Source: a virus
DNA: 56,769 nt
IMG/VR virus record: IMGVR_UViG_3300045973_000630
Location: 1 to 56,769 of that record
Reading direction: 5' to 3' (one strand)
Shown: positions 1 to 56,769 of the stretch, piece by piece
Layout of the letters: the number at the start of each line of letters is the position of its first letter
Numbering within the stretch: position 1 is the first letter of the stretch
Program-made: the position numbers and the translations under genes
The notes under the pieces: generated by a model
What the model was told of the DNA's origin: nothing
Database searches by the model: none
Seen by the model: the letters and a program-made list of their open reading frames with translations, nothing else

Positions 1-495
1 TGCTGAAGCTATTCGAGTCATGGTACCTTCGAACCCTTCTGCTAAATGCTTATCCATTATTCTATGTAAATCTTCAAGATCAACTGCAACTTCTGGAACT
101 ATTGCTTGACAAAAGGTATGAATTTGATGTTGTTGTTTAAAATAGTTAGTTAAATCCGTACATCTTGCAATGTATGGTTTAACTAAAGTATCTTTTACAT
201 AATCGAAAACCATATAAGTGAAACTAGGCGTACCATTTTGAGACATAACCATAGACTGGACATCGTTAAAACCATCTCCGCAAATGATCTCGCCATCAAA
301 GCCATCTGGGCAGTGAAGTTCAATCATATTTCTAATATGATGATTTGGGATAGGTTTGAATGACCTAGAAACAGCTTTACCATCTATAACTAAACATCGA
401 ATTCCATCGATTTTTGGAGTACAAAATAACGGAAATATCAATTTATCTAAATCCGGATTTTTGGCGGCGAGGAGAGGTTTTGTAATAATAGGCAT
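1..495 (-). CDS. ATP-dependent DNA ligase, N-terminal part (cut by window edge)
   Basis: The leftward frame opens with ATG at 495 after an AAAGGAA Shine-Dalgarno and runs off the left end of the window, giving 165 codons. It carries the nucleotidyltransferase signature of ATP-dependent ligases: KIDGIR (adenylated Lys about residue 28), FDGEI near residue 69 (motif III) and EGFEGTM near the cut end (motif IV). The family adenylates its Lys with ATP and seals nicks, here presumably Okazaki fragments and recombination products. It is the last visible gene of the leftward operon. The C-terminal OB domain, if present, lies outside the window. Confidence 0.93.
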   Translation of the reverse strand, partial: MPIITKPLLAAKNPDLDKLIFPLFCTPKIDGIRCLVIDGKAVSRSFKPIPNHHIRNMIELHCPDGFDGEIICGDGFNDVQSMVMSQNGTPSFTYMVFDYVKDTLVKPYIARCTDLTNYFKQQHQIHTFCQAIVPEVAVDLEDLHRIMDKHLAEGFEGTMTRIASA

Positions 496-509
496 TTGTA
501 ATTCCTTTG

Positions 510-830
510 TTATATTTTTGTTAGCAGCATACCACTCAATATTAATAGAATTCCTAGGACTTGTACACTAGAAAGTTTGGCATTAAAGAAAATAATTGGA
601 ATTATTAAATAAGTAATTACAATCATGGAGTCCCAAATTAAAGCTTTAAGCATCAAACTACTTGAATTGCTTTCAGATTTTGCAATTAATAACCATAATA
701 CATTTGTGAGAATTCCGCCAAGTGCTCCGATAACTAAGTACCATTTTGATAATTTAAGTGTCTCAGAATAAGACACTGAAGCTAAACAGACATAAAGAGC
801 AAAGCCTAAAAGATATTGTAAATATGTCAT
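510..830 (-). CDS. small four-helix membrane protein, DMT/SMR-like
   Basis: 106 residues with about four hydrophobic segments and a C-terminal helix reading VLGILLILSGMLLTKI, which resembles the last helix of small multidrug resistance and EamA-type transporters. Its ATG overlaps the stop of the upstream gene (ATGA), so the two are translationally coupled. No substrate can be inferred. It could act at the inner membrane as a small transporter or a membrane modifier, or simply be a phage moron gene. Confidence 0.7.
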   Translation of the reverse strand: MTYLQYLLGFALYVCLASVSYSETLKLSKWYLVIGALGGILTNVLWLLIAKSESNSSSLMLKALIWDSMIVITYLIIPIIFFNAKLSSVQVLGILLILSGMLLTKI

Positions 831-1078
831 AGTTTAATACCGTGATACTTTAAAATCTTAAGGAACTTCTTTTCTAGGGCTGCAATAAGCTCTTCCGAAC
901 CTTCGAATTTCTCTAAAAGATGGGTTAGTTCTTTATCTTTATACCCATTTCGTCTAGCAGCTTCGAATATCTGAGATTTAATTTGTAATAATGCCTCTTC
1001 ATATTTAGATGCGTTTAAAGCTAAGTCATATTCTTCTTGTTCCGAGGGTAGATCGAATTCTATTAAGCCTTTGGTCAT
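827..1078 (-). CDS. hypothetical phage protein, 83 aa
   Basis: Highly charged, mostly helical small protein. The ATG at 1078 follows a GAGG Shine-Dalgarno. The opening FDLPSEQEEYDLALNA resembles a widespread family of phage proteins of unknown function that start with FDLPEE-like segments and often sit next to nucleotide-metabolism genes. It overlaps the membrane-protein gene downstream by four bases. No catalytic motif is visible. Confidence 0.8.
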   Translation of the reverse strand: MTKGLIEFDLPSEQEEYDLALNASKYEEALLQIKSQIFEAARRNGYKDKELTHLLEKFEGSEELIAALEKKFLKILKYHGIKL

Positions 1079-1119
1079 GACGGAACCTCATTGAGTTTAT
1101 TTTTCTTCTGGACAGGTTT

Positions 1120-1920
1120 TCATACAAACAACTTTCCAGTTAACGGAGGATGACTTTGATAATTAGTAAGTTTAAAGTGATCTTCTGTTATTTCAGTTAA
1201 ATCTGTAAACGGGATAATTTCTAGTTGAGTTCCCGGCATTGGCTCTCGAAGTATTTGCCCTCTTAAAATTTCAGTATGCGGTAAATAAATATGACTATCC
1301 CCCAAACAATGGGTCAGTATTCCGACTTGGTATCCGGTAAGTACTGCCATAATATGGGTTAACAACGCGTAATCTACAATATCTATTGGGACTCCGAGTA
1401 GCATGTCCCCGCTTCGTTGGTATAGTTGTGCATGTATTTTATCTTCTCGGATAAAAAATTGTATTAGCGGGAGGCAGGACGGTAGCGCACATCCGGTTCT
1501 TAAAGTTTGAGATACATTCCAATTACTAATTATTAGTCTTCTAGAGTTCGGATTTGTTTTTATTTCGTTAATTACCCAAGCTAATTGGTCAATACCTTCA
1601 TTATTAAAATTCCTAAAATGTTCCGGGTAACATCCTTTAATTGCGCCTGTTTCATCTGCCCAGTCTTTCCACCAAGGTTGAACTTTTATATGTAAGTTAT
1701 TTAAATTTGAAATTCCACCAATAAACCAAAGTATTTCTCTAATAGCATTTTTAAAGGCCATCTTTTTAGTAGTTAAAATTGGGAATTCTTTTGAAAGATC
1801 AAAAACCATTCGTTGGCTAACTAAACTAATAGTACCAGTTCCGGTTCTATCCATAATTTTAATACCATTATCTAAAATATCTTGGGCAAGTCTTTTGTAT
1901 TCTAAATCAGCTTGTGACAT
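1120..1920 (-). CDS. thymidylate-synthase-fold enzyme, probable dCMP (hydroxy)methylase
   Basis: 266 residues, a full-length ThyA-fold enzyme with ATG after GAGGTG. Visible elements are DRTGTGT (residues 24-30), WWKDWADETG, nucleophile Cys149, phosphate-binding Arg169/Ser170 in YQRSGD, and HIY (210-212). The decisive residue aligns with E. coli Asn177: GVPIDIVDYALL has Asp180 there. In T4 dCMP hydroxymethylase this position is Asp, and Asn-to-Asp changes switch thymidylate synthase from dUMP to dCMP. The usual PCH around the nucleophile is SCL. I therefore infer methylation or hydroxymethylation of dCMP using methylene-tetrahydrofolate. Which of the two products is made cannot be read from sequence. 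The dNMP kinase at 19973 would handle the product. Confidence 0.85.
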   Translation of the reverse strand: MSQADLEYKRLAQDILDNGIKIMDRTGTGTISLVSQRMVFDLSKEFPILTTKKMAFKNAIREILWFIGGISNLNNLHIKVQPWWKDWADETGAIKGCYPEHFRNFNNEGIDQLAWVINEIKTNPNSRRLIISNWNVSQTLRTGCALPSCLPLIQFFIREDKIHAQLYQRSGDMLLGVPIDIVDYALLTHIMAVLTGYQVGILTHCLGDSHIYLPHTEILRGQILREPMPGTQLEIIPFTDLTEITEDHFKLTNYQSHPPLTGKLFV

Positions 1921-1921
1921 G

Positions 1922-2455
1922 TTACACCTCTTTATTAGAATGCTTTATTACAAATAGTGCTTGGTTCTTAGCATCATCAAGTGCATTATGATTTGTACCT
2001 TCCGATTTATCTACCTTTTCATTATTAGCCACGAATCTACGAAAAGTCCTTAAGTCCATAGAATTATAGTACATAAATGGAACTTCTATATTATATTGAT
2101 TGAACATATTCTCTAAAATAGAAATATCGAAGGTATTCCCGTTGCCCCATGGTTTTAAATTCTTCTTATTGGTTTCTTGCTTAATCCAATATACCAAAGT
2201 ATTTAAAACTTCTGAAGTTGGTTTACTCTTTTCATGAAAAACTTTCTTAACTGCATCACTTTGAGACATCCACCACTTAAGAGTGGACCCGGTAATGCTA
2301 CGACCTTTTTTAAGTTGGTCTTCAATATCTAATGCCATGTAAAAGGTTGGCCCTAGTTGTTTAGTTTCGATATCAAAAAAGCAAGCACCGATAGATACTA
2401 CTATAGTATCTGGGTTTGTTCCTAAAGTTTCTAGGTCGACCATTAGATCATTCAT
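1922..2455 (-). CDS. 3'-5' exonuclease, DEDD family (Rv2179c-like)
   Basis: 177 residues. DLETLG near the N-terminus (Exo I Asp/Glu), NTFDISIL (Exo II Asp) and HNALDDA near the C-terminus (Exo III His/Asp) give a complete DEDDh active site. The STLKWWMSQ stretch is typical of the Rv2179c-like exoribonuclease family found in many phages. It probably trims RNA or single-stranded DNA 3' ends using two metal ions. ATG at 2455 after AGAGG. Tightly spaced with the neighbouring genes of the leftward operon. Confidence 0.88.
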   Translation of the reverse strand: MNDLMVDLETLGTNPDTIVVSIGACFFDIETKQLGPTFYMALDIEDQLKKGRSITGSTLKWWMSQSDAVKKVFHEKSKPTSEVLNTLVYWIKQETNKKNLKPWGNGNTFDISILENMFNQYNIEVPFMYYNSMDLRTFRRFVANNEKVDKSEGTNHNALDDAKNQALFVIKHSNKEV

Positions 2456-2456
2456 A

Positions 2457-2702
2457 TTACACCTCTGTTATTTGTAATGCACCGCTAATTATGGCTAATG
2501 CTTCAGTTCTATACTTTTTAATTGAACGTTTGTTCGCCGATCTAATTAAGCAATCTGTAATTACCCCAGTTATAGGTTGTGCAATTTGAATAAAGTGATC
2601 ATCCATAGAATCTTCGGCTGGTTCATAAGCTACTGGAATAGTAAACTCATCTAACGGAAATCTCTCTAAAAATTGTTCAAAAGTTTCAAATTTAATAGTC
2701 AT
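2457..2702 (-). CDS. hypothetical protein, 81 aa
   Basis: Small acidic protein beginning MTIKFETFEQFLERFPL. Two in-frame ATGs are possible, at 2714 and 2702. I prefer 2702 because it overlaps the TAA of the upstream gene (TAATG) and has GGGTG eight bases before it, while 2714 has no Shine-Dalgarno. No recognised domain. Its place between an exonuclease and other small genes suggests an early accessory function only. Confidence 0.7.
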   Translation of the reverse strand: MTIKFETFEQFLERFPLDEFTIPVAYEPAEDSMDDHFIQIAQPITGVITDCLIRSANKRSIKKYRTEALAIISGALQITEV

Positions 2703-3070
2703 TAGTACACCCATGATTTTTTTCTAGTTTCAGTTTTTTCGAAAAATGATTCTCGCAAAGTCGACCAAGTTGCGTTTCTAGAAGTATCTCGAGTTATACT
2801 TAACCCGTGAGTCCTTAAATACGAAAATACTTCCCCAATTAAAATATTTGCGCTTTTTGAAGTCTCTTTAGCGCTTAGTGCCTTAGTTATTTCTAAGTTT
2901 AAGTTCTTAGGATAATTTTCTATTTTAAAACCTTTGGAATATATACATTCTAAGGTCTTTTCAACTATAGCCAAAACTCTATCACATTTAGAACTATTAA
3001 TTTGCTGAACTGCATAATTCTTAAGCAAGTCTAAATCAAAAATAGTTAAATCTTCAAATTGTAATGTCAT
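2702..3070 (-). CDS. hypothetical protein, 122 aa
   Basis: The frame is open from 3103, but the ATG at 3070 (MTLQFEDL) is preceded by AGGAG at ideal spacing and overlaps the TGA of the upstream gene, so I chose it. The protein is lysine-rich and mixed alpha/beta in composition, ending KKSWVY. No motif or family is recognised. Confidence 0.75.
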   Translation of the reverse strand: MTLQFEDLTIFDLDLLKNYAVQQINSSKCDRVLAIVEKTLECIYSKGFKIENYPKNLNLEITKALSAKETSKSANILIGEVFSYLRTHGLSITRDTSRNATWSTLRESFFEKTETRKKSWVY

Positions 3071-3312
3071 TTTGAGACTCCTAACGAAACTACTAAGGGG
3101 CAATACTGGTCGGTATTAGCTGCGGTAGATACTGTAGTACCTAAATTCCCGACGCCCCATTGTGAAGGTATGCTAACAATAGGGGTATTAGTTATTAATT
3201 GACCGGGGATAGTTCTAAGCGCCTCTAATTCTCTTATACGTTGATCTTTAAGTTCTAAGAGTTTCGATAACTCTTGAATTTGTTCTCTAAGTATATTTTC
3301 TATAGTTTTCAA
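3067..3312 (-). CDS. hypothetical coiled-coil protein, 81 aa, TTG start
   Basis: The first residue is encoded by TTG at 3312, with a strong GGAGG eight bases upstream; no better start exists. Residues 1-32 form a short amphipathic coiled coil (LREQIQELSKLLELKDQRIRELE). The rest is a Ser/Thr/Val-rich tail. No function is recognised. It is coupled to the next gene by a four-base overlap. Confidence 0.7.
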   Translation of the reverse strand: MKTIENILREQIQELSKLLELKDQRIRELEALRTIPGQLITNTPIVSIPSQWGVGNLGTTVSTAANTDQYCPLVVSLGVSK

Positions 3313-3333
3313 AGTAAACCTCCAAGCTTTTAA

Positions 3334-3867
3334 CTAGTGTAACTCGTCTTCGGATCCCGGTACACGAATTCTTTGAAATTCTATTTCTGCAGCTTCAAAT
3401 TGAGACTGTACATCAAAAGGTTTATTTGGATCCCGATCCCTACCAAGCACTTTCGAGTGTATAAAAGCCTGCATATCTTCGACAGTTGCTGAATTTAACC
3501 AAGTATCTAAAACATCTTGAGATACATACAAATTCTTTATCGCTACCGCATCTTCGCCTAGATAAGTTTCCCCTACAGAATCTTCAATATATGAATCATG
3601 GAGTTCAATTATTGGATGGATATCTTTTAAATTTTGGAACCAGATAATAACTTCAGGATGTGTCAAATCGATATGAAAACTTATCACAATAGATTGTGAT
3701 TCTTGACTTGGGAAGATTCCGAAGAACAATTTAAAGAGCGGCAGTTTATCTTTATAAAAGACGTGAATGTTTCGATGTTCAACTTCAACATCTAATTTAT
3801 AGACATCTTTAAGTTTTCCTATTAAGTAAATATATTGGTCATACATTCTAATTACTATATTTGACAC
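3334..3867 (-). CDS. hypothetical protein, 177 aa, GTG start
   Basis: Acidic soluble protein with alternating beta-type segments. The GTG start at 3867 lies three bases after the TAA of the upstream gene and has AAGG nearby. It ends in an Asp/Glu-rich tail. I recognise no catalytic motif or family. It belongs to the leftward early operon by orientation and spacing. Confidence 0.72.
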   Translation of the reverse strand: MSNIVIRMYDQYIYLIGKLKDVYKLDVEVEHRNIHVFYKDKLPLFKLFFGIFPSQESQSIVISFHIDLTHPEVIIWFQNLKDIHPIIELHDSYIEDSVGETYLGEDAVAIKNLYVSQDVLDTWLNSATVEDMQAFIHSKVLGRDRDPNKPFDVQSQFEAAEIEFQRIRVPGSEDELH

Positions 3868-3868
3868 T

Positions 3869-4120
3869 TTATACCTTAGGTTTCTTTAATACTTCAGTTT
3901 TAAACTCGGCAAGAAACGAGTCTCTCCAATTATCATATTCAGATTTATTACTTTTGGGAAGGTCTATTTTAACTTTTCGGGGGCGTATTGGTTTTACTAT
4001 ATTTTGAAGTTCTGCTTTTAACTGTTTGATTTCTTTAGTTTGTTTTAAAACTAAAGAACGTAGCTCTCTAATAGTTTCTTTATCCTTTTTCGAGTTTTCT
4101 TTTGTAGGGATTTTACTCAT
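3869..4120 (-). CDS. hypothetical basic coiled-coil protein, 83 aa
   Basis: Lysine-rich protein. Residues about 8-42 are a heptad-like helix (TIRELRSLVLKQTKEIKQLK), followed by a basic RPRKVK segment and a second helix. The ATG overlaps the TGA of the HNH remnant gene upstream (ATGA). It may bind nucleic acid through its basic patch, but that is inference from charge only. Confidence 0.7.
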   Translation of the reverse strand: MSKIPTKENSKKDKETIRELRSLVLKQTKEIKQLKAELQNIVKPIRPRKVKIDLPKSNKSEYDNWRDSFLAEFKTEVLKKPKV

Positions 4121-4236
4121 GTAATTTTACTCCCTTTTTTCATATTATCTATAGCCCATAACGGTTGTAAATTTGTATAATGACATGCTTTTAGGTCTTT
4201 AGAATACTGATGTAGTCCTTTTTGACATGTTTTCAT
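4117..4236 (-). pseudogene. HNH endonuclease remnant, 39 codons, internally deleted
   Basis: A short in-frame ORF of 39 codons lies between the helicase stop and the next gene. Its first 16 residues, MKTCQKGLHQYSKDLK, are identical to the start of the gene at 41672, and the DNA there matches at 46 of 48 bases. Residues 18-37 read CHYTNLQPLWAIDNMKKGSK, the classic C-terminal end of phage HNH endonucleases (TNLQPLWA-x-DN-x2-KG). The metal-binding HNH core between the two parts is missing, so this looks like a homing endonuclease that lost its middle by an in-frame deletion. It could still be translated. Confidence 0.75.
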
Positions 4237-4238
4237 AC

Positions 4239-5699
4239 TTAAAATCTCAGATCTTTAATTTTACAGTTAAAATTTCTAATATAAATTTCTAGTCGGTTCT
4301 CTAGATGTCTGGCTAAATAATTAGTCCCCTCAAAAAAGAAATCATGCAAGTAAGCAATTGATTTTCCTTCAAACTTTCGAATAGCCCGCCCGGCATTTTG
4401 GACACATAGTATTTCTGATTTTCCCCCTACACAATTGATTAAATGATCAGTGGACTTAATATTAATGCCCTCCCCGATGACGGAAGATCCGATAAGAATT
4501 CGTACTAATTTTTCGTTAAATTCGTTAATTGTATTATTTATTAGTTCTTTTGAGTCATCTCCATTAATATATGAGCAGATTACTCCATGTGTAGTCAAAT
4601 ATTCTGAGATTACAAGTCCAACTTTATCCTTCTGTGAAACTAAGATTAAAACTTGATTATCTAATTCAACATTTTCAATTATTTCCAATATTTTATTTAA
4701 AACCGCGGGATTTCCAGAATAACTCTCTTCATATTCTTTTTGATACTTTGTAATAGGTCTTCCTGGAATTTGATGAACTAGTACTTCAAGTGGAGTTAAA
4801 TACCCTTCTTGAGTAGCTTTCCAAGCTGGGTACTCATATAATATATTAGAGGCTACTCCCCATAGAGCTAGTATGTCGGCTCCTTGACGTAAATATGTTC
4901 CAGAAAACGAAAATCGATAATAAATATGATCAAGATCTGGTAGTAGTGTTAGATAAGATTCCGCGGAAGAATGGTGTGCCTCATCAATAAATAAAGCTTC
5001 CATTTGGAGTGCAAATTTTTGAAATTCTCCAGATTTTTGTAAAGACGCTAGGGACTGAACTGTTATAATATTTATTGCTTTTGGTCGTTTATTTAGTCTA
5101 ATTTTCTTTGCATCTAAAATTTCTACATTTGTAGATCCAAACCATTCTTCGAAATCTGAGTATAATTGTAAACTCAAACCTCTTGACGGAACTATAATTA
5201 AGTTAGTTACCGCAAGTTCTTTAATTAAATATGCTAAAATACAGGTTTTCCCGGAACCGACACAAGAAGAGAAAACACCCCGACCGGCCTCGAGGCCTAG
5301 TCTAATCATTTCCTTTTGATAGTATCTAGGTTCAAAAGGTTTGTTATTCCACCTTAAAATTTGAGAGGACGAAGGAATCTCTCGTCGGTCCTGTACCTCA
5401 AACGGGGTACAAACTTCTTCTAAAGTTGCTTTAACAATGTTTAAAAGCCCAGTAGGAAACTTATTATCTTTGATTAAACATACGTATTCAGTTTTTTCTA
5501 AGTAAGCAATTCGAGCTTTCGCTATATTGTAACCCTTTAAGTTATTGTAACGCTTAGCATTTTGCATACGATAAAAGCAGGCCGCTTTTTCTGCATCGAT
5601 ATCATTTCGATAAGTAAGGACTTCCGTTAGAAGATCTTTAGCTTCTTTAGGTATATTCCCAGAAATGGTTGTAAATGAATTACTAACAATTAGTTGCAT
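4239..5699 (-). CDS. superfamily 2 DNA helicase, UvsW / T5 D10-like
   Basis: 486 residues. A Q-motif-like RYYQKE (125-130) is followed by Walker A GSGKT (148-152), DEAH (239-242), SFSGTY (motif III) and QNAGRAIRK (motif VI). This is the core of the UvsW/D10 group, ATP-driven helicases that unwind branched DNA and promote branch migration, so it should work with UvsX, gp46/47 and the RuvC-like resolvase of the rightward block. It is the first gene of the leftward operon and opens just left of the divergent control region. Confidence 0.9.
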   Translation of the reverse strand: MQLIVSNSFTTISGNIPKEAKDLLTEVLTYRNDIDAEKAACFYRMQNAKRYNNLKGYNIAKARIAYLEKTEYVCLIKDNKFPTGLLNIVKATLEEVCTPFEVQDRREIPSSSQILRWNNKPFEPRYYQKEMIRLGLEAGRGVFSSCVGSGKTCILAYLIKELAVTNLIIVPSRGLSLQLYSDFEEWFGSTNVEILDAKKIRLNKRPKAINIITVQSLASLQKSGEFQKFALQMEALFIDEAHHSSAESYLTLLPDLDHIYYRFSFSGTYLRQGADILALWGVASNILYEYPAWKATQEGYLTPLEVLVHQIPGRPITKYQKEYEESYSGNPAVLNKILEIIENVELDNQVLILVSQKDKVGLVISEYLTTHGVICSYINGDDSKELINNTINEFNEKLVRILIGSSVIGEGINIKSTDHLINCVGGKSEILCVQNAGRAIRKFEGKSIAYLHDFFFEGTNYLARHLENRLEIYIRNFNCKIKDLRF

Positions 5700-5821
5700 T
5701 CACTAATTAAACCCTGATGTGTCAAAAAAGTACAGTTTTAATTTAAATTAAAAATAAATGTTTACTTTTTAAAAGTTCTTAGATAAAAGTTATAGCAACT
5801 AGTAACAAATCGAGGATTAAC
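5700..5821. promoter_or_regulatory. divergent promoter region with an 18-bp perfect palindrome
   Basis: This 122-base AT-rich gap separates the leftward helicase operon from the rightward genes. Bases 5736-5753 form a perfect palindrome, TTTTAATTTAAATTAAAA. TTATAGC near 5790 could serve as a -10 for rightward transcription, and TTGACA on the minus strand near 5722-5727 could serve as a -35 for the leftward operon. The palindrome may be an operator or a melted element; nothing shows which. Confidence 0.5.
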
Positions 5822-6019
5822 ATGTCAAAATTAGAGTCTAAACTACCAGAAATAACTGACTGGCGTAAGTATGTAAACGATTTTACACCAAAAGTAGATC
5901 CAAAAATTAAAGAGCTACTCTTAAAAACTTTAAAAAATAATCCTCGAATTAAAACTAAGCCAAATACAACTAGAATTGATAATTTTCATTTAAACGAAGT
6001 TAAAAAGAATATAAAATAA
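5822..6019 (+). CDS. hypothetical basic protein, 65 aa
   Basis: ATG after GAGG at good spacing. The protein is lysine-rich and ends KKNIK. It opens MSKLESKLPEITDWRKYVND. No domain is recognised. It is the first rightward gene after the divergent promoter and lies directly before the long RNA-like region, so its mRNA may be continuous with that RNA. Confidence 0.65.
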   Translation: MSKLESKLPEITDWRKYVNDFTPKVDPKIKELLLKTLKNNPRIKTKPNTTRIDNFHLNEVKKNIK

Positions 6020-6029
6020 GGAGACCATT

Positions 6030-6560
6030 AAATTCAAGTCTTTGACTTGATGCAGCATCTACGTTAATTGGGACCGTGAAATATACGACTGCAATCAAAT
6101 GACTGGGCAGGTAAAAACTAACCCCGGAAGAGTCGGACCAGGCACACCTCAAAGCAGAAGACCTTATTTCTGTAGCGGTAACTCGCGAAGTGTACTAGGC
6201 ATCGTTGAGAATTTGAGCCTAGCGAAAAGCCCACCGTAGAAAGTAACTTTAAGGGGAGTTTGAAGACCCTTAAATGAAGCCAAGATATAAACCTTCTAGC
6301 GAATTTGTAAGGATTGGAAAACTTATAGTAGTAGCTATCTGGCGGTATTAATTTGGGAGAAATATCTAATAGGTTTGTGAAAACTTTGACTATTAGAAAA
6401 TACCCCCAATAGGTATTGCTTTGCCAAATCCAATAGCATTTAAAATCTTTCATTATTTTGTGAACAACAGCGTTTCACAGCCTCACGCTGTTCGGCGATA
6501 CTCTGGAATGTTGTTCTAAGAAAGAGTCGATCACAACGAAATACCAACAATACCTTAGGA
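6030..6560 (+). ncRNA. candidate large structured RNA (no convincing ORF)
   Basis: About 650 bases (6020-6676) hold no plausible gene; the only ORF longer than 100 codons is on the minus strand and has no protein character. The plus strand holds many perfect stems: 6034-6040/6044-6050; 6195-6200/6217-6222; 6248-6255/6267-6274; 6366-6372/6390-6396, capped inside by GTTT-GTGA-AAAC (a GNRA loop); 6399-6404/6412-6417; 6466-6473/6485-6492; and 6497-6504/6523-6532 with a CG bulge. CGACT (6086)/AGTCG (6131) interleaves with CTGG (6103)/CCAG (6138), a possible pseudoknot. Size and phage setting recall the ornate phage RNAs ROOL and GOLLD, but I cannot assign a class. Ends are approximate and strand is inferred from neighbours. 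Confidence 0.6.
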
Positions 6561-6676
6561 CTATTTGGGAACCTAGTACATGTTTCATATAACTTAATAA
6601 GCTTACGAGTATTATGTGAATTTACTTAAGGAAATAACTAAGATAGAATCTAAGAAAATCCAGGAGGAATTAACAA

Positions 6677-9277
6677 ATGTCAAAACGAATTATTACTCGC
6701 GAACAACTAATAGATCCCAAACTAAAAGGCTTAACTGCAATCTCGAGCGTAGTTAAACGAACTTTAGGACCAGGTGGACTATTAATTTTAATCGAAAGAG
6801 TTGGGCAAACACTAGAAGGACTTCCGCTCGGGCCTAAGATCACAAAGGATGGGGTAAGTGTCGCGGAAGAGTGCGCATCTATAGATAAGGCTGAAGATAT
6901 TATAATTCAAGCGGTTAAGGGAATTTGCCGTAAAACAGTTAGTACTGCGGGTGATGGCCCCCAACCACTTTATAGTAAAGTTCTTACTCCAAAAGGTTTT
7001 ATAGAGATGCGAGATGTAAGGGTTGGGATGGTTATCTGTGGTACTAACGGAACAGTTCAAAAAGTTTTAGGGGTTTTCCCAAAAGGCCAAAAAGAGATCT
7101 ATGAAGTAGAGATTCAAAATAAAGGAATAGTAGAATGTTGCGAAGACCATGTTTGGTCAGTTACTAAAAACAGTAATGGGGGCGCGGATTCTGTAAAATC
7201 TGTAGCGGAACTTATAAAAGATTATAAAAAAGAAGGTATACAGTCTACAAAATATAATTATTATATACCAAAAACTCCGGTTTACTTTCAAGAGAATACT
7301 GCGGAAATGCCCTTAGACCCATATTTACTTGGAGTTTTGTTAGGAGATGGTTGTTTAAAAGATGGTTCTAGTATTGAGTTAGGACTGGGAGTTAAAAAAG
7401 AACATATATTACAAAAATTAAAACCACCTAAGGGAATTAATACAAATATCCAATTTGTAGAGTCTAGGAATTATTTTAGAGTTAAATTTTCAGGTATTTC
7501 GGAGACCGGAAAATCAATGAGAGATTATGTAGAGTCTTTAGGATTAAGAGACGCAGGTAGTTTTACTAAGTTTATTCCAAAATCCTATTTATACGCCTCT
7601 ATTGAAACTAGATCCCAAGTCCTACAAGGATTAATTGATACAGACGGATGCGTTAACGAGCGAGGCTTATTTGAGTTTAGTACAGGCTCAAAAGAACTAG
7701 CAACGGACCTTCGAGACCTAGTTTTGAGTTTAGGTAAGACAGTTCATATGTATCTCAGAGATCGAAGTAATGACAATGCATTCTCAAAGACTCCCATGTA
7801 TAGAATTGGAGAATTAAAAGGATTTATACATGGAGATAAAATAAAAGAAATTAAAGCTACTGGCAGGTTTACCGAAATGCAGTGCATTAAAGTAAGTAAT
7901 CCGGATAGTTTATACATAACGGATAATTATGTAGTTACACATAATACCACAACTGCTATGGTATTAGGTGAAGCAATTGTAAACGAGACCGAGCGCATCT
8001 TAAAAGAAGATACTAAGCTTAACCCGCAATTAGTTAGAGAATCTCTAGAAGAGGCATCTTTACAAGTAATTAAGAAACTTAAAAAGATAGCAATTAAAGT
8101 TAATAATAATAAAACTATCCAACAAGTAGCTACAATCTCTGCAAACGGAGACGAATCTATTGGAGATATTATCGCAGCAGCTTTTGCGCATGTAGGTGCC
8201 GAAGGGGTTGTAACTGTAGATGAGGGACATACTTCAAAAGTTACCTTAGATGTAGTTGACGGATATCAGTTCAATAGGGGCGCCGAGGGTCGTACCGCGT
8301 TTTTCAATAATAGAGACGCAACCCAATTTGAAGCGGAAGATGCAGCATTAATTATTTATGATGGAAAATTATATAACTATACTCAATTAATTCCAGCACT
8401 TAAGTTATTAGCGGGAGTCGGTGCGGATGAAAAAGCATCTCGAAAGATGCCGCCCACTGTAATTGTGGCAAATGAGTTCAGTCCAGAAGTACTTCAGTTC
8501 CTGTTAATTCAAAAAACAGAGATGGGGATGACCTTCTGTCCAATCACTGGACCGAATACTACCCATGTGAGATCTGGGTACTATGATGATTTAGCAGTTT
8601 ACTCAGGTGGAACTAGACTTGGAAATGGAGCACGCAACCTTGAGTCTATTGAAATGGATGATATTGGCCTCGTAAAAAGAGCATTATCTGATAAATATAA
8701 AACTACATTATATGATGGGCAAGGTTCTGAAGAATCAATTCTAGAAAGAGTAGACCAATTAAAAGCTGCAAAAGCACAAGCAGAGTCCCCATATGACGCA
8801 CAAATCTTAAATGATAGACTTGCATCACTAACTAATGGTATAGCTAAAATTGGAGTTGGTGGAACTACTGAAATGGAAATTAAAGAGAAGTATGACCGAA
8901 TAGAGGATGCATTAAACGCAGCACGCGCGGCAATCGAGGAGGGAGTTGTACCAGGCGGTGGAACTACTTTATTAAGAATTGCGTTAGAGATGCCTGAGAA
9001 GACAGTTGGTCAAAAGATCCTAAAAGTAGCATTACAAGCTCCATTCTTTCAAATCTTAGAGAATATTGGTATTTTTAAAGAAGAAGCTCTAGAAGTGTCT
9101 AAAACTCTCGTTAAGAGTAAAAGTAAGGTTTATGATGCAAGAACTAAGCAGATCAAAAATGCGATGACTGCGGGGATTATAGACCCAGTAAAGGTGACTA
9201 GAACTGCCTTGGAGAACGCGGTATCAATAGCAACCCTATTAAGTACTTGCGGTGGAGCAATTACTTACGAAAAATAA
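6677..9277 (+). CDS. groEL: GroEL-type chaperonin interrupted by a class 3 intein
   Basis: The 866-codon precursor splices to a 537-residue chaperonin (E. coli GroEL is 548). Extein motifs are KRTLGPGG, TKDGVSVA, AGDG/TTTA (nucleotide phosphate loop, split by the intein), IEDALNAARAAIEEGVVPGGG in separate short segments near the C-terminus, and no Gly-Met tail. The apical domain (TVDEGH...QFNRG) is more divergent, as expected if it is tuned to a phage substrate. The product should form a ring that folds phage proteins with ATP; the partner is probably the GroES-like protein at 35933. ATG follows AGGAGG. A strong terminator follows at 9307, so the gene is probably a single transcription unit. 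Confidence 0.95.
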   Translation: MSKRIITREQLIDPKLKGLTAISSVVKRTLGPGGLLILIERVGQTLEGLPLGPKITKDGVSVAEECASIDKAEDIIIQAVKGICRKTVSTAGDGPQPLYSKVLTPKGFIEMRDVRVGMVICGTNGTVQKVLGVFPKGQKEIYEVEIQNKGIVECCEDHVWSVTKNSNGGADSVKSVAELIKDYKKEGIQSTKYNYYIPKTPVYFQENTAEMPLDPYLLGVLLGDGCLKDGSSIELGLGVKKEHILQKLKPPKGINTNIQFVESRNYFRVKFSGISETGKSMRDYVESLGLRDAGSFTKFIPKSYLYASIETRSQVLQGLIDTDGCVNERGLFEFSTGSKELATDLRDLVLSLGKTVHMYLRDRSNDNAFSKTPMYRIGELKGFIHGDKIKEIKATGRFTEMQCIKVSNPDSLYITDNYVVTHNTTTAMVLGEAIVNETERILKEDTKLNPQLVRESLEEASLQVIKKLKKIAIKVNNNKTIQQVATISANGDESIGDIIAAAFAHVGAEGVVTVDEGHTSKVTLDVVDGYQFNRGAEGRTAFFNNRDATQFEAEDAALIIYDGKLYNYTQLIPALKLLAGVGADEKASRKMPPTVIVANEFSPEVLQFLLIQKTEMGMTFCPITGPNTTHVRSGYYDDLAVYSGGTRLGNGARNLESIEMDDIGLVKRALSDKYKTTLYDGQGSEESILERVDQLKAAKAQAESPYDAQILNDRLASLTNGIAKIGVGGTTEMEIKEKYDRIEDALNAARAAIEEGVVPGGGTTLLRIALEMPEKTVGQKILKVALQAPFFQILENIGIFKEEALEVSKTLVKSKSKVYDARTKQIKNAMTAGIIDPVKVTRTALENAVSIATLLSTCGGAITYEK
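6959..7945 (+). mobile_element. class 3 intein with LAGLIDADG homing endonuclease, inside groEL
   Basis: Codons 95-423 of the groEL precursor (329 residues) replace nothing in the chaperonin: AGDG before and TTTA after restore AGDGTTTA. The first residue is Pro95, not Cys or Ser. The class 3 WCT triplet is present: Trp160 two residues after block B His158, Cys403 at block F position 4 (QCIKV), and Thr421 before the terminal His-Asn (THN, 421-423). The +1 residue is Thr. Block A reads YSKVLTPKGF. Two dodecapeptides, YLLGVLLGDG (216-225) and LQGLIDTDG (316-324), mark a LAGLIDADG endonuclease. Splicing would use Cys403 as the branching nucleophile. Confidence 0.92.
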
Positions 9278-9306
9278 GTAATTAAGTATCAAATCAAAAC
9301 AGTTAA

Positions 9307-9355
9307 ATACCCGAGTGTTTCAAATAGATAAGTTTGAAAATATTCGGGTATTTTT
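9307..9355 (+). terminator. intrinsic terminator after groEL
   Basis: TACCCGA (9308-9314) pairs with TCGGGTA (9344-9350), with an inner TTTCAAA/TTTGAAA stem, followed by a T run at 9350-9355. It separates the groEL unit from the RNR operon. Confidence 0.88.
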
Positions 9356-9399
9356 CATTTAAATTTAGGTATGATAAATTCAATTGAAAAGGAGACACC

Positions 9400-11250
9400 T
9401 TGAATAAATCAAATAAACTATTATCGGATCTAGTTACCTTTAAAACATATGCACATTATATAGAACATCTAAGTAGACGCGAAACTCTCAATGAGGTTAT
9501 AACTAGAAATAGACAAATGCACCTAGACAAGTTTCCAAAGTTAGCAGATGACATAGTGAAAGCTTACGAGCAAGTTTATGACTTAAAAGTAATGCCTTCG
9601 ATGAGGTCACTTCAGTTTGGAGGAAGTGCAATTCAAAAAAATAATACAAGACAATACAATTGTAGCTTTTTACATATGAATCGAGTTAGGGCATTTGCCG
9701 AAACTTTATATCTTCTATTATGTGGGACGGGAGTTGGATTCTCAGTACAAAAACATCATATAAATCAGTTACCAAGAATTAGACATCCTAAACGAGAAAA
9801 TATACATATAATAAACGATAGCATAGAAGGTTGGGCAGACGCGTTAGATGCATTAATGACCGCATATTTTTATGGTGCAATTCGTCCAATTTTTGATTAC
9901 AGTCAAATTTCAGCAAAGGGTACATTATTAGTTACTACTGGATCAAAAGCCCCAGGGCCTGAGCCACTTAAAATAATGCTTGAGACGGTAGAGGCAAAAC
10001 TTAGAACCGTAATTGACCGAAAACTAACAACATTAGAGGTCCACGATTTAGAGTGTATTGCAGCAGAGTGTGTTTTATCCGGCGGAATTCGGAGGGCCGC
10101 ACTTATTAGTCTTTTTGATAAAGATGACGAAGATTTACTTACTTGTAAACAAGGCGAATGGTGGGTAAAAACTCCGTATAGAGCTCGTGCAAATAATAGT
10201 GCAGTATTGCTTCGTAGTGATACAACAAAAGAAGAGTTCCGAAGAGTATACGAGGCTTGCATTAAATCAAATGCTGGCGAACCTGGATTTATATGGACTA
10301 ATAATTTAGAGATGGGAAAAAATCCGTGCTGCGAAATAAGTGTGCTAGACCAAGAATTTTGTAACTTGACAACTACTAGTATTTCCTCACTTATTTCAGA
10401 AACAGATTTAATGAACAGAGTGCAAGCTTCATCATTTATTGGTACACTTCAAGCATCATATACAGACTTTCCGTACTTAGCAGAAAAGTGGAAACAGAAC
10501 TCAGAAGAAGAAGCATTATTAGGTTGTTCATTTACCGGAATTGCTGAATCACATATGTTATCTGCAGAAACTTTACAAACTGCAGCAAATGTAGTTTTAG
10601 ACACAAATTATAAATATGCAAAAATTTTAGGAATTAACCCAGCAGCTCGAGCAACTACAATTAAACCAGAGGGTTCCGCTAGTTGTGTGCTAGGTTCAAG
10701 TTCTGGTATTCATGCTCGCCATTCTAACTTCTATTTAAGAAGAGTACGATTTAATAAAGAAGAACCCTTAGCTAAATATTTAAAATTAGTAATTCCGGAG
10801 TTAATTGAAGATGATCTCTTTTCACAAAGAGATAGCGTAGTTACAATTCCACAAGAATCTCCCCCCAATTCGATAGTCCGAGAACAAGAGTCAGCATTAC
10901 AACTACTAAATCGCGTTCTGTTTTACAATGAGAATTGGATAAAACCAGGACATCGGTCGGGTAGTGATCGACATAATGTTTCGTGCACTATAAATTATAA
11001 GAGTTCCGAAATTGAAGAGCTATTTGAACAAATGTGGGTTAATAGAAATATTTATTCGGGTATAAGTTTATTACCAATGGATGATAGTATTTATCAGCAA
11101 GCCCCGTTTGAAGCTTGTTCTAAAGAACTTTTTGAAAAATATGAAAATTTAGTAAAAGATATTGATTTAACTAAGGTTCTAGAAATAGAAGACTCTACGG
11201 ATCTAACTGGGCAACTAGCTTGTTCTGGAATTTCTTGCGAAATTAAATAA
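9400..11250 (+). CDS. nrdJ: class II (adenosylcobalamin-dependent) ribonucleotide reductase, TTG start
   Basis: 616 residues, shorter than the roughly 740 of the Lactobacillus monomeric enzyme. It starts at TTG after AAGGAG, with a TATGAT box at 9370. Seen are the N-terminal redox Cys in QYNCSFLH, GTGVGFS, NPCCEIS with the thiyl-radical Cys and its Glu, FCNLTT with the second redox Cys, and a C-terminal CSGISC pair that relays electrons from thioredoxin. It reduces ribonucleotides to deoxyribonucleotides using B12, independent of oxygen, so the host must make or import cobalamin. It leads the nucleotide-supply part of the rightward block. Confidence 0.9.
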   Translation: MNKSNKLLSDLVTFKTYAHYIEHLSRRETLNEVITRNRQMHLDKFPKLADDIVKAYEQVYDLKVMPSMRSLQFGGSAIQKNNTRQYNCSFLHMNRVRAFAETLYLLLCGTGVGFSVQKHHINQLPRIRHPKRENIHIINDSIEGWADALDALMTAYFYGAIRPIFDYSQISAKGTLLVTTGSKAPGPEPLKIMLETVEAKLRTVIDRKLTTLEVHDLECIAAECVLSGGIRRAALISLFDKDDEDLLTCKQGEWWVKTPYRARANNSAVLLRSDTTKEEFRRVYEACIKSNAGEPGFIWTNNLEMGKNPCCEISVLDQEFCNLTTTSISSLISETDLMNRVQASSFIGTLQASYTDFPYLAEKWKQNSEEEALLGCSFTGIAESHMLSAETLQTAANVVLDTNYKYAKILGINPAARATTIKPEGSASCVLGSSSGIHARHSNFYLRRVRFNKEEPLAKYLKLVIPELIEDDLFSQRDSVVTIPQESPPNSIVREQESALQLLNRVLFYNENWIKPGHRSGSDRHNVSCTINYKSSEIEELFEQMWVNRNIYSGISLLPMDDSIYQQAPFEACSKELFEKYENLVKDIDLTKVLEIEDSTDLTGQLACSGISCEIK

Positions 11251-11269
11251 AACTAAAGGACTATAACAA

Positions 11270-11734
11270 ATGATAACAATTAAAAAGTTAAATTCATATT
11301 ATAGAAGAGCCTTGACAATAGCTGAGGACTCCCATGATCCGGATACTAAAGTAGCCGCACTTTTAGTAAATTCAGAATCTGGAGCAGTAATCGCAGACGG
11401 TTATAACGGTTTTGTAAGAGGTGCGGATGACGAGAATTTACCTAAAACAAGACCTGAAAAATATCAGTATTTTCTCCATTCTGAAATCAATATGATATGT
11501 AATGCAGCAAGAAATGGAATTAATACTTCAAATTGTATTGTTTTTTGTACACTATCCCCTTGCGCGCATTGCCTACGAGTTTTATATCAAAGCGGTATAA
11601 CTGAAATCTATTTTAAAGATCGGTATAGAGATTTTGATAAAGATTTAATATTAAAAGACTTAAATATAATAGTTACATCTATCGGGGAATTCAGTAAAAT
11701 TGCATTAACCGCTAACAAATTGGGGAATTCATGA
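11270..11734 (+). CDS. deoxycytidylate (dCMP) deaminase
   Basis: 154 residues with the zinc deaminase site His70-x-Glu72 and PCAHC (Cys98, Cys101). The order DPDTKVAALLV, a glycine-rich NGF loop, then HSE matches the phage dCMP deaminase/ComEB family. It converts dCMP to dUMP. If the enzyme at 1120 uses dCMP, the two compete for the same substrate and would set the balance between thymidine and modified cytosine. It overlaps the next gene by four bases. Confidence 0.9.
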   Translation: MITIKKLNSYYRRALTIAEDSHDPDTKVAALLVNSESGAVIADGYNGFVRGADDENLPKTRPEKYQYFLHSEINMICNAARNGINTSNCIVFCTLSPCAHCLRVLYQSGITEIYFKDRYRDFDKDLILKDLNIIVTSIGEFSKIALTANKLGNS

Positions 11735-12285
11735 AAATCGAAAAAGCTAGCATTATAACAGTAGATTTAGGGAATAATATATCAAATACTTTTGTAGTCG
11801 ACACTATAGAAGATACTACTCTATTAGTAAGTCACCCATTAGCTAAAGGTATTCTTATCAGAGTATCAAAAGATAAAGCTGATGGATCAATGGCTAAGAT
11901 TAAAGACTCGTCAGAACGCGGAATTGACTTTGCAAATTCTAATCGTAGATACTTAGACTTTAACGCGCTATTAGATCTTGACTGTATTTGTACTAGTTTT
12001 GTATTAACGAAACGAGTTACACCTAGACAAAAGTCAATAATAGCTAGCATCTGCGGAGTAGTTGCAGAAGTTAAATTTAATGATGATCTTAAAGAAACTA
12101 TGAAATTTATTACTAAAAATTCAACAATGTTAGATGAATTCAATTACTTATGGTTTACTAATTTCAGAAAGCTATTTTCTGGAGATCAACCAGTTTTTTC
12201 TAAGAAACAAAGAAGTGCAATCTTTAATATCGCTGGCTTTTTATTAGCTGAGTTAGAAAACCCAGTAGCATATTCTATTAAGTGA
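11731..12285 (+). CDS. hypothetical protein, 184 aa
   Basis: Soluble protein, coupled to the dCMP deaminase gene by an ATGA overlap. The N-terminal half is beta-rich; residues about 90-115 (RVTPRQKSIIASICGV) form a basic helix, repeated in style near the end (SKKQRSAIFNIAGFLL). I recognise no family. A role in nucleotide metabolism or replication is suggested only by position. Confidence 0.75.
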   Translation: MKIEKASIITVDLGNNISNTFVVDTIEDTTLLVSHPLAKGILIRVSKDKADGSMAKIKDSSERGIDFANSNRRYLDFNALLDLDCICTSFVLTKRVTPRQKSIIASICGVVAEVKFNDDLKETMKFITKNSTMLDEFNYLWFTNFRKLFSGDQPVFSKKQRSAIFNIAGFLLAELENPVAYSIK

Positions 12286-12313
12286 TAAAATTATTTTTCA
12301 GGAGATAAATAAC

Positions 12314-14128
12314 ATGGCTGAAGTATTACGTTCACATATAGACTTTATAATGAAACTTAAAAAACAAGGCAAAACTTATGTACAAGTTTCACAAGCTTTT
12401 ATAAAAAGATTTGGAATTCCAAAAAGTAGCAGTGCGGTTAAAGATACTTTTGATCGATTTAAATCTGAATATGATCTAACAGACCTAAAACCGGTTATAG
12501 AAGTAAAAGACGAAATAACCAGATCTAAAGTACTAACCCAGTTCCTGAAATTAGTAGAAAAGCGTAAATATGTACCAACTAAACTTGAGTTTTTGAAACA
12601 TGTAGATATTTCGAAAGATACTATTGATCGTAAATTTGAATCATTTAATAAATTAGTACAAGACGCCCGAGAGTTAGACCCAAAAGTATTTGAAAATATT
12701 ATAGATGAATCATCGTTCTCAGATGAAGCTTTTAGTGTACTTCGAGAACAAATAGCAGAACATCAAAGATTCGTAATTACCGCAGCAGTCACTGGATGCG
12801 AACCGCACGCAGATGCATTAAGTGCTTTAAACACTTATTGTAAAGCTAATAAAGCTATGTTATTAATCCTACCGTGTTCAGATCCAGCTCACCAAAAAGG
12901 TAAAGAAAACGATTGGGCACTAAGTCATAAACTCCCTAAAGAAAATATAGTTTTTAAAGATGTGGCAATAAATGATAATTTAGTATTATCAACTATTAAA
13001 ATGAGTGCTAAACAACTTCAACCGCTAACTGGACTTAAGCGTATATCTCAAAAACGAGGATCTACAATAGTAGCATCGCCTAAGCAGTTTCTTGAGTTTT
13101 CAGCTAATTCAAACAATAACTTAGAGATTCCGAGAGCCCTAGCGTCGACTGGGGCTATTACTAAAGCTAATTATTCAACTGAGATGTACATGTCTGAACG
13201 AACTGCATATCTAGCTGAAATGGATCATACTCTAGGCGCAGTTATCGTTGAAGTAGAGAGTGACCAAATCTTCCACTTTAGACATATTCAATTTGAAAAG
13301 AAAACTGGAACTATTTACGATTTAGATAGAAAGTACTTAGCTAATGGAAAAACTGAAAAAATTAATATTAAGTTAATTCAAACAGGAGATTGGCACGTTC
13401 AGTCTACTTGTCCAATTGCTAGAAACGCAACAAAGGAAATGATTGAGTTAATGCGCCCAGAAATAGCTACATTTGAAGACTTCTTTGACGGAAATTCGAT
13501 TAATCCACATGAACGTCATAATGTAGTTTCTTTATCTAAAAAATCTAAACAAGGATTACTCTCGTTAGCTACAGAACTAAAGGCATGTAGGGATGAGTTA
13601 GATGCTATATGTAAATGGCCAGTTAAAAATATAGTAATGAAATATGGTAATCATGAGGACTTTTTAAAACGATGGTTAGCAGACGGTTCATTTATTAAAG
13701 ACCCAGAAAACAAAATTCTAGCTATGAAACTAACTATAGCGTTAGAAGAGCATAATGCAATGCCCTTTGAATATGCAATGCGTGAGCTACTAGGATTGGA
13801 ACAACCCGAAAAAATTAAGTTTTTAGAACTAAATGATTCATTTAAAGTATCCGGAATTGAAAATGGAGCACATGGCCATATTGGAAAAAGCGGAAGACGA
13901 AACCCAGCAATGGCGGAGTTAGAAGAATGTTACGGAGCAGTTAATGCCGGACATACACATTCATCTGGTATATTTAGACAAGTATTTAGAGCTGGAACTA
14001 TGACTAAGTTAAAACTATCGTATAATGACGGAGCTTCAACTTGGACTCAATCTAATGTGATACAGCATCATAATGGTACACGTCAAATCATTCATGTTAT
14101 TAATGGTAACTGGCGCCTCAAAAAGTAA
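12314..14128 (+). CDS. HTH plus calcineurin-like metallophosphoesterase
   Basis: 604 residues. The N-terminal ~110 residues read like one or two helix-turn-helix units (KQGKTYVQVSQAFIKRFGI; DISKDTIDRKFESF). The C-terminal half has the metallophosphoesterase ladder GDWH (358-361), GNHE (445-448), GHIG and GHTH (546-549), i.e. two-metal ligands as in Mre11-type nucleases. It probably cleaves DNA phosphodiesters after sequence or structure recognition. T5 A1, which degrades host DNA, is a possible analogue, but I cannot confirm homology. ATG after CAGGAG. Confidence 0.8.
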   Translation: MAEVLRSHIDFIMKLKKQGKTYVQVSQAFIKRFGIPKSSSAVKDTFDRFKSEYDLTDLKPVIEVKDEITRSKVLTQFLKLVEKRKYVPTKLEFLKHVDISKDTIDRKFESFNKLVQDARELDPKVFENIIDESSFSDEAFSVLREQIAEHQRFVITAAVTGCEPHADALSALNTYCKANKAMLLILPCSDPAHQKGKENDWALSHKLPKENIVFKDVAINDNLVLSTIKMSAKQLQPLTGLKRISQKRGSTIVASPKQFLEFSANSNNNLEIPRALASTGAITKANYSTEMYMSERTAYLAEMDHTLGAVIVEVESDQIFHFRHIQFEKKTGTIYDLDRKYLANGKTEKINIKLIQTGDWHVQSTCPIARNATKEMIELMRPEIATFEDFFDGNSINPHERHNVVSLSKKSKQGLLSLATELKACRDELDAICKWPVKNIVMKYGNHEDFLKRWLADGSFIKDPENKILAMKLTIALEEHNAMPFEYAMRELLGLEQPEKIKFLELNDSFKVSGIENGAHGHIGKSGRRNPAMAELEECYGAVNAGHTHSSGIFRQVFRAGTMTKLKLSYNDGASTWTQSNVIQHHNGTRQIIHVINGNWRLKK

Positions 14129-14143
14129 CTACCTAAAATAGAT

Positions 14144-14200
14144 CTTCCCTTTGAGTTAATTGTCTGATACGATAAATTAGACAGTTAACAATTAGGGAGG
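14144..14200 (+). promoter_or_regulatory. inverted repeat covering the Shine-Dalgarno of the gene at 14205
   Basis: TAATTGT (14157-14163) pairs with ACAATTA (14188-14194). The stem is extended by CTTCCC (14144-14149) pairing with the Shine-Dalgarno GGGAGG (14195-14200), with one G-U pair and a one-sided bulge. Inside the loop lies a TACGAT -10-like box (14168-14173). A long read-through transcript would hide the Shine-Dalgarno; a transcript started inside the loop would not. Confidence 0.5.
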
Positions 14201-14204
14201 TTTT

Positions 14205-14750
14205 ATGAGTTTACAAGTTGAGTATAAATTAAAATTAGGTCAAGATGAATTTACATTAAAAGCAGAAGTTCAAGATGAAGTTGAATTTTTCGAAAAAATG
14301 TCGTTTTATTCAAATTTGCCAAAATCCACACCGAACGGATCTACAGATTTAAAATTAGCATTTCGGGCGCTAAAAGATGGAAATAAATACTATTCAATAG
14401 TATGCGAAAGCGAAAAACTAGAATTTAGATTTGGATTATTAAAAGAAAAATCAGGTGGTGGACTCTTTCCTAAAGGTTGGGAACCACTCTATCAAAAAGA
14501 ATCAGAAGAAGCACCCCCTAAGATTGCACAAACGGCTCCAGTAACCCCAAAACCAGTAACACCTATAGTAAATAAACCGGCAGCTTCGATGACTCCAGTA
14601 GCGATGCCAAGAGTTTCTATGCCAATAGTTACTCCAAGTATTCCGGCACCAAGTATTCCAGAAGTAACTCAAGTAACACCAAATGCACCCTTAGCTACAG
14701 TAAAAGCAGCCGCAACAAATGTATTAGCTAGATTTAATATTAATAAATAA
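14205..14750 (+). CDS. hypothetical protein with Pro/Thr/Val-rich tail, 181 aa
   Basis: Residues 1-100 form a compact acidic/basic beta-rich domain (DLKLAFRALKDGNKYYSIVC; GLFPKGWEPLY). Residues 100-165 are low-complexity Pro/Thr/Val/Ala, and the end (LARFNINK) may be a short interaction tail. The layout, a small domain plus flexible tail next to replication genes, recalls single-stranded DNA-binding proteins, but I see no OB-fold signature, so this is speculation. Confidence 0.7.
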   Translation: MSLQVEYKLKLGQDEFTLKAEVQDEVEFFEKMSFYSNLPKSTPNGSTDLKLAFRALKDGNKYYSIVCESEKLEFRFGLLKEKSGGGLFPKGWEPLYQKESEEAPPKIAQTAPVTPKPVTPIVNKPAASMTPVAMPRVSMPIVTPSIPAPSIPEVTQVTPNAPLATVKAAATNVLARFNINK

Positions 14751-14760
14751 GGAGTTTTAA

Positions 14761-15069
14761 ATGAATGAACCAAAAGTTAGCACTAAAAGATATATCGGAA
14801 AAGTTAAGAATCAACAAACACAATTCGGGATTCTTAAAAAACTAGTAATTGATAATCCACATGCAAATAAAAAAGATGGACAACCAGATCCATATAATAA
14901 AGGCGCGTTAATCTGGATTGATCGAGAAACTGGGCATCAATATCAAGTTTTAGGACTTACATGCTCAGTCCCAAGAGATGGGTTGAATCCTAAGTTAGTA
15001 GAAGCTGGATTTGAATCTAATATAGTTCTAGATTTAGCTAGTAGCTATGAAGCAATCGCATTAGATTAG
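14761..15069 (+). CDS. hypothetical protein, 102 aa
   Basis: Starts 11 bases after the previous gene with a GGAG Shine-Dalgarno. Basic N-terminus (STKRYIGKVKNQQTQFGILKK), then ALIWIDRETGHQYQVLGLTC. Compact, beta-type composition. No family is recognised. It is co-transcribed with the primase-helicase by position. Confidence 0.7.
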   Translation: MNEPKVSTKRYIGKVKNQQTQFGILKKLVIDNPHANKKDGQPDPYNKGALIWIDRETGHQYQVLGLTCSVPRDGLNPKLVEAGFESNIVLDLASSYEAIALD

Positions 15070-15120
15070 TAGTTTAATAAGTTCTGTTTAACAAATTTAA
15101 TAACAAACTTAGGAGTACTC

Positions 15121-17097
15121 ATGTATTTTTATAGATTAGTAAAAGCTGAATGGGGCAAATTAACTATAGCAAATAATAAAGCAAACCCTAAGTTTGTTCG
15201 GGAGATTGTAGGACCAGATACCTATGAAGGTACTGATTTTACTCCCGAATTTTTAACTGAAAAGAATCAAGAAGGTTATAATATATACTTCTTTCCAAAT
15301 CATCCTAGTAGAGATGTGTACGCAGAAGGAACTCGAAGTTTATCAGGTAAGCATATTGATACCTTTGAGTTTATATTTATTGATATGGATCTTAAGGACG
15401 AAGTTTATAAAACAAAAGACGAGTTTCTTTCGAAACTTTCAGAATTTCCACTGAAACCAACAATGGTAGTAGACTCAGGGAACGGAATTCATGCATATTG
15501 GAAAATTTCAGATCTAAGTCGAGATCTTTATGTCATATCACAATTGGCACTAATTAATCATTTTAAAACAGATGAATCGGTATTTACAGTTTTACAACTT
15601 ATGAGATGTCCCGGATTTTTAAACACTAAAAAAGAAGATACCCCAATTTTAGCTTCAGTTTTAGAAGATTATTCATCAAATTCAGAATATTTAAACTCAG
15701 AAATACCCGAAGTTATCTATGGAAACTTAAGTGAAGCACAAATTACCAGGGGCCAAAAGCACTTAGATCGCCTAGATGGAAAATTAGTAGTCGAAATCTC
15801 CGAACATGTGAATATAGATGAAATCCCAGAAAAGTTCTTCGATTTCATTAATGAACCAGCGAATAAGTTAGCCGGAGATTTATTTAGACATCCAAAAGAG
15901 ACCCAAGGCGATAGATCCGCAGCGGATATGAAGCTGGCGAATATATTATTCAAGAATGGATTTAATAAGAAAGAAGCAGTAGCGATTATTTCGAATAGTG
16001 AGAAGGCATTAAGTCACCCAGACAGAAAGCATTATGCGGAACTTACAATTAGTAAAGTTTATACTGAACGCTTAAATTCAAAGTTTATGACAGTTGGTCA
16101 ACGTAATAGAACTATTGATGAAACTCAAAATTTAGGAGCCTTAGTCGGATCAACTTGGTATTTTGATTCTGAGGTCTTAGGAAACCCTTGGCGCAAACGA
16201 GAAATCACTGGATTAATTGCGGGAAGCGGAGTTGGCAAGTCGAGTTGTGCACTAAAATGGGTTAAAGACGCAATAGAAAATAACCCGGAGAATGACGATA
16301 TTTATGTATTTTTCTCATTAGAAATGTCAGTCGGAGAAATAGTAACTAGATGGAATAACTTAGTTGGTAAAGAATCTAAGTTAGCCGATAGACTGTATGT
16401 CATTGGAAATGAAACTGAAGCGTTTGAACCTAGAAATATTGGGCTGCAAGAGATCTTAGAAGATTGCCAAGAACTTAAGAAACTTACGGGTAAAAACTTA
16501 GGAATGATTATTATTGATCACATCGGAATAGTTTCAAAGCATATAGATACTCGAAAGAAAGTTACATTTGGTATTAACTCAGAAGTTGGGGCCGGATTTG
16601 GGGATATTAAAGTTCTTAGTTTAAATAGTTTATGTAACCAACTCAAACCGTTATGTAAAATGTTAGATACACACGTTGTAGTTCTAACTCAAACTACTAA
16701 AGCAAAGGGTATTGGGGATATGCCAATTGATAAAGATGGCGCGTACGGTATGTCTAACTACGAAAATATTGTAGACAGAATCGTAACTATTTGGCAACCC
16801 TTAAAATTAGTTCAATCACAAACAAAACATAGATTTTTAGCATGGCAATACGTAAAGATCCGCGCAAAACATAAAGATGACAAGATTCAGACTTCTGAAG
16901 CTAAGATTTTAACCTTTGAGTTAGAGACTGGTGACTTAAGAATTCCAACACAAGAAGAGTATACTGAATTTATGAGGCTCTACCCAGTTGCCCAAGAAAT
17001 GAGACTGGCACAACAGAAGCAAACTGGCGGAATTGGATATTCAATCCATACCGGAGTATCTGACTTAGTTAAAGCAAAACTAGGGTTAGTAAAATAA
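15121..17097 (+). CDS. primase-helicase: AEP (prim-pol) domain fused to DnaB/RecA-type helicase
   Basis: 658 residues. The N-terminal archaeo-eukaryotic primase domain shows FIFIDMD (catalytic Asp88, Asp90), GNGIHAYW (His124) and RCPGFLN (Arg162 onward), the three motifs of the family. The C-terminal helicase has Walker A AGSGVGKSS (367-375), FFSLEMS, IIIDHIG (Walker B) and LTQTTKA (sensor). It should unwind the fork as a ring and lay primers, doing the job of T7 gp4 with a different primase fold. A TOPRIM/DnaG-type primase is not visible. Shine-Dalgarno AGGAG. Confidence 0.88.
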   Translation: MYFYRLVKAEWGKLTIANNKANPKFVREIVGPDTYEGTDFTPEFLTEKNQEGYNIYFFPNHPSRDVYAEGTRSLSGKHIDTFEFIFIDMDLKDEVYKTKDEFLSKLSEFPLKPTMVVDSGNGIHAYWKISDLSRDLYVISQLALINHFKTDESVFTVLQLMRCPGFLNTKKEDTPILASVLEDYSSNSEYLNSEIPEVIYGNLSEAQITRGQKHLDRLDGKLVVEISEHVNIDEIPEKFFDFINEPANKLAGDLFRHPKETQGDRSAADMKLANILFKNGFNKKEAVAIISNSEKALSHPDRKHYAELTISKVYTERLNSKFMTVGQRNRTIDETQNLGALVGSTWYFDSEVLGNPWRKREITGLIAGSGVGKSSCALKWVKDAIENNPENDDIYVFFSLEMSVGEIVTRWNNLVGKESKLADRLYVIGNETEAFEPRNIGLQEILEDCQELKKLTGKNLGMIIIDHIGIVSKHIDTRKKVTFGINSEVGAGFGDIKVLSLNSLCNQLKPLCKMLDTHVVVLTQTTKAKGIGDMPIDKDGAYGMSNYENIVDRIVTIWQPLKLVQSQTKHRFLAWQYVKIRAKHKDDKIQTSEAKILTFELETGDLRIPTQEEYTEFMRLYPVAQEMRLAQQKQTGGIGYSIHTGVSDLVKAKLGLVK

Positions 17098-17143
17098 TTG
17101 TATTAAGTTGAGACGCTTAAAAATTAAAGTATACAACTAAATA

Positions 17144-17175
17144 TAGAACCTTTATAATTAAAAACGGAGGTTCTA
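17144..17175 (+). promoter_or_regulatory. perfect 8-bp inverted repeat around TATAAT, covering the polymerase Shine-Dalgarno
   Basis: TAGAACCT (17144-17151) and AGGTTCTA (17168-17175) are perfect inverted repeats ending at the base before the ATG. TATAAT sits in the loop (17153-17158). The Shine-Dalgarno GGAGG (17166-17170) is partly in the right arm. Transcripts from upstream would fold this hairpin; transcripts starting about 17165 would lack the left arm. Confidence 0.6.
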
Positions 17176-19962
17176 ATGACTTGGCCGACTAAATATAATT
17201 TAATAGATTCAGAAGAACTTATATCTAAAACTGATCAATATTTAATGAACGAAGATGGAACTCCCAAATTTCCGGTAATTTCGTTGGACACTGAAACTAA
17301 CGGACTAGCCTTGTATAAGACCTCAATAGTTGGTATATCCTTCTCAGTAGATCAATATCATGGATTCTATCTTCCATTATTAATATGGAAATCTGATCCA
17401 AATTCTAAAAAATTAAGAACAAAAGATGGAATTAAGCGAGAAGTTTTAACAGACGGACAACTATATTGTCCATGGACCGATACTTATTACGATGAATTTG
17501 TAAAACCACAAGATGTAAAGTACCCAGACTGGGTTCCGGCTATTATCGAACGTTGGTTTGGAAAGACTCAGTTATTTGCATGGAATGCGCCATTTGATAT
17601 AAACCATATTTTTATAAACTTTGGAATAGACCTAAAAAACAATTTAGTAGTAGATGGCGGATTATTAACTCATATTCTAAATGAAAATGAATCAGTCGGA
17701 TTAAAAGAGACCGCCAATAGATATGCTGCACAATTAGGATTTAATCAATATGTGCTGGCTACTGCTGAAAAAGAAGAATTAAAAGGTTCAATAATTCGTA
17801 ATGGAGGAACGGGAACTCAAGTATGGCGAGCAGATATAGAACCTCAAATGCATTACGCGGCTCAGGACACTATGTTGACTCATGGGCTTATACCTTTACT
17901 ATTACAAGATTTATATCAAGAACGTGGCGAGGATTATGCACAATTAGAATCTTGGATTTTCGATCAAGAAGTAATGCCCTTATGTAAAGAAGTAATAATT
18001 GATTTGAAACGAAATGGAATTTTCTTAGATGTTCCACATTTTGAAAAGTTAAGAGATCAGAATGCTAAAAAGTTAATAGAACTAGAAGATAACTTTATTT
18101 TAGCAATTACACCTTATTTAAAAGATTTCGAAAAGGGTAAATCTTTAGATGAAGCAATTTCGCACCAAAGACTAGTTAAAAAAATTATAGAGTTAGAAGG
18201 TTTAGAACTTCCACAAGTTTTAGATAAAAAGACTGGAGAGACCAAGGAAAGTTTAGCGAAGGCTGTAGTTAAGAAGACTTATGAAGAAACTCCGCATTGG
18301 ATTTGGGGTTATATCTTAGGTCAAGATGAGATTAAATACTCAGAAGCAAAACTAAATAAAATTAAACAAGAACTATATGAAGAAGTTGAAGGTCGAAGGT
18401 ATCGGTTTAATTTAGGATCCAGTGATCATTTAGTTTGGCTATTCTTTGATAAATTGAAGGAAAATAGACACTTATTTGAAAAAACAGCAGGATCTACCGA
18501 AGAAGAATGGAAACCATCATTAGATGCAGACCAAATCAAAACTCATTTATTACCAAAATATGCGTGGGTTAACTACCTTTTGAAGTATAAAAAGATTCTT
18601 AAGATTCAATCAACATATGTAGAACCAGCATTAGAACTACATATTGACGGATGGATGAGAGTAGATTATAAACAAAATGGAACTACCTCAGGTAGGTTTT
18701 CATGCGCTGGTGGATATAACTTACAGACACTTCCGCGGGTTGAGGATGAACAAGAAGCATTAGAACAATGTAGTAAATGTAATTCTAAGAATATTGAATT
18801 AGATGAGTATATTGAATGTGCCGCAAATGTTATATGTGGAGATTGTGGACATATCGAGCATGATATTACTAGACCTTCAGCAATTAAAAAGGGGTTCATA
18901 GCACCCCCGGGATATAAGATAGTAAATGCAGATTATGCAAGTCTTGAACCGCGGATTTTCGCTTATATTAGTGAGGAACCAGATATTAAGAAAGTTTATA
19001 GTGACGGACTCGATCTATACTCAAAAGTGTATTGTGATATGTTTGATAAAGCGGGTCAATATTCAGCAGATCCTAACGCAAAAAACTTCCTTAAAAAGGT
19101 TTACCCAAAGGGAAGAAAGCTAATAAAAGCAACAGTTTTGGGAATTCCGTATGGCGCAGGTAACGCCCAGGTCGCAACTATGACTGGACATACAATAAAG
19201 TCTACAAAACCAAATAAACATGGCATTTATGAAGAACGTCCAGATGTTGCAAAAGGAAAAGAACTTAGAGATTTATATCTAGCAACTTATCCTAGACTTT
19301 CTTATTATATGGAACGAATGGAGCGGCAAGCGGTAGAACTTGGATATGTACAATGTAAGTATGGAAGACGCCGGCATTTTGAATGGGCTAAACTAATTGG
19401 TGACTTTTTAGAGCAACTTCCTACTAAGAATGATTTTCATTATGATCAAATGTCTAAAGTAAATTCATTGGTTCAAGTAAGTAGTACTAAGTTACAAGGA
19501 ACTAGCGTTGATATTAAAGATATAAATTCAGGAAATATTATATGGTTGTTAACTGAAAAGAATCTGGAAGAGCTATGTAAAGTTTTAAATATTAATTTTT
19601 CAGTCGATAAATTCGGAAAAGATGGATGCAAGCAAAAAGGGGGTTGGTCATACATTAAGTCACTTTTAAAAGGTGATCTTAACAATGCTAAAAACTTCCC
19701 AATTCAAGGGTTAGCAGGATCTGTAACTAACATGGGTATGCTCGTAACTGCTAGGCTTTTTAAAGAACATAATATTGACGGTTGGATTTTTACCACAGTT
19801 CATGATGAGATTGGCTGTTATGTTCGAGAAGATCAGGCAGAATTGGGGCGAGAGTTGCTTCAAAATGGTATGGAAAATAATATTTTTACACTTCCACTAG
19901 CAAACGATGTTAAAATGATAGCAGAACCTATAATATGTGACAATCTCAGAGACTCTAAATAA
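17176..19962 (+). CDS. family A DNA polymerase with 3'-5' exonuclease and zinc-ribbon insertion
   Basis: 928 residues. The proofreading domain has SLDTET (Asp38, Glu40), WNAPFDINH and YAAQD. The polymerase domain has TSGRFSC, motif A NADYASLEPR (Asp586), motif B RKLIKATVLGIPYG (647-660, with Tyr659) and motif C VHDE (876-878). Between the NLQTLPR segment and motif A is an inserted Cys4 cluster: Cys532-x2-Cys535 and Cys554-x2-Cys557, a likely zinc ribbon that I do not know from E. coli Pol I or T7 polymerase. A second insertion lies between motifs B and C. There is no 5' nuclease domain. It is the replicative polymerase of the phage. Confidence 0.93.
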   Translation: MTWPTKYNLIDSEELISKTDQYLMNEDGTPKFPVISLDTETNGLALYKTSIVGISFSVDQYHGFYLPLLIWKSDPNSKKLRTKDGIKREVLTDGQLYCPWTDTYYDEFVKPQDVKYPDWVPAIIERWFGKTQLFAWNAPFDINHIFINFGIDLKNNLVVDGGLLTHILNENESVGLKETANRYAAQLGFNQYVLATAEKEELKGSIIRNGGTGTQVWRADIEPQMHYAAQDTMLTHGLIPLLLQDLYQERGEDYAQLESWIFDQEVMPLCKEVIIDLKRNGIFLDVPHFEKLRDQNAKKLIELEDNFILAITPYLKDFEKGKSLDEAISHQRLVKKIIELEGLELPQVLDKKTGETKESLAKAVVKKTYEETPHWIWGYILGQDEIKYSEAKLNKIKQELYEEVEGRRYRFNLGSSDHLVWLFFDKLKENRHLFEKTAGSTEEEWKPSLDADQIKTHLLPKYAWVNYLLKYKKILKIQSTYVEPALELHIDGWMRVDYKQNGTTSGRFSCAGGYNLQTLPRVEDEQEALEQCSKCNSKNIELDEYIECAANVICGDCGHIEHDITRPSAIKKGFIAPPGYKIVNADYASLEPRIFAYISEEPDIKKVYSDGLDLYSKVYCDMFDKAGQYSADPNAKNFLKKVYPKGRKLIKATVLGIPYGAGNAQVATMTGHTIKSTKPNKHGIYEERPDVAKGKELRDLYLATYPRLSYYMERMERQAVELGYVQCKYGRRRHFEWAKLIGDFLEQLPTKNDFHYDQMSKVNSLVQVSSTKLQGTSVDIKDINSGNIIWLLTEKNLEELCKVLNINFSVDKFGKDGCKQKGGWSYIKSLLKGDLNNAKNFPIQGLAGSVTNMGMLVTARLFKEHNIDGWIFTTVHDEIGCYVREDQAELGRELLQNGMENNIFTLPLANDVKMIAEPIICDNLRDSK

Positions 19963-19972
19963 AAGGAATCAA

Positions 19973-20617
19973 ATGACTAAACCTAAAATCATAGCATTTT
20001 GCGGAGCTAAAGGTTCTGGCAAATCAACCTCAGCAGAACTTTTAAAAGAAGTTTCAAACTTAGAAATTAAAGAAGTTGCATTTGCAGATCATTTAAAATT
20101 AACATGTTCTAAAGTATTTAATTTAAATATGGATAATTTTATAAATCCTAATTTAAAAGAGCGAGAATTAGATAGTTATATTAATTTAAATAGTGTTAAT
20201 ATTATTGAAGTTTTAACTGAATTTAAAATACTTGATATAGATTACGATCGAATGGTTAGACCGCATATGGGTCAAGTTTTTGATACTCCAAGAAAGTTAC
20301 TTCAATATATTGGAACTAATCTATTACACCTTATTGATCCGCTAATTCATGTAAAATCCGCATTTGATAGTATAGACTCCACTAAATTAAATTTAATTAC
20401 AGATCTTAGATTTCCACAAGAATTTGAAGCACTTAAAGATACTGCATTATTAGTATACGTATCAAATGACCGAGCTGAGTTACTTTCATCATATGATACA
20501 CATGCTTCTGAAAAAGGCTTTTTAAAGTTTAGAGATAATTGTATAAAACTTGATAATAACCAAGATGTTCACGCACTTAGAGAAAAGATTCAACAGTTAG
20601 TTAAGGAGTACTTATGA
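19973..20617 (+). CDS. deoxynucleoside monophosphate kinase (T4 gp1-like)
   Basis: Walker A GAKGSGKST follows the start at once. The ATG at 19973 has AAAGGA before it; an earlier in-frame start at 19937 would overlap the polymerase gene and lacks a Shine-Dalgarno. FADHLKLTCSKVFNL, PRKLLQYIGTNLL and LNLITDLRFPQEFEAL match phage dNMP kinases. T4 gp1 phosphorylates dTMP, dGMP and hydroxymethyl-dCMP, so this enzyme is the natural next step after the dCMP-type methylase at 1120. 214 residues. Confidence 0.87.
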   Translation: MTKPKIIAFCGAKGSGKSTSAELLKEVSNLEIKEVAFADHLKLTCSKVFNLNMDNFINPNLKERELDSYINLNSVNIIEVLTEFKILDIDYDRMVRPHMGQVFDTPRKLLQYIGTNLLHLIDPLIHVKSAFDSIDSTKLNLITDLRFPQEFEALKDTALLVYVSNDRAELLSSYDTHASEKGFLKFRDNCIKLDNNQDVHALREKIQQLVKEYL

Positions 20618-21024
20618 ATAAATATGGAATAGTCGGAATTTTAGTTTTAGTCGTTGCAATAATAAGCGCCGGAGTTACTAGATACTACTTCCCAAAAATT
20701 GAAGTTAAAAATGTAGAAGTTACTAAAGAAGTAGTGCGTAATGATATTAAGACTGTAACTAGAATCGTGGAGCGACCAGACGGCACTAAGGAGTCAGTTA
20801 TAGAAGTAGTAGATAAATCTATTAAGAAGGAAACAATCGCTAAGGAGACGACAATAGCGGCAAAGTCTAAATGGTTAGTTGGCGGAGGTATAGCGTATAG
20901 TATTCCCAATAATAAACCTGAATATGAATTAAGTCTTCAAAAGCGAGTTATAGGACCTTTATTTCTAGGGGGCAAAGTTACTACTGCAAAGACTATAGGG
21001 TTAACTATTGGAATGGAATTTTGA
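20614..21024 (+). CDS. single-pass membrane protein, 136 aa
   Basis: Residues 5-27 (GIVGILVLVVAIISAGVTRYY) form one transmembrane helix or uncleaved signal anchor. A charged Lys/Glu/Val region follows, then a C-terminal part with alternating hydrophobic residues (GPLFLGGKVTTAKTIGLTIGMEF) that looks like outer-membrane beta strands. The ATG overlaps the kinase stop (ATGA). Resembles spanin- or envelope-interacting small proteins in layout only; no function is recognised. Confidence 0.65.
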   Translation: MNKYGIVGILVLVVAIISAGVTRYYFPKIEVKNVEVTKEVVRNDIKTVTRIVERPDGTKESVIEVVDKSIKKETIAKETTIAAKSKWLVGGGIAYSIPNNKPEYELSLQKRVIGPLFLGGKVTTAKTIGLTIGMEF

Positions 21025-21073
21025 GACTCACAATCGGGAATAAACTAGATAAAGTTAGATTTGGAGATAACCA

Positions 21074-21460
21074 ATGTATCATTTTAATGATCTACAAAAT
21101 TTAGTTCAAGAAAATTTAGACTTAATAGAGATTACTAAAAACTCATTTTCAGAGGCCAGAGAACGTGCCGCAAAGTTCTTAGTAGTTCAAGCAATCTTAT
21201 CAAATCATTTAAAAGATTTAGAAGATATTAAAGTAAAAGCTTCAACAATAGAAAAAGCTCAGTTCGCACAATCAGTATTATGTGCAAGTGGTAAAAACAT
21301 TACTGAAAATAAAATGCAGGCCGAAGCAGATCCAGTTTACGCTGCAACTAGGGAGTCTTTAGAATTAGTAGATAGTGAATTAAACTGGACAAAGCGTCAT
21401 TATGAAATATTCGCGCAAGGCCATGTCTTATTTAGGCAGATAGCAAGCGATCAAAAGTAA
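21074..21460 (+). CDS. hypothetical helical protein, 128 aa
   Basis: Mostly alpha-helical by composition, with no Cys-rich or catalytic motif. ATG after TTGGAGA. Starts 50 bases after the membrane protein and ends nine bases before uvsX. A role as a recombination mediator can only be guessed from the neighbouring uvsX gene; I do not recognise UvsY features. Confidence 0.7.
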   Translation: MYHFNDLQNLVQENLDLIEITKNSFSEARERAAKFLVVQAILSNHLKDLEDIKVKASTIEKAQFAQSVLCASGKNITENKMQAEADPVYAATRESLELVDSELNWTKRHYEIFAQGHVLFRQIASDQK

Positions 21461-21468
21461 GGATTAAA

Positions 21469-22380
21469 ATGAGCAAATTTGATTTTTCAAAAACAATAAA
21501 ACGGGTACAAGATTCCTATAAAAAAGATCCAAGAATGTCCAACCAAATTGGAGATGGACTAACTTTAGAAGAAATTTCTCATAATCCAGAAGATTATGTT
21601 GTAATGGCGCCTTGGTGGGAAGAGAAATTTGGGGTAATGGGGTTAAAAACTGGGCATATGGTGCAAGTTGCGGGAAAGTCAGATTCTGGCAAAACATCTA
21701 TTGCATTAGACGCAATGAAGCGAGCTCAAACACAAGGATACGGAATAATTTACGTTGAAACTGAGAGTAAGACTGGCCCAGAAGATTTAATAGCAGGCGG
21801 AATAGATCCCGCAGGTGTGATTTGTATAAATTCCTCGATAACTGAGGAAGCGTTTGAACTAGGTTTAAAAGCTTGGGATTCTTTTTTTACTGATTTTCCA
21901 GATGAAAAATTATTATTTGTATATGACTCATTTGGAAATACTACGTCTATTAGAGATAGCGGGTTATCGATGACTGAAAAAGGAGCGATGGTTGGTGGCG
22001 CCGCTAAAACAAATAGAACCGGGCTTTCAATAATGCGCGCCAAAATGATAAAAGACAAGGTGGCCGTTCTTTTAATAAATCGAACATACGACAATATTGG
22101 TGGAGTTGGTCGGACAAACGCAGGTGGCGGCTCTATTGACTTTTTTTCAATGTTAACTGTACAAACATCCAGAAAGGGCTGGTATGAAAAAACAGTTAAA
22201 GGCGAGAAGATGAGAGCAGGTTGTACGGTAGTGTGGTCCGTGTTCAAAAACCATTACAGTAAACATATCAAGGGCTTAGACGGAAAACCAAGAATGTTTC
22301 CGAAATCTATAGAACTAAAAATTACAGGAGAGGGAATTTCTCCGGTAGATTTAAAAGAAGAAGACGATTCCGAAGATTAA
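21469..22380 (+). CDS. uvsX: RecA/UvsX-like strand-exchange protein
   Basis: 303 residues. Walker A is GKSDSGKTS (69-77), followed by IIYVETES, LLFVYDSFGN (Walker B) and the Gly-rich loop DNIGGVGRTNAGGGSIDF, which fits loop L2 of RecA-fold recombinases. It should coat single-stranded DNA and drive pairing for recombination-dependent replication and repair. It directly precedes the gp47/gp46 nuclease pair and RuvC, forming a recombination cluster. Confidence 0.88.
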   Translation: MSKFDFSKTIKRVQDSYKKDPRMSNQIGDGLTLEEISHNPEDYVVMAPWWEEKFGVMGLKTGHMVQVAGKSDSGKTSIALDAMKRAQTQGYGIIYVETESKTGPEDLIAGGIDPAGVICINSSITEEAFELGLKAWDSFFTDFPDEKLLFVYDSFGNTTSIRDSGLSMTEKGAMVGGAAKTNRTGLSIMRAKMIKDKVAVLLINRTYDNIGGVGRTNAGGGSIDFFSMLTVQTSRKGWYEKTVKGEKMRAGCTVVWSVFKNHYSKHIKGLDGKPRMFPKSIELKITGEGISPVDLKEEDDSED

Positions 22381-22394
22381 ACCTTACAATATAG

Positions 22395-22427
22395 CCTAGG
22401 TTAACTATAATAGTAGTAACCTAGGAG
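22395..22427 (+). promoter_or_regulatory. perfect 9-bp inverted repeat around TATAAT, covering the sbcD-like Shine-Dalgarno
   Basis: CCTAGGTTA (22395-22403) and TAACCTAGG (22417-22425) are perfect inverted repeats. TATAAT lies between them (22406-22411), and the right arm overlaps the Shine-Dalgarno AGGAG (22423-22427) of the gene starting at 22435. Predicted transcription start is near 22418, so a local transcript would lose the left arm. Confidence 0.62.
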
Positions 22428-22434
22428 TATCTAA

Positions 22435-23403
22435 ATGTCTATAAAGTATACTATTATCGGCGACCCACATTGTACACCTAAAAATTTAGACAAAATTGCA
22501 CAGTTATTAGACCAAGCAGAAGACCTCGGTAATACCGTTATTATTCTAGGCGATCTACTAGACACAAAGTCTGTAGTTAGATCTGAATGTCTTAATTTAT
22601 ATTTTGAAAAACTTAGTAAGTCTAAACTCTCGTTTTACATACTAGTGGGAAACCATGATTATCATAATTTACAATGTGAAGATCATTCACTTAAAACTTT
22701 AAAAGCACTCTCAAATGTAATCATTATTGATCAAGTTTTTCAAACAGAATGGGCTACGTTTTTACCGTTTATACAAGATAAATCAAAACTTAAAGAAATA
22801 TTAGAAAGTACTCCCGAAGATCACGTAGTTTTTGGACATTTTGAGGTAACTCAATTTGACTTCGGAAATGGTCACATATGTGAAGACGGACTAACTTTAG
22901 AAGATTTTAGTAGATTCAAACGAGTCATTTCAGGGCATTTCCATAAACATCAAGTTACTGATAATTTCACTTATTTAGGCACACCTTTTAGTCATTCCTT
23001 TGGAGAAGCTAATCAAGTTAAGTATATAGCAGAATATGAAATAATTCAAGATACTTTAAATTTAATCCAAACTACCTTTCCACAACATGTTAGTTTAAAG
23101 TTAGATATATCTACGAAAACTGCAGATACTAAACTTAAAAAGTTCCTTAAAGATAATGTTAATAATATAGTACGCGTTCAATTAGCTGGAACTTCTGAGC
23201 AAATCTCCCAGTTTAAAAAACCAGAAGGTCTTATTAAATGGGAAGAAAAACCAATAAGTACTTTTGATAATTCTATAAGTTTAGATGAAACTTTAGATAA
23301 TAAAAGTCAATTTGCAACTTGGGCTACTCAAATTAAAAAGTTAGATCTGGAAACTATAAAACTTGGACTCTCAATTTTAGAGAATTTGAAAGGTGGAATC
23401 TAA
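22435..23403 (+). CDS. SbcD/Mre11-type nuclease subunit (T4 gp47-like)
   Basis: 322 residues with the metallophosphoesterase motifs in order: GDPHCT, LGDLLDT, VGNHDYHN, FGHFEV and SGHFHKH. These bind two Mn ions for the exo/endonuclease activity. It forms a complex with the SbcC/Rad50-type ATPase encoded next (stop and start overlap as TAATG). The pair resects DNA ends for UvsX and may degrade host DNA. Confidence 0.92.
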   Translation: MSIKYTIIGDPHCTPKNLDKIAQLLDQAEDLGNTVIILGDLLDTKSVVRSECLNLYFEKLSKSKLSFYILVGNHDYHNLQCEDHSLKTLKALSNVIIIDQVFQTEWATFLPFIQDKSKLKEILESTPEDHVVFGHFEVTQFDFGNGHICEDGLTLEDFSRFKRVISGHFHKHQVTDNFTYLGTPFSHSFGEANQVKYIAEYEIIQDTLNLIQTTFPQHVSLKLDISTKTADTKLKKFLKDNVNNIVRVQLAGTSEQISQFKKPEGLIKWEEKPISTFDNSISLDETLDNKSQFATWATQIKKLDLETIKLGLSILENLKGGI

Positions 23404-25526
23404 TGTTAGAAAAAATCATAGCTTCAAATTTCTTATCTTGGTCACAATTAGAGTTTACAGTTACTACTGGTGTTTGTTTAATTGATGGTCAAAACCTTGA
23501 TGATGGTCGTTCTGAAGGTTCTGGAAAGTCGAGTATATTAAATGCTATTTGCTGGGGAAGTTACGGAAGAGTCCCAAAAGAACTCAATGTGGATGAAGTG
23601 ATAAAAGACGGAGAAGAGTCTTGTTTTGTTATTCTTTTATTTAAAAACGGTGATAAATTACGAAGATCCAGAAAACCTAATGATTTGTTTCTACAATTAG
23701 CTAGTGGCAAAATCGTTAAAGGAAAAGATGCAAAAGAGACACAAGTTTTAGTAGAAGAGTACCTCGGATGTAATTTTGAAACCTTTTGTCAATCTGTATA
23801 TTTTGCCCAAGATTTTAATAAGAAGTTCCTAGGGTCGAATCAAGAAGATAAAGCTAAAATACTAGCTAATATTCAAAATTTACAGATATTTGATAAAGCT
23901 CGAAAAGAAGTAATGGACCTATTAAAAGTAGAAGAATCTAAAGTCAAAACTACGGAAAGTCAGTTACAAGTTAATAGATCAAAACAAGACGGAATAACTA
24001 GTCAAATTAAACTAATAGAGAACTTTATTGAGGAAAAAGTACAAAGACATAATCAACAAGTTGAACAATTACAATTACAATATGCGGGTATTCAAGATCA
24101 TATAGAACAAGCTGAGTATACAAAAAATCAATATCAAGAACAAATAACTAATAAAATTAATGAATCTTCAGATATTTCTGAGCAAGAACTTCTAGAATTA
24201 AAAGATACAAAACAAACTGAATTAAATGTATTATTAGTTAATTATGGACAAATAAAAGTTATAAAAGATAACTTAGCACAAAAAGAATATGAAGGACAAG
24301 CTTTAGCTCGTAAATATCAACAGTTACTGGATAAACAAAATATTTACACAAATCAAAAAGTTAATAGCACTATTACTAGATTGTATGCCGCAAAGACTAG
24401 CGCGGAAGGTTATCAGCAAACTACACAATACTCAAGACTTATAACTAAACAATTAAATATTCAAAAACTGATAGATACACCACCCAAACAGTGTCCAACT
24501 TGCGGATCTAGTGCTAAGTATGTTCCAGATACTGCTCAGTTTAATATAGAACTTCAACAAATAAATGAGGAACTAACTGAGTTAGCTGAGCAAAGCGCTA
24601 GACAAGTTATTCAAATTGAAAAAGAGATACAACTTGCAGATGCCCAATTTCAGGCAGATAGAGAACAAATTAGTGTCGAACTTGTTGAGATTTTAGAACA
24701 ATTACAAGTTATTTCGGACTTTTTAGATCAAAACCCGTTGCCTGATTCGGAGCAGTTCGCTAAAACTGAGAATATACTTAGAATACAACTTAAACAAATA
24801 GATCAAAGTATCTCAAAAATTAAACAAGGTAACTTTGAGTTGGATCAATTACATCAGCAGATGACTAGACTAAACATACAAGTTGATGGATTAGTATCGC
24901 AACAACAAAGAGTACAAGAGCAATTAGCACAACTTGGAGAACCCGATACGGCAGTAGATTTCGCAAAAATCGGAGTATTGCACAGTCAATTAGGTCAATT
25001 TTTAGATCAAGAAGTATTATTAAATAGTTTAGTTAGTAAGTCTAGAATTTATATCGATCAATTGGAAGCTCTTAAAGATGGATTTAAAGAGATCAAATCA
25101 TATGTATTTTCGCAAGCTTTAAATGAACTAAACTTTAAAACTAATGAGTATTTAGCACAATTATTTGAAGTAGATGCTAAAATTAACTTTATAAGTGAAG
25201 ACCAAAAAATTCAATCAAATATTACATTAAACGGAGTACCTAGAGCTCTCGGGGCACTTTCCGGAGGTCAAAATCAAAGGTTTAACTTAGCAGTTGATTT
25301 AGCGTTATCTGATATTGTTAACTCAAGAGGATCATCTAAATTAGGTATCATCATTTTTGACGAGTACTTTAAGAATCTCTCAGAAACTTCTATGGAAAAA
25401 TGTCTAGAGATACTAAAAGAGAGAAAAACCCCAGTCATTGTGATAGAGCACAACAGTCTAATTAAAAATATTGTAGATAATGTATTTTTCGTAACATTGC
25501 AAAATGGCACAAGCTTTGTAGCTTAG
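23403..25526 (+). CDS. SbcC/Rad50-type ATPase (T4 gp46-like)
   Basis: 707 residues. Walker A GSGKSS (39-44) and a C-terminal ALSGGQNQRFNLAV signature plus IIIFDEYF (Walker B) flank a long glutamine-rich coiled coil. The zinc hook CPTC (364-367) lies at its middle and would join two molecules. It uses ATP to control the gp47-like nuclease. Length is close to that of other phage Rad50 homologues. Confidence 0.93.
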   Translation: MLEKIIASNFLSWSQLEFTVTTGVCLIDGQNLDDGRSEGSGKSSILNAICWGSYGRVPKELNVDEVIKDGEESCFVILLFKNGDKLRRSRKPNDLFLQLASGKIVKGKDAKETQVLVEEYLGCNFETFCQSVYFAQDFNKKFLGSNQEDKAKILANIQNLQIFDKARKEVMDLLKVEESKVKTTESQLQVNRSKQDGITSQIKLIENFIEEKVQRHNQQVEQLQLQYAGIQDHIEQAEYTKNQYQEQITNKINESSDISEQELLELKDTKQTELNVLLVNYGQIKVIKDNLAQKEYEGQALARKYQQLLDKQNIYTNQKVNSTITRLYAAKTSAEGYQQTTQYSRLITKQLNIQKLIDTPPKQCPTCGSSAKYVPDTAQFNIELQQINEELTELAEQSARQVIQIEKEIQLADAQFQADREQISVELVEILEQLQVISDFLDQNPLPDSEQFAKTENILRIQLKQIDQSISKIKQGNFELDQLHQQMTRLNIQVDGLVSQQQRVQEQLAQLGEPDTAVDFAKIGVLHSQLGQFLDQEVLLNSLVSKSRIYIDQLEALKDGFKEIKSYVFSQALNELNFKTNEYLAQLFEVDAKINFISEDQKIQSNITLNGVPRALGALSGGQNQRFNLAVDLALSDIVNSRGSSKLGIIIFDEYFKNLSETSMEKCLEILKERKTPVIVIEHNSLIKNIVDNVFFVTLQNGTSFVA

Positions 25527-25536
25527 AAGGTTTATA

Positions 25537-25851
25537 ATGGCGTTAAGAGTATATAGAAATAAAGAAACCGGCGAAGAAATTAGGTCCTTAAAACAATTAG
25601 ATCCTGCTAAATTTGAAGAACTAATAATAGCACCCAATCAAAAGTTTATGATTGCTGCAAATGCCGAAAAGGGTACATCTAAAATTAAAGATAGTGATAA
25701 GATGCTAAAAGCTAGGGCGAGGAATCATTCTAGAGATGTACTTGGAGATGACACTATCCAGATTAATCTAGCAGCAGGAAGTAAAGAGTCCGTATCGAGA
25801 AACTTATTAAATGAATCTAGAACCCGCAGAAGAAAGATTGATGATATCTAG
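25537..25851 (+). CDS. hypothetical basic protein, 104 aa
   Basis: Short N-terminal segment VYRNKETGEEIRSLKQLDP, then a helix, then an Arg/Lys/Ser-rich tail (NLLNESRTRRRKID). No zinc or catalytic motif. It lies between the gp46-like ATPase and the resolvase, and its basic tail suggests nucleic acid binding, which is inference only. Confidence 0.7.
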   Translation: MALRVYRNKETGEEIRSLKQLDPAKFEELIIAPNQKFMIAANAEKGTSKIKDSDKMLKARARNHSRDVLGDDTIQINLAAGSKESVSRNLLNESRTRRRKIDDI

Positions 25852-25858
25852 TTTAAGT

Positions 25859-25871
25859 TATAATTAGAGAA
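25859..25871 (+). promoter_or_regulatory. TATAAT directly upstream of ATG: leaderless transcript candidate
   Basis: TATAAT (25859-25864) ends six bases before the ATG at 25871, and no Shine-Dalgarno is present. The expected start of transcription falls on the A of the start codon. Similar layouts precede the genes at 26488 and 27412. Confidence 0.45.
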
Positions 25872-26467
25872 TGAAAACTTTCTTAGCAATAGATCTTAGC
25901 ACTACCTGTACAGGCTGGGCAGTATTTAATTTAGAAACTCATGAGTTAATCACTTATGGGTTTATAAAAGGTAAAACAGTCAAAGATAACTCTAAATGGA
26001 GAGCCACATTACTTAGATTAACAGCAATGGCTGAAACTATTAAGAAAGTAATTGAAGAACATAAGCCAACAAAAATTTGCATAGAGGAAATCGCGGGAAG
26101 TAAGAATCGAATAGGTCAAAAAACCCTGGATATGCAACACGGGATTTTATGGCACCATATTTCAGAATATTTAGATATTGTAGATTATTATGATGTATCG
26201 GGAGCAGCTGGTTGGCGCACGCATTTAAAGCTTAAGTTATCAGATGCAGACAAATTAGCAAATAAAGAAGCCAAGAAATTAAATCCTAAACTTGGAAAAG
26301 GTATTCCAAAGTTGCCCATATATGATGCAAAAGACCTCGCGGCTCGATATGTTAACAGTACTTATAAGTTACAGTTAGACCCACAAATGATTCAATCTGA
26401 TGCAGATGTAGCCGATTCTATAGCCATCGGGAGTGCTTACCTAAAATTTAAGTTTCCAAAGTCTTAG
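25871..26467 (+). CDS. RuvC-like Holliday junction resolvase
   Basis: 198 residues with the RNase H fold catalytic acids of RuvC: Asp8 in AIDLSTTCTG, Glu72 in CIEEIAG, and DVADSIAIG near residue 185. It should cut four-way junctions left by UvsX-driven recombination and prepare branched DNA for packaging. It has no Shine-Dalgarno and lies right behind a TATAAT, so it may be read from a leaderless mRNA. Confidence 0.87.
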   Translation: MKTFLAIDLSTTCTGWAVFNLETHELITYGFIKGKTVKDNSKWRATLLRLTAMAETIKKVIEEHKPTKICIEEIAGSKNRIGQKTLDMQHGILWHHISEYLDIVDYYDVSGAAGWRTHLKLKLSDADKLANKEAKKLNPKLGKGIPKLPIYDAKDLAARYVNSTYKLQLDPQMIQSDADVADSIAIGSAYLKFKFPKS

Positions 26468-26475
26468 TTCTATGC

Positions 26476-26488
26476 TAAGATTTAGATA
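26476..26488 (+). promoter_or_regulatory. TAAGAT box six bases before ATG: leaderless candidate
   Basis: TAAGAT (26476-26481) is followed by six bases and the ATG at 26488. The upstream bases contain no Shine-Dalgarno. Weaker match than the other two sites of this type. Confidence 0.3.
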
Positions 26489-26847
26489 TGGAAACAAATA
26501 ATACTGATTCTAAATACCAATTAAACGCAATGAAATGGCTCTTCGAGTTAGAGGTTTTAAATAATCCGCAAGTAATCAATACTATAAAATTTAATATTTT
26601 AGCAGTATCCAACTCCATAAAAGAGACAGAACTTCTAATCTTTCGGGAAAATAAGGCAATTTTAGTTTTAATTAAATTAAACTGGTTTGGAAGGACCTTT
26701 CACAAAAATCAAATTATCTCAGATATTCACGAACAATTACGTCTATTATTACCATCATTTAACTTTAGAGTAACTGAAGACCCTAAGATAATGGAGTTAG
26801 CAGTAGCTCAAGTTAAACACGCCGTTTCGGGAGGTGCTAATGCTTAA
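26488..26847 (+). CDS. hypothetical protein, 119 aa
   Basis: Mixed alpha/beta soluble protein with a Leu/Ile-rich centre (KAILVLIKLNWFGRTFHKNQIISD). Begins without a Shine-Dalgarno. No family is recognised. It overlaps the start of the transglycosylase gene, so the two are co-expressed. Confidence 0.68.
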   Translation: METNNTDSKYQLNAMKWLFELEVLNNPQVINTIKFNILAVSNSIKETELLIFRENKAILVLIKLNWFGRTFHKNQIISDIHEQLRLLLPSFNFRVTEDPKIMELAVAQVKHAVSGGANA

Positions 26848-27379
26848 GACACTTATTTTGTCAATATTGATACTTTTTTCATTAAAAACTAAAGATCTAA
26901 AACTAACTCAAGTAACTCAAGTTACGTCCAAAGTTACTAAAATTTATGCTCAGATCACCAAAAATCATCCTAAATTAGACAAAAATTATGCGACCCGATT
27001 AGCTATTGCAATCGAGTCAAAAACGACTAAATATAAGTTGTCACCTACTGTTTTTACAGCAATGTTAATGCAAGAGTCCGGATATCGAATAGATGCTAAG
27101 AATATAGTTTGTGGTAGATCAGTAAGCACTGGCAAATCTGATTGTGTGGTTCAAGATTGGGGAGTTGGTCAAATTAACCGCAAAACAGTAAAAGCTTTTA
27201 AGTTTGATCAAAAGCGATTAATTACAGATTTAGAGTATTCTATAGAAGCTGCAGCCTTAGTTTTAGCTAATTTCAAGAAAGCTTATGGAACTAGCGATAA
27301 GGAGTACTGGACTCGGTATAACTCCGGAGTTTCTAGCAAACGGCACTTTTACAAAAGACTAGTTACGCGATACTTCTAA
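26840..27379 (+). CDS. lytic transglycosylase (SLT / GH23 fold) with N-terminal signal
   Basis: 179 residues from the ATG at 26840, which has GGGAGG at good spacing (an in-frame GTG at 26834 is less well placed). The N-terminus (LKTLILSILILFSL) is a signal peptide or anchor. The catalytic Glu is in AMLMQESGY (about residue 79), followed by DWGVGQIN, the AALVLANFKKAY helix and WTRYNSG, the order of the SLT domain. It cleaves peptidoglycan glycan strands in the periplasm, either for lysis or for entry. It lies before the packaging genes. Confidence 0.85.
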   Translation: MLKTLILSILILFSLKTKDLKLTQVTQVTSKVTKIYAQITKNHPKLDKNYATRLAIAIESKTTKYKLSPTVFTAMLMQESGYRIDAKNIVCGRSVSTGKSDCVVQDWGVGQINRKTVKAFKFDQKRLITDLEYSIEAAALVLANFKKAYGTSDKEYWTRYNSGVSSKRHFYKRLVTRYF

Positions 27380-27398
27380 CTTATTGAATATAGTCTGT

Positions 27399-27412
27399 TA
27401 TAATTAACTTCA
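27399..27412 (+). promoter_or_regulatory. TATAAT seven bases before ATG of terS: leaderless candidate
   Basis: TATAAT (27399-27404) is followed by seven bases and the ATG at 27412. There is no Shine-Dalgarno. This would be the promoter of the packaging operon. Confidence 0.45.
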
Positions 27413-28107
27413 TGGATGATAAAACTAAAGATTCACAAGTAAACTTAGACCCGAATGCATCAAATAGTATGCCAGGCGGGTCCATATTAGCCAAAAATGA
27501 AAAAGGTGATCTAGTATTAGTCGGAGTCGAGCAGATCCGTAATGACTATATTTGCGAAGGTGCCGCAGTTAAGGACTTAGCTACTAAATATGGAATATCT
27601 AGCGTTGCTATTGAACTTTATATTAAAAAAGAAAAATTAGACGAATTACGAAAAATTCATATAAAACATGGGTTATCTAAACTTCAAAATATTCAAATTT
27701 CAAATGCTGAACGGTTAATGCACTTAGAAAATGACTTTAAAAAATTAAGAATCACACAATTAATTGAAAGTTTAAAAGATTATGAAGAGTATTTTATAAG
27801 ACACGGGCATTTAAATAAAGTACACCCAATAACTGGGGAAATCTTACGAGATACTAGTGGCCTCCCTTTACAACTCAAATTGCCCAATGTGGCTAAAGAA
27901 TTAGCAGATCTTAAAGATTCAGTATCAATTTCAGAAGGTCTAAAGCAGATGCTAATGCAAATAGATACTATGATAAATAAACCTAAAGAAATAGCTCCAC
28001 CAAAACAATCTAAACCCGAACCAATTATTACTAGAAATGTAGAAGTAATTGATATGGATAAATTCGACAATCTCTTTAAGAAAAAGAGCGAATTAACAGA
28101 GGATTAA
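27412..28107 (+). CDS. terminase small subunit-like protein
   Basis: 231 residues, one base upstream of the large terminase. The central segment AAVKDLATKYGISSVAIELYIKK is a helix-turn-helix as in terminase small subunits. A long helical region follows (LMHLENDFKKLRITQLIESLKD), suited to oligomerisation, then a Pro/Lys-rich tail. It should recognise the packaging site and load the motor. The assignment rests on the HTH and position, not on a close family match. Confidence 0.75.
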   Translation: MDDKTKDSQVNLDPNASNSMPGGSILAKNEKGDLVLVGVEQIRNDYICEGAAVKDLATKYGISSVAIELYIKKEKLDELRKIHIKHGLSKLQNIQISNAERLMHLENDFKKLRITQLIESLKDYEEYFIRHGHLNKVHPITGEILRDTSGLPLQLKLPNVAKELADLKDSVSISEGLKQMLMQIDTMINKPKEIAPPKQSKPEPIITRNVEVIDMDKFDNLFKKKSELTED

Positions 28108-28108
28108 G

Positions 28109-29938
28109 ATGGAAATTGGGCAACTTACCGATATTCAGTTTGCAGCAGTCTATGACAAACTGATTACCAAAATCAAATTAGATCCAATTGCTAATTTTAT
28201 TAGTGCCTCTGGATTTATGGATCTAGAGTTATTTCCTGCACAAGAAGTAATTTTAAAAGTTATTTTTGGTAAAACTTTAGATTATCATAAGAAAAAATCT
28301 ATAAATATGGAAGGTCGAACTACTACCGGCGGATTTAGACTTAGTTCTAAGCAAATGACAGAAGTTCAAATTTATGAGTTCATGACTGAATCAGAATACG
28401 ATCCAAAAAGTCTAAGAATGTTGAAGATTAATAAGGTTAATCTTATTTGTGGACGACGTTCGGGTAAGACATTATTAGCAGCAGTAATCGCAATTTATTG
28501 TGCAATTTCAACTAATTGGCAACCTTTTCTACGTAAAACTCCGTTTGCAACCGTATTGATTATGTCACATTCTAGAGAGTTCTCCGATGAAGTTTTAGAG
28601 GTCTTACGATCACTAATTGAAACATCCGAAATATTAAGACGGCTTATAAATAATGAAAAAAAGAATACATCCGCAACTATGAATCTTAAGATTCCTTGGT
28701 CCTCTAACGATAAAGTTCAATATTCAAGGGTACAGATTAAGGTTGCCGCAGCATCTAGTAAAACAACTCGAGGAGTTGCCGCATGTGCAGTACTTTGCGA
28801 TGAAATCAGTTACTGGAATAACGCAGAAACTATGACTGAAACAGATGAAAAGATTATGCGAGCAGTCCGTCCCGCGATGAAGCAGTTTGGGGACCATGCA
28901 ATGCTTATTAAGTTAAGTTCTCCAAGTTTAAAACAAGGTGTTCTTTACAGTGAGTACAAAGCACATAAAGATGGAACTTTACCAAAAAGTTACGCGGTGT
29001 TTAAAGCGCCGACTTGGGTTATGAACTCAATACTCCCAAGTAAAGAACTTGCAGAAGAATTTGAGTTAAATCCAGAAGCTTTTGATGTAGAGTATAGAGC
29101 TAATTTTACAGATTCATTAAGTTCATTTATAGTACCTGAATATATAGAAATGGGAGTCCTTAAACGAGTTCACATGCAACCCCCGGAAGCAGAGCTAGTG
29201 AGATACACTGCCGCAATTGATGCAGCCTATAAAGGAGATGCATTTACCTTTACCGTCTGTGGATATTCAAATGGAAGACTACGACAATATCTTATAAAAG
29301 GATGGCAAGGTACAAAGTTAAAACCCGTATCATCTTATGAAGTGGCTGAGTTTATTAGGAATATATGTAAAGTCTATAATATTGATGAAGTTGCTGCAGA
29401 TCAGTATTCATTTCAGCCACTTAGGGAGATTTTTGGAACTTACGGAGTATCCTTAAAAGAATACGTTTTTACCCCGGCATTTAAAAAGAAAATCTATTTT
29501 AACTTAAAAAAACTAGTACATTCTCAACAAATAGACCTACTAGATCATGAAACTCAAACTAGAGAACTTAAAGAACTAGTAGTTGAACAAGGACAATCTG
29601 GGTTAATCAAGATAAGCCATCCAGTTGGTGGAACTGATGATTATGCAGATTCTTTAGCAGTTTCCGCATTTCTAGCTACTCAAGAACTCGGACAAGGAAC
29701 TTTTGAGGTAGTAGATGGGGCAGCTGGGCAAACTTATGGGATATCTACCGATAACTCCGGTAGAGCATTTAGAGCTCCAAGTACAGATCAACTAGTTAAT
29801 TCTGGACATCTATCGGGGAATATTAATGATAATTCGGCTATGTTTATTAGACATCCTAAAACTGGTAAGGTAATGTTAAAAGTAGACTATGAAGAAGAGG
29901 GCGACGAAACTGACGAAAATAGTCAGTTTCTATTCTAA
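28109..29938 (+). CDS. terL: terminase large subunit
   Basis: 609 residues. ATPase motor: CGRRSGKT (Walker A, 114-121), MSHSREFSDEV, and VLCDEIS (Walker B, Asp231/Glu232), then KLSSPSLKQGVLY (coupling). Nuclease: AIDAAYKGDAF, DEVAADQYSF and GTDDYADSLAVSAF supply the RNase H-type acidic residues. It cuts concatemers and pumps DNA through the portal encoded next. No intein is visible here, although terminases are common intein hosts. Confidence 0.95.
   Translation: MEIGQLTDIQFAAVYDKLITKIKLDPIANFISASGFMDLELFPAQEVILKVIFGKTLDYHKKKSINMEGRTTTGGFRLSSKQMTEVQIYEFMTESEYDPKSLRMLKINKVNLICGRRSGKTLLAAVIAIYCAISTNWQPFLRKTPFATVLIMSHSREFSDEVLEVLRSLIETSEILRRLINNEKKNTSATMNLKIPWSSNDKVQYSRVQIKVAAASSKTTRGVAACAVLCDEISYWNNAETMTETDEKIMRAVRPAMKQFGDHAMLIKLSSPSLKQGVLYSEYKAHKDGTLPKSYAVFKAPTWVMNSILPSKELAEEFELNPEAFDVEYRANFTDSLSSFIVPEYIEMGVLKRVHMQPPEAELVRYTAAIDAAYKGDAFTFTVCGYSNGRLRQYLIKGWQGTKLKPVSSYEVAEFIRNICKVYNIDEVAADQYSFQPLREIFGTYGVSLKEYVFTPAFKKKIYFNLKKLVHSQQIDLLDHETQTRELKELVVEQGQSGLIKISHPVGGTDDYADSLAVSAFLATQELGQGTFEVVDGAAGQTYGISTDNSGRAFRAPSTDQLVNSGHLSGNINDNSAMFIRHPKTGKVMLKVDYEEEGDETDENSQFLF
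29906..29930 (+). repeat. perfect 9-bp hairpin at the 3' end of terL
   Basis: GAAACTGAC (29906-29914) and GTCAGTTTC (29922-29930) with a 7-base loop, inside the last codons of terL. It is followed by TATTC rather than a T run, so it is not a clear terminator. It could be an mRNA processing or attenuation site. Confidence 0.4.
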
Positions 29939-30003
29939 AGTTTCCCAGATATAATTGAATTTGACTATAATACACTATTTAGCAAGATCCGGAGAATACC
30001 TAA

Positions 30004-31992
30004 ATGTCTAATGAAATCAATAATAAGTCGCTTTTTCATAAGATAGTTGAAGCTGGAAACTCGTACCTAGACGCCCAAATTTTTAAATCGAAAAGCACAA
30101 TTCTCAATTCCAATGTTGAAGATGACTTCTTTTTCGGTAAAGCAGTTGTAGAAGATCCTAGTTACTCACTCCATTCTCAAGGGTTTCTAGATAAACCATA
30201 TAGAATTCAAGCCGCACATTTAAAGCAAATGTCCTACCAAGATACAGTAGTAGCCGGAGTTATCCAAACAAGACAAAATCAAATAGCAAATCATGCTATG
30301 CTGGTTAAATCTACGTATCAAAAAGGTTTTCAAATTAATCTTAGAGATGAAGACGCACTTCTAGAAAAAATAAAAGAAGAACTTAGAGCAGAATTAGAAG
30401 TAAAGAAATTAATGACTCAACCCGGAAATACTGAGCAAGGATCCCCAGAAGATAAAGCTGCAGCAGTACATAAGTCTTCTGAGTTTTCACAAAATGAAGA
30501 TATATCTACAGACGGAACTCAGCAAACCAACCCGGAAGATTCTGGTAAATCTGATGATGAAATTGAAGCATTTGATTTTGAGTTAGAACGAAAAGCTAAA
30601 GCCAAACTTGTTAAGCAATTCGCAGATGCACAAAAAGACGTAGAGCAATACATTCTAAATTGTGGTAAATCTGATAATAGACCTTTTGAAACAAAAAAAT
30701 GGAACTTTGGATCTGCGTTAAGAGCTTGGACCCGAGACACTTTGACTTATGATTTATATGCTACGGAAACAGTACCGGATCGAGCAGGACGTCCGCATCA
30801 TTGGTTCCCGATTGATAGTGGAACAGTTAAACGGGCTTCAAAAGATCTTAGAAAATTCAAAGATGTAGCTGAAAATTTTTATAATCTTGACATCTTATAC
30901 CCCGAGAAAACTAAAGAAGCTAGTGAACGACAAAAAGCAATTGATTTAGATGATACGCTATTAGAGCAGGATGCTTATAAATGGGTTCAAGTTATTAGAG
31001 GTAAAGTAGAGCGAGCATACACAGCAGATGAATTAGCAGTAGGTATTAGAAACGTAAATACTGACATTTTTAATAACGGATATGGTATTTCTGAATTAGA
31101 ATTACTATTATCGATGGTTACCGGGCATTTAAATGCAGAGTATTACAATCAGGCGTATTTTACTCAAGGATTCTCAGCTAAAGGTATTTTACACATCAAA
31201 TCTGCGTTAAATAGACGTAAAGTTGAAAGTGTTAGAACTGAATGGCACCATATGTTAAAAGGGTCTAAAAACTCGTTTCAGACTCCGATATTTGCAGGGG
31301 TTGAAGATGTTCAATGGATACCACTGACTCAAAATCATAATGATATAGGTTTTGAAGGTTGGATGCGGTATTTAATAACTATGATAGGGTGTATCTTCCA
31401 AATAGACCCAGCTGAAATGGGAATTCATCTTAAAGCAGAAGGTTCGGGTGGTGGACTTGGAAGTAAGGATAATACTCAAGAAAAAATAGACAACTCTAAA
31501 GACCGAGGGTTATTTCCATTATTAAATCACATTGAAACTTATATAAATGATCAGATTATAAAACCATTTGATTCTAGATTTATTCTTAAATTCACAGGAG
31601 TAAATGGCGAAAATCCAGTTCAAACACTAGCTCGACAAGAACGTGAAGTTAAATTCAAAAAGACAGTTAACGAAATTAGAGCAGAAGACGGACTTCCAAG
31701 TTTACCTGGAATGGATGACATTATATTAGATCCGCAATATATGGCTTGGTATAACCAGTATTCAACTAAAGCTTTAGAAAAACAGCAACAAGCTACTGAT
31801 TCTGCGATGCAATTGCAAGTTCAAGCACAAGATAGTGCACAACAACAAAATGCAGATCAAGGTCCGCAAATGACCCCAGAAGCTCAGCAAACTGATAATA
31901 ATATTTATGGAGATGGAGCTTTTACGCAAGAACCACCCATTAAAAAGAGCATGAAACCTCTAAAGATTGAAATCTATAAGATGGAGTCGTAA
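30004..31992 (+). CDS. portal protein
   Basis: 662 residues, directly after terL. Typical portal features are an N-terminal wing with LKQMSYQDTVVAGVIQTRQNQIA, WFPIDSGTVKRA, NTDIFNNGYGISELELLLSMV, and the DPAEMGIHLKAEGSGG segment near residue 475. A Gln-rich C-terminal tail follows. The twelve-subunit ring forms the DNA channel at one capsid vertex. Two TATAAT boxes (29948 and 29965) lie in the 65-base gap upstream, and the ATG has CCGGAG. Confidence 0.9.
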   Translation: MSNEINNKSLFHKIVEAGNSYLDAQIFKSKSTILNSNVEDDFFFGKAVVEDPSYSLHSQGFLDKPYRIQAAHLKQMSYQDTVVAGVIQTRQNQIANHAMLVKSTYQKGFQINLRDEDALLEKIKEELRAELEVKKLMTQPGNTEQGSPEDKAAAVHKSSEFSQNEDISTDGTQQTNPEDSGKSDDEIEAFDFELERKAKAKLVKQFADAQKDVEQYILNCGKSDNRPFETKKWNFGSALRAWTRDTLTYDLYATETVPDRAGRPHHWFPIDSGTVKRASKDLRKFKDVAENFYNLDILYPEKTKEASERQKAIDLDDTLLEQDAYKWVQVIRGKVERAYTADELAVGIRNVNTDIFNNGYGISELELLLSMVTGHLNAEYYNQAYFTQGFSAKGILHIKSALNRRKVESVRTEWHHMLKGSKNSFQTPIFAGVEDVQWIPLTQNHNDIGFEGWMRYLITMIGCIFQIDPAEMGIHLKAEGSGGGLGSKDNTQEKIDNSKDRGLFPLLNHIETYINDQIIKPFDSRFILKFTGVNGENPVQTLARQEREVKFKKTVNEIRAEDGLPSLPGMDDIILDPQYMAWYNQYSTKALEKQQQATDSAMQLQVQAQDSAQQQNADQGPQMTPEAQQTDNNIYGDGAFTQEPPIKKSMKPLKIEIYKMES

Positions 31993-32232
31993 GTGGGAAA
32001 GATAAAAATCTTCGTAGAAGATAACGAATCCCAATTAGAAGTAGAAGAATCTTTACATAAAGCTCTAGAATTTCATAGTTCTGGAGATGTGCATGAAACT
32101 GAATTATTTGAAGATGCGGGAGCTCAAGATTTATTAAATAAACTTGAACTTTTGCATAAAAACTTATATATTCAAATACTTAATGAAATTTATGAAGCTT
32201 TAGACGAGGACTATACAAATGGTAACATCTAA
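31993..32232 (+). CDS. hypothetical acidic protein, 79 aa, GTG start
   Basis: Begins with GTG directly after the portal stop (TAA GTG), probably by re-initiation. Strongly acidic (LEVEESLHKALEF, YEALDEDYTNG). Overlaps the start of the MuF-like gene by 14 bases. It may be a small portal- or head-associated factor; no family is recognised. Confidence 0.65.
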   Translation: MGKIKIFVEDNESQLEVEESLHKALEFHSSGDVHETELFEDAGAQDLLNKLELLHKNLYIQILNEIYEALDEDYTNGNI

Positions 32233-34075
32233 AACAACTCTTGAAAAAATTAGAGAAATCATAAGCAAGAATTACGCTAAATTAGCAATTTCAGTATTAG
32301 GCAAATCTGTGTTAACGGATAAAGAACTTAAAGAGTTAAAAGCACAAGGTATTGATATCTCAAATACAGAATCTCTATTTGCATTATTATATAATCATGC
32401 ATTTATCAATCCACCAGAAGATACTCTAGGACCTAAATCTGTAGAAGATATGGAAAGTCAACAATCGGTAAGAGGGCTCCTCCCAGAAGGTTCTGCACAC
32501 GATTATGTTATAGAAAATCTAAATGATAAAACTAAACAACTTATAGACAAGCTTAAAGTAGATGTAATCTCTAGGGTTGAGGGATTAATACGAGAAAATA
32601 ATGATGTGTATCGAGTTGATGCGCTACAAAATTTAGATAGAACAGATTTGTTGGACGAATTGACTAAGGAGTCTAGCCTAGGAAAACTTAAGCAAAAATT
32701 AAGAGACACATCTAAAGAAGCAAACCGAGACTGGCTAAGAGTAGCAGTTACCGAAATGTCTAATGCTATCGGAATAGCGACCACAGATCGAATTGTGGTA
32801 GATAATAGATCTAAAAATTTAGAAGAGGTCTATGTATATAGAATTGCTCATAAAGATGGAAAAACATGTTTTACTGAGGCCGAAGAAGTATGTATGGCTA
32901 CTGGAGAATTGTGTCAGTTAAAGGATATTAAAGTCGGGGATTTATTACAGTCTGGGACTAGGAAAAAAGACAGAAATATAGGGTCGAAATCTAAAGTAGT
33001 TAGAATAGAGACAAAATTAGCAGAAGTGCTAGAATATCAATTTAGTGATGGAACGGTTATAAAGTGTACGTCTGATCATCCTATTTTAGTAAAATATAAA
33101 AAATTCTTAGGATTTATTCCGGTTTATATGTTAGAAACTACTAAGGTTAAATTTACAGTACCAAAGTACCAAGAGTTAACCACTGGAGAACGTGCAAGTA
33201 TAGGACGTATGCCAAGTTGGGCACTACAAATGGCCCCGAACTATACTGATTTCTTTTACTTTTGGCAAGACTATGGTCCTGAATTACTAGCAGATATTAG
33301 AAAAAGTAACTCATTTAAAGATTTACAAGAAAAATGGCAATTCCCGAAAATTGGTAATTGCCGAAATCTAGGCACGTTAGCCGCACTTTGCGGAGAGTCT
33401 TTTTCTAAATATACTAAAATTTCAAGTGCTAATAATAATTATAATGTAGAGTATCTAGAGCACCTTGCCACTAAATGTTTAGCCAAACTAGATTTAAGCG
33501 CGGAGGACCTAACTCGAGATCTAGGGTTGCACGGCTATAAATTTGTTATTAAAAAGTATAATATCAGTTTTCATATTCTAAAATTTTGGGTTATTCAAAA
33601 TTTAGGAAGTGCTTTTGATAAGAAGATTAGAAAATTAGGAAAAATTAGAGCACAACGAGCCGGTCAAACTAGTATTGCAAATACTCCCGGACTTCGCGAA
33701 AAACTAAATAATGAGGCCAGGACTAGACTAATAAGAAATTGTAAATCTACATCAAAACCTCAACGCGTGTTGTTTAATACTTTAAAATTAACATATCCAG
33801 CTATACAGTTAGAGGTCCCGATATTAGAAGCTTTTCGAGCAGATATTTTATTGAATAATATAATTATAGAATTTGATGGAAGTGGGCACTGGCTATTTGG
33901 AAAAGGTAGTAAAGCGCGAGATGAAGCTAGGGATAGACTTTGTACCCGGTATGGGTATTCTGTAATTAGAATTAAATCCCCAAAAGATAAGCAACCACCA
34001 ATTGAGAGTTTAACTAAGATACTAGAAATAATCAAACCTGGAGAATATAAGGAGATACACTGTGATAGTTTCTAA
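32219..34075 (+). CDS. MuF-like head protein N-half + N-intein + EDxHD endonuclease
   Basis: 618 residues in one frame. Residues 1-216 are the N-terminal part of an SPP1 gp7/MuF-like head morphogenesis protein, ending HKDGKT. Cys217 begins an intein N-half: block A CFTEAEEVCMATGEL, then IKVGDLL, and block B TVIKCTSDHPILV (His287). From about residue 320 a linker with DNA-binding-like helices leads to a C-terminal nuclease: RADILL, IIIEFDGSGHW (Glu551, Asp553, His557), then ARDEARDRLCTRYGYSVIRI, the EDxHD (Vsr-like) homing endonuclease pattern. The gene ends with TAA; the intein C-half is in the next gene. Spliced product is predicted at 302 residues. Confidence 0.88.
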   Translation: MVTSKTTLEKIREIISKNYAKLAISVLGKSVLTDKELKELKAQGIDISNTESLFALLYNHAFINPPEDTLGPKSVEDMESQQSVRGLLPEGSAHDYVIENLNDKTKQLIDKLKVDVISRVEGLIRENNDVYRVDALQNLDRTDLLDELTKESSLGKLKQKLRDTSKEANRDWLRVAVTEMSNAIGIATTDRIVVDNRSKNLEEVYVYRIAHKDGKTCFTEAEEVCMATGELCQLKDIKVGDLLQSGTRKKDRNIGSKSKVVRIETKLAEVLEYQFSDGTVIKCTSDHPILVKYKKFLGFIPVYMLETTKVKFTVPKYQELTTGERASIGRMPSWALQMAPNYTDFFYFWQDYGPELLADIRKSNSFKDLQEKWQFPKIGNCRNLGTLAALCGESFSKYTKISSANNNYNVEYLEHLATKCLAKLDLSAEDLTRDLGLHGYKFVIKKYNISFHILKFWVIQNLGSAFDKKIRKLGKIRAQRAGQTSIANTPGLREKLNNEARTRLIRNCKSTSKPQRVLFNTLKLTYPAIQLEVPILEAFRADILLNNIIIEFDGSGHWLFGKGSKARDEARDRLCTRYGYSVIRIKSPKDKQPPIESLTKILEIIKPGEYKEIHCDSF

Positions 34076-34169
34076 GAAATCATTAGGAGTACAGAATATC
34101 GTAGAGTTAGAACTAGATCAAAATTCTAGCAAAACTTATATAAATAAAGACGGAATTATCTCGCACAAT
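32867..34169 (+). mobile_element. split intein with EDxHD homing endonuclease in the MuF-like gene
   Basis: The N-half starts at Cys217 (base 32867); the C-half ends at Asn36 of the second gene (base 34169). They are interrupted by a stop codon and a new, well-formed translation start (AAGGAG at 34049-34054, GTG at 34062). Joining the exteins gives DGKT-CRWCSEFY, restoring the CxxC metal site of MuF-like proteins. The nuclease lies in the same frame as the N-half, unlike fractured genes in which the nuclease is a separate ORF. Confidence 0.85.
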
Positions 34170-34430
34170 TGCAGATGGTGTTCCGAATTTTATGTTGATA
34201 ACGATGGAAGTCCTAAGCTTTATAAGTTAACTTCATTATTAGATAACGGGTCTAACTACGGTAAAAAACGAGATACTTGGCAAGCCGTTATTGGTGCCAC
34301 CCATCCGAATGAGCGATGTTCTGGTATTTTAGAATTAAAACCCGGGTTTATGCTTAAGTCTGATGGGACCAGTACATATATCGGAATGGCTAAATGGCCT
34401 GGATATATTTTGAATAAAGTTCAAAAATAG
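34062..34430 (+). CDS. C-intein + C-terminal half of MuF-like head protein, GTG start
   Basis: 122 residues from GTG, with AAGGAG seven bases upstream. Residues 1-36 are the intein C-half: VELELDQNSSKTYI (block F) and GIISHN (block G). Residue 37 is Cys (+1), beginning CRWCSEFY, then GATHPNERCSGIL, the Cys/His cluster typical of the end of MuF/gp7 proteins. Trans-splicing with the product of 32219 would rebuild a head protein that joins portal and capsid. The gene overlaps the previous one by 14 bases in another frame. Confidence 0.87.
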   Translation: MIVSKKSLGVQNIVELELDQNSSKTYINKDGIISHNCRWCSEFYVDNDGSPKLYKLTSLLDNGSNYGKKRDTWQAVIGATHPNERCSGILELKPGFMLKSDGTSTYIGMAKWPGYILNKVQK

Positions 34431-34448
34431 TATACAAAATCAAAAGCA

Positions 34449-34476
34449 ATAGATACTATTCGAAAGAGGTATCTAT
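34449..34476 (+). promoter_or_regulatory. perfect 8-bp inverted repeat ending at the ATG of the gene at 34477
   Basis: ATAGATAC (34449-34456) pairs with GTATCTAT (34469-34476), loop 12 bases. The Shine-Dalgarno AGAGG (34465-34469) sits in the loop and its last base in the right arm. A TACTAT -10-like box overlaps the left arm. The same layout as at 17144 and 22395, with an unrelated sequence. Confidence 0.5.
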
Positions 34477-35010
34477 ATGCAATCTATCGATTCTCAAATT
34501 AAGACGCTTTTACTTAAAAAGAAGAAAATTGATTACATCAATTACTTGTTGGATCTCATTAAAAATGATACTAAATGTATTGATTTTACTGAAGTTAAAC
34601 AAGAAGTTATGTCTCAAATTGAACCATTTTTCGCCGAAGTTATTGCTTCAATTGAAACAGGTACGGATATTGCTAAATCAGTTTCAAATAGTTTTTCAAA
34701 TAAAGAGGTCGAAGTACTACAAAATTTAGTACAAAGAACTTTAGCTAAACAATCAAATCCAGCACCGCAAACTGAAACTACTCAAAAACCAATACAACCA
34801 ACTAGAAATTTACCGGAGTTATCTCAAGCAGATAAGCTTAGTTTTGCGCTAGCTAATAGACACTTTGCAAATAAACGAGTACAAATTATAAATGATCAAA
34901 ACGTACAAATTAATGGTGTATGCGTTGGATTAGATGCTCCGAATGTATTAGTTCGTACAGATTCTGGACCGACTATTCAAGTTCCATTAGAAAAAATAGT
35001 TATTTCGTAA
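34477..35010 (+). CDS. hypothetical head-cluster protein, 177 aa
   Basis: N-terminal helical region (IKTLLLKKKKIDYINYLLDLI), a Gln/Thr/Pro-rich linker (residues 92-112) and a C-terminal beta-rich domain (NKRVQIINDQNVQINGVCVG). The C-terminal part resembles small Sm-like or barrel folds by pattern, but this is weak. Position after the MuF-like genes suggests a minor structural or assembly role. Confidence 0.65.
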   Translation: MQSIDSQIKTLLLKKKKIDYINYLLDLIKNDTKCIDFTEVKQEVMSQIEPFFAEVIASIETGTDIAKSVSNSFSNKEVEVLQNLVQRTLAKQSNPAPQTETTQKPIQPTRNLPELSQADKLSFALANRHFANKRVQIINDQNVQINGVCVGLDAPNVLVRTDSGPTIQVPLEKIVIS

Positions 35011-35019
35011 GGAGGATTT

Positions 35020-35397
35020 ATGATTAAAGAGAAACTAGAATTTTTCGATACAGTATTTAATACGGCTCTGTCCGAAATCTCAGATGAGATTAGAACTAGT
35101 ATATCAAATGATAGGCTTGAAGAACAAGGATATACAAAACAACAAGCTATAAATATTAAAAATAACATGGATGGTAAAAAGATAGGTGAAATATTCTCTG
35201 CAAATAATACACTATATTGTAAAACTCCGTATCAAACAGTAGTATCCGCGCAAATTTATATGTACACTATACAACAGTCTTTAATTACTTGCGGGACTCA
35301 TATCAATACGCTAGAGCAAGAACTTGCTAACTATAAAAAGTATACTTTTTATAGTTTAATAAAATTAATATTTAAAAAACTTATAAATAAAGGATAA
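35020..35397 (+). CDS. hypothetical helical protein, 125 aa
   Basis: ATG after a strong GGAGG. Mainly helical, with a Lys/Tyr-rich hydrophobic C-terminus (YTFYSLIKLIFKKLINKG) that could touch a membrane or a partner protein. No recognised motif. Four bases separate it from the next gene. Confidence 0.65.
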   Translation: MIKEKLEFFDTVFNTALSEISDEIRTSISNDRLEEQGYTKQQAINIKNNMDGKKIGEIFSANNTLYCKTPYQTVVSAQIYMYTIQQSLITCGTHINTLEQELANYKKYTFYSLIKLIFKKLINKG

Positions 35398-35400
35398 ACA

Positions 35401-35925
35401 ATGGGAAAGAAAAAAACTCAAGAACATATGCAACAATCAATGGGTACTTTAGTTTCTAAAGCGGCGCTTGCACAATTAGCTCCGGAAATTAATGAAATAG
35501 TACTTGCCAAAGTTCGAGAACTTGGCGGACTTTTAGCCCAAGAGCAATTATCAACTCTTCAAGATTTATTTGTAAGACTTGTAGTATTAGAGTCTTTAGC
35601 AGTTGAAAAGTTTGGAATTACTCCAGATGAATTATCAGATAGAGTTGCCCAACTTCAAGATGAATCTGAAGGTTTTAAAACTTCACAAGAACCAGCAAAA
35701 GCTGGGGATACTATTCGTTTAGAGATTAAAACTAAAACTAAAGATCAAGCAGAATTTCAAGGAAAATCAAGACTTAAAGTTACAAATTTAGGTAGCGGTA
35801 ACTCACTTGGAGTTTTAGAAAAAGATATCATCGGAATGATTACCGCTGAAACAAAGCTTATTGAATTTGGCGAAGATAACCAAATGATTGCAGAAGTATC
35901 AATAAATAAGATTTCTAGTAAATAG
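35401..35925 (+). CDS. hypothetical protein, 174 aa
   Basis: N-terminal helical half (LVSKAALAQLAPEINEIVLAK and a second helix to residue 65), then a beta-rich half (DTIRLEIKTKTKDQAEFQG, then GSGNSLG-like turns). Its gene is eight bases before the groES-like gene. It could be part of the chaperone-linked head assembly group; no family is recognised. Confidence 0.68.
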   Translation: MGKKKTQEHMQQSMGTLVSKAALAQLAPEINEIVLAKVRELGGLLAQEQLSTLQDLFVRLVVLESLAVEKFGITPDELSDRVAQLQDESEGFKTSQEPAKAGDTIRLEIKTKTKDQAEFQGKSRLKVTNLGSGNSLGVLEKDIIGMITAETKLIEFGEDNQMIAEVSINKISSK

Positions 35926-35932
35926 GATTTAT

Positions 35933-36196
35933 ATGAAAATATCATTACGTGGTAATAGGGTTGGAATAGAAAAATTAAAGAAGGTAAATAAGAATCAAAA
36001 TACCGGATTCTTATTTGTGCCAGAAGCAGAAGAATATCAAGGATTAGTACGATTTGTTGGAGAAACAGCAGCCAAAGATCTACAAGTTGGACAAAAGGTA
36101 TATTTTAGTACTAATTTCCAACAAGTTAAAATGGTCGGAATGGATATTTGCATTTTAGAGGATTCCCAAGTTTTTGCGATAGCAACTGAAGAATAA
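35933..36196 (+). CDS. groES: GroES-like co-chaperonin
   Basis: 87 residues, close to bacterial GroES (97) and shorter than T4 gp31. The pattern follows Cpn10: RGNRVGIEKLKK at the start, NTGFLFVPE in place of the mobile loop GGIVLP, YQGLVRFVG, LQVGQKVYFS, and a final QVFAIATEE strand. It should cap the GroEL ring encoded at 6677. Identity is low enough that this rests on pattern and length. Its place between head genes suggests the pair folds the capsid protein, as gp31 does in T4. Confidence 0.75.
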   Translation: MKISLRGNRVGIEKLKKVNKNQNTGFLFVPEAEEYQGLVRFVGETAAKDLQVGQKVYFSTNFQQVKMVGMDICILEDSQVFAIATEE

Positions 36197-36207
36197 TAGA
36201 GGTCTTT

Positions 36208-36813
36208 GTGTCACGTAAATTTAATAAAGAAGATATTGAACGATTTCATGATTACGGGATCTATATACCAAATAGAGTAATTTATATGGGATCTGAATCT
36301 TATGATTTAGACTCAAATGAATCGGGCACTAATGGGTTAATGGCAGAACGTATCTTAAAGAACTTAACGATGTTAGATACACTCTCCCAAGAGCCGATCA
36401 CAATTATATTAAATAATATAGGTGGAGATTTTTACCATGGATTAGCTATTTTTGATGCAATCCAGACTTGTAAATCGCCAGTAACTATAAAGGTTTTTGG
36501 ACATGCTATGTCTATGGGCTCAGTAATATTGCAAGCAGCAGATAGAAGAGTTATGGCAGCAAATGCTAAGCAAATGATACATTATGGTACTTGCGGAATG
36601 AACTCGCACGCTAAGACATTTCAAAAGTGGGCCAAAGAATATGAACGACTAGATAGTTGGATGGAAGACTTATATTTTAAAAGAATCTTAGAAAAACATC
36701 CAGATTTTCCAATATCTAAGTTGAAAAAGATGTTAGATCATGACTCGTTCTTAACCGCACAAGAATCCGTAGATCTAGGATTGGCTGACGAACTTTTAAA
36801 AGTAGGAGAATAA
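36208..36813 (+). CDS. clpP: ClpP-family serine protease
   Basis: 201 residues, GTG start after GAGG. The catalytic triad is complete: Ser102 in GHAMSMGS, His125 in MIHYG, Asp179 in DHDSFLT. IILNNIGGDFYHGLAIFDAI matches the ClpP handle strand. No ATPase partner is in the window. In many phages a ClpP-like enzyme serves as the head maturation protease, but a U35 protease is also present here (38005), so its role is open: it may process another head protein or act with a host Clp ATPase. Confidence 0.9.
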   Translation: MSRKFNKEDIERFHDYGIYIPNRVIYMGSESYDLDSNESGTNGLMAERILKNLTMLDTLSQEPITIILNNIGGDFYHGLAIFDAIQTCKSPVTIKVFGHAMSMGSVILQAADRRVMAANAKQMIHYGTCGMNSHAKTFQKWAKEYERLDSWMEDLYFKRILEKHPDFPISKLKKMLDHDSFLTAQESVDLGLADELLKVGE

Positions 36814-36816
36814 CTA

Positions 36817-37575
36817 ATGTCATTAACTAAGATTTTTGAAGACATTTTAAATAAAGAACAACCTAAGTCTAGCAGTTTAGGTCAATTCAAAATTAAACCC
36901 TCAACATTAGGGTCTAAGTGTCTTCGTAAAGTCTATTATGTTTCAGCAGGTGTTTCTGAAGACTTTGAGTTTGACCTCAGCGGTAAGCGCCGAATGAAGC
37001 TAGGTGACTATGTTCATTCTATGCTTCATGACATTTATGATGAAGCAGGGATTCTTATAAAGTATATTAATCCGGATGGAACTACTAATTTAGATTGGAA
37101 AAACCCAACTAAAATTGATTATGAGTTTCCGTTATCTTCAGAAGACCTTTTTATCAAACGCGGGAAGATCGATGCGGTAATAGAGATTAATAATGAACTT
37201 TGGATTGGTGAGTATAAATCTATAAATATGAATGGATTTAGTAACTTAACCCAGGCTAAACCTGAGCATATAATCCAAGCAGTTGTTTATTTATATGTAT
37301 TTAATCAGATGTTAGCAAGTGGCGCATTTTCACATATAGAACAATTAGCTAAGTATAAAGCAGCAAAAGGTGTTAAATTTTTATATTTAAATAAAGATGA
37401 CACAGCATTAAAAGAGTTTACCCTAACTAATTGTGATGAAATCTTTGGTCAAATAGTAGAGAAAATAATGGTAATTAGACAAGCTTATGAAACCAAGCAA
37501 CTACCTGGAAAAACTCCTGACTTTTGTAAAACTTGTAATTATAGAACAAAATGTCAAAATAACTATAACATTTAG
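36817..37575 (+). CDS. Cas4/RecB-like PD-(D/E)XK nuclease with iron-sulfur cysteines
   Basis: 252 residues. The nuclease core shows KIDAVIEI followed by WIGEYKS (Asp...Glu-x-Lys). Four cysteines are placed as in Cas4 and AddB: Cys35 in GSKCLRK, and Cys237, Cys240, Cys246 in CKTCNYRTKC near the C-terminus, a likely 4Fe-4S cluster. Such enzymes resect DNA ends. Its location between ClpP and the prohead protease, far from the recombination genes, is unusual and points to a role in packaging or DNA-end processing in the head. Confidence 0.85.
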   Translation: MSLTKIFEDILNKEQPKSSSLGQFKIKPSTLGSKCLRKVYYVSAGVSEDFEFDLSGKRRMKLGDYVHSMLHDIYDEAGILIKYINPDGTTNLDWKNPTKIDYEFPLSSEDLFIKRGKIDAVIEINNELWIGEYKSINMNGFSNLTQAKPEHIIQAVVYLYVFNQMLASGAFSHIEQLAKYKAAKGVKFLYLNKDDTALKEFTLTNCDEIFGQIVEKIMVIRQAYETKQLPGKTPDFCKTCNYRTKCQNNYNI

Positions 37576-37648
37576 TTTACTTAATGGAATATATAAGATA
37601 TAGTCTAAGTATAGCCGTAACAACTCGGAATAATCTTTTAGGAATATA

Positions 37649-37993
37649 ATGGCTGACTCAAATAATAACTCATTCAAATGTAAAGAAGTATGCGATTGGA
37701 AGATAAATTCTCCAAAGTATCAAGATTGTATATGGAGTTATATAAGAGCTAGATCTGCAGCAGATGGTTCTATGAGAGAGCATTCACAAGCTGAAATTTC
37801 TAAAATGCTAGGTATTCCAAGTACTAAGGTAGCGTTAGCTATAAAAGAAGCAACTAAAGCATTCAAAAAAGCATTGAAAAAAGCAGATTTAGCCCAAGTT
37901 TTAAATAAAGATGTTAGTTATAATATAAACTTAGGTACGACTTCTTTAGAAGTTACACCCACTTTTGATAAACCGAGCAATAGTATAAAATAA
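37649..37993 (+). CDS. small HTH protein, 114 aa
   Basis: Central segment SQAEISKMLGIPSTKVALAIKEA is a good helix-turn-helix. The N-terminus has two Cys (CKEVCDW). The protein could be a transcription regulator for late genes or a sigma-like factor; only the HTH is seen. TATAGT (about 37602) and TATAAT just before the ATG lie in the 73-base gap upstream. Confidence 0.65.
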   Translation: MADSNNNSFKCKEVCDWKINSPKYQDCIWSYIRARSAADGSMREHSQAEISKMLGIPSTKVALAIKEATKAFKKALKKADLAQVLNKDVSYNINLGTTSLEVTPTFDKPSNSIK

Positions 37994-38004
37994 TTTTGGA
38001 TAAA

Positions 38005-38850
38005 ATGAGTAGTATGACTAATGATTCTAATTTTAAATTTATAATTCCCGCTGAACTTGAGAAATCTGCCAATGGAGACTGGAAAGTCCGCGGATTAGCC
38101 TCTACTAATAATTTAGATAGACAAGGTGAAAGAATCCTTCAAGAAGGTCTAGATTTAACTCCGATTGATCAAAAACGCGGAGTTATAAACTATGATCATT
38201 TAAGCGGACCTGAAAATACTATAGGTTTGCTAGACGGATATACTCAAACAAATAAAGGCTTATATATAGAGGGAAGACTCTTTAAAAATCATACTAAAGC
38301 GAAAGCTATATATGAAATCATGAGTTCTTTAAATAAAGCCGACCATGGTCGAATGGGTATTTCAGTTGAGGGTAAGATAATTGAACGAGATCCGCTCAAT
38401 CCATCAGTAATCAAAAAGTGTCGAATTAATGCAGTAGCTTTGACACTTAATCCAGTAAATGTAGATACTTATGTCGATATTGTGAAATCTATGAATGCAA
38501 GTCAAACAGTAGAATTTAATTCAATAGAGCAAGCGCAAAACCTAGAAGTTAAGTCCGAAGAGCCGATGTTCACATCTACTCAAGTAGTTTCTATTATAGA
38601 AAAAGCATTAGCAATTACTACCGGAAATGCTTTGGCACCAAATACTAGAACTGGTGGAGATGCTTTAGGCCAAGAAGAATTAGATTCTAAGAAAAAGCTT
38701 AAAAATAAACCAAAAGAGCTTTTTAAGTCTCAAATGCTAGAACTATTAGATCAACTTCAAAGTTTGCACCCAGACTGCTCTAGATCGGAGCTTTGGGCTG
38801 CAATCTCAGAGCGTTTATCAACAAAATTTCCACAAATACACAATAATTAA
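38005..38850 (+). CDS. prohead protease, U35 family
   Basis: I chose the ATG at 38005 with GGA five bases upstream; an in-frame TTG at 37996 is possible. Numbered from 38005, RGLASTNNLDRQGERIL, His65 in NYDHLSG and Ser120 in RMGISVEG give the herpes/HK97-type fold and active site. INAVALTLNPVN follows. The C-terminal half (residues 170-282) is linker-rich. It cleaves scaffold and capsid N-termini during maturation, consistent with the scaffold and major capsid genes downstream. Confidence 0.87.
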   Translation: MSSMTNDSNFKFIIPAELEKSANGDWKVRGLASTNNLDRQGERILQEGLDLTPIDQKRGVINYDHLSGPENTIGLLDGYTQTNKGLYIEGRLFKNHTKAKAIYEIMSSLNKADHGRMGISVEGKIIERDPLNPSVIKKCRINAVALTLNPVNVDTYVDIVKSMNASQTVEFNSIEQAQNLEVKSEEPMFTSTQVVSIIEKALAITTGNALAPNTRTGGDALGQEELDSKKKLKNKPKELFKSQMLELLDQLQSLHPDCSRSELWAAISERLSTKFPQIHNN

Positions 38851-38891
38851 TAATTTAGATATAATTCTCAGTAATTATAAGGAGTTTCGAC

Positions 38892-39161
38892 ATGTCTCTT
38901 TCAGAAAAAGTAAAAGGTAGAATCAGATCAGCAATCACTAATAAAGATGATGCAGATGCACTTATTGCCGCTATTGAATCCGGAGCTAACCCACAAGCTA
39001 GTTCAGTTGCAGTAATTGGTACAACTTCAAATTTAGTAGGAGTTGATGGAACTGGTAGTAATGCTGCCCCATTAGCTGGTACTGAATCAAGACTAGATGC
39101 GGTTGAAGCTAAAATCGATGCAGTTATTACTGCACTTAAAACTGCCGGATTAATGGCTTAA
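38892..39161 (+). CDS. small Ala/Gly-rich head protein, 89 aa
   Basis: Residues 40-60 are Gly/Thr/Ala-rich (VAVIGTTSNLVGVDGTGSN). A C-terminal coiled coil (SRLDAVEAKIDAVITALKTAG) matches small proteins found between protease and capsid genes in other phages, sometimes called head fibre or decoration proteins. Strong TATAAT at 38860-38865 and Shine-Dalgarno AAGGAG suggest high expression. Confidence 0.65.
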   Translation: MSLSEKVKGRIRSAITNKDDADALIAAIESGANPQASSVAVIGTTSNLVGVDGTGSNAAPLAGTESRLDAVEAKIDAVITALKTAGLMA

Positions 39162-39177
39162 TTTCAAGGAGAGAACA

Positions 39178-40026
39178 ATGAATACTCAACAAACTGAAAA
39201 TCTCAATAAGTCAATTGATTCTCTTATTGAAGAATTATTTGCAGAACCAGTTCAAAAAGCTAGCGACAATTTAGACGTAGCCTCTGCTAGTAAAACTACT
39301 GCAGACGCAGCTATCGCAAGTGCACCTAAATCTCAAAATGATGATGCACGTGGTGCAGGTCGTCCGAAACAAATTTCAGATGTTCCAGCAACTGATGAAG
39401 ATGGCAAACGGGATGGTCAATATGACTCATCAATCGCTACTAAAATTAGTGAAGATGAACCAGATGAGACTAAAAAACAGATCAAAGCAATTGATCAAGG
39501 GTCAAGTGCTGGACGTCTTAGCGAAGGTCCTAAGATGAAAGATCCAAGACTTTCTAAATCTATTTCTGAAGATGAATATGCTGAATTTGTAGCATTCAAA
39601 AAATCTAAATCAGAAGCAGAAGAACTTAAGAAATCTGAAGAACTTAAAAAGTCAGAAGATCTTAAAAAAGCAGAACTTGAATCATTTATTAAATCTGCAG
39701 TTAATGCAGCCGTCGGTTCAGTTAAACAAGAGAATGATAATCTTAAAAAATCTTTAAATGAGTCACAAGCACTTATTAAAGCAATGGCTAATCAACCACA
39801 AAGATCTAAATCAATTACAGGAATCGAAGCATTAGAGAAATCTATGCCAGAACTAACTGGTCCACAAGAATTTTCTAAATCAGAAAAACTTGATGCAGCA
39901 GAACGTTTAGTAATGAAAAAAGCGCTTCCATTAGAAGCAGTAGTAGAGCTCGAAAACACTAACACTGTGTTCAACAAAGAATGGCAAAAACAAATCGAAC
40001 GCGAGTTATTGAACCCATCTAAATAG
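39178..40026 (+). CDS. scaffolding protein
   Basis: 282 residues, highly charged and lacking Cys, with Lys/Ser/Glu repeats (KKSEELKKSEDLKKAE) in a long helix at about 145-190. It ends in a basic helix before the stop (EWQKQIERELLNPSK). The composition and position directly before the major capsid gene fit an internal scaffold that is degraded by the prohead protease. A terminator follows. Confidence 0.78.
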   Translation: MNTQQTENLNKSIDSLIEELFAEPVQKASDNLDVASASKTTADAAIASAPKSQNDDARGAGRPKQISDVPATDEDGKRDGQYDSSIATKISEDEPDETKKQIKAIDQGSSAGRLSEGPKMKDPRLSKSISEDEYAEFVAFKKSKSEAEELKKSEELKKSEDLKKAELESFIKSAVNAAVGSVKQENDNLKKSLNESQALIKAMANQPQRSKSITGIEALEKSMPELTGPQEFSKSEKLDAAERLVMKKALPLEAVVELENTNTVFNKEWQKQIERELLNPSK

Positions 40027-40032
40027 AATTTA

Positions 40033-40050
40033 GCCCCTTCGGGGGTTTTT
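40033..40050 (+). terminator. intrinsic terminator between scaffold and capsid genes
   Basis: CCCC-TTCG-GGGG (40034-40045), a stable UUCG tetraloop, followed by TTTTT (40046-40050). It would lower read-through and let the capsid gene be expressed from its own signals. Confidence 0.9.
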
Positions 40051-40112
40051 AATTTTAACAATCTTACAAATTAACATTAAAAATATAAAAACTTTTTCTT
40101 TAAGGAGAAAAC

Positions 40113-41531
40113 ATGTCACAAATTATTAATCAGATCGCTAATGATCCGTCAATTACTGGCTTTGGATCAATGGGTGCGCAACAAGTTGATGCTTTACAAA
40201 AAGCATTAGCAATTACACAAAACTACGGCACAACTGCTCCAGGTTCACTTTCAGGTGGATCCGCTCTTGCAGTTGAAGATCTTGACCGTACTCTTAAACT
40301 AGTTACACATGGTTTAGAGCATTTGAAACTTTGGAAAGATATCGTAAAAGAGAAAGTAAACCAAACAGTTTCAGAATATAACGTTCAAAATTCATATGGT
40401 CAAGAAGTTAGTCCATTTTTCAATATGGGTGGAACTCCGGTATCAACTACGGCTAATTATGATCGTGAATTTATCCAAGTAAAATATCTTGGAACTCAAG
40501 GACAAGTACAACATAACTTGACCCTTATTCAAGCAGCGCACGGTCCAGTTATTGCTCGCGAAGTTAAAAACAAAACAGTTGAACTTTTAGCTAGAAACGA
40601 AAGAGCAATGTTCGAAGCTGATAGCTCAATCAACTCTCTTGAGTATGATGGTATCGAAGCTCAAATCGCTACTAAAGAAGCTCAATCACAATACAAATCA
40701 ACTGCTTTCGCAGGTTTTGATGCAGTTGGATCTTCTGACTCTGTGATTATCGATGTACGCGGAAAATTCAATGATGAAGTAGCTGAAAGAATGGCGTTAA
40801 CTAACGTTAATAACTTCGGTATGGCTATGGATTGTTATTTAGGTACTGATGTTCATTCAGTATTTTCTAGAGATTATTATTTAAAACAAAGAACTCTTCC
40901 TGGAGAAACTTTGACTTCTGGTAACAGAGTTAAAGAACATACTGGTTCGATTGATTACCGATTTAAACCAAGTTTGTTTAATAGACCAAGAATTAGTCCA
41001 CTTCCGCAATCAGTGTCAGCTTCAGCAGTTCCTACAATTGCTAATATGCTTTCGCCAGCGGACGCAAGTTCACAATTTGCTTCAGGAGATGCTGGAACTT
41101 ATGGATATAAAGTAAGTTTAGTATTTTCTGATGGTGAAACTGCTCCGTCAACTGAAGTTTCTGGCGCAGTTGCTGCGGGAGATAAAGTTACTATGGAAAT
41201 TTCTTTCTCAGGAAGTCCATTGTATGCTAATATCTTCAGATCTGCTAAAGATGCTGCTGGTTCTAACTGGAAATTTATCGGTCGTATTGCATTACTTGGT
41301 TCTGGAGTTGCAGTAACTATCGATATGAATGCAGTTATTCCAGGTGCTGCAAAAGCATTCTTGTTAATGCATGATTCTGATGCATTATGTTTTAAACAAT
41401 TAGGTTCTATGATTAAATATGATTTGGCAGTTACCGATACCAGCTATAAGTGGCTACAACTTATGTATGGAACTCCATTGATAGCCGCGTCTAGAAAACA
41501 TTGTATAGCTAAAAATTTAACTTTAGCATAA
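40113..41531 (+). CDS. major capsid protein with Ig/fibronectin-like domain
   Basis: 472 residues. The N-terminal and central part (LDRTLKLVTHGLEHLKLWKD; FFNMGGTPVSTTANYDRE) and the ending APLIAASRKH-like LIAASRKHCIAK are of the HK97-fold capsid kind. Residues about 315-420 hold an inserted beta domain (YGYKVSLVFSDGETAPSTEV, then LYANIFRSAKD), typical of an Ig- or fibronectin-type surface domain. Codon usage looks more regular than in neighbours, in keeping with high expression. Terminators flank it on both sides. A TTTTCT/AGAAAA stem surrounds its Shine-Dalgarno AAGGAG. Confidence 0.88.
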   Translation: MSQIINQIANDPSITGFGSMGAQQVDALQKALAITQNYGTTAPGSLSGGSALAVEDLDRTLKLVTHGLEHLKLWKDIVKEKVNQTVSEYNVQNSYGQEVSPFFNMGGTPVSTTANYDREFIQVKYLGTQGQVQHNLTLIQAAHGPVIAREVKNKTVELLARNERAMFEADSSINSLEYDGIEAQIATKEAQSQYKSTAFAGFDAVGSSDSVIIDVRGKFNDEVAERMALTNVNNFGMAMDCYLGTDVHSVFSRDYYLKQRTLPGETLTSGNRVKEHTGSIDYRFKPSLFNRPRISPLPQSVSASAVPTIANMLSPADASSQFASGDAGTYGYKVSLVFSDGETAPSTEVSGAVAAGDKVTMEISFSGSPLYANIFRSAKDAAGSNWKFIGRIALLGSGVAVTIDMNAVIPGAAKAFLLMHDSDALCFKQLGSMIKYDLAVTDTSYKWLQLMYGTPLIAASRKHCIAKNLTLA

Positions 41532-41557
41532 TATTAAAAGTTTAGTTCAAAACTTTA

Positions 41558-41587
41558 AAACCCTAGGCCTAAAACCTAGGGTTTTTT
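41558..41587 (+). terminator. intrinsic terminator after the capsid gene
   Basis: AAACCCTAGG (41558-41567) pairs with CCTAGGGTTT (41575-41584), then a T run to 41587. It isolates the homing-endonuclease island from capsid transcription. Confidence 0.9.
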
Positions 41588-41671
41588 CGTTTCAATATGA
41601 TACAACTCAAAAATAAATGCTTACAACTAAAATTTCTCGGAGTAAAGTTAAGTAACAAGGAGATCATATTT

Positions 41672-41935
41672 ATGAAAACATGTCAAAAAGGGCTACATCA
41701 GTATTCTAAAGATCTAAAAAGATGCCCAGATTGCACTAAACTAAAAAATTTAAAGTTTAGAAGCGAGAATCCAGAGAATGCTGGACTAGCAACTAAAAAA
41801 TATAGAGACGCTAATCCAGAGAAAGCTGCAAAAGCAATTGAAAATTGGAAATTTAACAATCCAGAAAAAGCTAAAGAGGCCAACCAACGCGCTTGCAAAA
41901 ACTGGAGAGATACTTTAAAAACTGAGAATGATTAA
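41672..41935 (+). CDS. HNH-type homing endonuclease N-terminal fragment with NPEKA repeats
   Basis: 87 residues from ATG at 41672, with AAGGAG nine bases before; an earlier in-frame ATG at 41597 lacks a Shine-Dalgarno. It begins MKTCQKGLHQYSKDLKRCPDC (zinc-binding Cys pairs in two parts, Cys4 and CxxC) followed by repeats NPENAG, NPEKAAK and NPEKAKE, as in phage HNH proteins. It ends before any HNH motif. Its first 16 residues are identical to the remnant at 4117-4236, which keeps the opposite end of such a protein. Probably a decayed homing endonuclease. Confidence 0.72.
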   Translation: MKTCQKGLHQYSKDLKRCPDCTKLKNLKFRSENPENAGLATKKYRDANPEKAAKAIENWKFNNPEKAKEANQRACKNWRDTLKTEND

Positions 41936-41958
41936 TATTTTAACTAGTAGGGTAATTT

Positions 41959-42273
41959 ATGGAACCTAAAATAAAAGATATTGCTCGCGACGAATTTGGA
42001 AAGAAAATCGGAAATTATAAAGAATGTGTTTGTTGTAAAAAAATATTTATCGCAAAACAGGGAGGTAATAAAACTTGTTCGGAGAGTTGCGCTACTAAAA
42101 ATAGGGCGACTAAGATGTCTGAAAATCGTAAAGGTAAACCATCTTGGAATTCCGGAAAAACTGGAGTTTATTCTTCGGAAACTAGAGAAGCAATGGGTAT
42201 TAAAAATAAAGGGAAAGTTTTGACAGATCTACATCGAGAAAAGATTTCTCAAAAATTAAAGAGTAACTCATGA
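41959..42273 (+). CDS. zinc finger + NUMOD3 DNA-binding protein without nuclease domain
   Basis: 104 residues. CVCCKKIF with CSESC further on forms a four-Cys zinc finger. Then come NUMOD3-like repeats: MSENRKGKPSWNSGKTG and the LTDLHREKISQKLK end. NUMOD3 units recognise DNA in GIY-YIG and HNH homing endonucleases. The catalytic domain is absent; the next gene, overlapping by four bases, supplies an EDxHD nuclease. The two may work together, or be halves of a once fused enzyme. Confidence 0.72.
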   Translation: MEPKIKDIARDEFGKKIGNYKECVCCKKIFIAKQGGNKTCSESCATKNRATKMSENRKGKPSWNSGKTGVYSSETREAMGIKNKGKVLTDLHREKISQKLKSNS

Positions 42274-42854
42274 AAAATTATCTAACGGAAGAGAAGCTAG
42301 GCGTAATTTTACAAAGTATATTTAGAGATATAACTCCTCAGTATAAATATAATAGACGAAGAGTTGATTTTGCAGTTAGGTTATCCGCCGAATCTAATCA
42401 ATATTCGAGTTTTAACAATAAATTTAAAGAATCAAATACTAAAGATATTATGCTTTTTTATGAATTTGATGGGTTTCATCATTACCAAAATAGTTATATG
42501 ATAGAAAAGGACGGGCCTAGACTAGTTTGGCAAGTTTTAGATTCTGAGAACAAAATACTTCAGTTACGAATTCCATATTGGGTTCAACCAGTTGCCGAGT
42601 TATCTAAAGTTTGGTTTGAAACTTACCAAGATTTCTCAGAAGGATTTCCACAAGGATTTATCTCCAAAGAGTGTGTTTGTCCAAGCACTTTTTGTACTGA
42701 TGGCGAAACCGAGTTTATTAGAGAACTTGCAGTTCTTCCCTTAGAAATTAAGAAGCAAATACACAATAATTTGCTAGACCGAGTTATCGAAACGGGTAGA
42801 GCTCGGACTATATCAAGGTCACTTCATCAGTATTTAACCCTAACAAACTATTAA
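42270..42854 (+). CDS. EDxHD (Vsr-like) homing endonuclease
   Basis: 194 residues. RRRVDFAVRL is followed by MLFYEFDGFHHYQ with Glu, Asp and His as in the EDxHD family, then an Asp (EKDGPRLVW) and LRIPYW, the remaining core strand. The same EFDGxxH pattern occurs in the nuclease fused to the N-intein at 32219. A C-terminal helical extension (residues 145-194) may bind DNA. Coupled to the zinc finger/NUMOD3 gene by ATGA overlap. Likely spreads the island after the capsid gene. Confidence 0.78.
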   Translation: MKNYLTEEKLGVILQSIFRDITPQYKYNRRRVDFAVRLSAESNQYSSFNNKFKESNTKDIMLFYEFDGFHHYQNSYMIEKDGPRLVWQVLDSENKILQLRIPYWVQPVAELSKVWFETYQDFSEGFPQGFISKECVCPSTFCTDGETEFIRELAVLPLEIKKQIHNNLLDRVIETGRARTISRSLHQYLTLTNY

Positions 42855-42884
42855 CTATAAGATATCATCATCCTAGGAGTACAA

Positions 42885-43034
42885 ATGAAATTATGGGAAT
42901 ACTACCACCTTTGTATAAGATATCCAACTTTGAAACTTTACTTAAACACTTGTTATGCCAACTATGACGATGATTATTTTTACGATTTTCTATTTACAAT
43001 AGAAACTCAAGATATGGATCGAATTGAATCATAA
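42885..43034 (+). CDS. hypothetical acidic protein, 49 aa
   Basis: Small ORF with ATG after a clear AGGAG. Tyr- and Asp-rich (YANYDDDYFYDFLF). A short palindrome TCCTAGGA overlaps its Shine-Dalgarno and TATAAG lies upstream. No known family. The good translation signal is the main reason to call it. Confidence 0.55.
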   Translation: MKLWEYYHLCIRYPTLKLYLNTCYANYDDDYFYDFLFTIETQDMDRIES

Positions 43035-43075
43035 ATTGTATTATTTTGATACTTTAAAATAAATAATTTTACAAT
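43035..43075 (+). repeat. AT-rich hairpin upstream of the lipoprotein gene
   Basis: TTATTTT (43041-43047) pairs with AAAATAA (43056-43062), continued by ATTGTA (43035-43040) with TACAAT (43070-43075) across a one-sided bulge. There is no T run, so it is more likely an mRNA 3' end stabiliser or a regulator than a strong terminator. TATAAT for the next gene lies just downstream (about 43092). Confidence 0.4.
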
Positions 43076-43113
43076 TCAAAATTCCAAACTTATAATATTT
43101 AAAAGGAGATAAC

Positions 43114-43977
43114 ATGAAGAAATTAATTATAAGTGTTCTAGTACTCACTTTAAATATAGGTTGCGGAGTAGCTGAAGGTCTTGGTCGTGAATGCGGTGGA
43201 ACTTTTGAACAAGGTTGTCATACTATTTTTGGTGGTAATCGAGCCAATGACCAAGATTACACTAATAATCTAAAAAACCAAGAACAAGATCAAAGACTTA
43301 AAAACTTAGAATTAAGGTTAGATAACTTAGAGTTATTAAATATCCAAATAAAGATTACTACTGAAAGTCTGGCACCTTCAGTTTATGACTTACAGTCTCA
43401 AATTGAAACCTTAAACTTAAAACAAACACAGTTTGAAACTGCAGTTCAGGCAGATGAACAAAGTGATAATTTAGCCCAAGTAAATCTTCAAAATCAAATA
43501 ACTATAACTAACCAAACATTAAATTCTTTAAATCAAAGTATTATAGCGCTTCAAACAACAACTACGGATCAAACTACGTTAATAACACAGTTACAAAATT
43601 CTGTAACTCAGTTACAACAGACTAGTAATTCACAACAAGTTACTACTCAAAATTTAGGTAACTCAGTTACCGTGCTACAAAATGCGCTTTTAGCACTACA
43701 AAATCAAAGTAATGCTAACACTGTACAACTAGCCACTTTGCAAGGTTATACTAATATTGTGAGTATAAAAGACCCATGTGGAAAGCAAGTTGCCGCCGAT
43801 GAAGTTCTATTAAAGCTTTCAGATGGTAGATACTTAGTAAGTTTTAGTGATAATGCTGCAGGTTTAAATACTAGATTTTCAGTACTTGGTAATGGAACTT
43901 ATGTAACTAGTGATGGAACTCATTGTTACTTTCAGATTAGTAATAACGGATTAACAATTTCAAATGAGCACAACTAA
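43114..43977 (+). CDS. probable lipoprotein with long coiled coil and Cys-paired C-terminal domain
   Basis: 287 residues. The signal MKKLIISVLVLTLNIGC has a lipobox-like end with Gly before Cys17, although Leu is at -4 rather than -3. A Gln/Asn/Thr-rich coiled coil follows (residues 55-210). The last ~65 residues form a small domain opening with DPCGKQ and containing LLKLSDGRYLVSFS and HCYFQIS, with two Cys that could pair. It would sit in the outer membrane of an infected Gram-negative cell. T5 Llp, a lipoprotein that blocks the phage receptor, is a functional analogy only. AAAGGAG start. Confidence 0.72.
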   Translation: MKKLIISVLVLTLNIGCGVAEGLGRECGGTFEQGCHTIFGGNRANDQDYTNNLKNQEQDQRLKNLELRLDNLELLNIQIKITTESLAPSVYDLQSQIETLNLKQTQFETAVQADEQSDNLAQVNLQNQITITNQTLNSLNQSIIALQTTTTDQTTLITQLQNSVTQLQQTSNSQQVTTQNLGNSVTVLQNALLALQNQSNANTVQLATLQGYTNIVSIKDPCGKQVAADEVLLKLSDGRYLVSFSDNAAGLNTRFSVLGNGTYVTSDGTHCYFQISNNGLTISNEHN

Positions 43978-43986
43978 AAGGAAATT

Positions 43987-44235
43987 ATGGAAACTCAACA
44001 ATTTTCAGATGAGCAATTAAATATAGCCCTGGAACTTACACACCAGGAGTACTTTATGCAAGTACTTGGAATAATGTCTCATTCTAATACTGTAGAAGAA
44101 CTTAACTATGTCAAAATTCCGATAATAACTCCAGGCGGTGGAACTTATTTAATTAGTATCTTACATGTTGATGGACCTAAGATAAACTTACAAAGCTTAG
44201 CTAAATTAGATCAAACTAAAAAGGAAAATATATGA
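43987..44235 (+). CDS. hypothetical protein, 82 aa
   Basis: Acidic N-terminal helix (FSDEQLNIALELTHQEYFMQ), then IITPGGGTYLISILHVDGP. Co-transcribed with the lipoprotein, nine bases apart, and overlaps the following gene by four bases. No family is recognised. Confidence 0.65.
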   Translation: METQQFSDEQLNIALELTHQEYFMQVLGIMSHSNTVEELNYVKIPIITPGGGTYLISILHVDGPKINLQSLAKLDQTKKENI

Positions 44236-44531
44236 ATTTAGAAACAGAGTTAACAAAATTAGAGAAGTTCTTAGTTAAACAAGGTCGTCCAGAATTGATT
44301 CTAGAACTTAGAGCTTTAGGTAATGACGATCGTAGACAAAGACTAATGAAACAAGCAGTTTTAGAGCAAGAGATCTTTGATACTAAAGATAAAGAATCGC
44401 AAAAGCCGCAAATTCAAGAAGCTAAAACTATTATTAAAGAGTTCAATGCTTTATATAGTGAGCAACTTAAAATGACTCGTAAGATTGCAAGGTTCATCCA
44501 TCTATTAATCGAAGATTCTGGGAAAGAATAA
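44232..44531 (+). CDS. hypothetical helical protein, 99 aa
   Basis: Charged, mostly alpha-helical protein (LTKLEKFLVKQGRPELILEL; KTIIKEFNALYSEQLKMTRK). ATGA overlap with the previous gene. No catalytic or metal motif. Confidence 0.65.
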   Translation: MNLETELTKLEKFLVKQGRPELILELRALGNDDRRQRLMKQAVLEQEIFDTKDKESQKPQIQEAKTIIKEFNALYSEQLKMTRKIARFIHLLIEDSGKE

Positions 44532-44532
44532 T

Positions 44533-44709
44533 ATGGATATCTTAATCGCGGCAATCATCGCAGCATGTCCAGGATATGATACCGTAGCAGGCAAAATAAC
44601 AGTTACAAAATGTCAAGAACAAATGGTAAACTGTGTTATAGGACCTAACGGAGTTACGACTAAAGAATTAATTGAATCATGCACAAAGAAGGTACAAAAT
44701 GTCAAGTAA
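44533..44709 (+). CDS. small Cys-containing secreted-type protein, 58 aa
   Basis: Short ORF starting at ATG 44533, just after the previous stop. The N-terminus MDILIAAIIAACPG is hydrophobic like a short signal or anchor, and four Cys are spread over 45 residues, as in small exported proteins with disulfides. The next gene begins inside its end. Supported by tight packing and composition only. Confidence 0.5.
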   Translation: MDILIAAIIAACPGYDTVAGKITVTKCQEQMVNCVIGPNGVTTKELIESCTKKVQNVK

Positions 44710-44917
44710 TCAAGGTGGAGCTTCAGTTTTAAAACTACAAGATCCAATGTTTAAAGATAAAGATGGCGGAGGTGGAATGCCCCCATTTGCACATGCTGAA
44801 ATTGATGTAGCAATAAATGGGTACATTGTCACCACTGTTTTAGCAGATGGAACGGCAGAAACTGCAGTTTATACTGATTTTGATGATGTTATAAAATTTA
44901 TTAGAGCGGCAAACTAA
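44699..44917 (+). CDS. hypothetical protein, 72 aa
   Basis: ATG at 44699 with AAGG upstream; the frame is open from 44672 but that start has no Shine-Dalgarno. Gly-rich turn (KDKDGGGGMPPFAHAEI) then IAINGY-like INGYIVTTVLADGT and an acidic end. Similar small proteins occur among phage structural genes. Overlaps its two neighbours. Confidence 0.62.
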   Translation: MSSNQGGASVLKLQDPMFKDKDGGGGMPPFAHAEIDVAINGYIVTTVLADGTAETAVYTDFDDVIKFIRAAN

Positions 44918-45525
44918 TGTATAAGTTAAGCCGAGAACTTGAAGATATATGTACGGTCATGAAAACTGCATATGACCGTAATTTAATTACTCCAAGAGAT
45001 GGGAATATCTCTATTAAAAAGGGTAATTTTATGTATATAACTCCAAGCGGAGTGCTTAAACATACTTTGAAGCCACAAGATATGGTTGGATTTAAATTCG
45101 AGGATGGAAGTACTAGTATAGAGATTTCTAAGAAACCTTCGGGTGAACTTGAAATGCATACAAAACTACAATTTGTAGATCTAGCAGAGCAACGATGTGT
45201 AATACATATGCACCCAACTTTCACAATTGCTGCAATGCATAAGGGATTTAATTTACAAGATATTGCAAAAGATTTCCCGGAGTTATCTAGATATACTAGG
45301 GTAGCTTACAATGTAAGAACTTTACCAGTTACCTCAAGTATTTTAGCATCAGAAACTTTAAGTGCACTAACCGATAGCTCGGAAAGACTTCAATTTGATA
45401 TTGTGGGACAAGCAAATCATGGAGTATGCGCGGTAGGCACTTCTGTTAGAGAAGCTTTCGAACATATTGAAAGACTAGAACATTGTTGTAAGATCGTAAT
45501 ATTATCCGGAGTTTCTTCAAAATAG
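44917..45525 (+). CDS. class II aldolase (fuculose-1-phosphate aldolase fold)
   Basis: 202 residues with the complete family pattern: GN (29-30) of GNIS, TPSG (42-45), Glu77 in PSGELEMH, the zinc His pair His97 and His99 in HMHP, and His168 in ANHGV. These match Glu73, His92, His94 and His155 of E. coli FucA, so the site looks intact. Members cleave or form sugar phosphates such as fuculose-, rhamnulose- or ribulose-type phosphates. In a phage the substrate is unknown. It may serve nucleotide-sugar or glycan metabolism in the cell. Confidence 0.87.
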   Translation: MYKLSRELEDICTVMKTAYDRNLITPRDGNISIKKGNFMYITPSGVLKHTLKPQDMVGFKFEDGSTSIEISKKPSGELEMHTKLQFVDLAEQRCVIHMHPTFTIAAMHKGFNLQDIAKDFPELSRYTRVAYNVRTLPVTSSILASETLSALTDSSERLQFDIVGQANHGVCAVGTSVREAFEHIERLEHCCKIVILSGVSSK

Positions 45526-45532
45526 GAGTTTT

Positions 45533-46057
45533 ATGCTTTATTCGAAAAGACTAAAAGATAGAGTTAAGTTTTCAATTAAAGATTTAATTCCAAATAGAGT
45601 GCTAAGATTCTTTAGAAATCTTATACGAGCTTGTCAGTATTTTAAACAAGGTTGGGGCTCAAAAGACTGGGATTATTCATTTATTTTTGACGACTTAATC
45701 TTTAAGTTAAAACGGGTTGAAGTTGATCTCAAAAATGATATTTATCATGAACCCGAAAAGTTAGAACTTCAGTCAATAAGACTTGTAATTAAATTATTAG
45801 AAAAGTATAATACTGATAGGTATTATTATTACCGTAATTTACACGAGGCAAAATGGGGTGTTGGTGAAATGATTTTTTCAAAAGATGAGCAACCTAGAGT
45901 ATCTATTTTTAGAAAAAATGTAATTCCTGGAGAAAACGAAGAACAAGAACGTAAAGAGTTTTTAATTGCGGTTAAAGCAGACGCCGAATGTAGACGAAAA
46001 GACTTAGACTTAGCATTTAAGATAATACAAAAACATTGTCAAACTTGGTGGACTTAA
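45533..46057 (+). CDS. hypothetical phage protein, 174 aa
   Basis: Basic N-terminus (LKDRVKFSIKDLIPNRVLRFF), GWGSKDWDYSFIFDDLIFKL and a C-terminal helix. The WGxKDWDY pattern with a following acidic helix is found in a widespread phage protein family of unknown role. ATG after AGGAG. Confidence 0.75.
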   Translation: MLYSKRLKDRVKFSIKDLIPNRVLRFFRNLIRACQYFKQGWGSKDWDYSFIFDDLIFKLKRVEVDLKNDIYHEPEKLELQSIRLVIKLLEKYNTDRYYYYRNLHEAKWGVGEMIFSKDEQPRVSIFRKNVIPGENEEQERKEFLIAVKADAECRRKDLDLAFKIIQKHCQTWWT

Positions 46058-46105
46058 CTCTTACAAAACTCAAAATTATAGATATAACACTTAAAGCGGG
46101 GATTT

Positions 46106-46327
46106 ATGATTGAAAAGTCTTGTAAATGCGGAACTTTAAAAAAGAACTTTAAATTTGATATTGGTACTAATTTTGTAGCAGAGTGTTGCTTAGAAAATGG
46201 GTATACAGAAATAGGTGAACTAGTTTCAGATGTAGAAGCTCGCAATGCTGCAATTGCCGAAGAAGCGCGTAAACTTACTGTAATGAATCCTAGAGTAGTT
46301 AAAAAGACTATAAAAAAGCCAGTTTAA
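46106..46327 (+). CDS. hypothetical protein with Cys pair, 73 aa
   Basis: N-terminal CKCG and ECC may bind a metal ion. The tail is basic (VVKKTIKKPV). TATAAC lies at about 46082 and GCGGGG serves as Shine-Dalgarno. No family is recognised. Confidence 0.6.
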   Translation: MIEKSCKCGTLKKNFKFDIGTNFVAECCLENGYTEIGELVSDVEARNAAIAEEARKLTVMNPRVVKKTIKKPV

Positions 46328-46328
46328 C

Positions 46329-46583
46329 ATGAATATGTTTAAAGATACTCCTATATTTGAAACCCAAAACGCGGATTTAGCTACATTTTTAATGCTTGAG
46401 GGTATAAAATTACTAGAAGTAAAAAGACTTGAAACTAATAATAAACTAGTAATTCTAAGGTTTTTAGATGAAAAACAAAATTGTCTAGACTTAGAGCGAG
46501 TCTATTTAAGCTCGCAGTTTAAGAAATTTAGGGATATAAACAAATACTTATTAGCTAAAATACACCAGGCACTTAGAGACTAG
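46329..46583 (+). CDS. hypothetical protein, 84 aa
   Basis: Mixed helix/strand small protein (FETQNADLATFLMLEGIKLLEVKRL, in parts) that begins one base after the previous stop. Its last codons form the left arm of the inverted repeat described at 46573. Confidence 0.62.
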   Translation: MNMFKDTPIFETQNADLATFLMLEGIKLLEVKRLETNNKLVILRFLDEKQNCLDLERVYLSSQFKKFRDINKYLLAKIHQALRD

Positions 46584-46626
46584 ATATAATAAAAACAGGT
46601 TACACGGGTAGCCTAAAAGTCTCTAA
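46573..46626 (+). repeat. perfect 9-bp inverted repeat around a TATAAT
   Basis: TTAGAGACT (46573-46581) and AGTCTCTAA (46618-46626) bracket TATAAT (46585-46590) and a 27-base spacer. Unlike the other bracketed promoters, the right arm does not reach the Shine-Dalgarno of the next gene. It may be a DNA operator or a terminator-like structure for read-through RNA. Confidence 0.45.
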
Positions 46627-46655
46627 TTAAAACCTAGAGTTGGAAATGGATTGGT

Positions 46656-47588
46656 ATGGCAATAGAAAAGACCTGGCTAGAAGTGCCAGCTATATTCTTA
46701 TTAGTTGACGGAACCACTGAAGGTGAACTAGCTATTCCATCAACCCTACCATTCAAAGTTAAACAACGAATATTCATAAGATCAAATACATTAGCCCCAT
46801 TAGAACTTGAAATCAAAAGAATTACTAGTAATACACTACTTCAAGTCGGAAGTATTGGAAAAGGCATAAAAAATAGAGTAGATTTAAGCCAGTTTACTTT
46901 AGCAGATACTGCATCTATTTTTTCGGTAGAACAGTCAAGACCGGCAATTCCCCCAGATGACTATAACCGTGCGGTTTACGAAGAAGAGCCAACCGTAGCG
47001 CTAAGAACTATATTAGTTGACCCACTAGGTAATAAGTTTAGTAAAACTAATCCGGTACCTGTCCAGTTATCCGATGGATCCATTAGTATTGGTACCGTTA
47101 ACGCAGAACTAGAAGTTCAGTTAAGTCATAAAAATGATACGCCCAATTTAGGCGATATTGCAGATTCAGTCAGAATAGGTGACGGAATCAATGAATTAAA
47201 TGTGAATTCAGACGGGTCGTTAAATGTAGTAGTTCAAACTGCGGGGACCAGTAGCACTACTATTAGTGTATTTAATCAAGTAAGTTCAGTAGCTAACGGA
47301 GTATTGACTGATGTAGTTACTTATACCGTTCCCGGAATCGGTACCTTTTATTTAAATAAACTAGACTATTCTGGAGATAATATCGCAAGATTTCAAGTAG
47401 AACTAAATTCCGGAATAATAGACATTCAGCGTACATTTTTCGCCGGAGGACTAAACGGAGTATTTGATTTTGCTAATGGATCCAAGGGGTTAGTATTAAC
47501 CGCCGGGGATATACTTAAATTAAGAGTTTTTCACGCTAGACCGACTGCTGGTGATTTTTCGGGTCGGATTCAGTTAACACAATCTTAG
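46656..47588 (+). CDS. virion-associated beta-rich protein, 310 aa
   Basis: Rich in Thr, Ser, Val and Asn with many short strands and few helices, as in phage surface or fibre proteins. SIGTVNAELEVQLS, NELNVNSDGSLNVVV and a C-terminal jelly-roll-like part (FYLNKLDYSGDNIARFQVEL in parts) are seen; similar N-linked segments occur in the protein at 47800. The start has no strong Shine-Dalgarno. Presumably a capsid or tail surface component. Confidence 0.65.
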   Translation: MAIEKTWLEVPAIFLLVDGTTEGELAIPSTLPFKVKQRIFIRSNTLAPLELEIKRITSNTLLQVGSIGKGIKNRVDLSQFTLADTASIFSVEQSRPAIPPDDYNRAVYEEEPTVALRTILVDPLGNKFSKTNPVPVQLSDGSISIGTVNAELEVQLSHKNDTPNLGDIADSVRIGDGINELNVNSDGSLNVVVQTAGTSSTTISVFNQVSSVANGVLTDVVTYTVPGIGTFYLNKLDYSGDNIARFQVELNSGIIDIQRTFFAGGLNGVFDFANGSKGLVLTAGDILKLRVFHARPTAGDFSGRIQLTQS

Positions 47589-47614
47589 ATATAATCTAAA
47601 GAAGCGGGGTTCAT

Positions 47615-47788
47615 ATGAGTATTGATAAAAAGCGAAAAGGGCTAGAGTTAAAGCGAGTTGAGTTAGCAAAAGAAGAATTAGAGTTCAAAGTCATTGAACG
47701 CCAAGAAGATATTAAGCGTCTGCAAGAACATATTAAAGTTCAAGACGATAAAATTAACCAACTCAAATTAGAAGTTGAAAGTAATTAA
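47615..47788 (+). CDS. small coiled-coil protein, 57 aa
   Basis: ATG 13 bases after the predicted start of a TATAAT promoter (47590-47595), with GCGGGG as Shine-Dalgarno. The whole protein is one charged heptad helix (LAKEELEFKVIERQEDIKR). It lies between two surface proteins and may be an assembly or trimerisation factor. Confidence 0.6.
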   Translation: MSIDKKRKGLELKRVELAKEELEFKVIERQEDIKRLQEHIKVQDDKINQLKLEVESN

Positions 47789-47799
47789 GGGGAATAAAA

Positions 47800-48708
47800 A
47801 TGAGTGACGCAAATAGTTCATTACCAATAAGAACCGAGAATAATGGCGATGTAAAAGCTATATTAGTCGATGGAACAATAACCTCGCAAGCATTGGCAAT
47901 TGACGCAGCTGGTAAAGTTAGCGTTAAGTTAGATGATGCCGCAGGTACTGGACTTACTTCACAAGTGAACGGCACACAACAAGCATTAGATGTAGGTATT
48001 AATGTTGCGGGGGTTCAAGTTGATCCTAGAGATACTAGGGCATTAACTGCAACAGATGTAGTTACATCTAATCAAGGTTCTGCAAATACTTTAGCAAATG
48101 CTTGGCCAGTAAAACCAACAGACGGAACTAACTCTCAAAGTTTTACAGCAACTGGGGAAGCTAAGGTTGAAGTTACACAACCACTCCCAGCTGGTACAAA
48201 TACAATAGGCGCAGTAACTCAAGCGTCTGGTCCCTGGACTCAGAATTTAACGCAAGTTGGCGGAAGTTCTATAGCTCTTGGCCAAACTACAATGGCTGCA
48301 TCTTTGCCTGTTACATTAGCGTCTAACCAAGGACCAATTGCAGTAAGCATTAGTTCCGATGGAGTTGGTACAGAGATTGATGCTTATAATACAGCGTCTG
48401 CAGTCGCAGCCGGTGCAAATTCAAATCATGATTACACAGTTACTGCTGGAAAAACTCTCCAGTTGACTCAAATCGAAGCCTCTGCTTCTGGTAAACTTAA
48501 AATAGAAGTTCAAGTTGAAACAGGAGTAGGCGCTGGAACATTTACAACTAAATTTGTACAATTCAACTCTACGGCTAACCCAAATTGCTCTTTAAAAATA
48601 GGTCCAGCAATCTCAGTTGCGGCCGGAGTTAAAGTTAGAATTATCAGAACTAATAAAGATAATCAAGTCCAAGATTTGTATAGTACAATTTGCGGACAAG
48701 AAATTTAA
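47800..48708 (+). CDS. virion surface protein, 302 aa
   Basis: Beta-rich, low in Cys and Lys. It contains SIALGQTTMAASLPVTLASNQGP, in parts, close to a segment seen in many phage tail and head decoration proteins (QTTxxxSLPVxxASDQ). The C-terminal ~120 residues (DYTVTAGKTLQLTQIEASA) resemble the end of the protein at 46656. Likely a multimeric structural protein. Confidence 0.68.
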   Translation: MSDANSSLPIRTENNGDVKAILVDGTITSQALAIDAAGKVSVKLDDAAGTGLTSQVNGTQQALDVGINVAGVQVDPRDTRALTATDVVTSNQGSANTLANAWPVKPTDGTNSQSFTATGEAKVEVTQPLPAGTNTIGAVTQASGPWTQNLTQVGGSSIALGQTTMAASLPVTLASNQGPIAVSISSDGVGTEIDAYNTASAVAAGANSNHDYTVTAGKTLQLTQIEASASGKLKIEVQVETGVGAGTFTTKFVQFNSTANPNCSLKIGPAISVAAGVKVRIIRTNKDNQVQDLYSTICGQEI

Positions 48709-48724
48709 ATTCAATGAGGTCTAA

Positions 48725-49129
48725 GTGTCTGACATTACTGATATTCAAGCGGCGCAAGCTGTAAAAATTATAGGGTCAGATTCTACTGGGGTTGAACAAA
48801 CCCCAGTTATGGCTACATTAAACGGAGATTTAAGTACTTCAGATGGCCTAAAAAGCGGGGGACTTGAGGGAGTATTAACACTAACTCTAGCGAATACTAT
48901 ATACGAGGTTAAAGTTGGAGCAAGTCCGTTAGCTAACAGAAAGTTAATAACTATACAACCTGATTTTGATATGTACTGGGGTTATCGTAATACGGTTACA
49001 ACTTCAACAGGCACTTTAATCCATAAAAATCAGTTTATACAATTTTCAGTTGACCCAAATAGCGGATTTACAGTATATTTAATTTGTGGTTCTGCAAGTA
49101 AAACTGCGCGCCTAACTGAGAGTCCTTAA
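48725..49129 (+). CDS. structural-type protein, 134 aa, GTG start
   Basis: GTG after GAGG. Beta-rich C-terminal domain (RKLITIQPDFDMYWGYRN; QFIQFSVDPNSGFTVYLICG) like small virion decoration domains. Part of a run of tightly packed surface genes. Confidence 0.62.
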   Translation: MSDITDIQAAQAVKIIGSDSTGVEQTPVMATLNGDLSTSDGLKSGGLEGVLTLTLANTIYEVKVGASPLANRKLITIQPDFDMYWGYRNTVTTSTGTLIHKNQFIQFSVDPNSGFTVYLICGSASKTARLTESP

Positions 49130-49130
49130 T

Positions 49131-49619
49131 ATGAGCTCAAAAATAATAGTATCATCAGTTGCTAAATCTGTACCGTTCGATAATGCTACAAACGGGTTTA
49201 TTGCCCAAGAAACACAATCGGCTATCGAAGAGGCTAAACAAAATGCAGAAGGTTTCCCAAGAGCCGGGATAATCCTAACTGCAAACGGGACGCAATCTAA
49301 TGGTGATTGGATTAGTTATTCAGAACTTACTCCAAGCGCAAAAATAGTATTCCCGGTAAACAGTAGACTAAATGAAATAACCTTTTCAAATAATACTCCA
49401 GACGTAGAATTTGCTCTTGAATTCTATAAAAATGGTACAGCGATTGGAAACTTAGTATATACTTGGACGGTTAACACGAGTCCAGGAGTAGATTTTAGTT
49501 ACACCTCGGGAATTAACATAAATTTTGTAGCAGGAGACTGGATCCGAATTAAGTATATAGATCAAGGGGATAATACCTCAGATTTAAATGTAGTATTGTG
49601 GATTAGTAGGATAGCATAA
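49131..49619 (+). CDS. structural-type protein, 162 aa
   Basis: N-terminal segment with VPFDNATNGFIAQETQSAIEEA, a motif common at the start of phage fibre and adaptor proteins. The rest is a beta sandwich by pattern (EFALEFYKNGTAIGNLVYTW). Stop and next start overlap (TAATG). Confidence 0.65.
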   Translation: MSSKIIVSSVAKSVPFDNATNGFIAQETQSAIEEAKQNAEGFPRAGIILTANGTQSNGDWISYSELTPSAKIVFPVNSRLNEITFSNNTPDVEFALEFYKNGTAIGNLVYTWTVNTSPGVDFSYTSGININFVAGDWIRIKYIDQGDNTSDLNVVLWISRIA

Positions 49620-49987
49620 TGGCATTAATCAAAATACTAAAAAATAATTCAGGAGCAGAACTCCAAATATTAAATAGGCAAGTTGCAAATGCGGATAGTT
49701 ACAATGTACCTTATGGGCAGTTTACTAAATTAGCAGATTCTGAATATATTGTCACATTGGTTACAAGCGGCGGTATTATTGTAAATAACGGAACTTTAGA
49801 TTTAGCCAGTTCAGACGCAATAGCTTATCTAAAATTGATGGAAGCGCCGTCTCCCGGGATGAGTTTTTCTAAAGTAGATACCTATCTTGAAGTGCCAATT
49901 AATCGACAGATGATTGTGTATCAAGAAATAGAGATGCTTCTGGGGCAAGAACTCGCGATTAACGGCGAATTGGTTTTAATAGAATAA
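49619..49987 (+). CDS. structural-type protein, 122 aa
   Basis: Small beta-rich protein with GIIVNNGTLDLASSDAIAYL, in parts, a pattern seen in phage proteins near tail fibres. Starts on the TAATG overlap with the previous gene. Probably an adaptor or decoration domain. Confidence 0.62.
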   Translation: MALIKILKNNSGAELQILNRQVANADSYNVPYGQFTKLADSEYIVTLVTSGGIIVNNGTLDLASSDAIAYLKLMEAPSPGMSFSKVDTYLEVPINRQMIVYQEIEMLLGQELAINGELVLIE

Positions 49988-49997
49988 AGGATTTAAG

Positions 49998-52900
49998 ATG
50001 TCAACTATACTTTTTACTGAACAAGTTACTCCAGCTAGTCCTTCTGTAGGTAAGGTCCGGTTATTTATAGATAATAATGATAGCACTTTAAAGTCTGTAG
50101 ATTTTAATGGAGTTGTTACCACTTATGGTGGAGCACTAACTACTGAACAAATTCAGGACTTAGTTGGGGCATTTATAAGCGCTGGAAGCACAAAAGTTCT
50201 TATAAATTATAATGATGTTGGAAATATACTAACTATAGATATAGACGAAACTCAAATAGACCATACCGCCTTATTAAATATAGGAACAAATACCCATTCT
50301 CAAATAGATACACATTTAGCGTCAACGTTAAATCCACATTCGGTTACTAAGACTCAAGTGGGGTTAAGTAATGTTCCCAACTTAGATACTTCAAATCCCG
50401 CAAATATAACGCAAGATATTACACATAGGTTTGCTACGGATACAGAAAAATCTACATGGAATGGAAAACAGGATTCTATAACGGGAGCAGCCACTACTAT
50501 TACCGCATCAAATCTAACAGCTTCCAAAGCTTTAACTTCTGATGTATCTGGTAAAGTAGCAGTATCTTCGGTAAGTTCAACAGAACTTGGGTATATTTCT
50601 GGAGTTACTTCTGCAATTCAAACACAATTAGGTAATAAAGTTACGGGTAATACTTCTATAACTGGAGCTACTGCAACGAAATTAACTTATGATTCTAAAG
50701 GACTAGTAACTAGCGGAACCCAAGCGTCCTTAAATGATTTAAGTGACGTATTATATAATAGTCCTATATTAGATGAAGTCTTAAAGTGGAATGGTACTAA
50801 ATTTGTAAACGGTAACCCTGCAACAGTAAATGCTGGTGCTGGTGTTGCCCAATTTCTAAGTGTAACTGCTTCTGGAATCGGAGCGTATGAATTAATGTCA
50901 AAAAGTCCGGATAGTAACACGGAAATTATAGAATCAATTGTAGTAAACAATAATACAGTTTTACTAGAAGGATATATAGGAGATGCCGTAATTGGTGGAA
51001 CTCAGATAGATGCAGGAATTTGGGAATTTAATCTTTATTCTTATGTTGATACCATAGCGGGTGTTTCTAATTTTGTAATTGAAATTTATACTAGGACTTC
51101 CGGTGGAACCGAGACTTTATTATTTAGTCTAGATTCCCAAACTATAAATAGTACCTCCATTATATTAACTACCTCGCAAACTGTACAACCATCTTTTACT
51201 TGCAATGCTACCGATAAACTTCTGTTTAAAATCTACGGAAAAACAACTAATACCTCAAATACAATCGTTTACTTAGTTCATTCTGGAACAGTAAATTACT
51301 CGCATTTTCATACACCTCTTGTAACTAGACATAATGATCTAGCAGGTCTCCAAGGTGGTACTACCGGACAACAATACCACTTAACTTCTAGTGAATATAC
51401 TGGTACCGGAACTGGAAATTTTGTTAGAGCATTAAGTCCCAATATTACAACACCAACTGGAATTGTCAAATCGGATGTTGGTTTAAGTAACGTAGATAAT
51501 ACTTCAGATACTACAAAGAATTCTGCAGCAGTTACTCTGACTAATAAAGCTATATCCGGTTCGAGTAATACCTTATCTAATATAGGATATTCTAGTTTAA
51601 GTTTAACTGGTTCTATAGTAAATACTGATATTTCAGTTAGTGCGGATATAGCGTTATCAAAATTAGCAACAGTAACTACTGGAAAAACTTTACAATCTAA
51701 TATCACAACAGGGTTGATAGAAGCTTCATCAGTTACTAATACAGAATTAGGTTATTTATCAGGAGTAACTTCAGCATTACAAACGCAACTTTCAGGTAAA
51801 GCACCGTTAGTATCTCCAGCATTAACCGGAACTCCGAGTGCCCCTACCGCAACACTTGGAACTTATACTACACAAATTGCTACAACAGCTTTTGTATTAG
51901 CTAATATTGGGACTCCACCAGATGCAACTACTATTGCTAAAGGTATAGTTCAACTTTCTGGAGATTTAGCTGGAACTGCGGCAGCTCCATCAGTAGTAAA
52001 AATACGAGGAAGTTCTGTATCCGCCACTGCTCCTAGTGATGGCGAAACCTTAGTATGGAACTCCGCAACATCTGAGTATGCACCACAAGGTCCGGTAACA
52101 ACAACTACCGTAAATACAGTATCTGATATTAACACTCAACTCACCAATACCTCAAACTACTATCAGATATTTATAGGAAGTGTTCCAGGTCAAAGGGTTA
52201 CTCTACCAGATGCAACAACTATAGGCTTAGCTGATGATTTTTTTATTATAAATGATAGTAGCACTATAATCCCAGTATATAATTTTGTCGGAACTTTACA
52301 AGGAATTGTCTACCCACAAATGTATGGGGAGTTTATGCTAACAGTACAAACTACTTCAGCTGGAGAGTGGTTTAATGAGATAGCATTTCCTAATTATCAA
52401 CAACAATCAGTATTATATGATGATTTTATAAATTCTGGAACCTCATCTCTTACTATAGGAATGTTAGGTTGGGCCATAGTTACAGGAACTGGTGGTAACG
52501 TCACTTATTCCGCTGGAACTGCTAATGATTATGGAGTAGTAACCTTAAGTTCAGGAACTAGTACAACAACTGGAGCAGCAATTCATTTAGGTAATACCGC
52601 TACAGTTGCGGGTGGTGGTATTAGTGTATTTGAATATAGAATTAGAGTCCCAGTCTTATCGACAGTAGCCCAAGAATTTAATTTATTTATAGGAACTAAT
52701 AATAATATAACAACTAATGCAGTTCCAACTAATGGTATATTCTTCTCGTATGAAAGAATAACAAGCGTAAATTGGCTTTGTAATACAACTAATGGCGGAA
52801 CTAGAACTACTGTAACTTCAACAATACCTATAGTAGCAAATACCTGGTTTAAGTTAACCGGAGTAGTAAATGCAGCGGGAACTCAAGTTGATTTCTATAT

Positions 52901-53051
52901 AAATGGAACTTTCGTGGGTTCATCAACTACAAATATTACAACCTCAACTATAGCACCGAATTTGACTATTAGAAAAACTGTAGGAACTACTGCTATGACC
53001 GTCGGTTGCGATTATTTCTATCATACAAAAACTTTTAGTGTGATAAGATAA
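49998..53051 (+). CDS. tail fibre / receptor-binding protein, 1017 aa
   Basis: A long Thr/Ser/Asn-rich protein. Near the N-terminus are LNPHSVTKTQVGLSNV and THRFATDTEKSTWNGKQ, frequent in phage fibres. Repeats include TELGYISGVTSAIQTQL (about residue 197) and TELGYLSGVTSALQTQL (about 580), plus two KSDVGLSNVDN/KTQVGLSNVPN copies. The last ~200 residues form a beta sandwich of the lectin or laminin-G sort (TGVVNAAGTQVDFYINGTFVG). It should trimerise and bind the host surface. Confidence 0.82.
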   Translation: MSTILFTEQVTPASPSVGKVRLFIDNNDSTLKSVDFNGVVTTYGGALTTEQIQDLVGAFISAGSTKVLINYNDVGNILTIDIDETQIDHTALLNIGTNTHSQIDTHLASTLNPHSVTKTQVGLSNVPNLDTSNPANITQDITHRFATDTEKSTWNGKQDSITGAATTITASNLTASKALTSDVSGKVAVSSVSSTELGYISGVTSAIQTQLGNKVTGNTSITGATATKLTYDSKGLVTSGTQASLNDLSDVLYNSPILDEVLKWNGTKFVNGNPATVNAGAGVAQFLSVTASGIGAYELMSKSPDSNTEIIESIVVNNNTVLLEGYIGDAVIGGTQIDAGIWEFNLYSYVDTIAGVSNFVIEIYTRTSGGTETLLFSLDSQTINSTSIILTTSQTVQPSFTCNATDKLLFKIYGKTTNTSNTIVYLVHSGTVNYSHFHTPLVTRHNDLAGLQGGTTGQQYHLTSSEYTGTGTGNFVRALSPNITTPTGIVKSDVGLSNVDNTSDTTKNSAAVTLTNKAISGSSNTLSNIGYSSLSLTGSIVNTDISVSADIALSKLATVTTGKTLQSNITTGLIEASSVTNTELGYLSGVTSALQTQLSGKAPLVSPALTGTPSAPTATLGTYTTQIATTAFVLANIGTPPDATTIAKGIVQLSGDLAGTAAAPSVVKIRGSSVSATAPSDGETLVWNSATSEYAPQGPVTTTTVNTVSDINTQLTNTSNYYQIFIGSVPGQRVTLPDATTIGLADDFFIINDSSTIIPVYNFVGTLQGIVYPQMYGEFMLTVQTTSAGEWFNEIAFPNYQQQSVLYDDFINSGTSSLTIGMLGWAIVTGTGGNVTYSAGTANDYGVVTLSSGTSTTTGAAIHLGNTATVAGGGISVFEYRIRVPVLSTVAQEFNLFIGTNNNITTNAVPTNGIFFSYERITSVNWLCNTTNGGTRTTVTSTIPIVANTWFKLTGVVNAAGTQVDFYINGTFVGSSTTNITTSTIAPNLTIRKTVGTTAMTVGCDYFYHTKTFSVIR

Positions 53052-53452
53052 TGAAATATATAGTTATAACCCAAAATTCTAAGATTGAGTTTAGTAGCAA
53101 AGCTGAGGCCGATGCTTATGTAGCAACTCTAGTTAACCCCTATACACTATTGTCAGAGCAAGAAACGCTTGAGATATCTTTAGCAAAAAAGAAGAGAGAA
53201 TATGGGTTATATATTTCCAATGAACTAATCGAACGCCTAGGTGCTAGAAATAAGATTTTAGGCCTAACTGGCACACAAGTTACTCAGATGCTAACACAAT
53301 TAGCAGGAGTTCGATCCTTATTGGAAACGGGGGCGTTAGGGACCGCGCGTGGGTATATGGGTCAATTTCGAGCAGCTTTTCCAAGTCATTCTGATATATT
53401 TACAGCGGGTATAAATGATATAAACATATTCGAGCAGGAAAATGGATTATGA
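53051..53452 (+). CDS. hypothetical fibre-linked protein, 133 aa
   Basis: Starts on the stop of the fibre gene (TAATG). The helical centre (TQVTQMLTQLAGVRSLLETGALGTARGYM, in parts) and its place right after the fibre suggest an assembly chaperone or a fibre accessory, but I do not recognise a family. Confidence 0.62.
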   Translation: MKYIVITQNSKIEFSSKAEADAYVATLVNPYTLLSEQETLEISLAKKKREYGLYISNELIERLGARNKILGLTGTQVTQMLTQLAGVRSLLETGALGTARGYMGQFRAAFPSHSDIFTAGINDINIFEQENGL

Positions 53453-53928
53453 AACAATTAACTATTGGGTTCAGTAAACCTATTAAGTCCAAAATAGGAG
53501 CTTGGTTAATAGAGAAATGGATGAATAAGCCATATTCTCACGTTTTCTTTTATTACCAAGATGACCAAAAGAGAGACTTAGTGTTTCAGGCGGCCCACGG
53601 ATTAGTTCATTTAATCTCCTTAGAAAGATTCTTACACGATAACAAAATAGTAAAGACTTATGTTTTAGATGCTACTCCAGGAGAGTACCAAGCTTTCAGA
53701 GATTACTACTATTCAAAACTAGGTTTACCTTATGATTTCATGGACTTAGTATTTGTTTTCTTATTTAAATTGTTAGGAAAACTAGGTATAAAACATCAAT
53801 TTCCTAATTATTCTGGCTATATTTGCAGTGAACTAGCAAGCGATTGCTTAGCAAAAGTCTTTAAAGTCCCTTTAAATAAGCCAGCTAATATGTATGATCC
53901 TAGCGATGTAGAAGACTTACTGGTATAA
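53449..53928 (+). CDS. permuted NlpC/P60-like (YiiX-type) cysteine hydrolase
   Basis: 159 residues. His31 in YSHVFFYY comes before the nucleophile Cys126 in GYICSELAS, the circularly permuted order of YiiX/LRAT-like papain-fold enzymes. A hydrophobic stretch MDLVFVFLFKLLGKL (residues 98-112) may touch the membrane. It may cleave a peptide or lipid amide of the cell envelope. ATGA overlap with the previous gene. Confidence 0.7.
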   Translation: MKQLTIGFSKPIKSKIGAWLIEKWMNKPYSHVFFYYQDDQKRDLVFQAAHGLVHLISLERFLHDNKIVKTYVLDATPGEYQAFRDYYYSKLGLPYDFMDLVFVFLFKLLGKLGIKHQFPNYSGYICSELASDCLAKVFKVPLNKPANMYDPSDVEDLLV

Positions 53929-53971
53929 TTTTAAATGACAAGTTAGCATTTAACAGTGAGAGGATACTAGT
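53919..53971 (+). promoter_or_regulatory. TATAAT with nested inverted repeats before the gene at 53977
   Basis: TATAAT (53924-53929) lies in the left arm of ACTGGTAT (53919-53926)/ATACTAGT (53964-53971), which has one G-U pair. Inside, TTAAATG (53931-53937) pairs perfectly with CATTTAA (53947-53953). The right arm abuts the GAGAGG Shine-Dalgarno. Confidence 0.42.
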
Positions 53972-53976
53972 GCCCA

Positions 53977-54417
53977 ATGGAGAGACAAGACTTAATAATT
54001 AAGTTTATTGAACAGACCGCCGAAGTAACTCATGCAAAAATAGATGTTTTGAATGATAAAATTGAAGCTTTAGAAAAAGACAATAAAGGTTCAATAGAAG
54101 ATCATAAACAACATGAAAAAATAGCTTTTGAAACTAGATATATTCTAGACGCCCATTTACGCTCAGACGATACTTATCAAAAAAGTATAAACTCAAATTT
54201 AAGTCAAATCTCACAAATCTTAGAACGTAATACTACCTCGCTTCAAGAGCATATGAAAAGAACTGATCTTTTGGAAAAATTACATCAAGATAACCAAAAA
54301 AGAATTACTCTGTTAGAAGAACCAGGTAAGTTCTTGACATTATTAAAGAAATATGTAAAATACTTATTATTTATAGGCGGAGCAGCTGCAGCTATTACAA
54401 AATGGTTAAGTAAATAA
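53977..54417 (+). CDS. coiled-coil protein with C-terminal membrane helix, 146 aa
   Basis: Residues 10-120 are helical coiled coil (KIDVLNDKIEALEKD; ISQILERNTTSLQEHMK). Residues 125-143 (YVKYLLFIGGAAAAITKWL) form one transmembrane segment. The layout recalls XhlA-type lysis proteins and some holin partners. It may work in lysis with the SLT protein, but no homology can be shown here. The only in-frame start is the ATG at 53977. Confidence 0.65.
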   Translation: MERQDLIIKFIEQTAEVTHAKIDVLNDKIEALEKDNKGSIEDHKQHEKIAFETRYILDAHLRSDDTYQKSINSNLSQISQILERNTTSLQEHMKRTDLLEKLHQDNQKRITLLEEPGKFLTLLKKYVKYLLFIGGAAAAITKWLSK

Positions 54418-54423
54418 CTACCA

Positions 54424-54466
54424 AGTCTCATTTGATTGATATAATTTAAATATCTTTAAGGAGACT
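54424..54466 (+). promoter_or_regulatory. inverted repeat around TATAAT covering the Shine-Dalgarno of the gene at 54472
   Basis: AGTCTC (54424-54429) pairs perfectly with GAGACT (54461-54466). TATAAT lies in the loop (54440-54445). The Shine-Dalgarno AAGGAG (54458-54463) overlaps the right arm. Same layout as at 17144 and 22395. Confidence 0.5.
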
Positions 54467-54471
54467 CCTAA

Positions 54472-54885
54472 ATGCTTAAAATTAGACTAGTTAATAACCA
54501 AGTAACCTTAAATAACTTCAAGACCTTTGATGCTATTGAGTATGTTCCGAATATACCACTTACTATTAAATTCCAAATCTCAGATGCCGAAACTAAAATT
54601 AGATTTATGGCAAATGCTTCTGCAAAAATGAATATCATATTTCAAAAGACAGATGGCGGAACTTTAGTTAAAGTTGCAAGTAAACTATTCAACCCAAACG
54701 ATTTATCATTGTGGACGGTTTCACTCACTGCTAGCGAGTCAAATTCAATTGTAGGAAGCAACTTTCAAGTAGTACTAGACAATGCAGGAGATTCTACTTT
54801 GGCAGATCTAAGTGACTCTAGTCAACTAGACGCAGGGCAAGCTTACGGAGTACTTAGTAAACAAGTTTTGGAAGGTGATTGCTGA
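54472..54885 (+). CDS. hypothetical structural protein, 137 aa
   Basis: Begins MLKIRLVNNQVTLNNFKTFD and contains SDAETKIRFMANASAKMNIIFQ, in parts, with beta-sandwich periodicity. Low Cys. Lies directly before the head-tail connector gene (TGATG overlap). Probably a virion component. Confidence 0.65.
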   Translation: MLKIRLVNNQVTLNNFKTFDAIEYVPNIPLTIKFQISDAETKIRFMANASAKMNIIFQKTDGGTLVKVASKLFNPNDLSLWTVSLTASESNSIVGSNFQVVLDNAGDSTLADLSDSSQLDAGQAYGVLSKQVLEGDC

Positions 54886-55736
54886 TGGGAAAAGTAACTG
54901 GTGGGACTAACGGGTTAGTGTCTATAAATAATATAAATGGAAAAAAGACAGAAGCACTTGTAACAGTGGAGCAACTAAAAGCAACTTGGATGTTCGGAGT
55001 CAAAATCCGCGACAGAGAGACCGGCGAATTTATATCAGATGAGGCTTATCAAAATGCTCTAGACACTGCAATATCAATGATGGAGCATTATCTTGATATT
55101 TCAATCTCTTTAGTTAGAGACCATGTAGACTATAAAGATTATAGACTTAATGATTATCAGGATTGGGGTTTCATGATGCTTGACAACTTTCCCGTCCATT
55201 CTATAACTTCACTTAAAATGGTTTATTTTAGGGATGAAAGCGGAGTACCTACTACAGTTCAAGAAATTCCCCCATCTTGGATTAGACTTAATGCGCATGA
55301 CGGAATTATTAGATTAATTCCAAATACTAGATTTCCAGCAAATTTACAAATTAATGAAACTGGTTCATTCTTTCCCGAAATCCTTAGAGCAGGGATGATC
55401 CCCAACATGTGGCAGATCACTTATTCATATGGCTTCGACTCTGGTAAAGTTCCAGTACTTCTCAATCAAGCGATTGCAATGAGTGCCGCAATTACTTTAA
55501 TGATTACGGCTGGACATTTACTTAATCTAGGAGCTGGGATATCATCGGCCAGTATATCATTAGACGGATTATCTCAATCAATTAATACTACAAATTCCGC
55601 TGAAAACTCTGGATTTTCAAGTACAATTAAGGATATTTCTGATAAATTATTTGGGGCTACAAAAGGGGATCCGACCGCTATAATGACAATACTTAAGAAT
55701 TATTATAAAGCTGCAGATGGCCTTACGGTCCTTTAA
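54885..55736 (+). CDS. head-tail connector / adaptor protein
   Basis: 283 residues from ATG 54885, which overlaps the previous stop; a TTG at 54879 is less likely. YQNALDTAISMMEHYLDISI, DNFPVHSITSLKMVYFRD and QITYSYGFDSGKVPVLLNQAIAM, in short parts, match the DUF-type gp6-like connector and head-closure proteins that sit on the portal ring. The C-terminal ~60 residues are Ser/Gly rich. Confidence 0.7.
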   Translation: MGKVTGGTNGLVSINNINGKKTEALVTVEQLKATWMFGVKIRDRETGEFISDEAYQNALDTAISMMEHYLDISISLVRDHVDYKDYRLNDYQDWGFMMLDNFPVHSITSLKMVYFRDESGVPTTVQEIPPSWIRLNAHDGIIRLIPNTRFPANLQINETGSFFPEILRAGMIPNMWQITYSYGFDSGKVPVLLNQAIAMSAAITLMITAGHLLNLGAGISSASISLDGLSQSINTTNSAENSGFSSTIKDISDKLFGATKGDPTAIMTILKNYYKAADGLTVL

Positions 55737-55745
55737 GGAATTAAC

Positions 55746-56696
55746 ATGATTAAATCATTAAATGATAAATTATCTAAGGGTGGCGAAGGTTCTGGTAAAG
55801 TTGGACACACCACAAATCATACTAATAATGTAACTGCGGGAACTGCTAAACTTTTAAGCCTAGCAGACAAATTAGTAAATTCAAATAAATTTAAAATCTA
55901 TTTAGATAAATTAAATCATGGCGGAGTTTTAGACGGAGCTCAGCTAAAGTCCGGTAAACCTATATTTTTGTCTGCGCAACAAGGTGTTGCTGAAGGATAT
56001 ACTCCAGAAGAGCATCGAGAAGCGGGTTCCGCCCATTATGCAAAGTTGGAACAAACAACCGCACAATTAAATAAGTTTAAAGATTTAGGTAAAGCCCCGC
56101 CACCAGAGCTTTCAGCAATTGCTAACTTCCATAAAGCGGCATTTAAAGGTTTCTTCAATACAGCAAATCGTATTGAAGACCGTCAAAATAAGACAGAACA
56201 AACTGCGTATAAAATGAAGAAGTCCGTAGTATCTATGGGACATGCAGACGGGGCGGAGATTGATACAGCTAAATTTTCTACAGAACTCAGGAATGCCCAA
56301 GACCATGATCTTCTTGAAAGACTGTATCAAGCAATGGAAGGATACCAATACGGAGATGTTCCGCGTAGTATAGACCTCCCAAAAGGTAACCTTTTCTTAG
56401 TTCAAGTTTCGGAGGGTTTATTTTCAGGAGTATTTCGTATCATCGAACATGTGAATGATTCTGACCAAGTACTTGAAGATACTGCTAAAATTAGAATTGA
56501 ACGCATGACTTTACCCTCGATTGTACAACTTTGTTTAGCAAGAGGTTGGGTAAATCCAGCACCAGTATTACCACTTTTAGCAGAACCTCAAGCATTAATA
56601 GAGAAACTCGAAGCACCTTTAGAACCTGTAATTGTAGTGTCTGAATTGGATAAAAAGATTCAATTAGCACAATTACTAACTAAACTGTTAACTTAA
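55746..56696 (+). CDS. hypothetical head-associated protein, 316 aa
   Basis: Near the N-terminus SKGGEGSGKVGHTTNH resembles the KGGxGSGxxGH segment found in many phage head and portal-linked proteins. The middle is helical and the C-terminus Pro/Leu-rich (APVLPLLAEPQALIEKLEAPL). It follows the connector. No enzyme motif is seen. Confidence 0.65.
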   Translation: MIKSLNDKLSKGGEGSGKVGHTTNHTNNVTAGTAKLLSLADKLVNSNKFKIYLDKLNHGGVLDGAQLKSGKPIFLSAQQGVAEGYTPEEHREAGSAHYAKLEQTTAQLNKFKDLGKAPPPELSAIANFHKAAFKGFFNTANRIEDRQNKTEQTAYKMKKSVVSMGHADGAEIDTAKFSTELRNAQDHDLLERLYQAMEGYQYGDVPRSIDLPKGNLFLVQVSEGLFSGVFRIIEHVNDSDQVLEDTAKIRIERMTLPSIVQLCLARGWVNPAPVLPLLAEPQALIEKLEAPLEPVIVVSELDKKIQLAQLLTKLLT

Positions 56697-56728
56697 GTTA
56701 TAATTAAATTATTAAATTAGGAGATTTC

Positions 56729-56769
56729 ATGAACAAGTCGATAGACGAACAAATTGAAGAGATGGCAAA
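56729..56769 (+). CDS. start of a further gene (cut by window edge)
   Basis: ATG with AGGAG upstream, then MNKSIDEQIEEMAK to the end of the window. TATAAT at about 56700 could be its promoter. Too short to identify. Confidence 0.6.
   Translation, partial: MNKSIDEQIEEMA

Follow-up and report, generated by a model that had tools for sequence, protein, structure and literature searches.

ROOL and GOLLD are phage and prophage RNAs, known from many phages and often encoded beside tRNA islands, that possess extensive covarying structure and form homo-oligomeric cages (PMC12286853). A cryo-EM structure exists for ROOL, and GOLLD RNAs are in many cases longer than 800 nt (PMC12286853); the GOLLD 3′ region is conserved. 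Here, we analyzed a long gap upstream of groEL in a phage contig with 34% GC (56.8 kb in total, termed the window), for which a preliminary description had proposed a structured RNA recalling ROOL or GOLLD or belonging to a new class. We instead favor, with a probability of about 0.45, a lineage-specific, co-transcribed and hairpin-rich groEL leader acting in cis, over a decayed insertion.

Comparison with known RNA classes

The window was searched against Rfam with cmscan at gathering thresholds, and positions 5700–6800 at E ≤ 10. A search with all Rfam models, including ROOL, GOLLD, introns and tmRNA, had been suggested in the preliminary description. Both searches returned zero matches; the segment is, thus, not a recognizable ROOL, GOLLD, intron or tmRNA. 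Neither a tRNA nor a tmRNA was detected by ARAGORN anywhere in the 56.8-kb window. As a positive control, ARAGORN and Rfam both found the tmRNA in a relative’s 114-kb contig. The tmRNA of the related contig IMGVR_UViG_3300021178_000001 (L041:4850–5258) matches RF00023 with 103 bits and carries the tag ANDNVVSLNAFRARKNVVSLQHAA.

ROOL is roughly similar in length to the segment, which is likewise phage-encoded, non-coding and rich in hairpins; it differs from ROOL in lacking a covariance-model match (E ≤ 10), a tRNA island and a homologue family and in lying in line with groEL. A tRNA-island location is frequent, although not universal, for ROOL and GOLLD, and the window contains no tRNA. GOLLD, also a large non-coding phage RNA, differs in that many members exceed 800 nt and have a conserved 3′ region, whereas the segment yielded no match. 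The segment has only its phage context and approximate size in common with the ROOL/GOLLD features.

Phage group I and II introns and tmRNA resemble the segment as GC-rich, structured insertions of 250–700 nt in AT-rich phage genomes, but here neither a model match nor a split-gene exon–intron junction nor a tRNA-like domain was found. The group I and II intron models (catalytic core and domain V) gave no match at E ≤ 10, and on the flanks both the 65-codon open reading frame (ORF) and the groEL start, which has a Shine–Dalgarno (SD) sequence, are complete. An intron splitting the 65-codon ORF was ruled out because both flanking genes are complete. The window likewise lacks the tRNA-like domain and tag reading frame of a tmRNA. 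The segment also resembles structured 5′ leaders and intercistronic spacers in the mRNAs of phages and bacteria, which share the position between promoter and gene, the local hairpins and the terminal ordinary SD sequence; the segment differs from these in being unusually long, in following a small ORF and in having neither a homologue nor an identified regulatory motif.

Locus layout and coding content

The minus strand carries the genes as far as a UvsW-like helicase, and the plus strand those from position 5822 onward (Table 1). The long gap claimed in the preliminary description is genuine, with ~657 nt between the stop of the 65-codon ORF (6019) and the groEL ATG (6677). Upstream of that ORF, the divergent region holds a promoter-like TTTACT...TAAAAG/TTATAG in groEL direction, spaced from the helicase as in relatives; the −10 site lies 84–90 nt and an AAAAAAG element 25 nt from the helicase start. 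We regard this promoter as putative, given that it was assigned by positional homology and matches the consensus weakly. No terminator-like site occurs within 5600–6800, so read-through into groEL is expected. In the predicted ensemble, the groEL SD sequence is 46% unpaired.

Table 1 Features of the helicase–groEL region in window coordinates, with hairpins as predicted for the plus strand
Feature	Position	Strand	Basis
UvsW-like helicase gene	4239–5699	−	Pfam ResIII/Helicase_C
Putative divergent promoter region between helicase (−) and groEL unit (+), AT-rich, 122 nt	5700–5821		AAAAAAG element and promoter-like site
65-codon ORF, probable small gene	5822–6019	+	Gene-like codon score
Hairpin-rich non-coding segment	6020–6660	+	Codon statistics, hairpin counts
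Hairpin UCAAGUC-UUU-GACUUGA, 7 bp	6034–6050	+	z −3.37 (piece 6030–6054), P 0.95
Hairpin CUAGGC...GCCUAG, 6 bp	6195–6222	+	z −2.10 (piece 6190–6228), P 0.98
Hairpin UUUAAGGG...CCCUUAAA, 8 bp	6248–6274	+	z −2.33 (piece 6244–6280), P 0.88
Extended GNRA-capped hairpin domain	6344–6404	+	GGUAUU/AAUACC base, UCUAAUAG/CUAUUAGA, GUUU-GUGA-AAAC tip
Perfect helices of 6, 8 and 8 bp that exclude one another	6459–6516	+	Whole piece z −1.38
groEL	6677–9277	+	SD sequence and start codon, 6663–6679

Coding potential was assessed with codon statistics trained on 33 window genes, for which the mean score was 0.424 (0.42 ± 0.14 bits per codon). The 65-codon ORF scored like genes (0.41 bits per codon) and is probably a real small gene, with no homologue in Pfam/PHROGs, INPHARED, the relatives or seeded IMG/VR scans. 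Between 6097 and 6546, a coding signal was absent on both strands, the best frame reaching 0.14 bits per codon. A 111-codon minus-strand ORF within the segment had a core score of −0.2 to −0.5 and no family match, and no credible protein-family match (Pfam/PHROGs) was obtained for the segment as a whole. With all frames on both strands far below gene scores, the segment is non-coding. The preliminary description had reported no protein-like ORF and had named a coding signal with homologous proteins as one result that would overturn its RNA reading; the codon scores and family searches bear out the former, and the latter was looked for and not found. One PHROGs match (phrog_19790; frame 6462–6575, E = 0.0016), which might have hinted at a protein or at an RNA in common, was dismissed: it had neither tblastn nor codon support, a weak signal also appeared in unrelated control genomes and its score was near expectation for ten noisy translations.

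The cumulative GC skew is lowest near 6000. This minimum and the presence of inverted repeats would fit a DNA-level element, such as an origin of replication or a region bound by a regulator, where the direction of transcription switches. Such an element seems very unlikely, as the gene-strand change would by itself give such a minimum, neither iterons nor strong direct repeats are present and relatives do without such a segment at the same switch point.

Other genes of the window carry features of their own. GroEL contains an in-frame intein of 329 aa (6959–7945) between TAGDG and TTTA; it starts with proline (PQPLYS...), ends in VVTHN and includes a LAGLIDADG_3 domain (E = 2.7e-6). The GroELs of relatives are 536–570 aa long and intein-free. 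A second, probable intein is located at 32219–34430 in a head-morphogenesis-like gene without a Pfam match. That gene is split into overlapping ORFs (32219–34075 and 34062–34430), the first of which seems to contain a Vsr-like nuclease stretch; judged by eye from the sequence, the arrangement resembles ‘fractured genes’, which combine split inteins with EDxHD nucleases. A ClpP-like protease gene among the structural genes (36208–36813; Pfam CLP_protease, E = 7e-31) probably encodes a prohead protease.

Hairpins and folding of the segment

The preliminary description had counted at least seven perfect stems, and we recovered seven of ≥6 bp with loops of ≤20 nt, compared to 3.0 ± 1.7 in 200 dinucleotide shuffles, seven of which reached this number. 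Four stems have ≥7 bp (loops ≤20 nt) versus 0.9 ± 0.9 in shuffles, with 2 of 200 attaining four. The same density, four ≥7-bp stems with at least two G+C each, occurs in 0.18% of the remaining 657-nt windows across the genome and in 0.42% of windows of AT-rich relatives. Local composition is also unusual; a core at 6050–6199 has 47% GC versus 34% genome-wide and is among the 0.4% of 150-nt windows richest in GC. The GNRA-capped helix described earlier is present at 6365–6397 as UCUAAUAG-GUUU-GUGA-AAAC-UUUGA-CUAUUAGA. Pieces for separate folding were picked for containing hairpins, and their z values are therefore flattering, both in Table 1 and for 6150–6175 (−2.8) and the 81-nt GNRA-capped domain (6340–6420; −2.85, pair probabilities of 0.93 and 0.96).

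Stability of the segment as a whole is ordinary. On the plus strand, the minimum free energy (MFE) was −142.5 kcal/mol (z = 0.11 versus shuffles), and the minus strand gave z = −1.48. Sliding 120-nt windows had no excess stability (mean z −0.18 versus a genome background of −0.37), the ensemble entropy of the segment gave no signal of unusual structure and A enrichment in loops did not go beyond composition. The pseudoknot suggested in the preliminary description dissolved into alternatives, as the helices GAACAACA/UGUUGUUC, AACAGCGU/ACGCUGUU and UGUGAA/UUCACA share bases and are mutually exclusive. A long-range 9-bp pairing (6191–6199/6572–6580) is at about chance level for 657 nt (~0.8 by our own estimate), and a local hairpin with P = 0.98 competes for its bases; when pairs could span no more than 400 nt, the long-range helix had P of about 0. 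We, therefore, read the segment as a probable row of local hairpins and not as one large cooperative fold. Hairpin density and local GC lend moderate support to the earlier label ‘structured RNA’, and whole-molecule stability lends it none.

Related phages and the origin of the segment

GroEL-based and helicase-based IMG/VR scans provided nine related contigs (L009–L017), with GroELs 53–73% identical to that of the window, and the more distant L068. Eight of these relatives have the same divergent helicase–groEL arrangement, with an intergenic distance of 303–452 nt and −10 sites in groEL direction 74–101 nt from the helicase start. Their leaders measure ~200–300 nt, versus ~850 nt extra in the window, consisting of the 65-codon ORF and ~640 non-coding nt. 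Since the window keeps the promoter region at the relatives’ spacing, the additional ~850 nt would follow the ancestral promoter and fall within the 5′ portion of the groEL mRNA. Neither the 65-codon ORF nor the segment was found anywhere in the examined DNA of relatives, and the segment, thus, does not belong to the conserved parts of this phage family. An alignment of the eight relatives’ leaders had almost no conserved columns, precluding a common leader RNA model. Several divergent regions among L009–L017 contain GC-rich motifs of the TTCCGCC/GGCGGAA type in both orientations, a possible operator for a phage regulator; the window’s own region lacks them. In L068, an HNH endonuclease gene (1185–1697; Pfam HNH, E = 4e-9) occupies the same divergent helicase–groEL gap, adjoining a 92-codon ORF that resembles a small winged-helix regulator.

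The main rival to a leader is a functionless or decaying insertion, in which the ~850 nt would be what is left of a mobile element or a captured foreign gene and the hairpins incidental. It earns this rank because the locus clearly accepts insertions, as seen from the LAGLIDADG intein in this groEL and the HNH gene in the gap of L068. The absence of the ~850 nt from eight relatives, the deviating GC content and the average whole-region stability point the same way. We nevertheless consider it somewhat unlikely: no frame has a decayed coding signal or protein-family match, the 65-codon ORF is still coding-like and the segment ranks within the top 0.2% of genome windows for hairpin density.

Homologues of the segment were sought in several datasets. 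Sensitive blastn against INPHARED and PLSDB returned only chance matches of 20–40 nt. Seeded scans, which by our own estimate need roughly ≥75–80% identity around the seed, gave no confirmed match in IMG/VR (translations of three segment frames as seeds) or GTDB (one of the three). An exact 16-mer scan produced four matches inside other sequence, all judged to be chance. Searches with nhmmer and BLAST in the complete contigs of ten further phages whose GroEL is related found no segment homologue; other hairpin-dense windows in those contigs looked coding where checked. Across ~900 whole genomes of Alphaproteobacteria, Chlamydiota and Myxococcota, DNA similarity was restricted to AT-rich matches of ~30 nt. 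The absence of homologues is real for cultured phages and weaker for environmental ones.

These results also bear on a free-standing, trans-acting large RNA of a new class, ROOL-like in size and phage setting. Besides those two traits, the multi-hairpin content, the GNRA-capped domain and the missing coding signal would suit it. We judge it quite unlikely, given the lack of an Rfam match at E ≤ 10, of a tRNA island and of an evident promoter or terminator of its own. Long-range architecture is unsupported by the MFE (z of 0.11) and the long-range helix (P of about 0), and no relative appeared in INPHARED, PLSDB or the seeded IMG/VR and GTDB scans, whereas ROOL and GOLLD occur in many phages (PMC12286853). 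A new ornate class, for which the hairpins are the sole support, appears improbable, and we have equally little confidence in its specific form, an RNA of ~600 nt acquired with the 65-codon gene at groEL and serving as a free scaffold, sponge or oligomer during infection.

A proposed cis-acting groEL leader

The segment is non-coding, enriched in hairpins, absent from relatives and situated between the promoter position and groEL. Its placement as untranslated sequence downstream of a putative groEL promoter follows from synteny with eight relatives and from codon statistics. Cis action is likelier than a free ornate RNA because the segment lies in line with groEL, has no evident promoter or terminator of its own and ends in a normal SD sequence. 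Points against a leader are the whole-segment energy, no better than that of shuffles, the lack of a homologue and the weak promoter match.

Beyond a non-coding and hairpin-rich segment, we infer all further steps, including transcription, strand, fold and any effect on groEL. In the favored leader reading, the segment would be the untranslated middle of an mRNA spanning the 65-codon ORF and groEL, peculiar to this phage lineage. Its plus-strand transcript would form local hairpins, five or more of them well supported and one GNRA-capped, in a row stopping just before the ordinary groEL SD sequence. Acting in cis, this row might space the small ORF from groEL, tune the level of groEL translation or provide mRNA protection, processing sites or both. 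A ligand-binding or attenuator architecture was not demonstrable in the segment.

The segment is at present an orphan that is known from one sequence, has no relatives and stands as a documented candidate, and related phages manage without it. If it is a real structured RNA, it would belong to the small number of large RNA candidates from an uncultured, chaperonin-carrying phage clade and would offer an entry point to groEL control in such phages.

Follow-up and report, generated by a model that had tools for sequence, protein, structure and literature searches.

The window analysed here, the whole 56,769-nucleotide stretch of a metagenomic virus contig that is possibly a fragment (IMG/VR record IMGVR_UViG_3300045973_000630), carries a groEL gene whose chaperonin sequence is interrupted by 329 residues in the phosphate-binding loop. 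This insert is very probably a class 3 intein with a LAGLIDADG homing endonuclease, and this reading, including the splicing and homing predicted for it, is the best explanation of what we observe. The same insert is present in a family of uncultivated phage GroELs and absent from a close syntenic relative, its distribution indicates horizontal spread, and its endonuclease is decaying in some members of the family.

A class 3 intein in the ATP loop of a phage GroEL

The GroEL precursor is read from a single 866-aa open reading frame (6677-9277, + strand) that contains no stop and no frameshift. Its features, in window coordinates, are as follows.

6662..6667, +: AGGAGG ribosome-binding site, read from the sequence, 9 nt ahead of the ATG
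6677..9277, +: GroEL precursor gene, intein included (866-aa ORF, GroEL profile matches)
6677..6958, +: N-extein, GroEL up to ...TAGDG, E. coli Gly88 (chaperonin alignment; empty-site relative L080)
6959..7945, +: class 3 intein, 329 aa, Pro1 to Asn329 (sequence, alignment, 16-allele comparison, model)
7148..7156, +: block B, His64-x-Trp66, that is HisB:10 and TrpB:12 (aligned to His65/Trp67 of 6rix; invariant in 16 alleles)
7325..7351, +: first LAGLIDADG motif, LLGVLLGDG, with Asp130 (Pfam match, allele alignment)
7619..7648, +: second LAGLIDADG motif, VLQGLIDTDG, with Asp229 (Pfam match, allele alignment)
7883..7885, +: Cys309, CysF:4, precursor Cys403, the predicted initiating nucleophile (aligned to Cys124 of 6rix; invariant)
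7937..7945, +: block G, Thr327-His328-Asn329 (alignment to 6rix, 16-allele comparison)
7946..9277, +: C-extein with stop, GroEL from the +1 Thr, E. coli Thr89 (GroEL profile, chaperonin alignment)

The exteins are those of a group I chaperonin. They match the GroEL family NF009487 of NCBIfam in two pieces (E=3e-113) as well as PHROG 5725 (E=1e-98), the similarity spans the whole extein, and the motifs of the nucleotide site, ITKDG, GDG/TTTA and RIEDALNAARAAIEEG, are all retained; alignment with the solved chaperonin 9rwr likewise finds ITKDG, AGDG/TTTA and EDALNAARAAIEEG all preserved. Alignment to solved chaperonins places the AGDG/TTTA junction in the ATP-phosphate-binding loop, with the break between Gly88 and Thr89 in E. 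coli numbering. The best GroEL match among deposited phages comes from the elemo group of Flavobacterium phages (32% identity over 62% of the query), and that GroEL, unlike the one in the window, has no intein.

The insert comprises precursor residues 95 to 423, begins with PQPLYSKVLTP, ends with VVTHN and is flanked by AGDG and TTTA. Class 3 inteins are defined by the lack of a nucleophile at position 1 and by TrpB:12, CysF:4 and ThrG:5, together with HisB:10, HisG:6, AsnG:7 and a Ser or Thr at +1 (PMC5222942, PMC7664689). Position 1 of the insert is Pro in 16/16 alleles rather than a Cys, Ser or Thr nucleophile. In the alignment with 6rix, a class 3 intein from M. chimaera, Trp66, Cys309 and Thr327 match Trp67, Cys124 and Thr143, while His64, His328 and Asn329 match His65, His144 and Asn145; the +1 residue is Thr. 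These signature residues are invariant in 16/16 GroEL inteins. In a phmmer search against solved structures, gp41-1 and the class 3 intein of M. chimaera DnaB1 both aligned to the window intein. The AlphaFold2 model of the intein (25 aligned inteins as input; mean pLDDT 93.7, pTM 0.90) adopts a Hint fold like that of solved class 3 inteins. Over its whole length it is structurally most similar to PI-SceI (Z 25.6); its splicing domain is closest to those of 6bs8 (Z 19.4; 123 residues at an rmsd of 1.5 A) and 6rix/6riy (Z 19.2), all of them class 3 inteins. With the intein alone as query, Pfam LAGLIDADG_3 (PF14528) matches at E=5e-7, and each of the two motifs retains its catalytic Asp (Asp130 and Asp229).

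The preliminary description of this DNA, made from the sequence alone, had placed a 329-residue class 3 intein at 6959-7945, starting with Pro, ending with THN and splitting AGDG from TTTA of a phage GroEL at the ATP phosphate loop. These boundaries are exact to the base, and Trp160, Cys403, Thr421 and Asn423 of the precursor stand exactly where it put them and align to residues of a solved class 3 intein. The class and the host are upheld by the signature alignment, the model, all 16 alleles and the empty allele. Displacement of Cys403 or Pro95 from class 3 positions had been named as grounds for abandoning the assignment; Cys309 lies on Cys124 of 6rix, and Pro1 recurs in 16/16 alleles. The two LAGLIDADG motifs it noticed are LLGVLLGDG and LQGLIDTDG, with the Pfam match to back them.

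Degenerate intein genes do exist, Arth_1007 being an example (PMC3196547). In one pair of relatives, L010/L011 (L041/L042), the intein carries a 1-nt insertion. It is nevertheless very improbable that the window insert no longer splices and that the gene is a pseudogene or encodes a permanently inactive GroEL: the frame stays open over 866 codons behind a strong ribosome-binding site, the catalytic residues are all intact within a confidently predicted fold, and the GroEL motifs ITKDG, GDG/TTTA and RIEDALNAARAAIEEG are preserved.

An HMM search detected no further class 3 intein elsewhere in the window. A second intein of another kind lies at 32219-34075 and 34062-34430 (+). The ORF at 32219-34075 is head-protein-like and ends in a Hint N-part that starts at Cys, together with a Vsr/DUF559-like endonuclease; the overlapping ORF at 34062-34430 opens with an intein C-part ending in SHN, followed by CRWCSEFY. 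In the relatives L316 and L317 the protein is uninterrupted (TCKYCRRFY). Two readings fit this second intein (32219-34430): a class 1 intein that is split naturally, or a single intein disrupted by a frameshift.

Distribution among phage GroELs and endonuclease decay

Scans of IMG/VR with protein and alignment queries gave many class 3 inteins, from which those with GroEL hosts were picked by their flanks. Sixteen distinct intact inteins (the window, L003, L005, L007, L008, L024, L029, L030, L031, L032, L033, L038, L039, L040, L046 and L070) and one frameshifted intein (L041/L042) were found, all at GDG/T of a phage GroEL; the count is a lower bound, and at least 15 uncultivated phages other than that of the window carry an intein at this junction. 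All ten hosts scanned against NCBIfam match GroEL, including the most divergent, L033 and L038. When analysed together with 24 class 3 inteins of other hosts (helicases, PhoH-like proteins, portals and others, named by their flanking motifs), the sixteen group as a single clade (100/100). Two class 3 inteins, L012 and L063, lie in apparent phage portal proteins at a site without an obvious phosphate-binding loop. GroES was not found within the window, the record of which is possibly a fragment; the intein-bearing contigs of L032 and L036 also encode GroES (Cpn10) above the Pfam cut-off, and nine other contigs checked, including that of L080, do not.

Since the window comes from a metagenomic record, mis-assembly might have fused the intein to GroEL. 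At least 16 contigs, drawn from many IMG/VR samples and encoding different GroELs, share the junction, and these independent contigs refute a chimera, to which we assign a negligible probability.

The intein-free state of the gene is seen in L080, the best relative of the C-extein in IMG/VR, whose GroEL is 69% identical to that of the window and in which AGDG is followed directly by TTTA. L080 is syntenic with the window, with 57% identity in the helicase, 67-70% in GroEL and 50%, 57% and 63% in the next genes. Because the same insert occupies the same junction in many phage GroELs and the junction is uninterrupted in this syntenic relative, a chance insert is excluded. Directly after groEL the window encodes an adenosylcobalamin-type ribonucleotide reductase (9400-11250, +). 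The gene after groEL in L080 is not a reductase but a homologue of window 11270-11734, so the reductase represents a further insertion or loss. A homologue of phage DNA transfer proteins follows at 12314-14128 (+; PHROG 1745, E=1e-90).

Empty sites prevail among the nearest chaperonins. Among the best GroEL matches to a first C-extein alignment, 74 of 80 are empty and 6 are unclassified; to a second alignment, 70 of 75 are empty, 2 are intein-bearing contigs already in the set and 3 are unclassified. The hosts of the intein alleles, unlike the inteins themselves, form no single clade, and intein presence requires 7 changes of state on the extein tree (bootstrap range 6-8). A second extein tree was built without L033 and L038, which have very long branches, and without L041, a near copy of L008. 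For the AU tests, groups were picked from the other tree after both had been seen, and some extein branches are long. On these terms the extein data reject monophyly of the window with L003 (p-AU 1.6e-76) and of the intein hosts as a whole (p-AU 6e-44), and the intein data reject two groupings taken from the extein tree, L003 with L031 (p 0.011) and a clade of eight hosts (0.012). In 90 of 91 pairs the inteins are more alike than the exteins (median identity 50% versus 27%), an excess that may partly reflect a fast-evolving phage GroEL. As judged from these sequences, the distribution favours repeated horizontal acquisition, presumably by homing, over descent with the chaperonin.

Loss of the endonuclease is visible in stages. 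The first catalytic Asp is replaced by Gly in L003, the first half of the endonuclease is missing from L046, and L070 has lost the endonuclease wholly, leaving a 139-residue mini-intein; despite this decay, all three keep the splicing residues. Mean pairwise column identity is 61% and 73% in the splicing blocks, 47% in the endonuclease and 27% in the linker. This pattern agrees with cyclical homing, in which the endonuclease is dispensable and splicing obligatory. Compared with the near-identical L008, the intein of L041/L042 (L010/L011) has an additional A within a poly-A stretch that breaks the frame, through either decay or a sequencing error.

Because the intein and extein trees conflict, the L080 site is empty and the endonuclease decays, we regard the intein as a homing element that probably moves among phage chaperonin genes. 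The predicted target of its endonuclease half is groEL without an intein, which would be cut within or close to the conserved DNA GGNGAYGGN/ACNACN, after which the intein would be copied in. The DNA around the insertion site is conserved mainly through conservation of the protein loop, and this conservation is no proof of a cutting site. Once established, the intein would tend to persist, as its clean loss would require precise excision from an active-site codon.

Predicted splicing and a possible regulatory role

In the predicted splicing pathway, Cys309 in block F, activated by His64 and Thr327, would attack the Gly94-Pro95 bond to give a block F thioester branch, and the acyl group would then pass to the +1 Thr of the chaperonin. 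Cyclisation of Asn329 would release the intein, and an O-N shift would join AGDG to TTTA, yielding a 537-residue GroEL with its ATP site restored. The +1 Thr is a residue of the ATP-phosphate loop and also the predicted splicing nucleophile. Given the position of the insertion, it is a fair inference that the unspliced precursor is inactive.

The preliminary description went on to suggest that splicing, since it depends on one Cys, could act as a timing or redox switch. Interruption of the ATP loop should indeed inactivate the precursor, and a precedent for redox control is found in the class 3 DnaBi1 of M. smegmatis, which oxidation reversibly inhibits through a disulfide between the catalytic Cys118 and the non-catalytic Cys48 (PMC6195587). 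The position of Cys48 is occupied by Ile47 in the window and by Ile, Leu or Val in 16/16 GroEL inteins. Because Cys48 is replaced in all sixteen, the DnaBi1 disulfide mechanism is unavailable to them, and the redox switch fails in this form. Dependence on one Cys is right insofar as a single nucleophile is predicted; the intein has six cysteines (27, 60, 61, 132, 231 and 309). Another thiol effect is possible through Cys60, which adjoins block B four residues before His64 and is invariant in 16/16 GroEL inteins, and a regulated timing of GroEL activation by splicing is likewise possible. We consider it improbable that splicing gates activation, with an inactive GroEL precursor switched on at a defined moment or under a defined condition of infection, perhaps by way of Cys60. 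It is likewise improbable that the intein owes its retention to a delay or gating of chaperonin activation by splicing, responsive to oxidation or to the time elapsed since infection: the intein is missing from the syntenic L080 and from most sampled phage GroELs (74/80 and 70/75 empty), and it is spread over the GroEL tree as expected of a mobile element. A homing-like distribution requires no regulatory role for the intein, and mobility is the explanation that we prefer.

Relation to known inteins

The preliminary description knew of no intein in a GroEL, which is consistent with our searches of deposited phages and of the open-access literature, the latter represented mostly by titles and abstracts. 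Among 50,697 deposited phage genomes, the intein alone has matches in 769 records, tblastn with the whole precursor gave no record covering 80% of the query, and no intein-bearing GroEL was found. A GTDB scan with a five-member alignment confirmed no GroEL intein in bacteria or archaea. With a wider alignment, none of the 39 inteins with flanks read among the best 80 of 315 class 3 relatives lies in a chaperonin, most being at P-loops, and a motif check of these best 80 gave two matches only, both out of context. The open-access titles and abstracts searched contained no report of an intein in a GroEL, chaperonin, Hsp60 or thermosome. Within the reach of these records, class 3 inteins gain a new host protein, the chaperonin, in which ordinary class 3 chemistry is predicted for a protein family without an earlier report in that literature.

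The preference of class 3 inteins for phosphate-binding loops thereby extends from P-loop NTPases to an unrelated ATP-binding fold, and in GroEL, as in P-loops, Thr can serve both as splicing nucleophile and as loop residue. The uncultivated phages offer a graded series for the study of homing and endonuclease loss, from full-length inteins through loss of a catalytic motif and loss of half the endonuclease to a mini-intein and an empty site, and splicing of the precursor could be read out through GroEL ATPase activity or ring formation.

The closest parallels are the mycobacterial inteins DnaBi1/MchDnaB1 (6bs8, 6rix, 6riy), which share the class 3 signature, the splicing-domain fold (Z 19) and insertion in a phosphate-binding loop, with a +1 hydroxyl residue that serves both splicing and nucleotide binding. 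They are mini-inteins in the DnaB P-loop, whereas the GroEL intein carries an endonuclease, resides in a chaperonin and lacks the Cys48 equivalent. Full-length class 3 inteins of phage and bacterial helicases, PhoH, terminases and portals have the same architecture at roughly 30-36% identity, and the GroEL inteins form a clade separate (100/100) from those in helicases, PhoH and portals. Most bacterial class 3 inteins examined split GK from T of a P-loop, whereas the GroEL inteins split GDG from T in a fold unrelated to P-loop NTPases. PI-SceI, the yeast VMA1 intein, also combines a Hint splicing domain with a LAGLIDADG endonuclease, but it is a class 1 intein that starts with Cys1, resides in another host and shares about 20% identity with the GroEL intein.

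What the first reader, a model, noticed from the sequence alone, without database searches (positions are those of the whole stretch)
32219..34430. Split intein in a MuF-like head gene, with an EDxHD endonuclease fused to its N-half
Seen: the first gene ends after an intein N-half (Cys217, blocks A and B) and a C-terminal EFDGxxH nuclease; the second begins at GTG with AAGGAG seven bases upstream and opens with an intein C-half ending HN-C. Joining exteins at DGKT/CRWC rebuilds the CxxC metal site of MuF/gp7 proteins. Known: fractured genes with split inteins usually carry the endonuclease as a separate ORF between the halves. Inference: here the nuclease travels as part of the N precursor and would be removed with it on trans-splicing, so one polypeptide both homes and splices. 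An essential head protein would then depend on trans-splicing.
Basis: partly seen in the sequence, partly recalled or inferred. Interest (0 to 1): 0.9.

Follow-up and report, generated by a model that had tools for sequence, protein, structure and literature searches.

The report
Phage split intein with fused nuclease
A phage head gene is broken in two by a protein-splicing element (intein) whose first half also carries a DNA-cutting homing enzyme, and a distantly related phage carries the same arrangement at the same spot, so it looks natural and not a sequencing mistake.

Summary
ORF1 (32219-34075) is a MuF-like N-extein (216 aa), an intein N-half (Cys217, TxxH block B), a 171-aa middle region and a Vsr/DUF559-type nuclease. 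ORF2 (GTG 34062, TAAGGAG 7 nt upstream) is a 36-aa intein C-half ending HN, then an 86-aa C-extein starting with Cys. The joined exteins are 302 aa, the length of the two closest whole homologues. All homologues found lack the insert, which sits directly before the invariant CxxC. The decisive new evidence is L033, a distant metagenomic phage contig with the same layout at the same site: 26% identity across the intein N-half and nuclease, again two overlapping ORFs but in a different relative frame. That makes a sequencing error or programmed frameshift very unlikely. The predicted nuclease structure is nearest to I-Bth0305I. The first Glu of "EDxHD" is Gln here, as in 29 of 33 aligned sequences. 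No internal SD-backed start was found in ORF1, so the nuclease is probably made only within the N precursor. Best explanation: a naturally split, trans-splicing homing intein with its nuclease fused to IntN, a variant of the "fractured gene" arrangement. Splicing and cleavage are untested. Relatives showed something possibly stranger: Vibrio phage inteins with the nuclease gene antisense inside.

The parts
32219..32866 (+). N-extein: residues 1-216 of a MuF/gp7-like minor head protein
   Evidence: aligns with 17 intein-less loci, 63% identity to L001 over residues 1-217
32867..33166 (+). intein N-half (IntN, residues 217-316): Cys1, KVGD, TSDHP block B
   Evidence: TIGR01445 E 0.016 at 217-291 alone; profile of four IntN hits PDB inteins 2LWY 1.1e-9 and gp41-1 9.9e-6
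33167..33679 (+). middle region, residues 317-487; probable DNA-recognition part (inferred)
   Evidence: conserved only with L033; no convincing family match
33680..34072 (+). Vsr/DUF559-type nuclease domain, residues 488-618 (SKPQ..FRADI..IEFDGSGH..RDEARDR)
   Evidence: DUF559 E 1.7e-4 above gathering score; 31-sequence AlphaFold model pLDDT 82.8; top PDB fold match I-Bth0305I 3R3P prob 0.99; PDB profile hit 3HRL E 1.1e-5
34048..34054 (+). Shine-Dalgarno TAAGGAG for ORF2, inside the end of ORF1
   Evidence: 7-nt match, 7-nt spacer
34062..34075 (+). 14-nt overlap: GTG start of ORF2 to TAA stop of ORF1 (ORF2 in +1 frame)
   Evidence: in L033 the overlap is 13 nt and the frame relation is +2
34062..34169 (+). 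intein C-half (IntC), 36 aa, block F-like and ISHN
   Evidence: matches the C-terminal part of DnaE inteins in PDB weakly, E 0.23; TIGR01443 E 0.14; IntC profile that includes this sequence, supportive only
34170..34427 (+). C-extein, 86 aa, starts with Cys+1 = first Cys of CxxC; stop TAG 34428-34430
   Evidence: aligns with the C-terminal part of the intein-less homologues

Best explanation
The locus is a naturally split, mobile intein in a MuF/gp7-like head gene, with its homing nuclease kept in cis on the N-half. Two proteins are translated from one mRNA region, the second from its own SD-backed start overlapping the end of the first: ExtN-IntN-middle-nuclease, and IntC-ExtC. The halves meet, form the Hint fold and trans-splice. 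That releases a 302-aa head protein with its CxxC restored, and leaves the IntN-nuclease bound to the 36-aa IntC. The nuclease cuts intein-less alleles at the CxxC-coding site of co-infecting phages and the element is copied in by repair. Shown: anatomy, empty site, conserved catalytic residues, nuclease fold, SD-backed second start, an independent second copy of the architecture. Inferred: trans-splicing, cleavage, target site, translational coupling.
For: All intein chemistry residues are present: C1, TxxH, penultimate His, terminal Asn, Cys+1. The split lies where known split inteins break, giving a ~100-aa IntN and a ~36-aa IntC; that site coincides with the usual endonuclease insertion point (PMC11923092). 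The homologues aligned and five relatives of the L033 gene are uninterrupted at the site. L033 repeats the architecture with 26% identity, E 5e-21, at the same site. The L033 intein is 31% GC in a 40-41% GC gene, a sign of transfer. Nuclease. Start site. No SD-backed internal start in ORF1.
Against: Individual family hits for the intein halves are weak and below curated cut-offs. The usual block F Asp is absent (IVELELD). The helix Glu of EDxHD is Gln, so activity cannot be assumed. L033's second start has no SD of 4 nt or more by the scan (AAGAG 9 nt upstream by eye). There is no read-level or experimental evidence. Only two loci are known.
Confidence: 0.82

Rival explanations
1. The gene is one continuous intein-bearing frame with an in-frame nuclease; the break at 34062-34075 is a sequencing or assembly error, or a recent frameshift mutation.
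For: A contiguous intein with an in-frame Vsr-like nuclease does exist in a related MuF-like gene (L039). The window is a single metagenome-derived virus record.
Against: L033 has the same break at the same place in a contig related at 26% identity, with a different frame relation (+2 instead of +1). Two independent errors would have to fall in the same few codons. The second ORF has a strong SD and a start codon exactly at the IntC border.
Confidence: 0.06
2. A programmed ribosomal frameshift joins the two frames and the intein then splices in cis.
For: The overlap is short (13-14 nt) and upstream of it both frames are open for some codons.
Against: The required shift differs between the window (+1) and L033 (+2/-1). 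The SD spacing fits initiation (7 nt), not +1 shifting next to the stop. No slippery site was recognised by eye.
Confidence: 0.04
3. The halves never splice: the gene is simply in two pieces whose products assemble without covalent joining, and the intein parts are remnants.
For: A phage ribonucleotide reductase in two pieces that keeps its function is known (cited in PMC10448857).
Against: Every intein catalytic residue is kept in both the window and L033 despite about 26% overall identity. The break falls directly at the CxxC motif, which is conserved across the intein-less homologues.
Confidence: 0.06
4. A variant of the best explanation: it is a split intein as described, but the nuclease is inactive and the element no longer homes.
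For: Gln replaces the helix Glu. The intein GC equals that of its host gene, so there is no sign of recent transfer.
Against: Gln is the rule in 29 of 33 aligned domains, many of them in free-standing ORFs. The D, IE, DG, GH and R columns are kept. The domain stays open and foldable.
Confidence: 0.3

Closest known systems
Fractured genes (Dassa et al. 2009, NAR 37:2560): phage genes broken by split inteins with a Vsr-like or other homing endonuclease; also the MIJ3 polB split intein with an HNH endonuclease in a separate ORF (PMC6892783)
   Same: phage gene broken by a split intein, with a homing nuclease, in part of the same Vsr-like family
   Different: there the nuclease is a free-standing gene between the halves (Dassa from own knowledge, the paper is not held; MIJ3 read); here it is the C-terminal part of the N precursor and no gap is left
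Bifunctional contiguous inteins with an inserted endonuclease (L039 here)
   Same: nuclease at the same point between IntN and IntC, in frame with IntN
   Different: here translation stops after the nuclease and IntC has a new start; L039 is one ORF, at a different site (HPN|C)
I-Bth0305I / EDxHD homing endonucleases and the CapR-DUF723 associated EDxHD/Vsr outgroup (PMC12350094)
   Same: catalytic domain fold
   Different: helix Glu is Gln; fused to IntN; different DNA-recognition region
Naturally split DnaE and gp41-1 inteins
   Same: Cys1/Cys+1 chemistry, split position, size of halves
   Different: those carry no nuclease on either half (own knowledge)

Membership tests
Class 1 split intein (Hint) | Cys/Ser at intein position 1 | tested here: met
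   Cys217
Class 1 split intein (Hint) | block B TxxH | tested here: met
   CTSDHP
Class 1 split intein (Hint) | C-terminal His-Asn and Cys/Ser/Thr +1 | tested here: met
   ISHN|C
Class 1 split intein (Hint) | Hint-fold sequence relationship | tested here: met
   profile of IntN hits solved inteins E 1e-9 to 1e-5; single-sequence hits are below cut-offs; single-sequence AlphaFold failed
Class 1 split intein (Hint) | halves encoded by separate ORFs | tested here: met
Class 1 split intein (Hint) | protein trans-splicing | not testable with these tools
   needs experiment
EDxHD (Vsr-like) homing endonuclease | I-Bth0305I-like catalytic fold | tested here: met
   Foldseek top hits 3R3P, prob 0.98-0.99, TMt 0.62-0.63, but E only 0.03-0.05
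EDxHD (Vsr-like) homing endonuclease | namesake acidic residues, helix Glu included | tested here: inconclusive
   the Glu column is Gln here and in 29 of 33 aligned domains; D, E, D, H and R columns conserved; residue mapping to I-Bth0305I not possible, paper not held
EDxHD (Vsr-like) homing endonuclease | site-specific cleavage of the intein-less allele | not testable with these tools
   empty sites identified only
MuF / SPP1 gp7-like minor head protein | profile match | tested here: inconclusive
   no hit for the window or its closest homologues; divergent relative L017 matches TIGR01641 at 3.3e-7 and PF04233 at 4e-4 (both below cut-off), L005 TIGR01641 at 0.013
MuF / SPP1 gp7-like minor head protein | gene position after terminase and portal, before head protease and major head protein | tested here: met
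   gene order and families
Fractured gene (Dassa type) | gene broken by a split intein | tested here: met
Fractured gene (Dassa type) | free-standing endonuclease gene between the halves | tested here: not met
   nuclease is in frame with IntN, no internal SD-backed start

The most novel reading that the evidence does not exclude
The fused, split form is a stable class in its own right: a bipartite homing intein in which trans-splicing is the step that frees the nuclease from the head protein and restores the CxxC site, so that splicing in trans gates both head-protein maturation and homing. It would also be the intermediate between contiguous endonuclease-bearing inteins and fractured genes.
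Probability: 0.2. Interest if true: 0.8.

Novelty: new variant of a known kind. Interest (0 to 1): 0.62.

Why it matters
How split inteins arise is open: by a free nuclease gene landing inside an intein, or by breakage of an endonuclease-bearing intein. A split intein that still carries its nuclease in cis, found twice at one site in distant phages, with contiguous (L039), free-standing and overprinted nuclease arrangements in relatives, gives a natural series to test this. It also offers new split-intein pairs and a homing system whose nuclease is released by trans-splicing.

Tried and rejected
AlphaFold of residues 217-618 without an alignment gave pLDDT 35 and was discarded. Close-relative scans with the intein alone or with ORF2 alone found nothing, nor did two scans of bacterial and archaeal genomes. 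A further profile scan for whole relatives returned only L033 again. Whole-protein hits to mycobacteriophage Hint proteins are weak (E ~0.05) and were not used. AXH/ataxin-1 hits were set aside as a weak cross-match to the IntN region. Programmed frameshifting was considered and rejected because the frame relation differs between the window and L033. Free expression of the nuclease from an internal start was rejected for the window (no SD-backed start) but not for L033, which has AAGGA before ATG 4473. Dassa 2009, the I-Bth0305I paper and a review on splitting inteins are not in the library. No paper on inteins in MuF genes was found.

Full report
What is there. ORF1 runs 32219-34075 (618 aa) and ORF2 34062-34430 (122 aa, GTG start); they overlap by 14 nt in different frames. 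The family libraries give only weak hits to whole ORF1: Intein_splicing 0.022, Hint 0.016, intein_Nterm 0.016 at 217-291, DUF559 1.1e-3. Cut into domains, the last 139 residues pass the DUF559 gathering score (1.7e-4) and match a PHROG called homing endonuclease (1.2e-3). The C-half of 37 residues aligns almost along its whole length with a DnaE intein, but at E 0.23.

Empty sites. A scan of IMG/VR found 18 loci coding for relatives of the extein (L001 and L004 are the same contig), and 17 entered the alignment (L016 only in part). In every aligned locus the gene runs through the site uninterrupted; L001/L004 and L002 are exactly 302 aa, the length of the joined window exteins (216 + 86). The intein sits directly before the first Cys of the CxxC that all aligned members share. 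This is a typical intein site: a highly conserved codon, with Cys as the +1 nucleophile.

Is the break real? Three lines say yes. (1) The GTG lies exactly at the border where a canonical IntC begins and has TAAGGAG 7 nt upstream; only 1.65% of start-like triplets in the window have an SD match of 5 nt or more in range. (2) Searching with nuclease relatives gave L033 (IMGVR_UViG_3300042090_002687). There a MuF-like N-extein, IntN, middle region and nuclease form one ORF, and IntC + C-extein form a second one starting at ATG 5339, overlapping by 13 nt, at the same CxxC (NVT|CNDC). The two N-side inteins align over their whole length at 26% identity, E 5e-21. (3) The relative frame differs, +1 in the window and +2 in L033, so neither one shared frameshift signal nor one shared error can explain both. 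Five relatives of the L033 gene, up to 70% identical, lack the intein at that site. The L033 intein is 31% GC inside a 40-41% GC gene, as expected of a transferred element; in the window the GC values are about equal.

The intein. C1, KxGD, TxDHP, HN and Cys+1 are shared by the window and L033. A profile of four IntN sequences finds solved inteins: 2LWY 1e-9, gp41-1 1e-5 to 5e-5, then more weakly PI-SceI, NrdJ-1 and DnaE. The sizes (about 100 and 36 aa) and the split point match the common natural split position, which is where endonucleases usually sit (PMC11923092).

The nuclease. Thirty-three aligned domains share S, D, IExDGxGH, R and G columns. Its two best PDB matches are the catalytic domain of I-Bth0305I (3R3P; probability 0.98-0.99, E 0.03-0.05, TM-score on the target 0.62-0.63). 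A sequence profile hits the DUF559 structure 3HRL at 1.1e-5. The helix Glu that the EDxHD name probably refers to is Gln here, and Gln in 29 of the 33 domains, so the name should be used with care. Most of these relatives are free-standing phage ORFs with repeats of the DUF723/CapR kind (by eye), which fits the EDxHD/Vsr outgroup described in PMC12350094.

Fused or free? ORF1 has no in-frame internal start with an SD of 4 nt or more, so in the window the nuclease should be made only as part of the N precursor. L033 has one candidate internal start (ATG 4473, AAGGA), so free nuclease is possible there.

How it probably works. The two precursors are made from one message, associate through the intein halves and trans-splice, giving the intact head protein and an IntN-nuclease:IntC complex that can cut intein-less alleles. 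Splicing, cutting and translational coupling are inferences; anatomy, empty sites, conservation and fold are shown.

Compared with what is known. The element works like the fractured-gene split inteins and like contiguous endonuclease-bearing inteins. It fails one defining feature of the fractured genes as reported, a free-standing nuclease gene between the halves (for MIJ3 read in PMC6892783; for Dassa 2009 from own knowledge). I found no published natural split intein with the nuclease fused to a half, but the key papers are not in the library, so novelty is stated as a new variant, not more.

The same search showed other ways in which related nucleases live in inteins: in frame in a contiguous intein (L039); in another frame of the same strand (L065/L066); and on the opposite strand in three Vibrio phages. 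The last is well supported. In Vibrio phage 1.266.O the antisense ORF hits DUF559 at 1.9e-10. It is 51% identical in phage 1.265.O, whose N-extein is only 29% identical, and both antisense ORFs have an SD-like sequence upstream. More than 20 Vibrio phages over 90% identical in the exteins match only in two pieces and have a gene of exteins length only, so they lack the intein. A sense-strand, out-of-frame hidden HNH gene in a phage methylase is published (PMC11855218), without an intein around it.

Noticed in passing
L021 3653-4390 (+) inside 3200-5323 (-); L022 3731-4468 (+) inside 3275-5401 (-); L087 2489-3229 (+) inside 2051-4144 (-): Three Vibrio phages (MG592631, MG592457, MG592630) have a contiguous intein in the MuF gene and, on the opposite strand inside the intein-bearing gene, a Vsr/DUF559 homing endonuclease ORF with its own SD. 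HEG identity between the two lineages is 51%, intein frame in the overlap 38%, N-extein 29%. An antisense, overprinted HEG inside an intein may be a new arrangement.
   Followed up: partly
L066 1162-1818 (+) inside 519-2486 (+); L065 likewise: A clamp-loader-like gene (DNA_pol3_delta2) with a contiguous intein has a DUF559 nuclease ORF (E 2.4e-13) nested in another frame of the same strand at the usual endonuclease position.
   Followed up: partly
window 6677-9277: A phage GroEL/Cpn60 gene carries a second, contiguous intein with a LAGLIDADG domain. It starts after AGDG without Cys/Ser, has a block F Cys and ends THN|T, so it looks like a class 3 intein (class from own knowledge).
   Followed up: partly
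L039 3699-5609: MuF-like gene with a contiguous intein bearing an in-frame Vsr-like nuclease at the HPN|C site, and GFYE in place of CxxC.
   Followed up: partly
L002 306-956: An ORF that looks like a GIY-YIG homing endonuclease sits between the terminase and portal genes of a relative (by eye).
   Followed up: no
L053 5405-5409: The free-standing nuclease ORF intact in L050 is broken by a stop just upstream of the catalytic motif in L053.
   Followed up: no
L027 3509-4645 and 6575-7363: Weak IntN and IntC profile hits in separate ORFs about 2 kb apart, next to tandem nuclease-like ORFs; possibly another intein arrangement.
   Followed up: no
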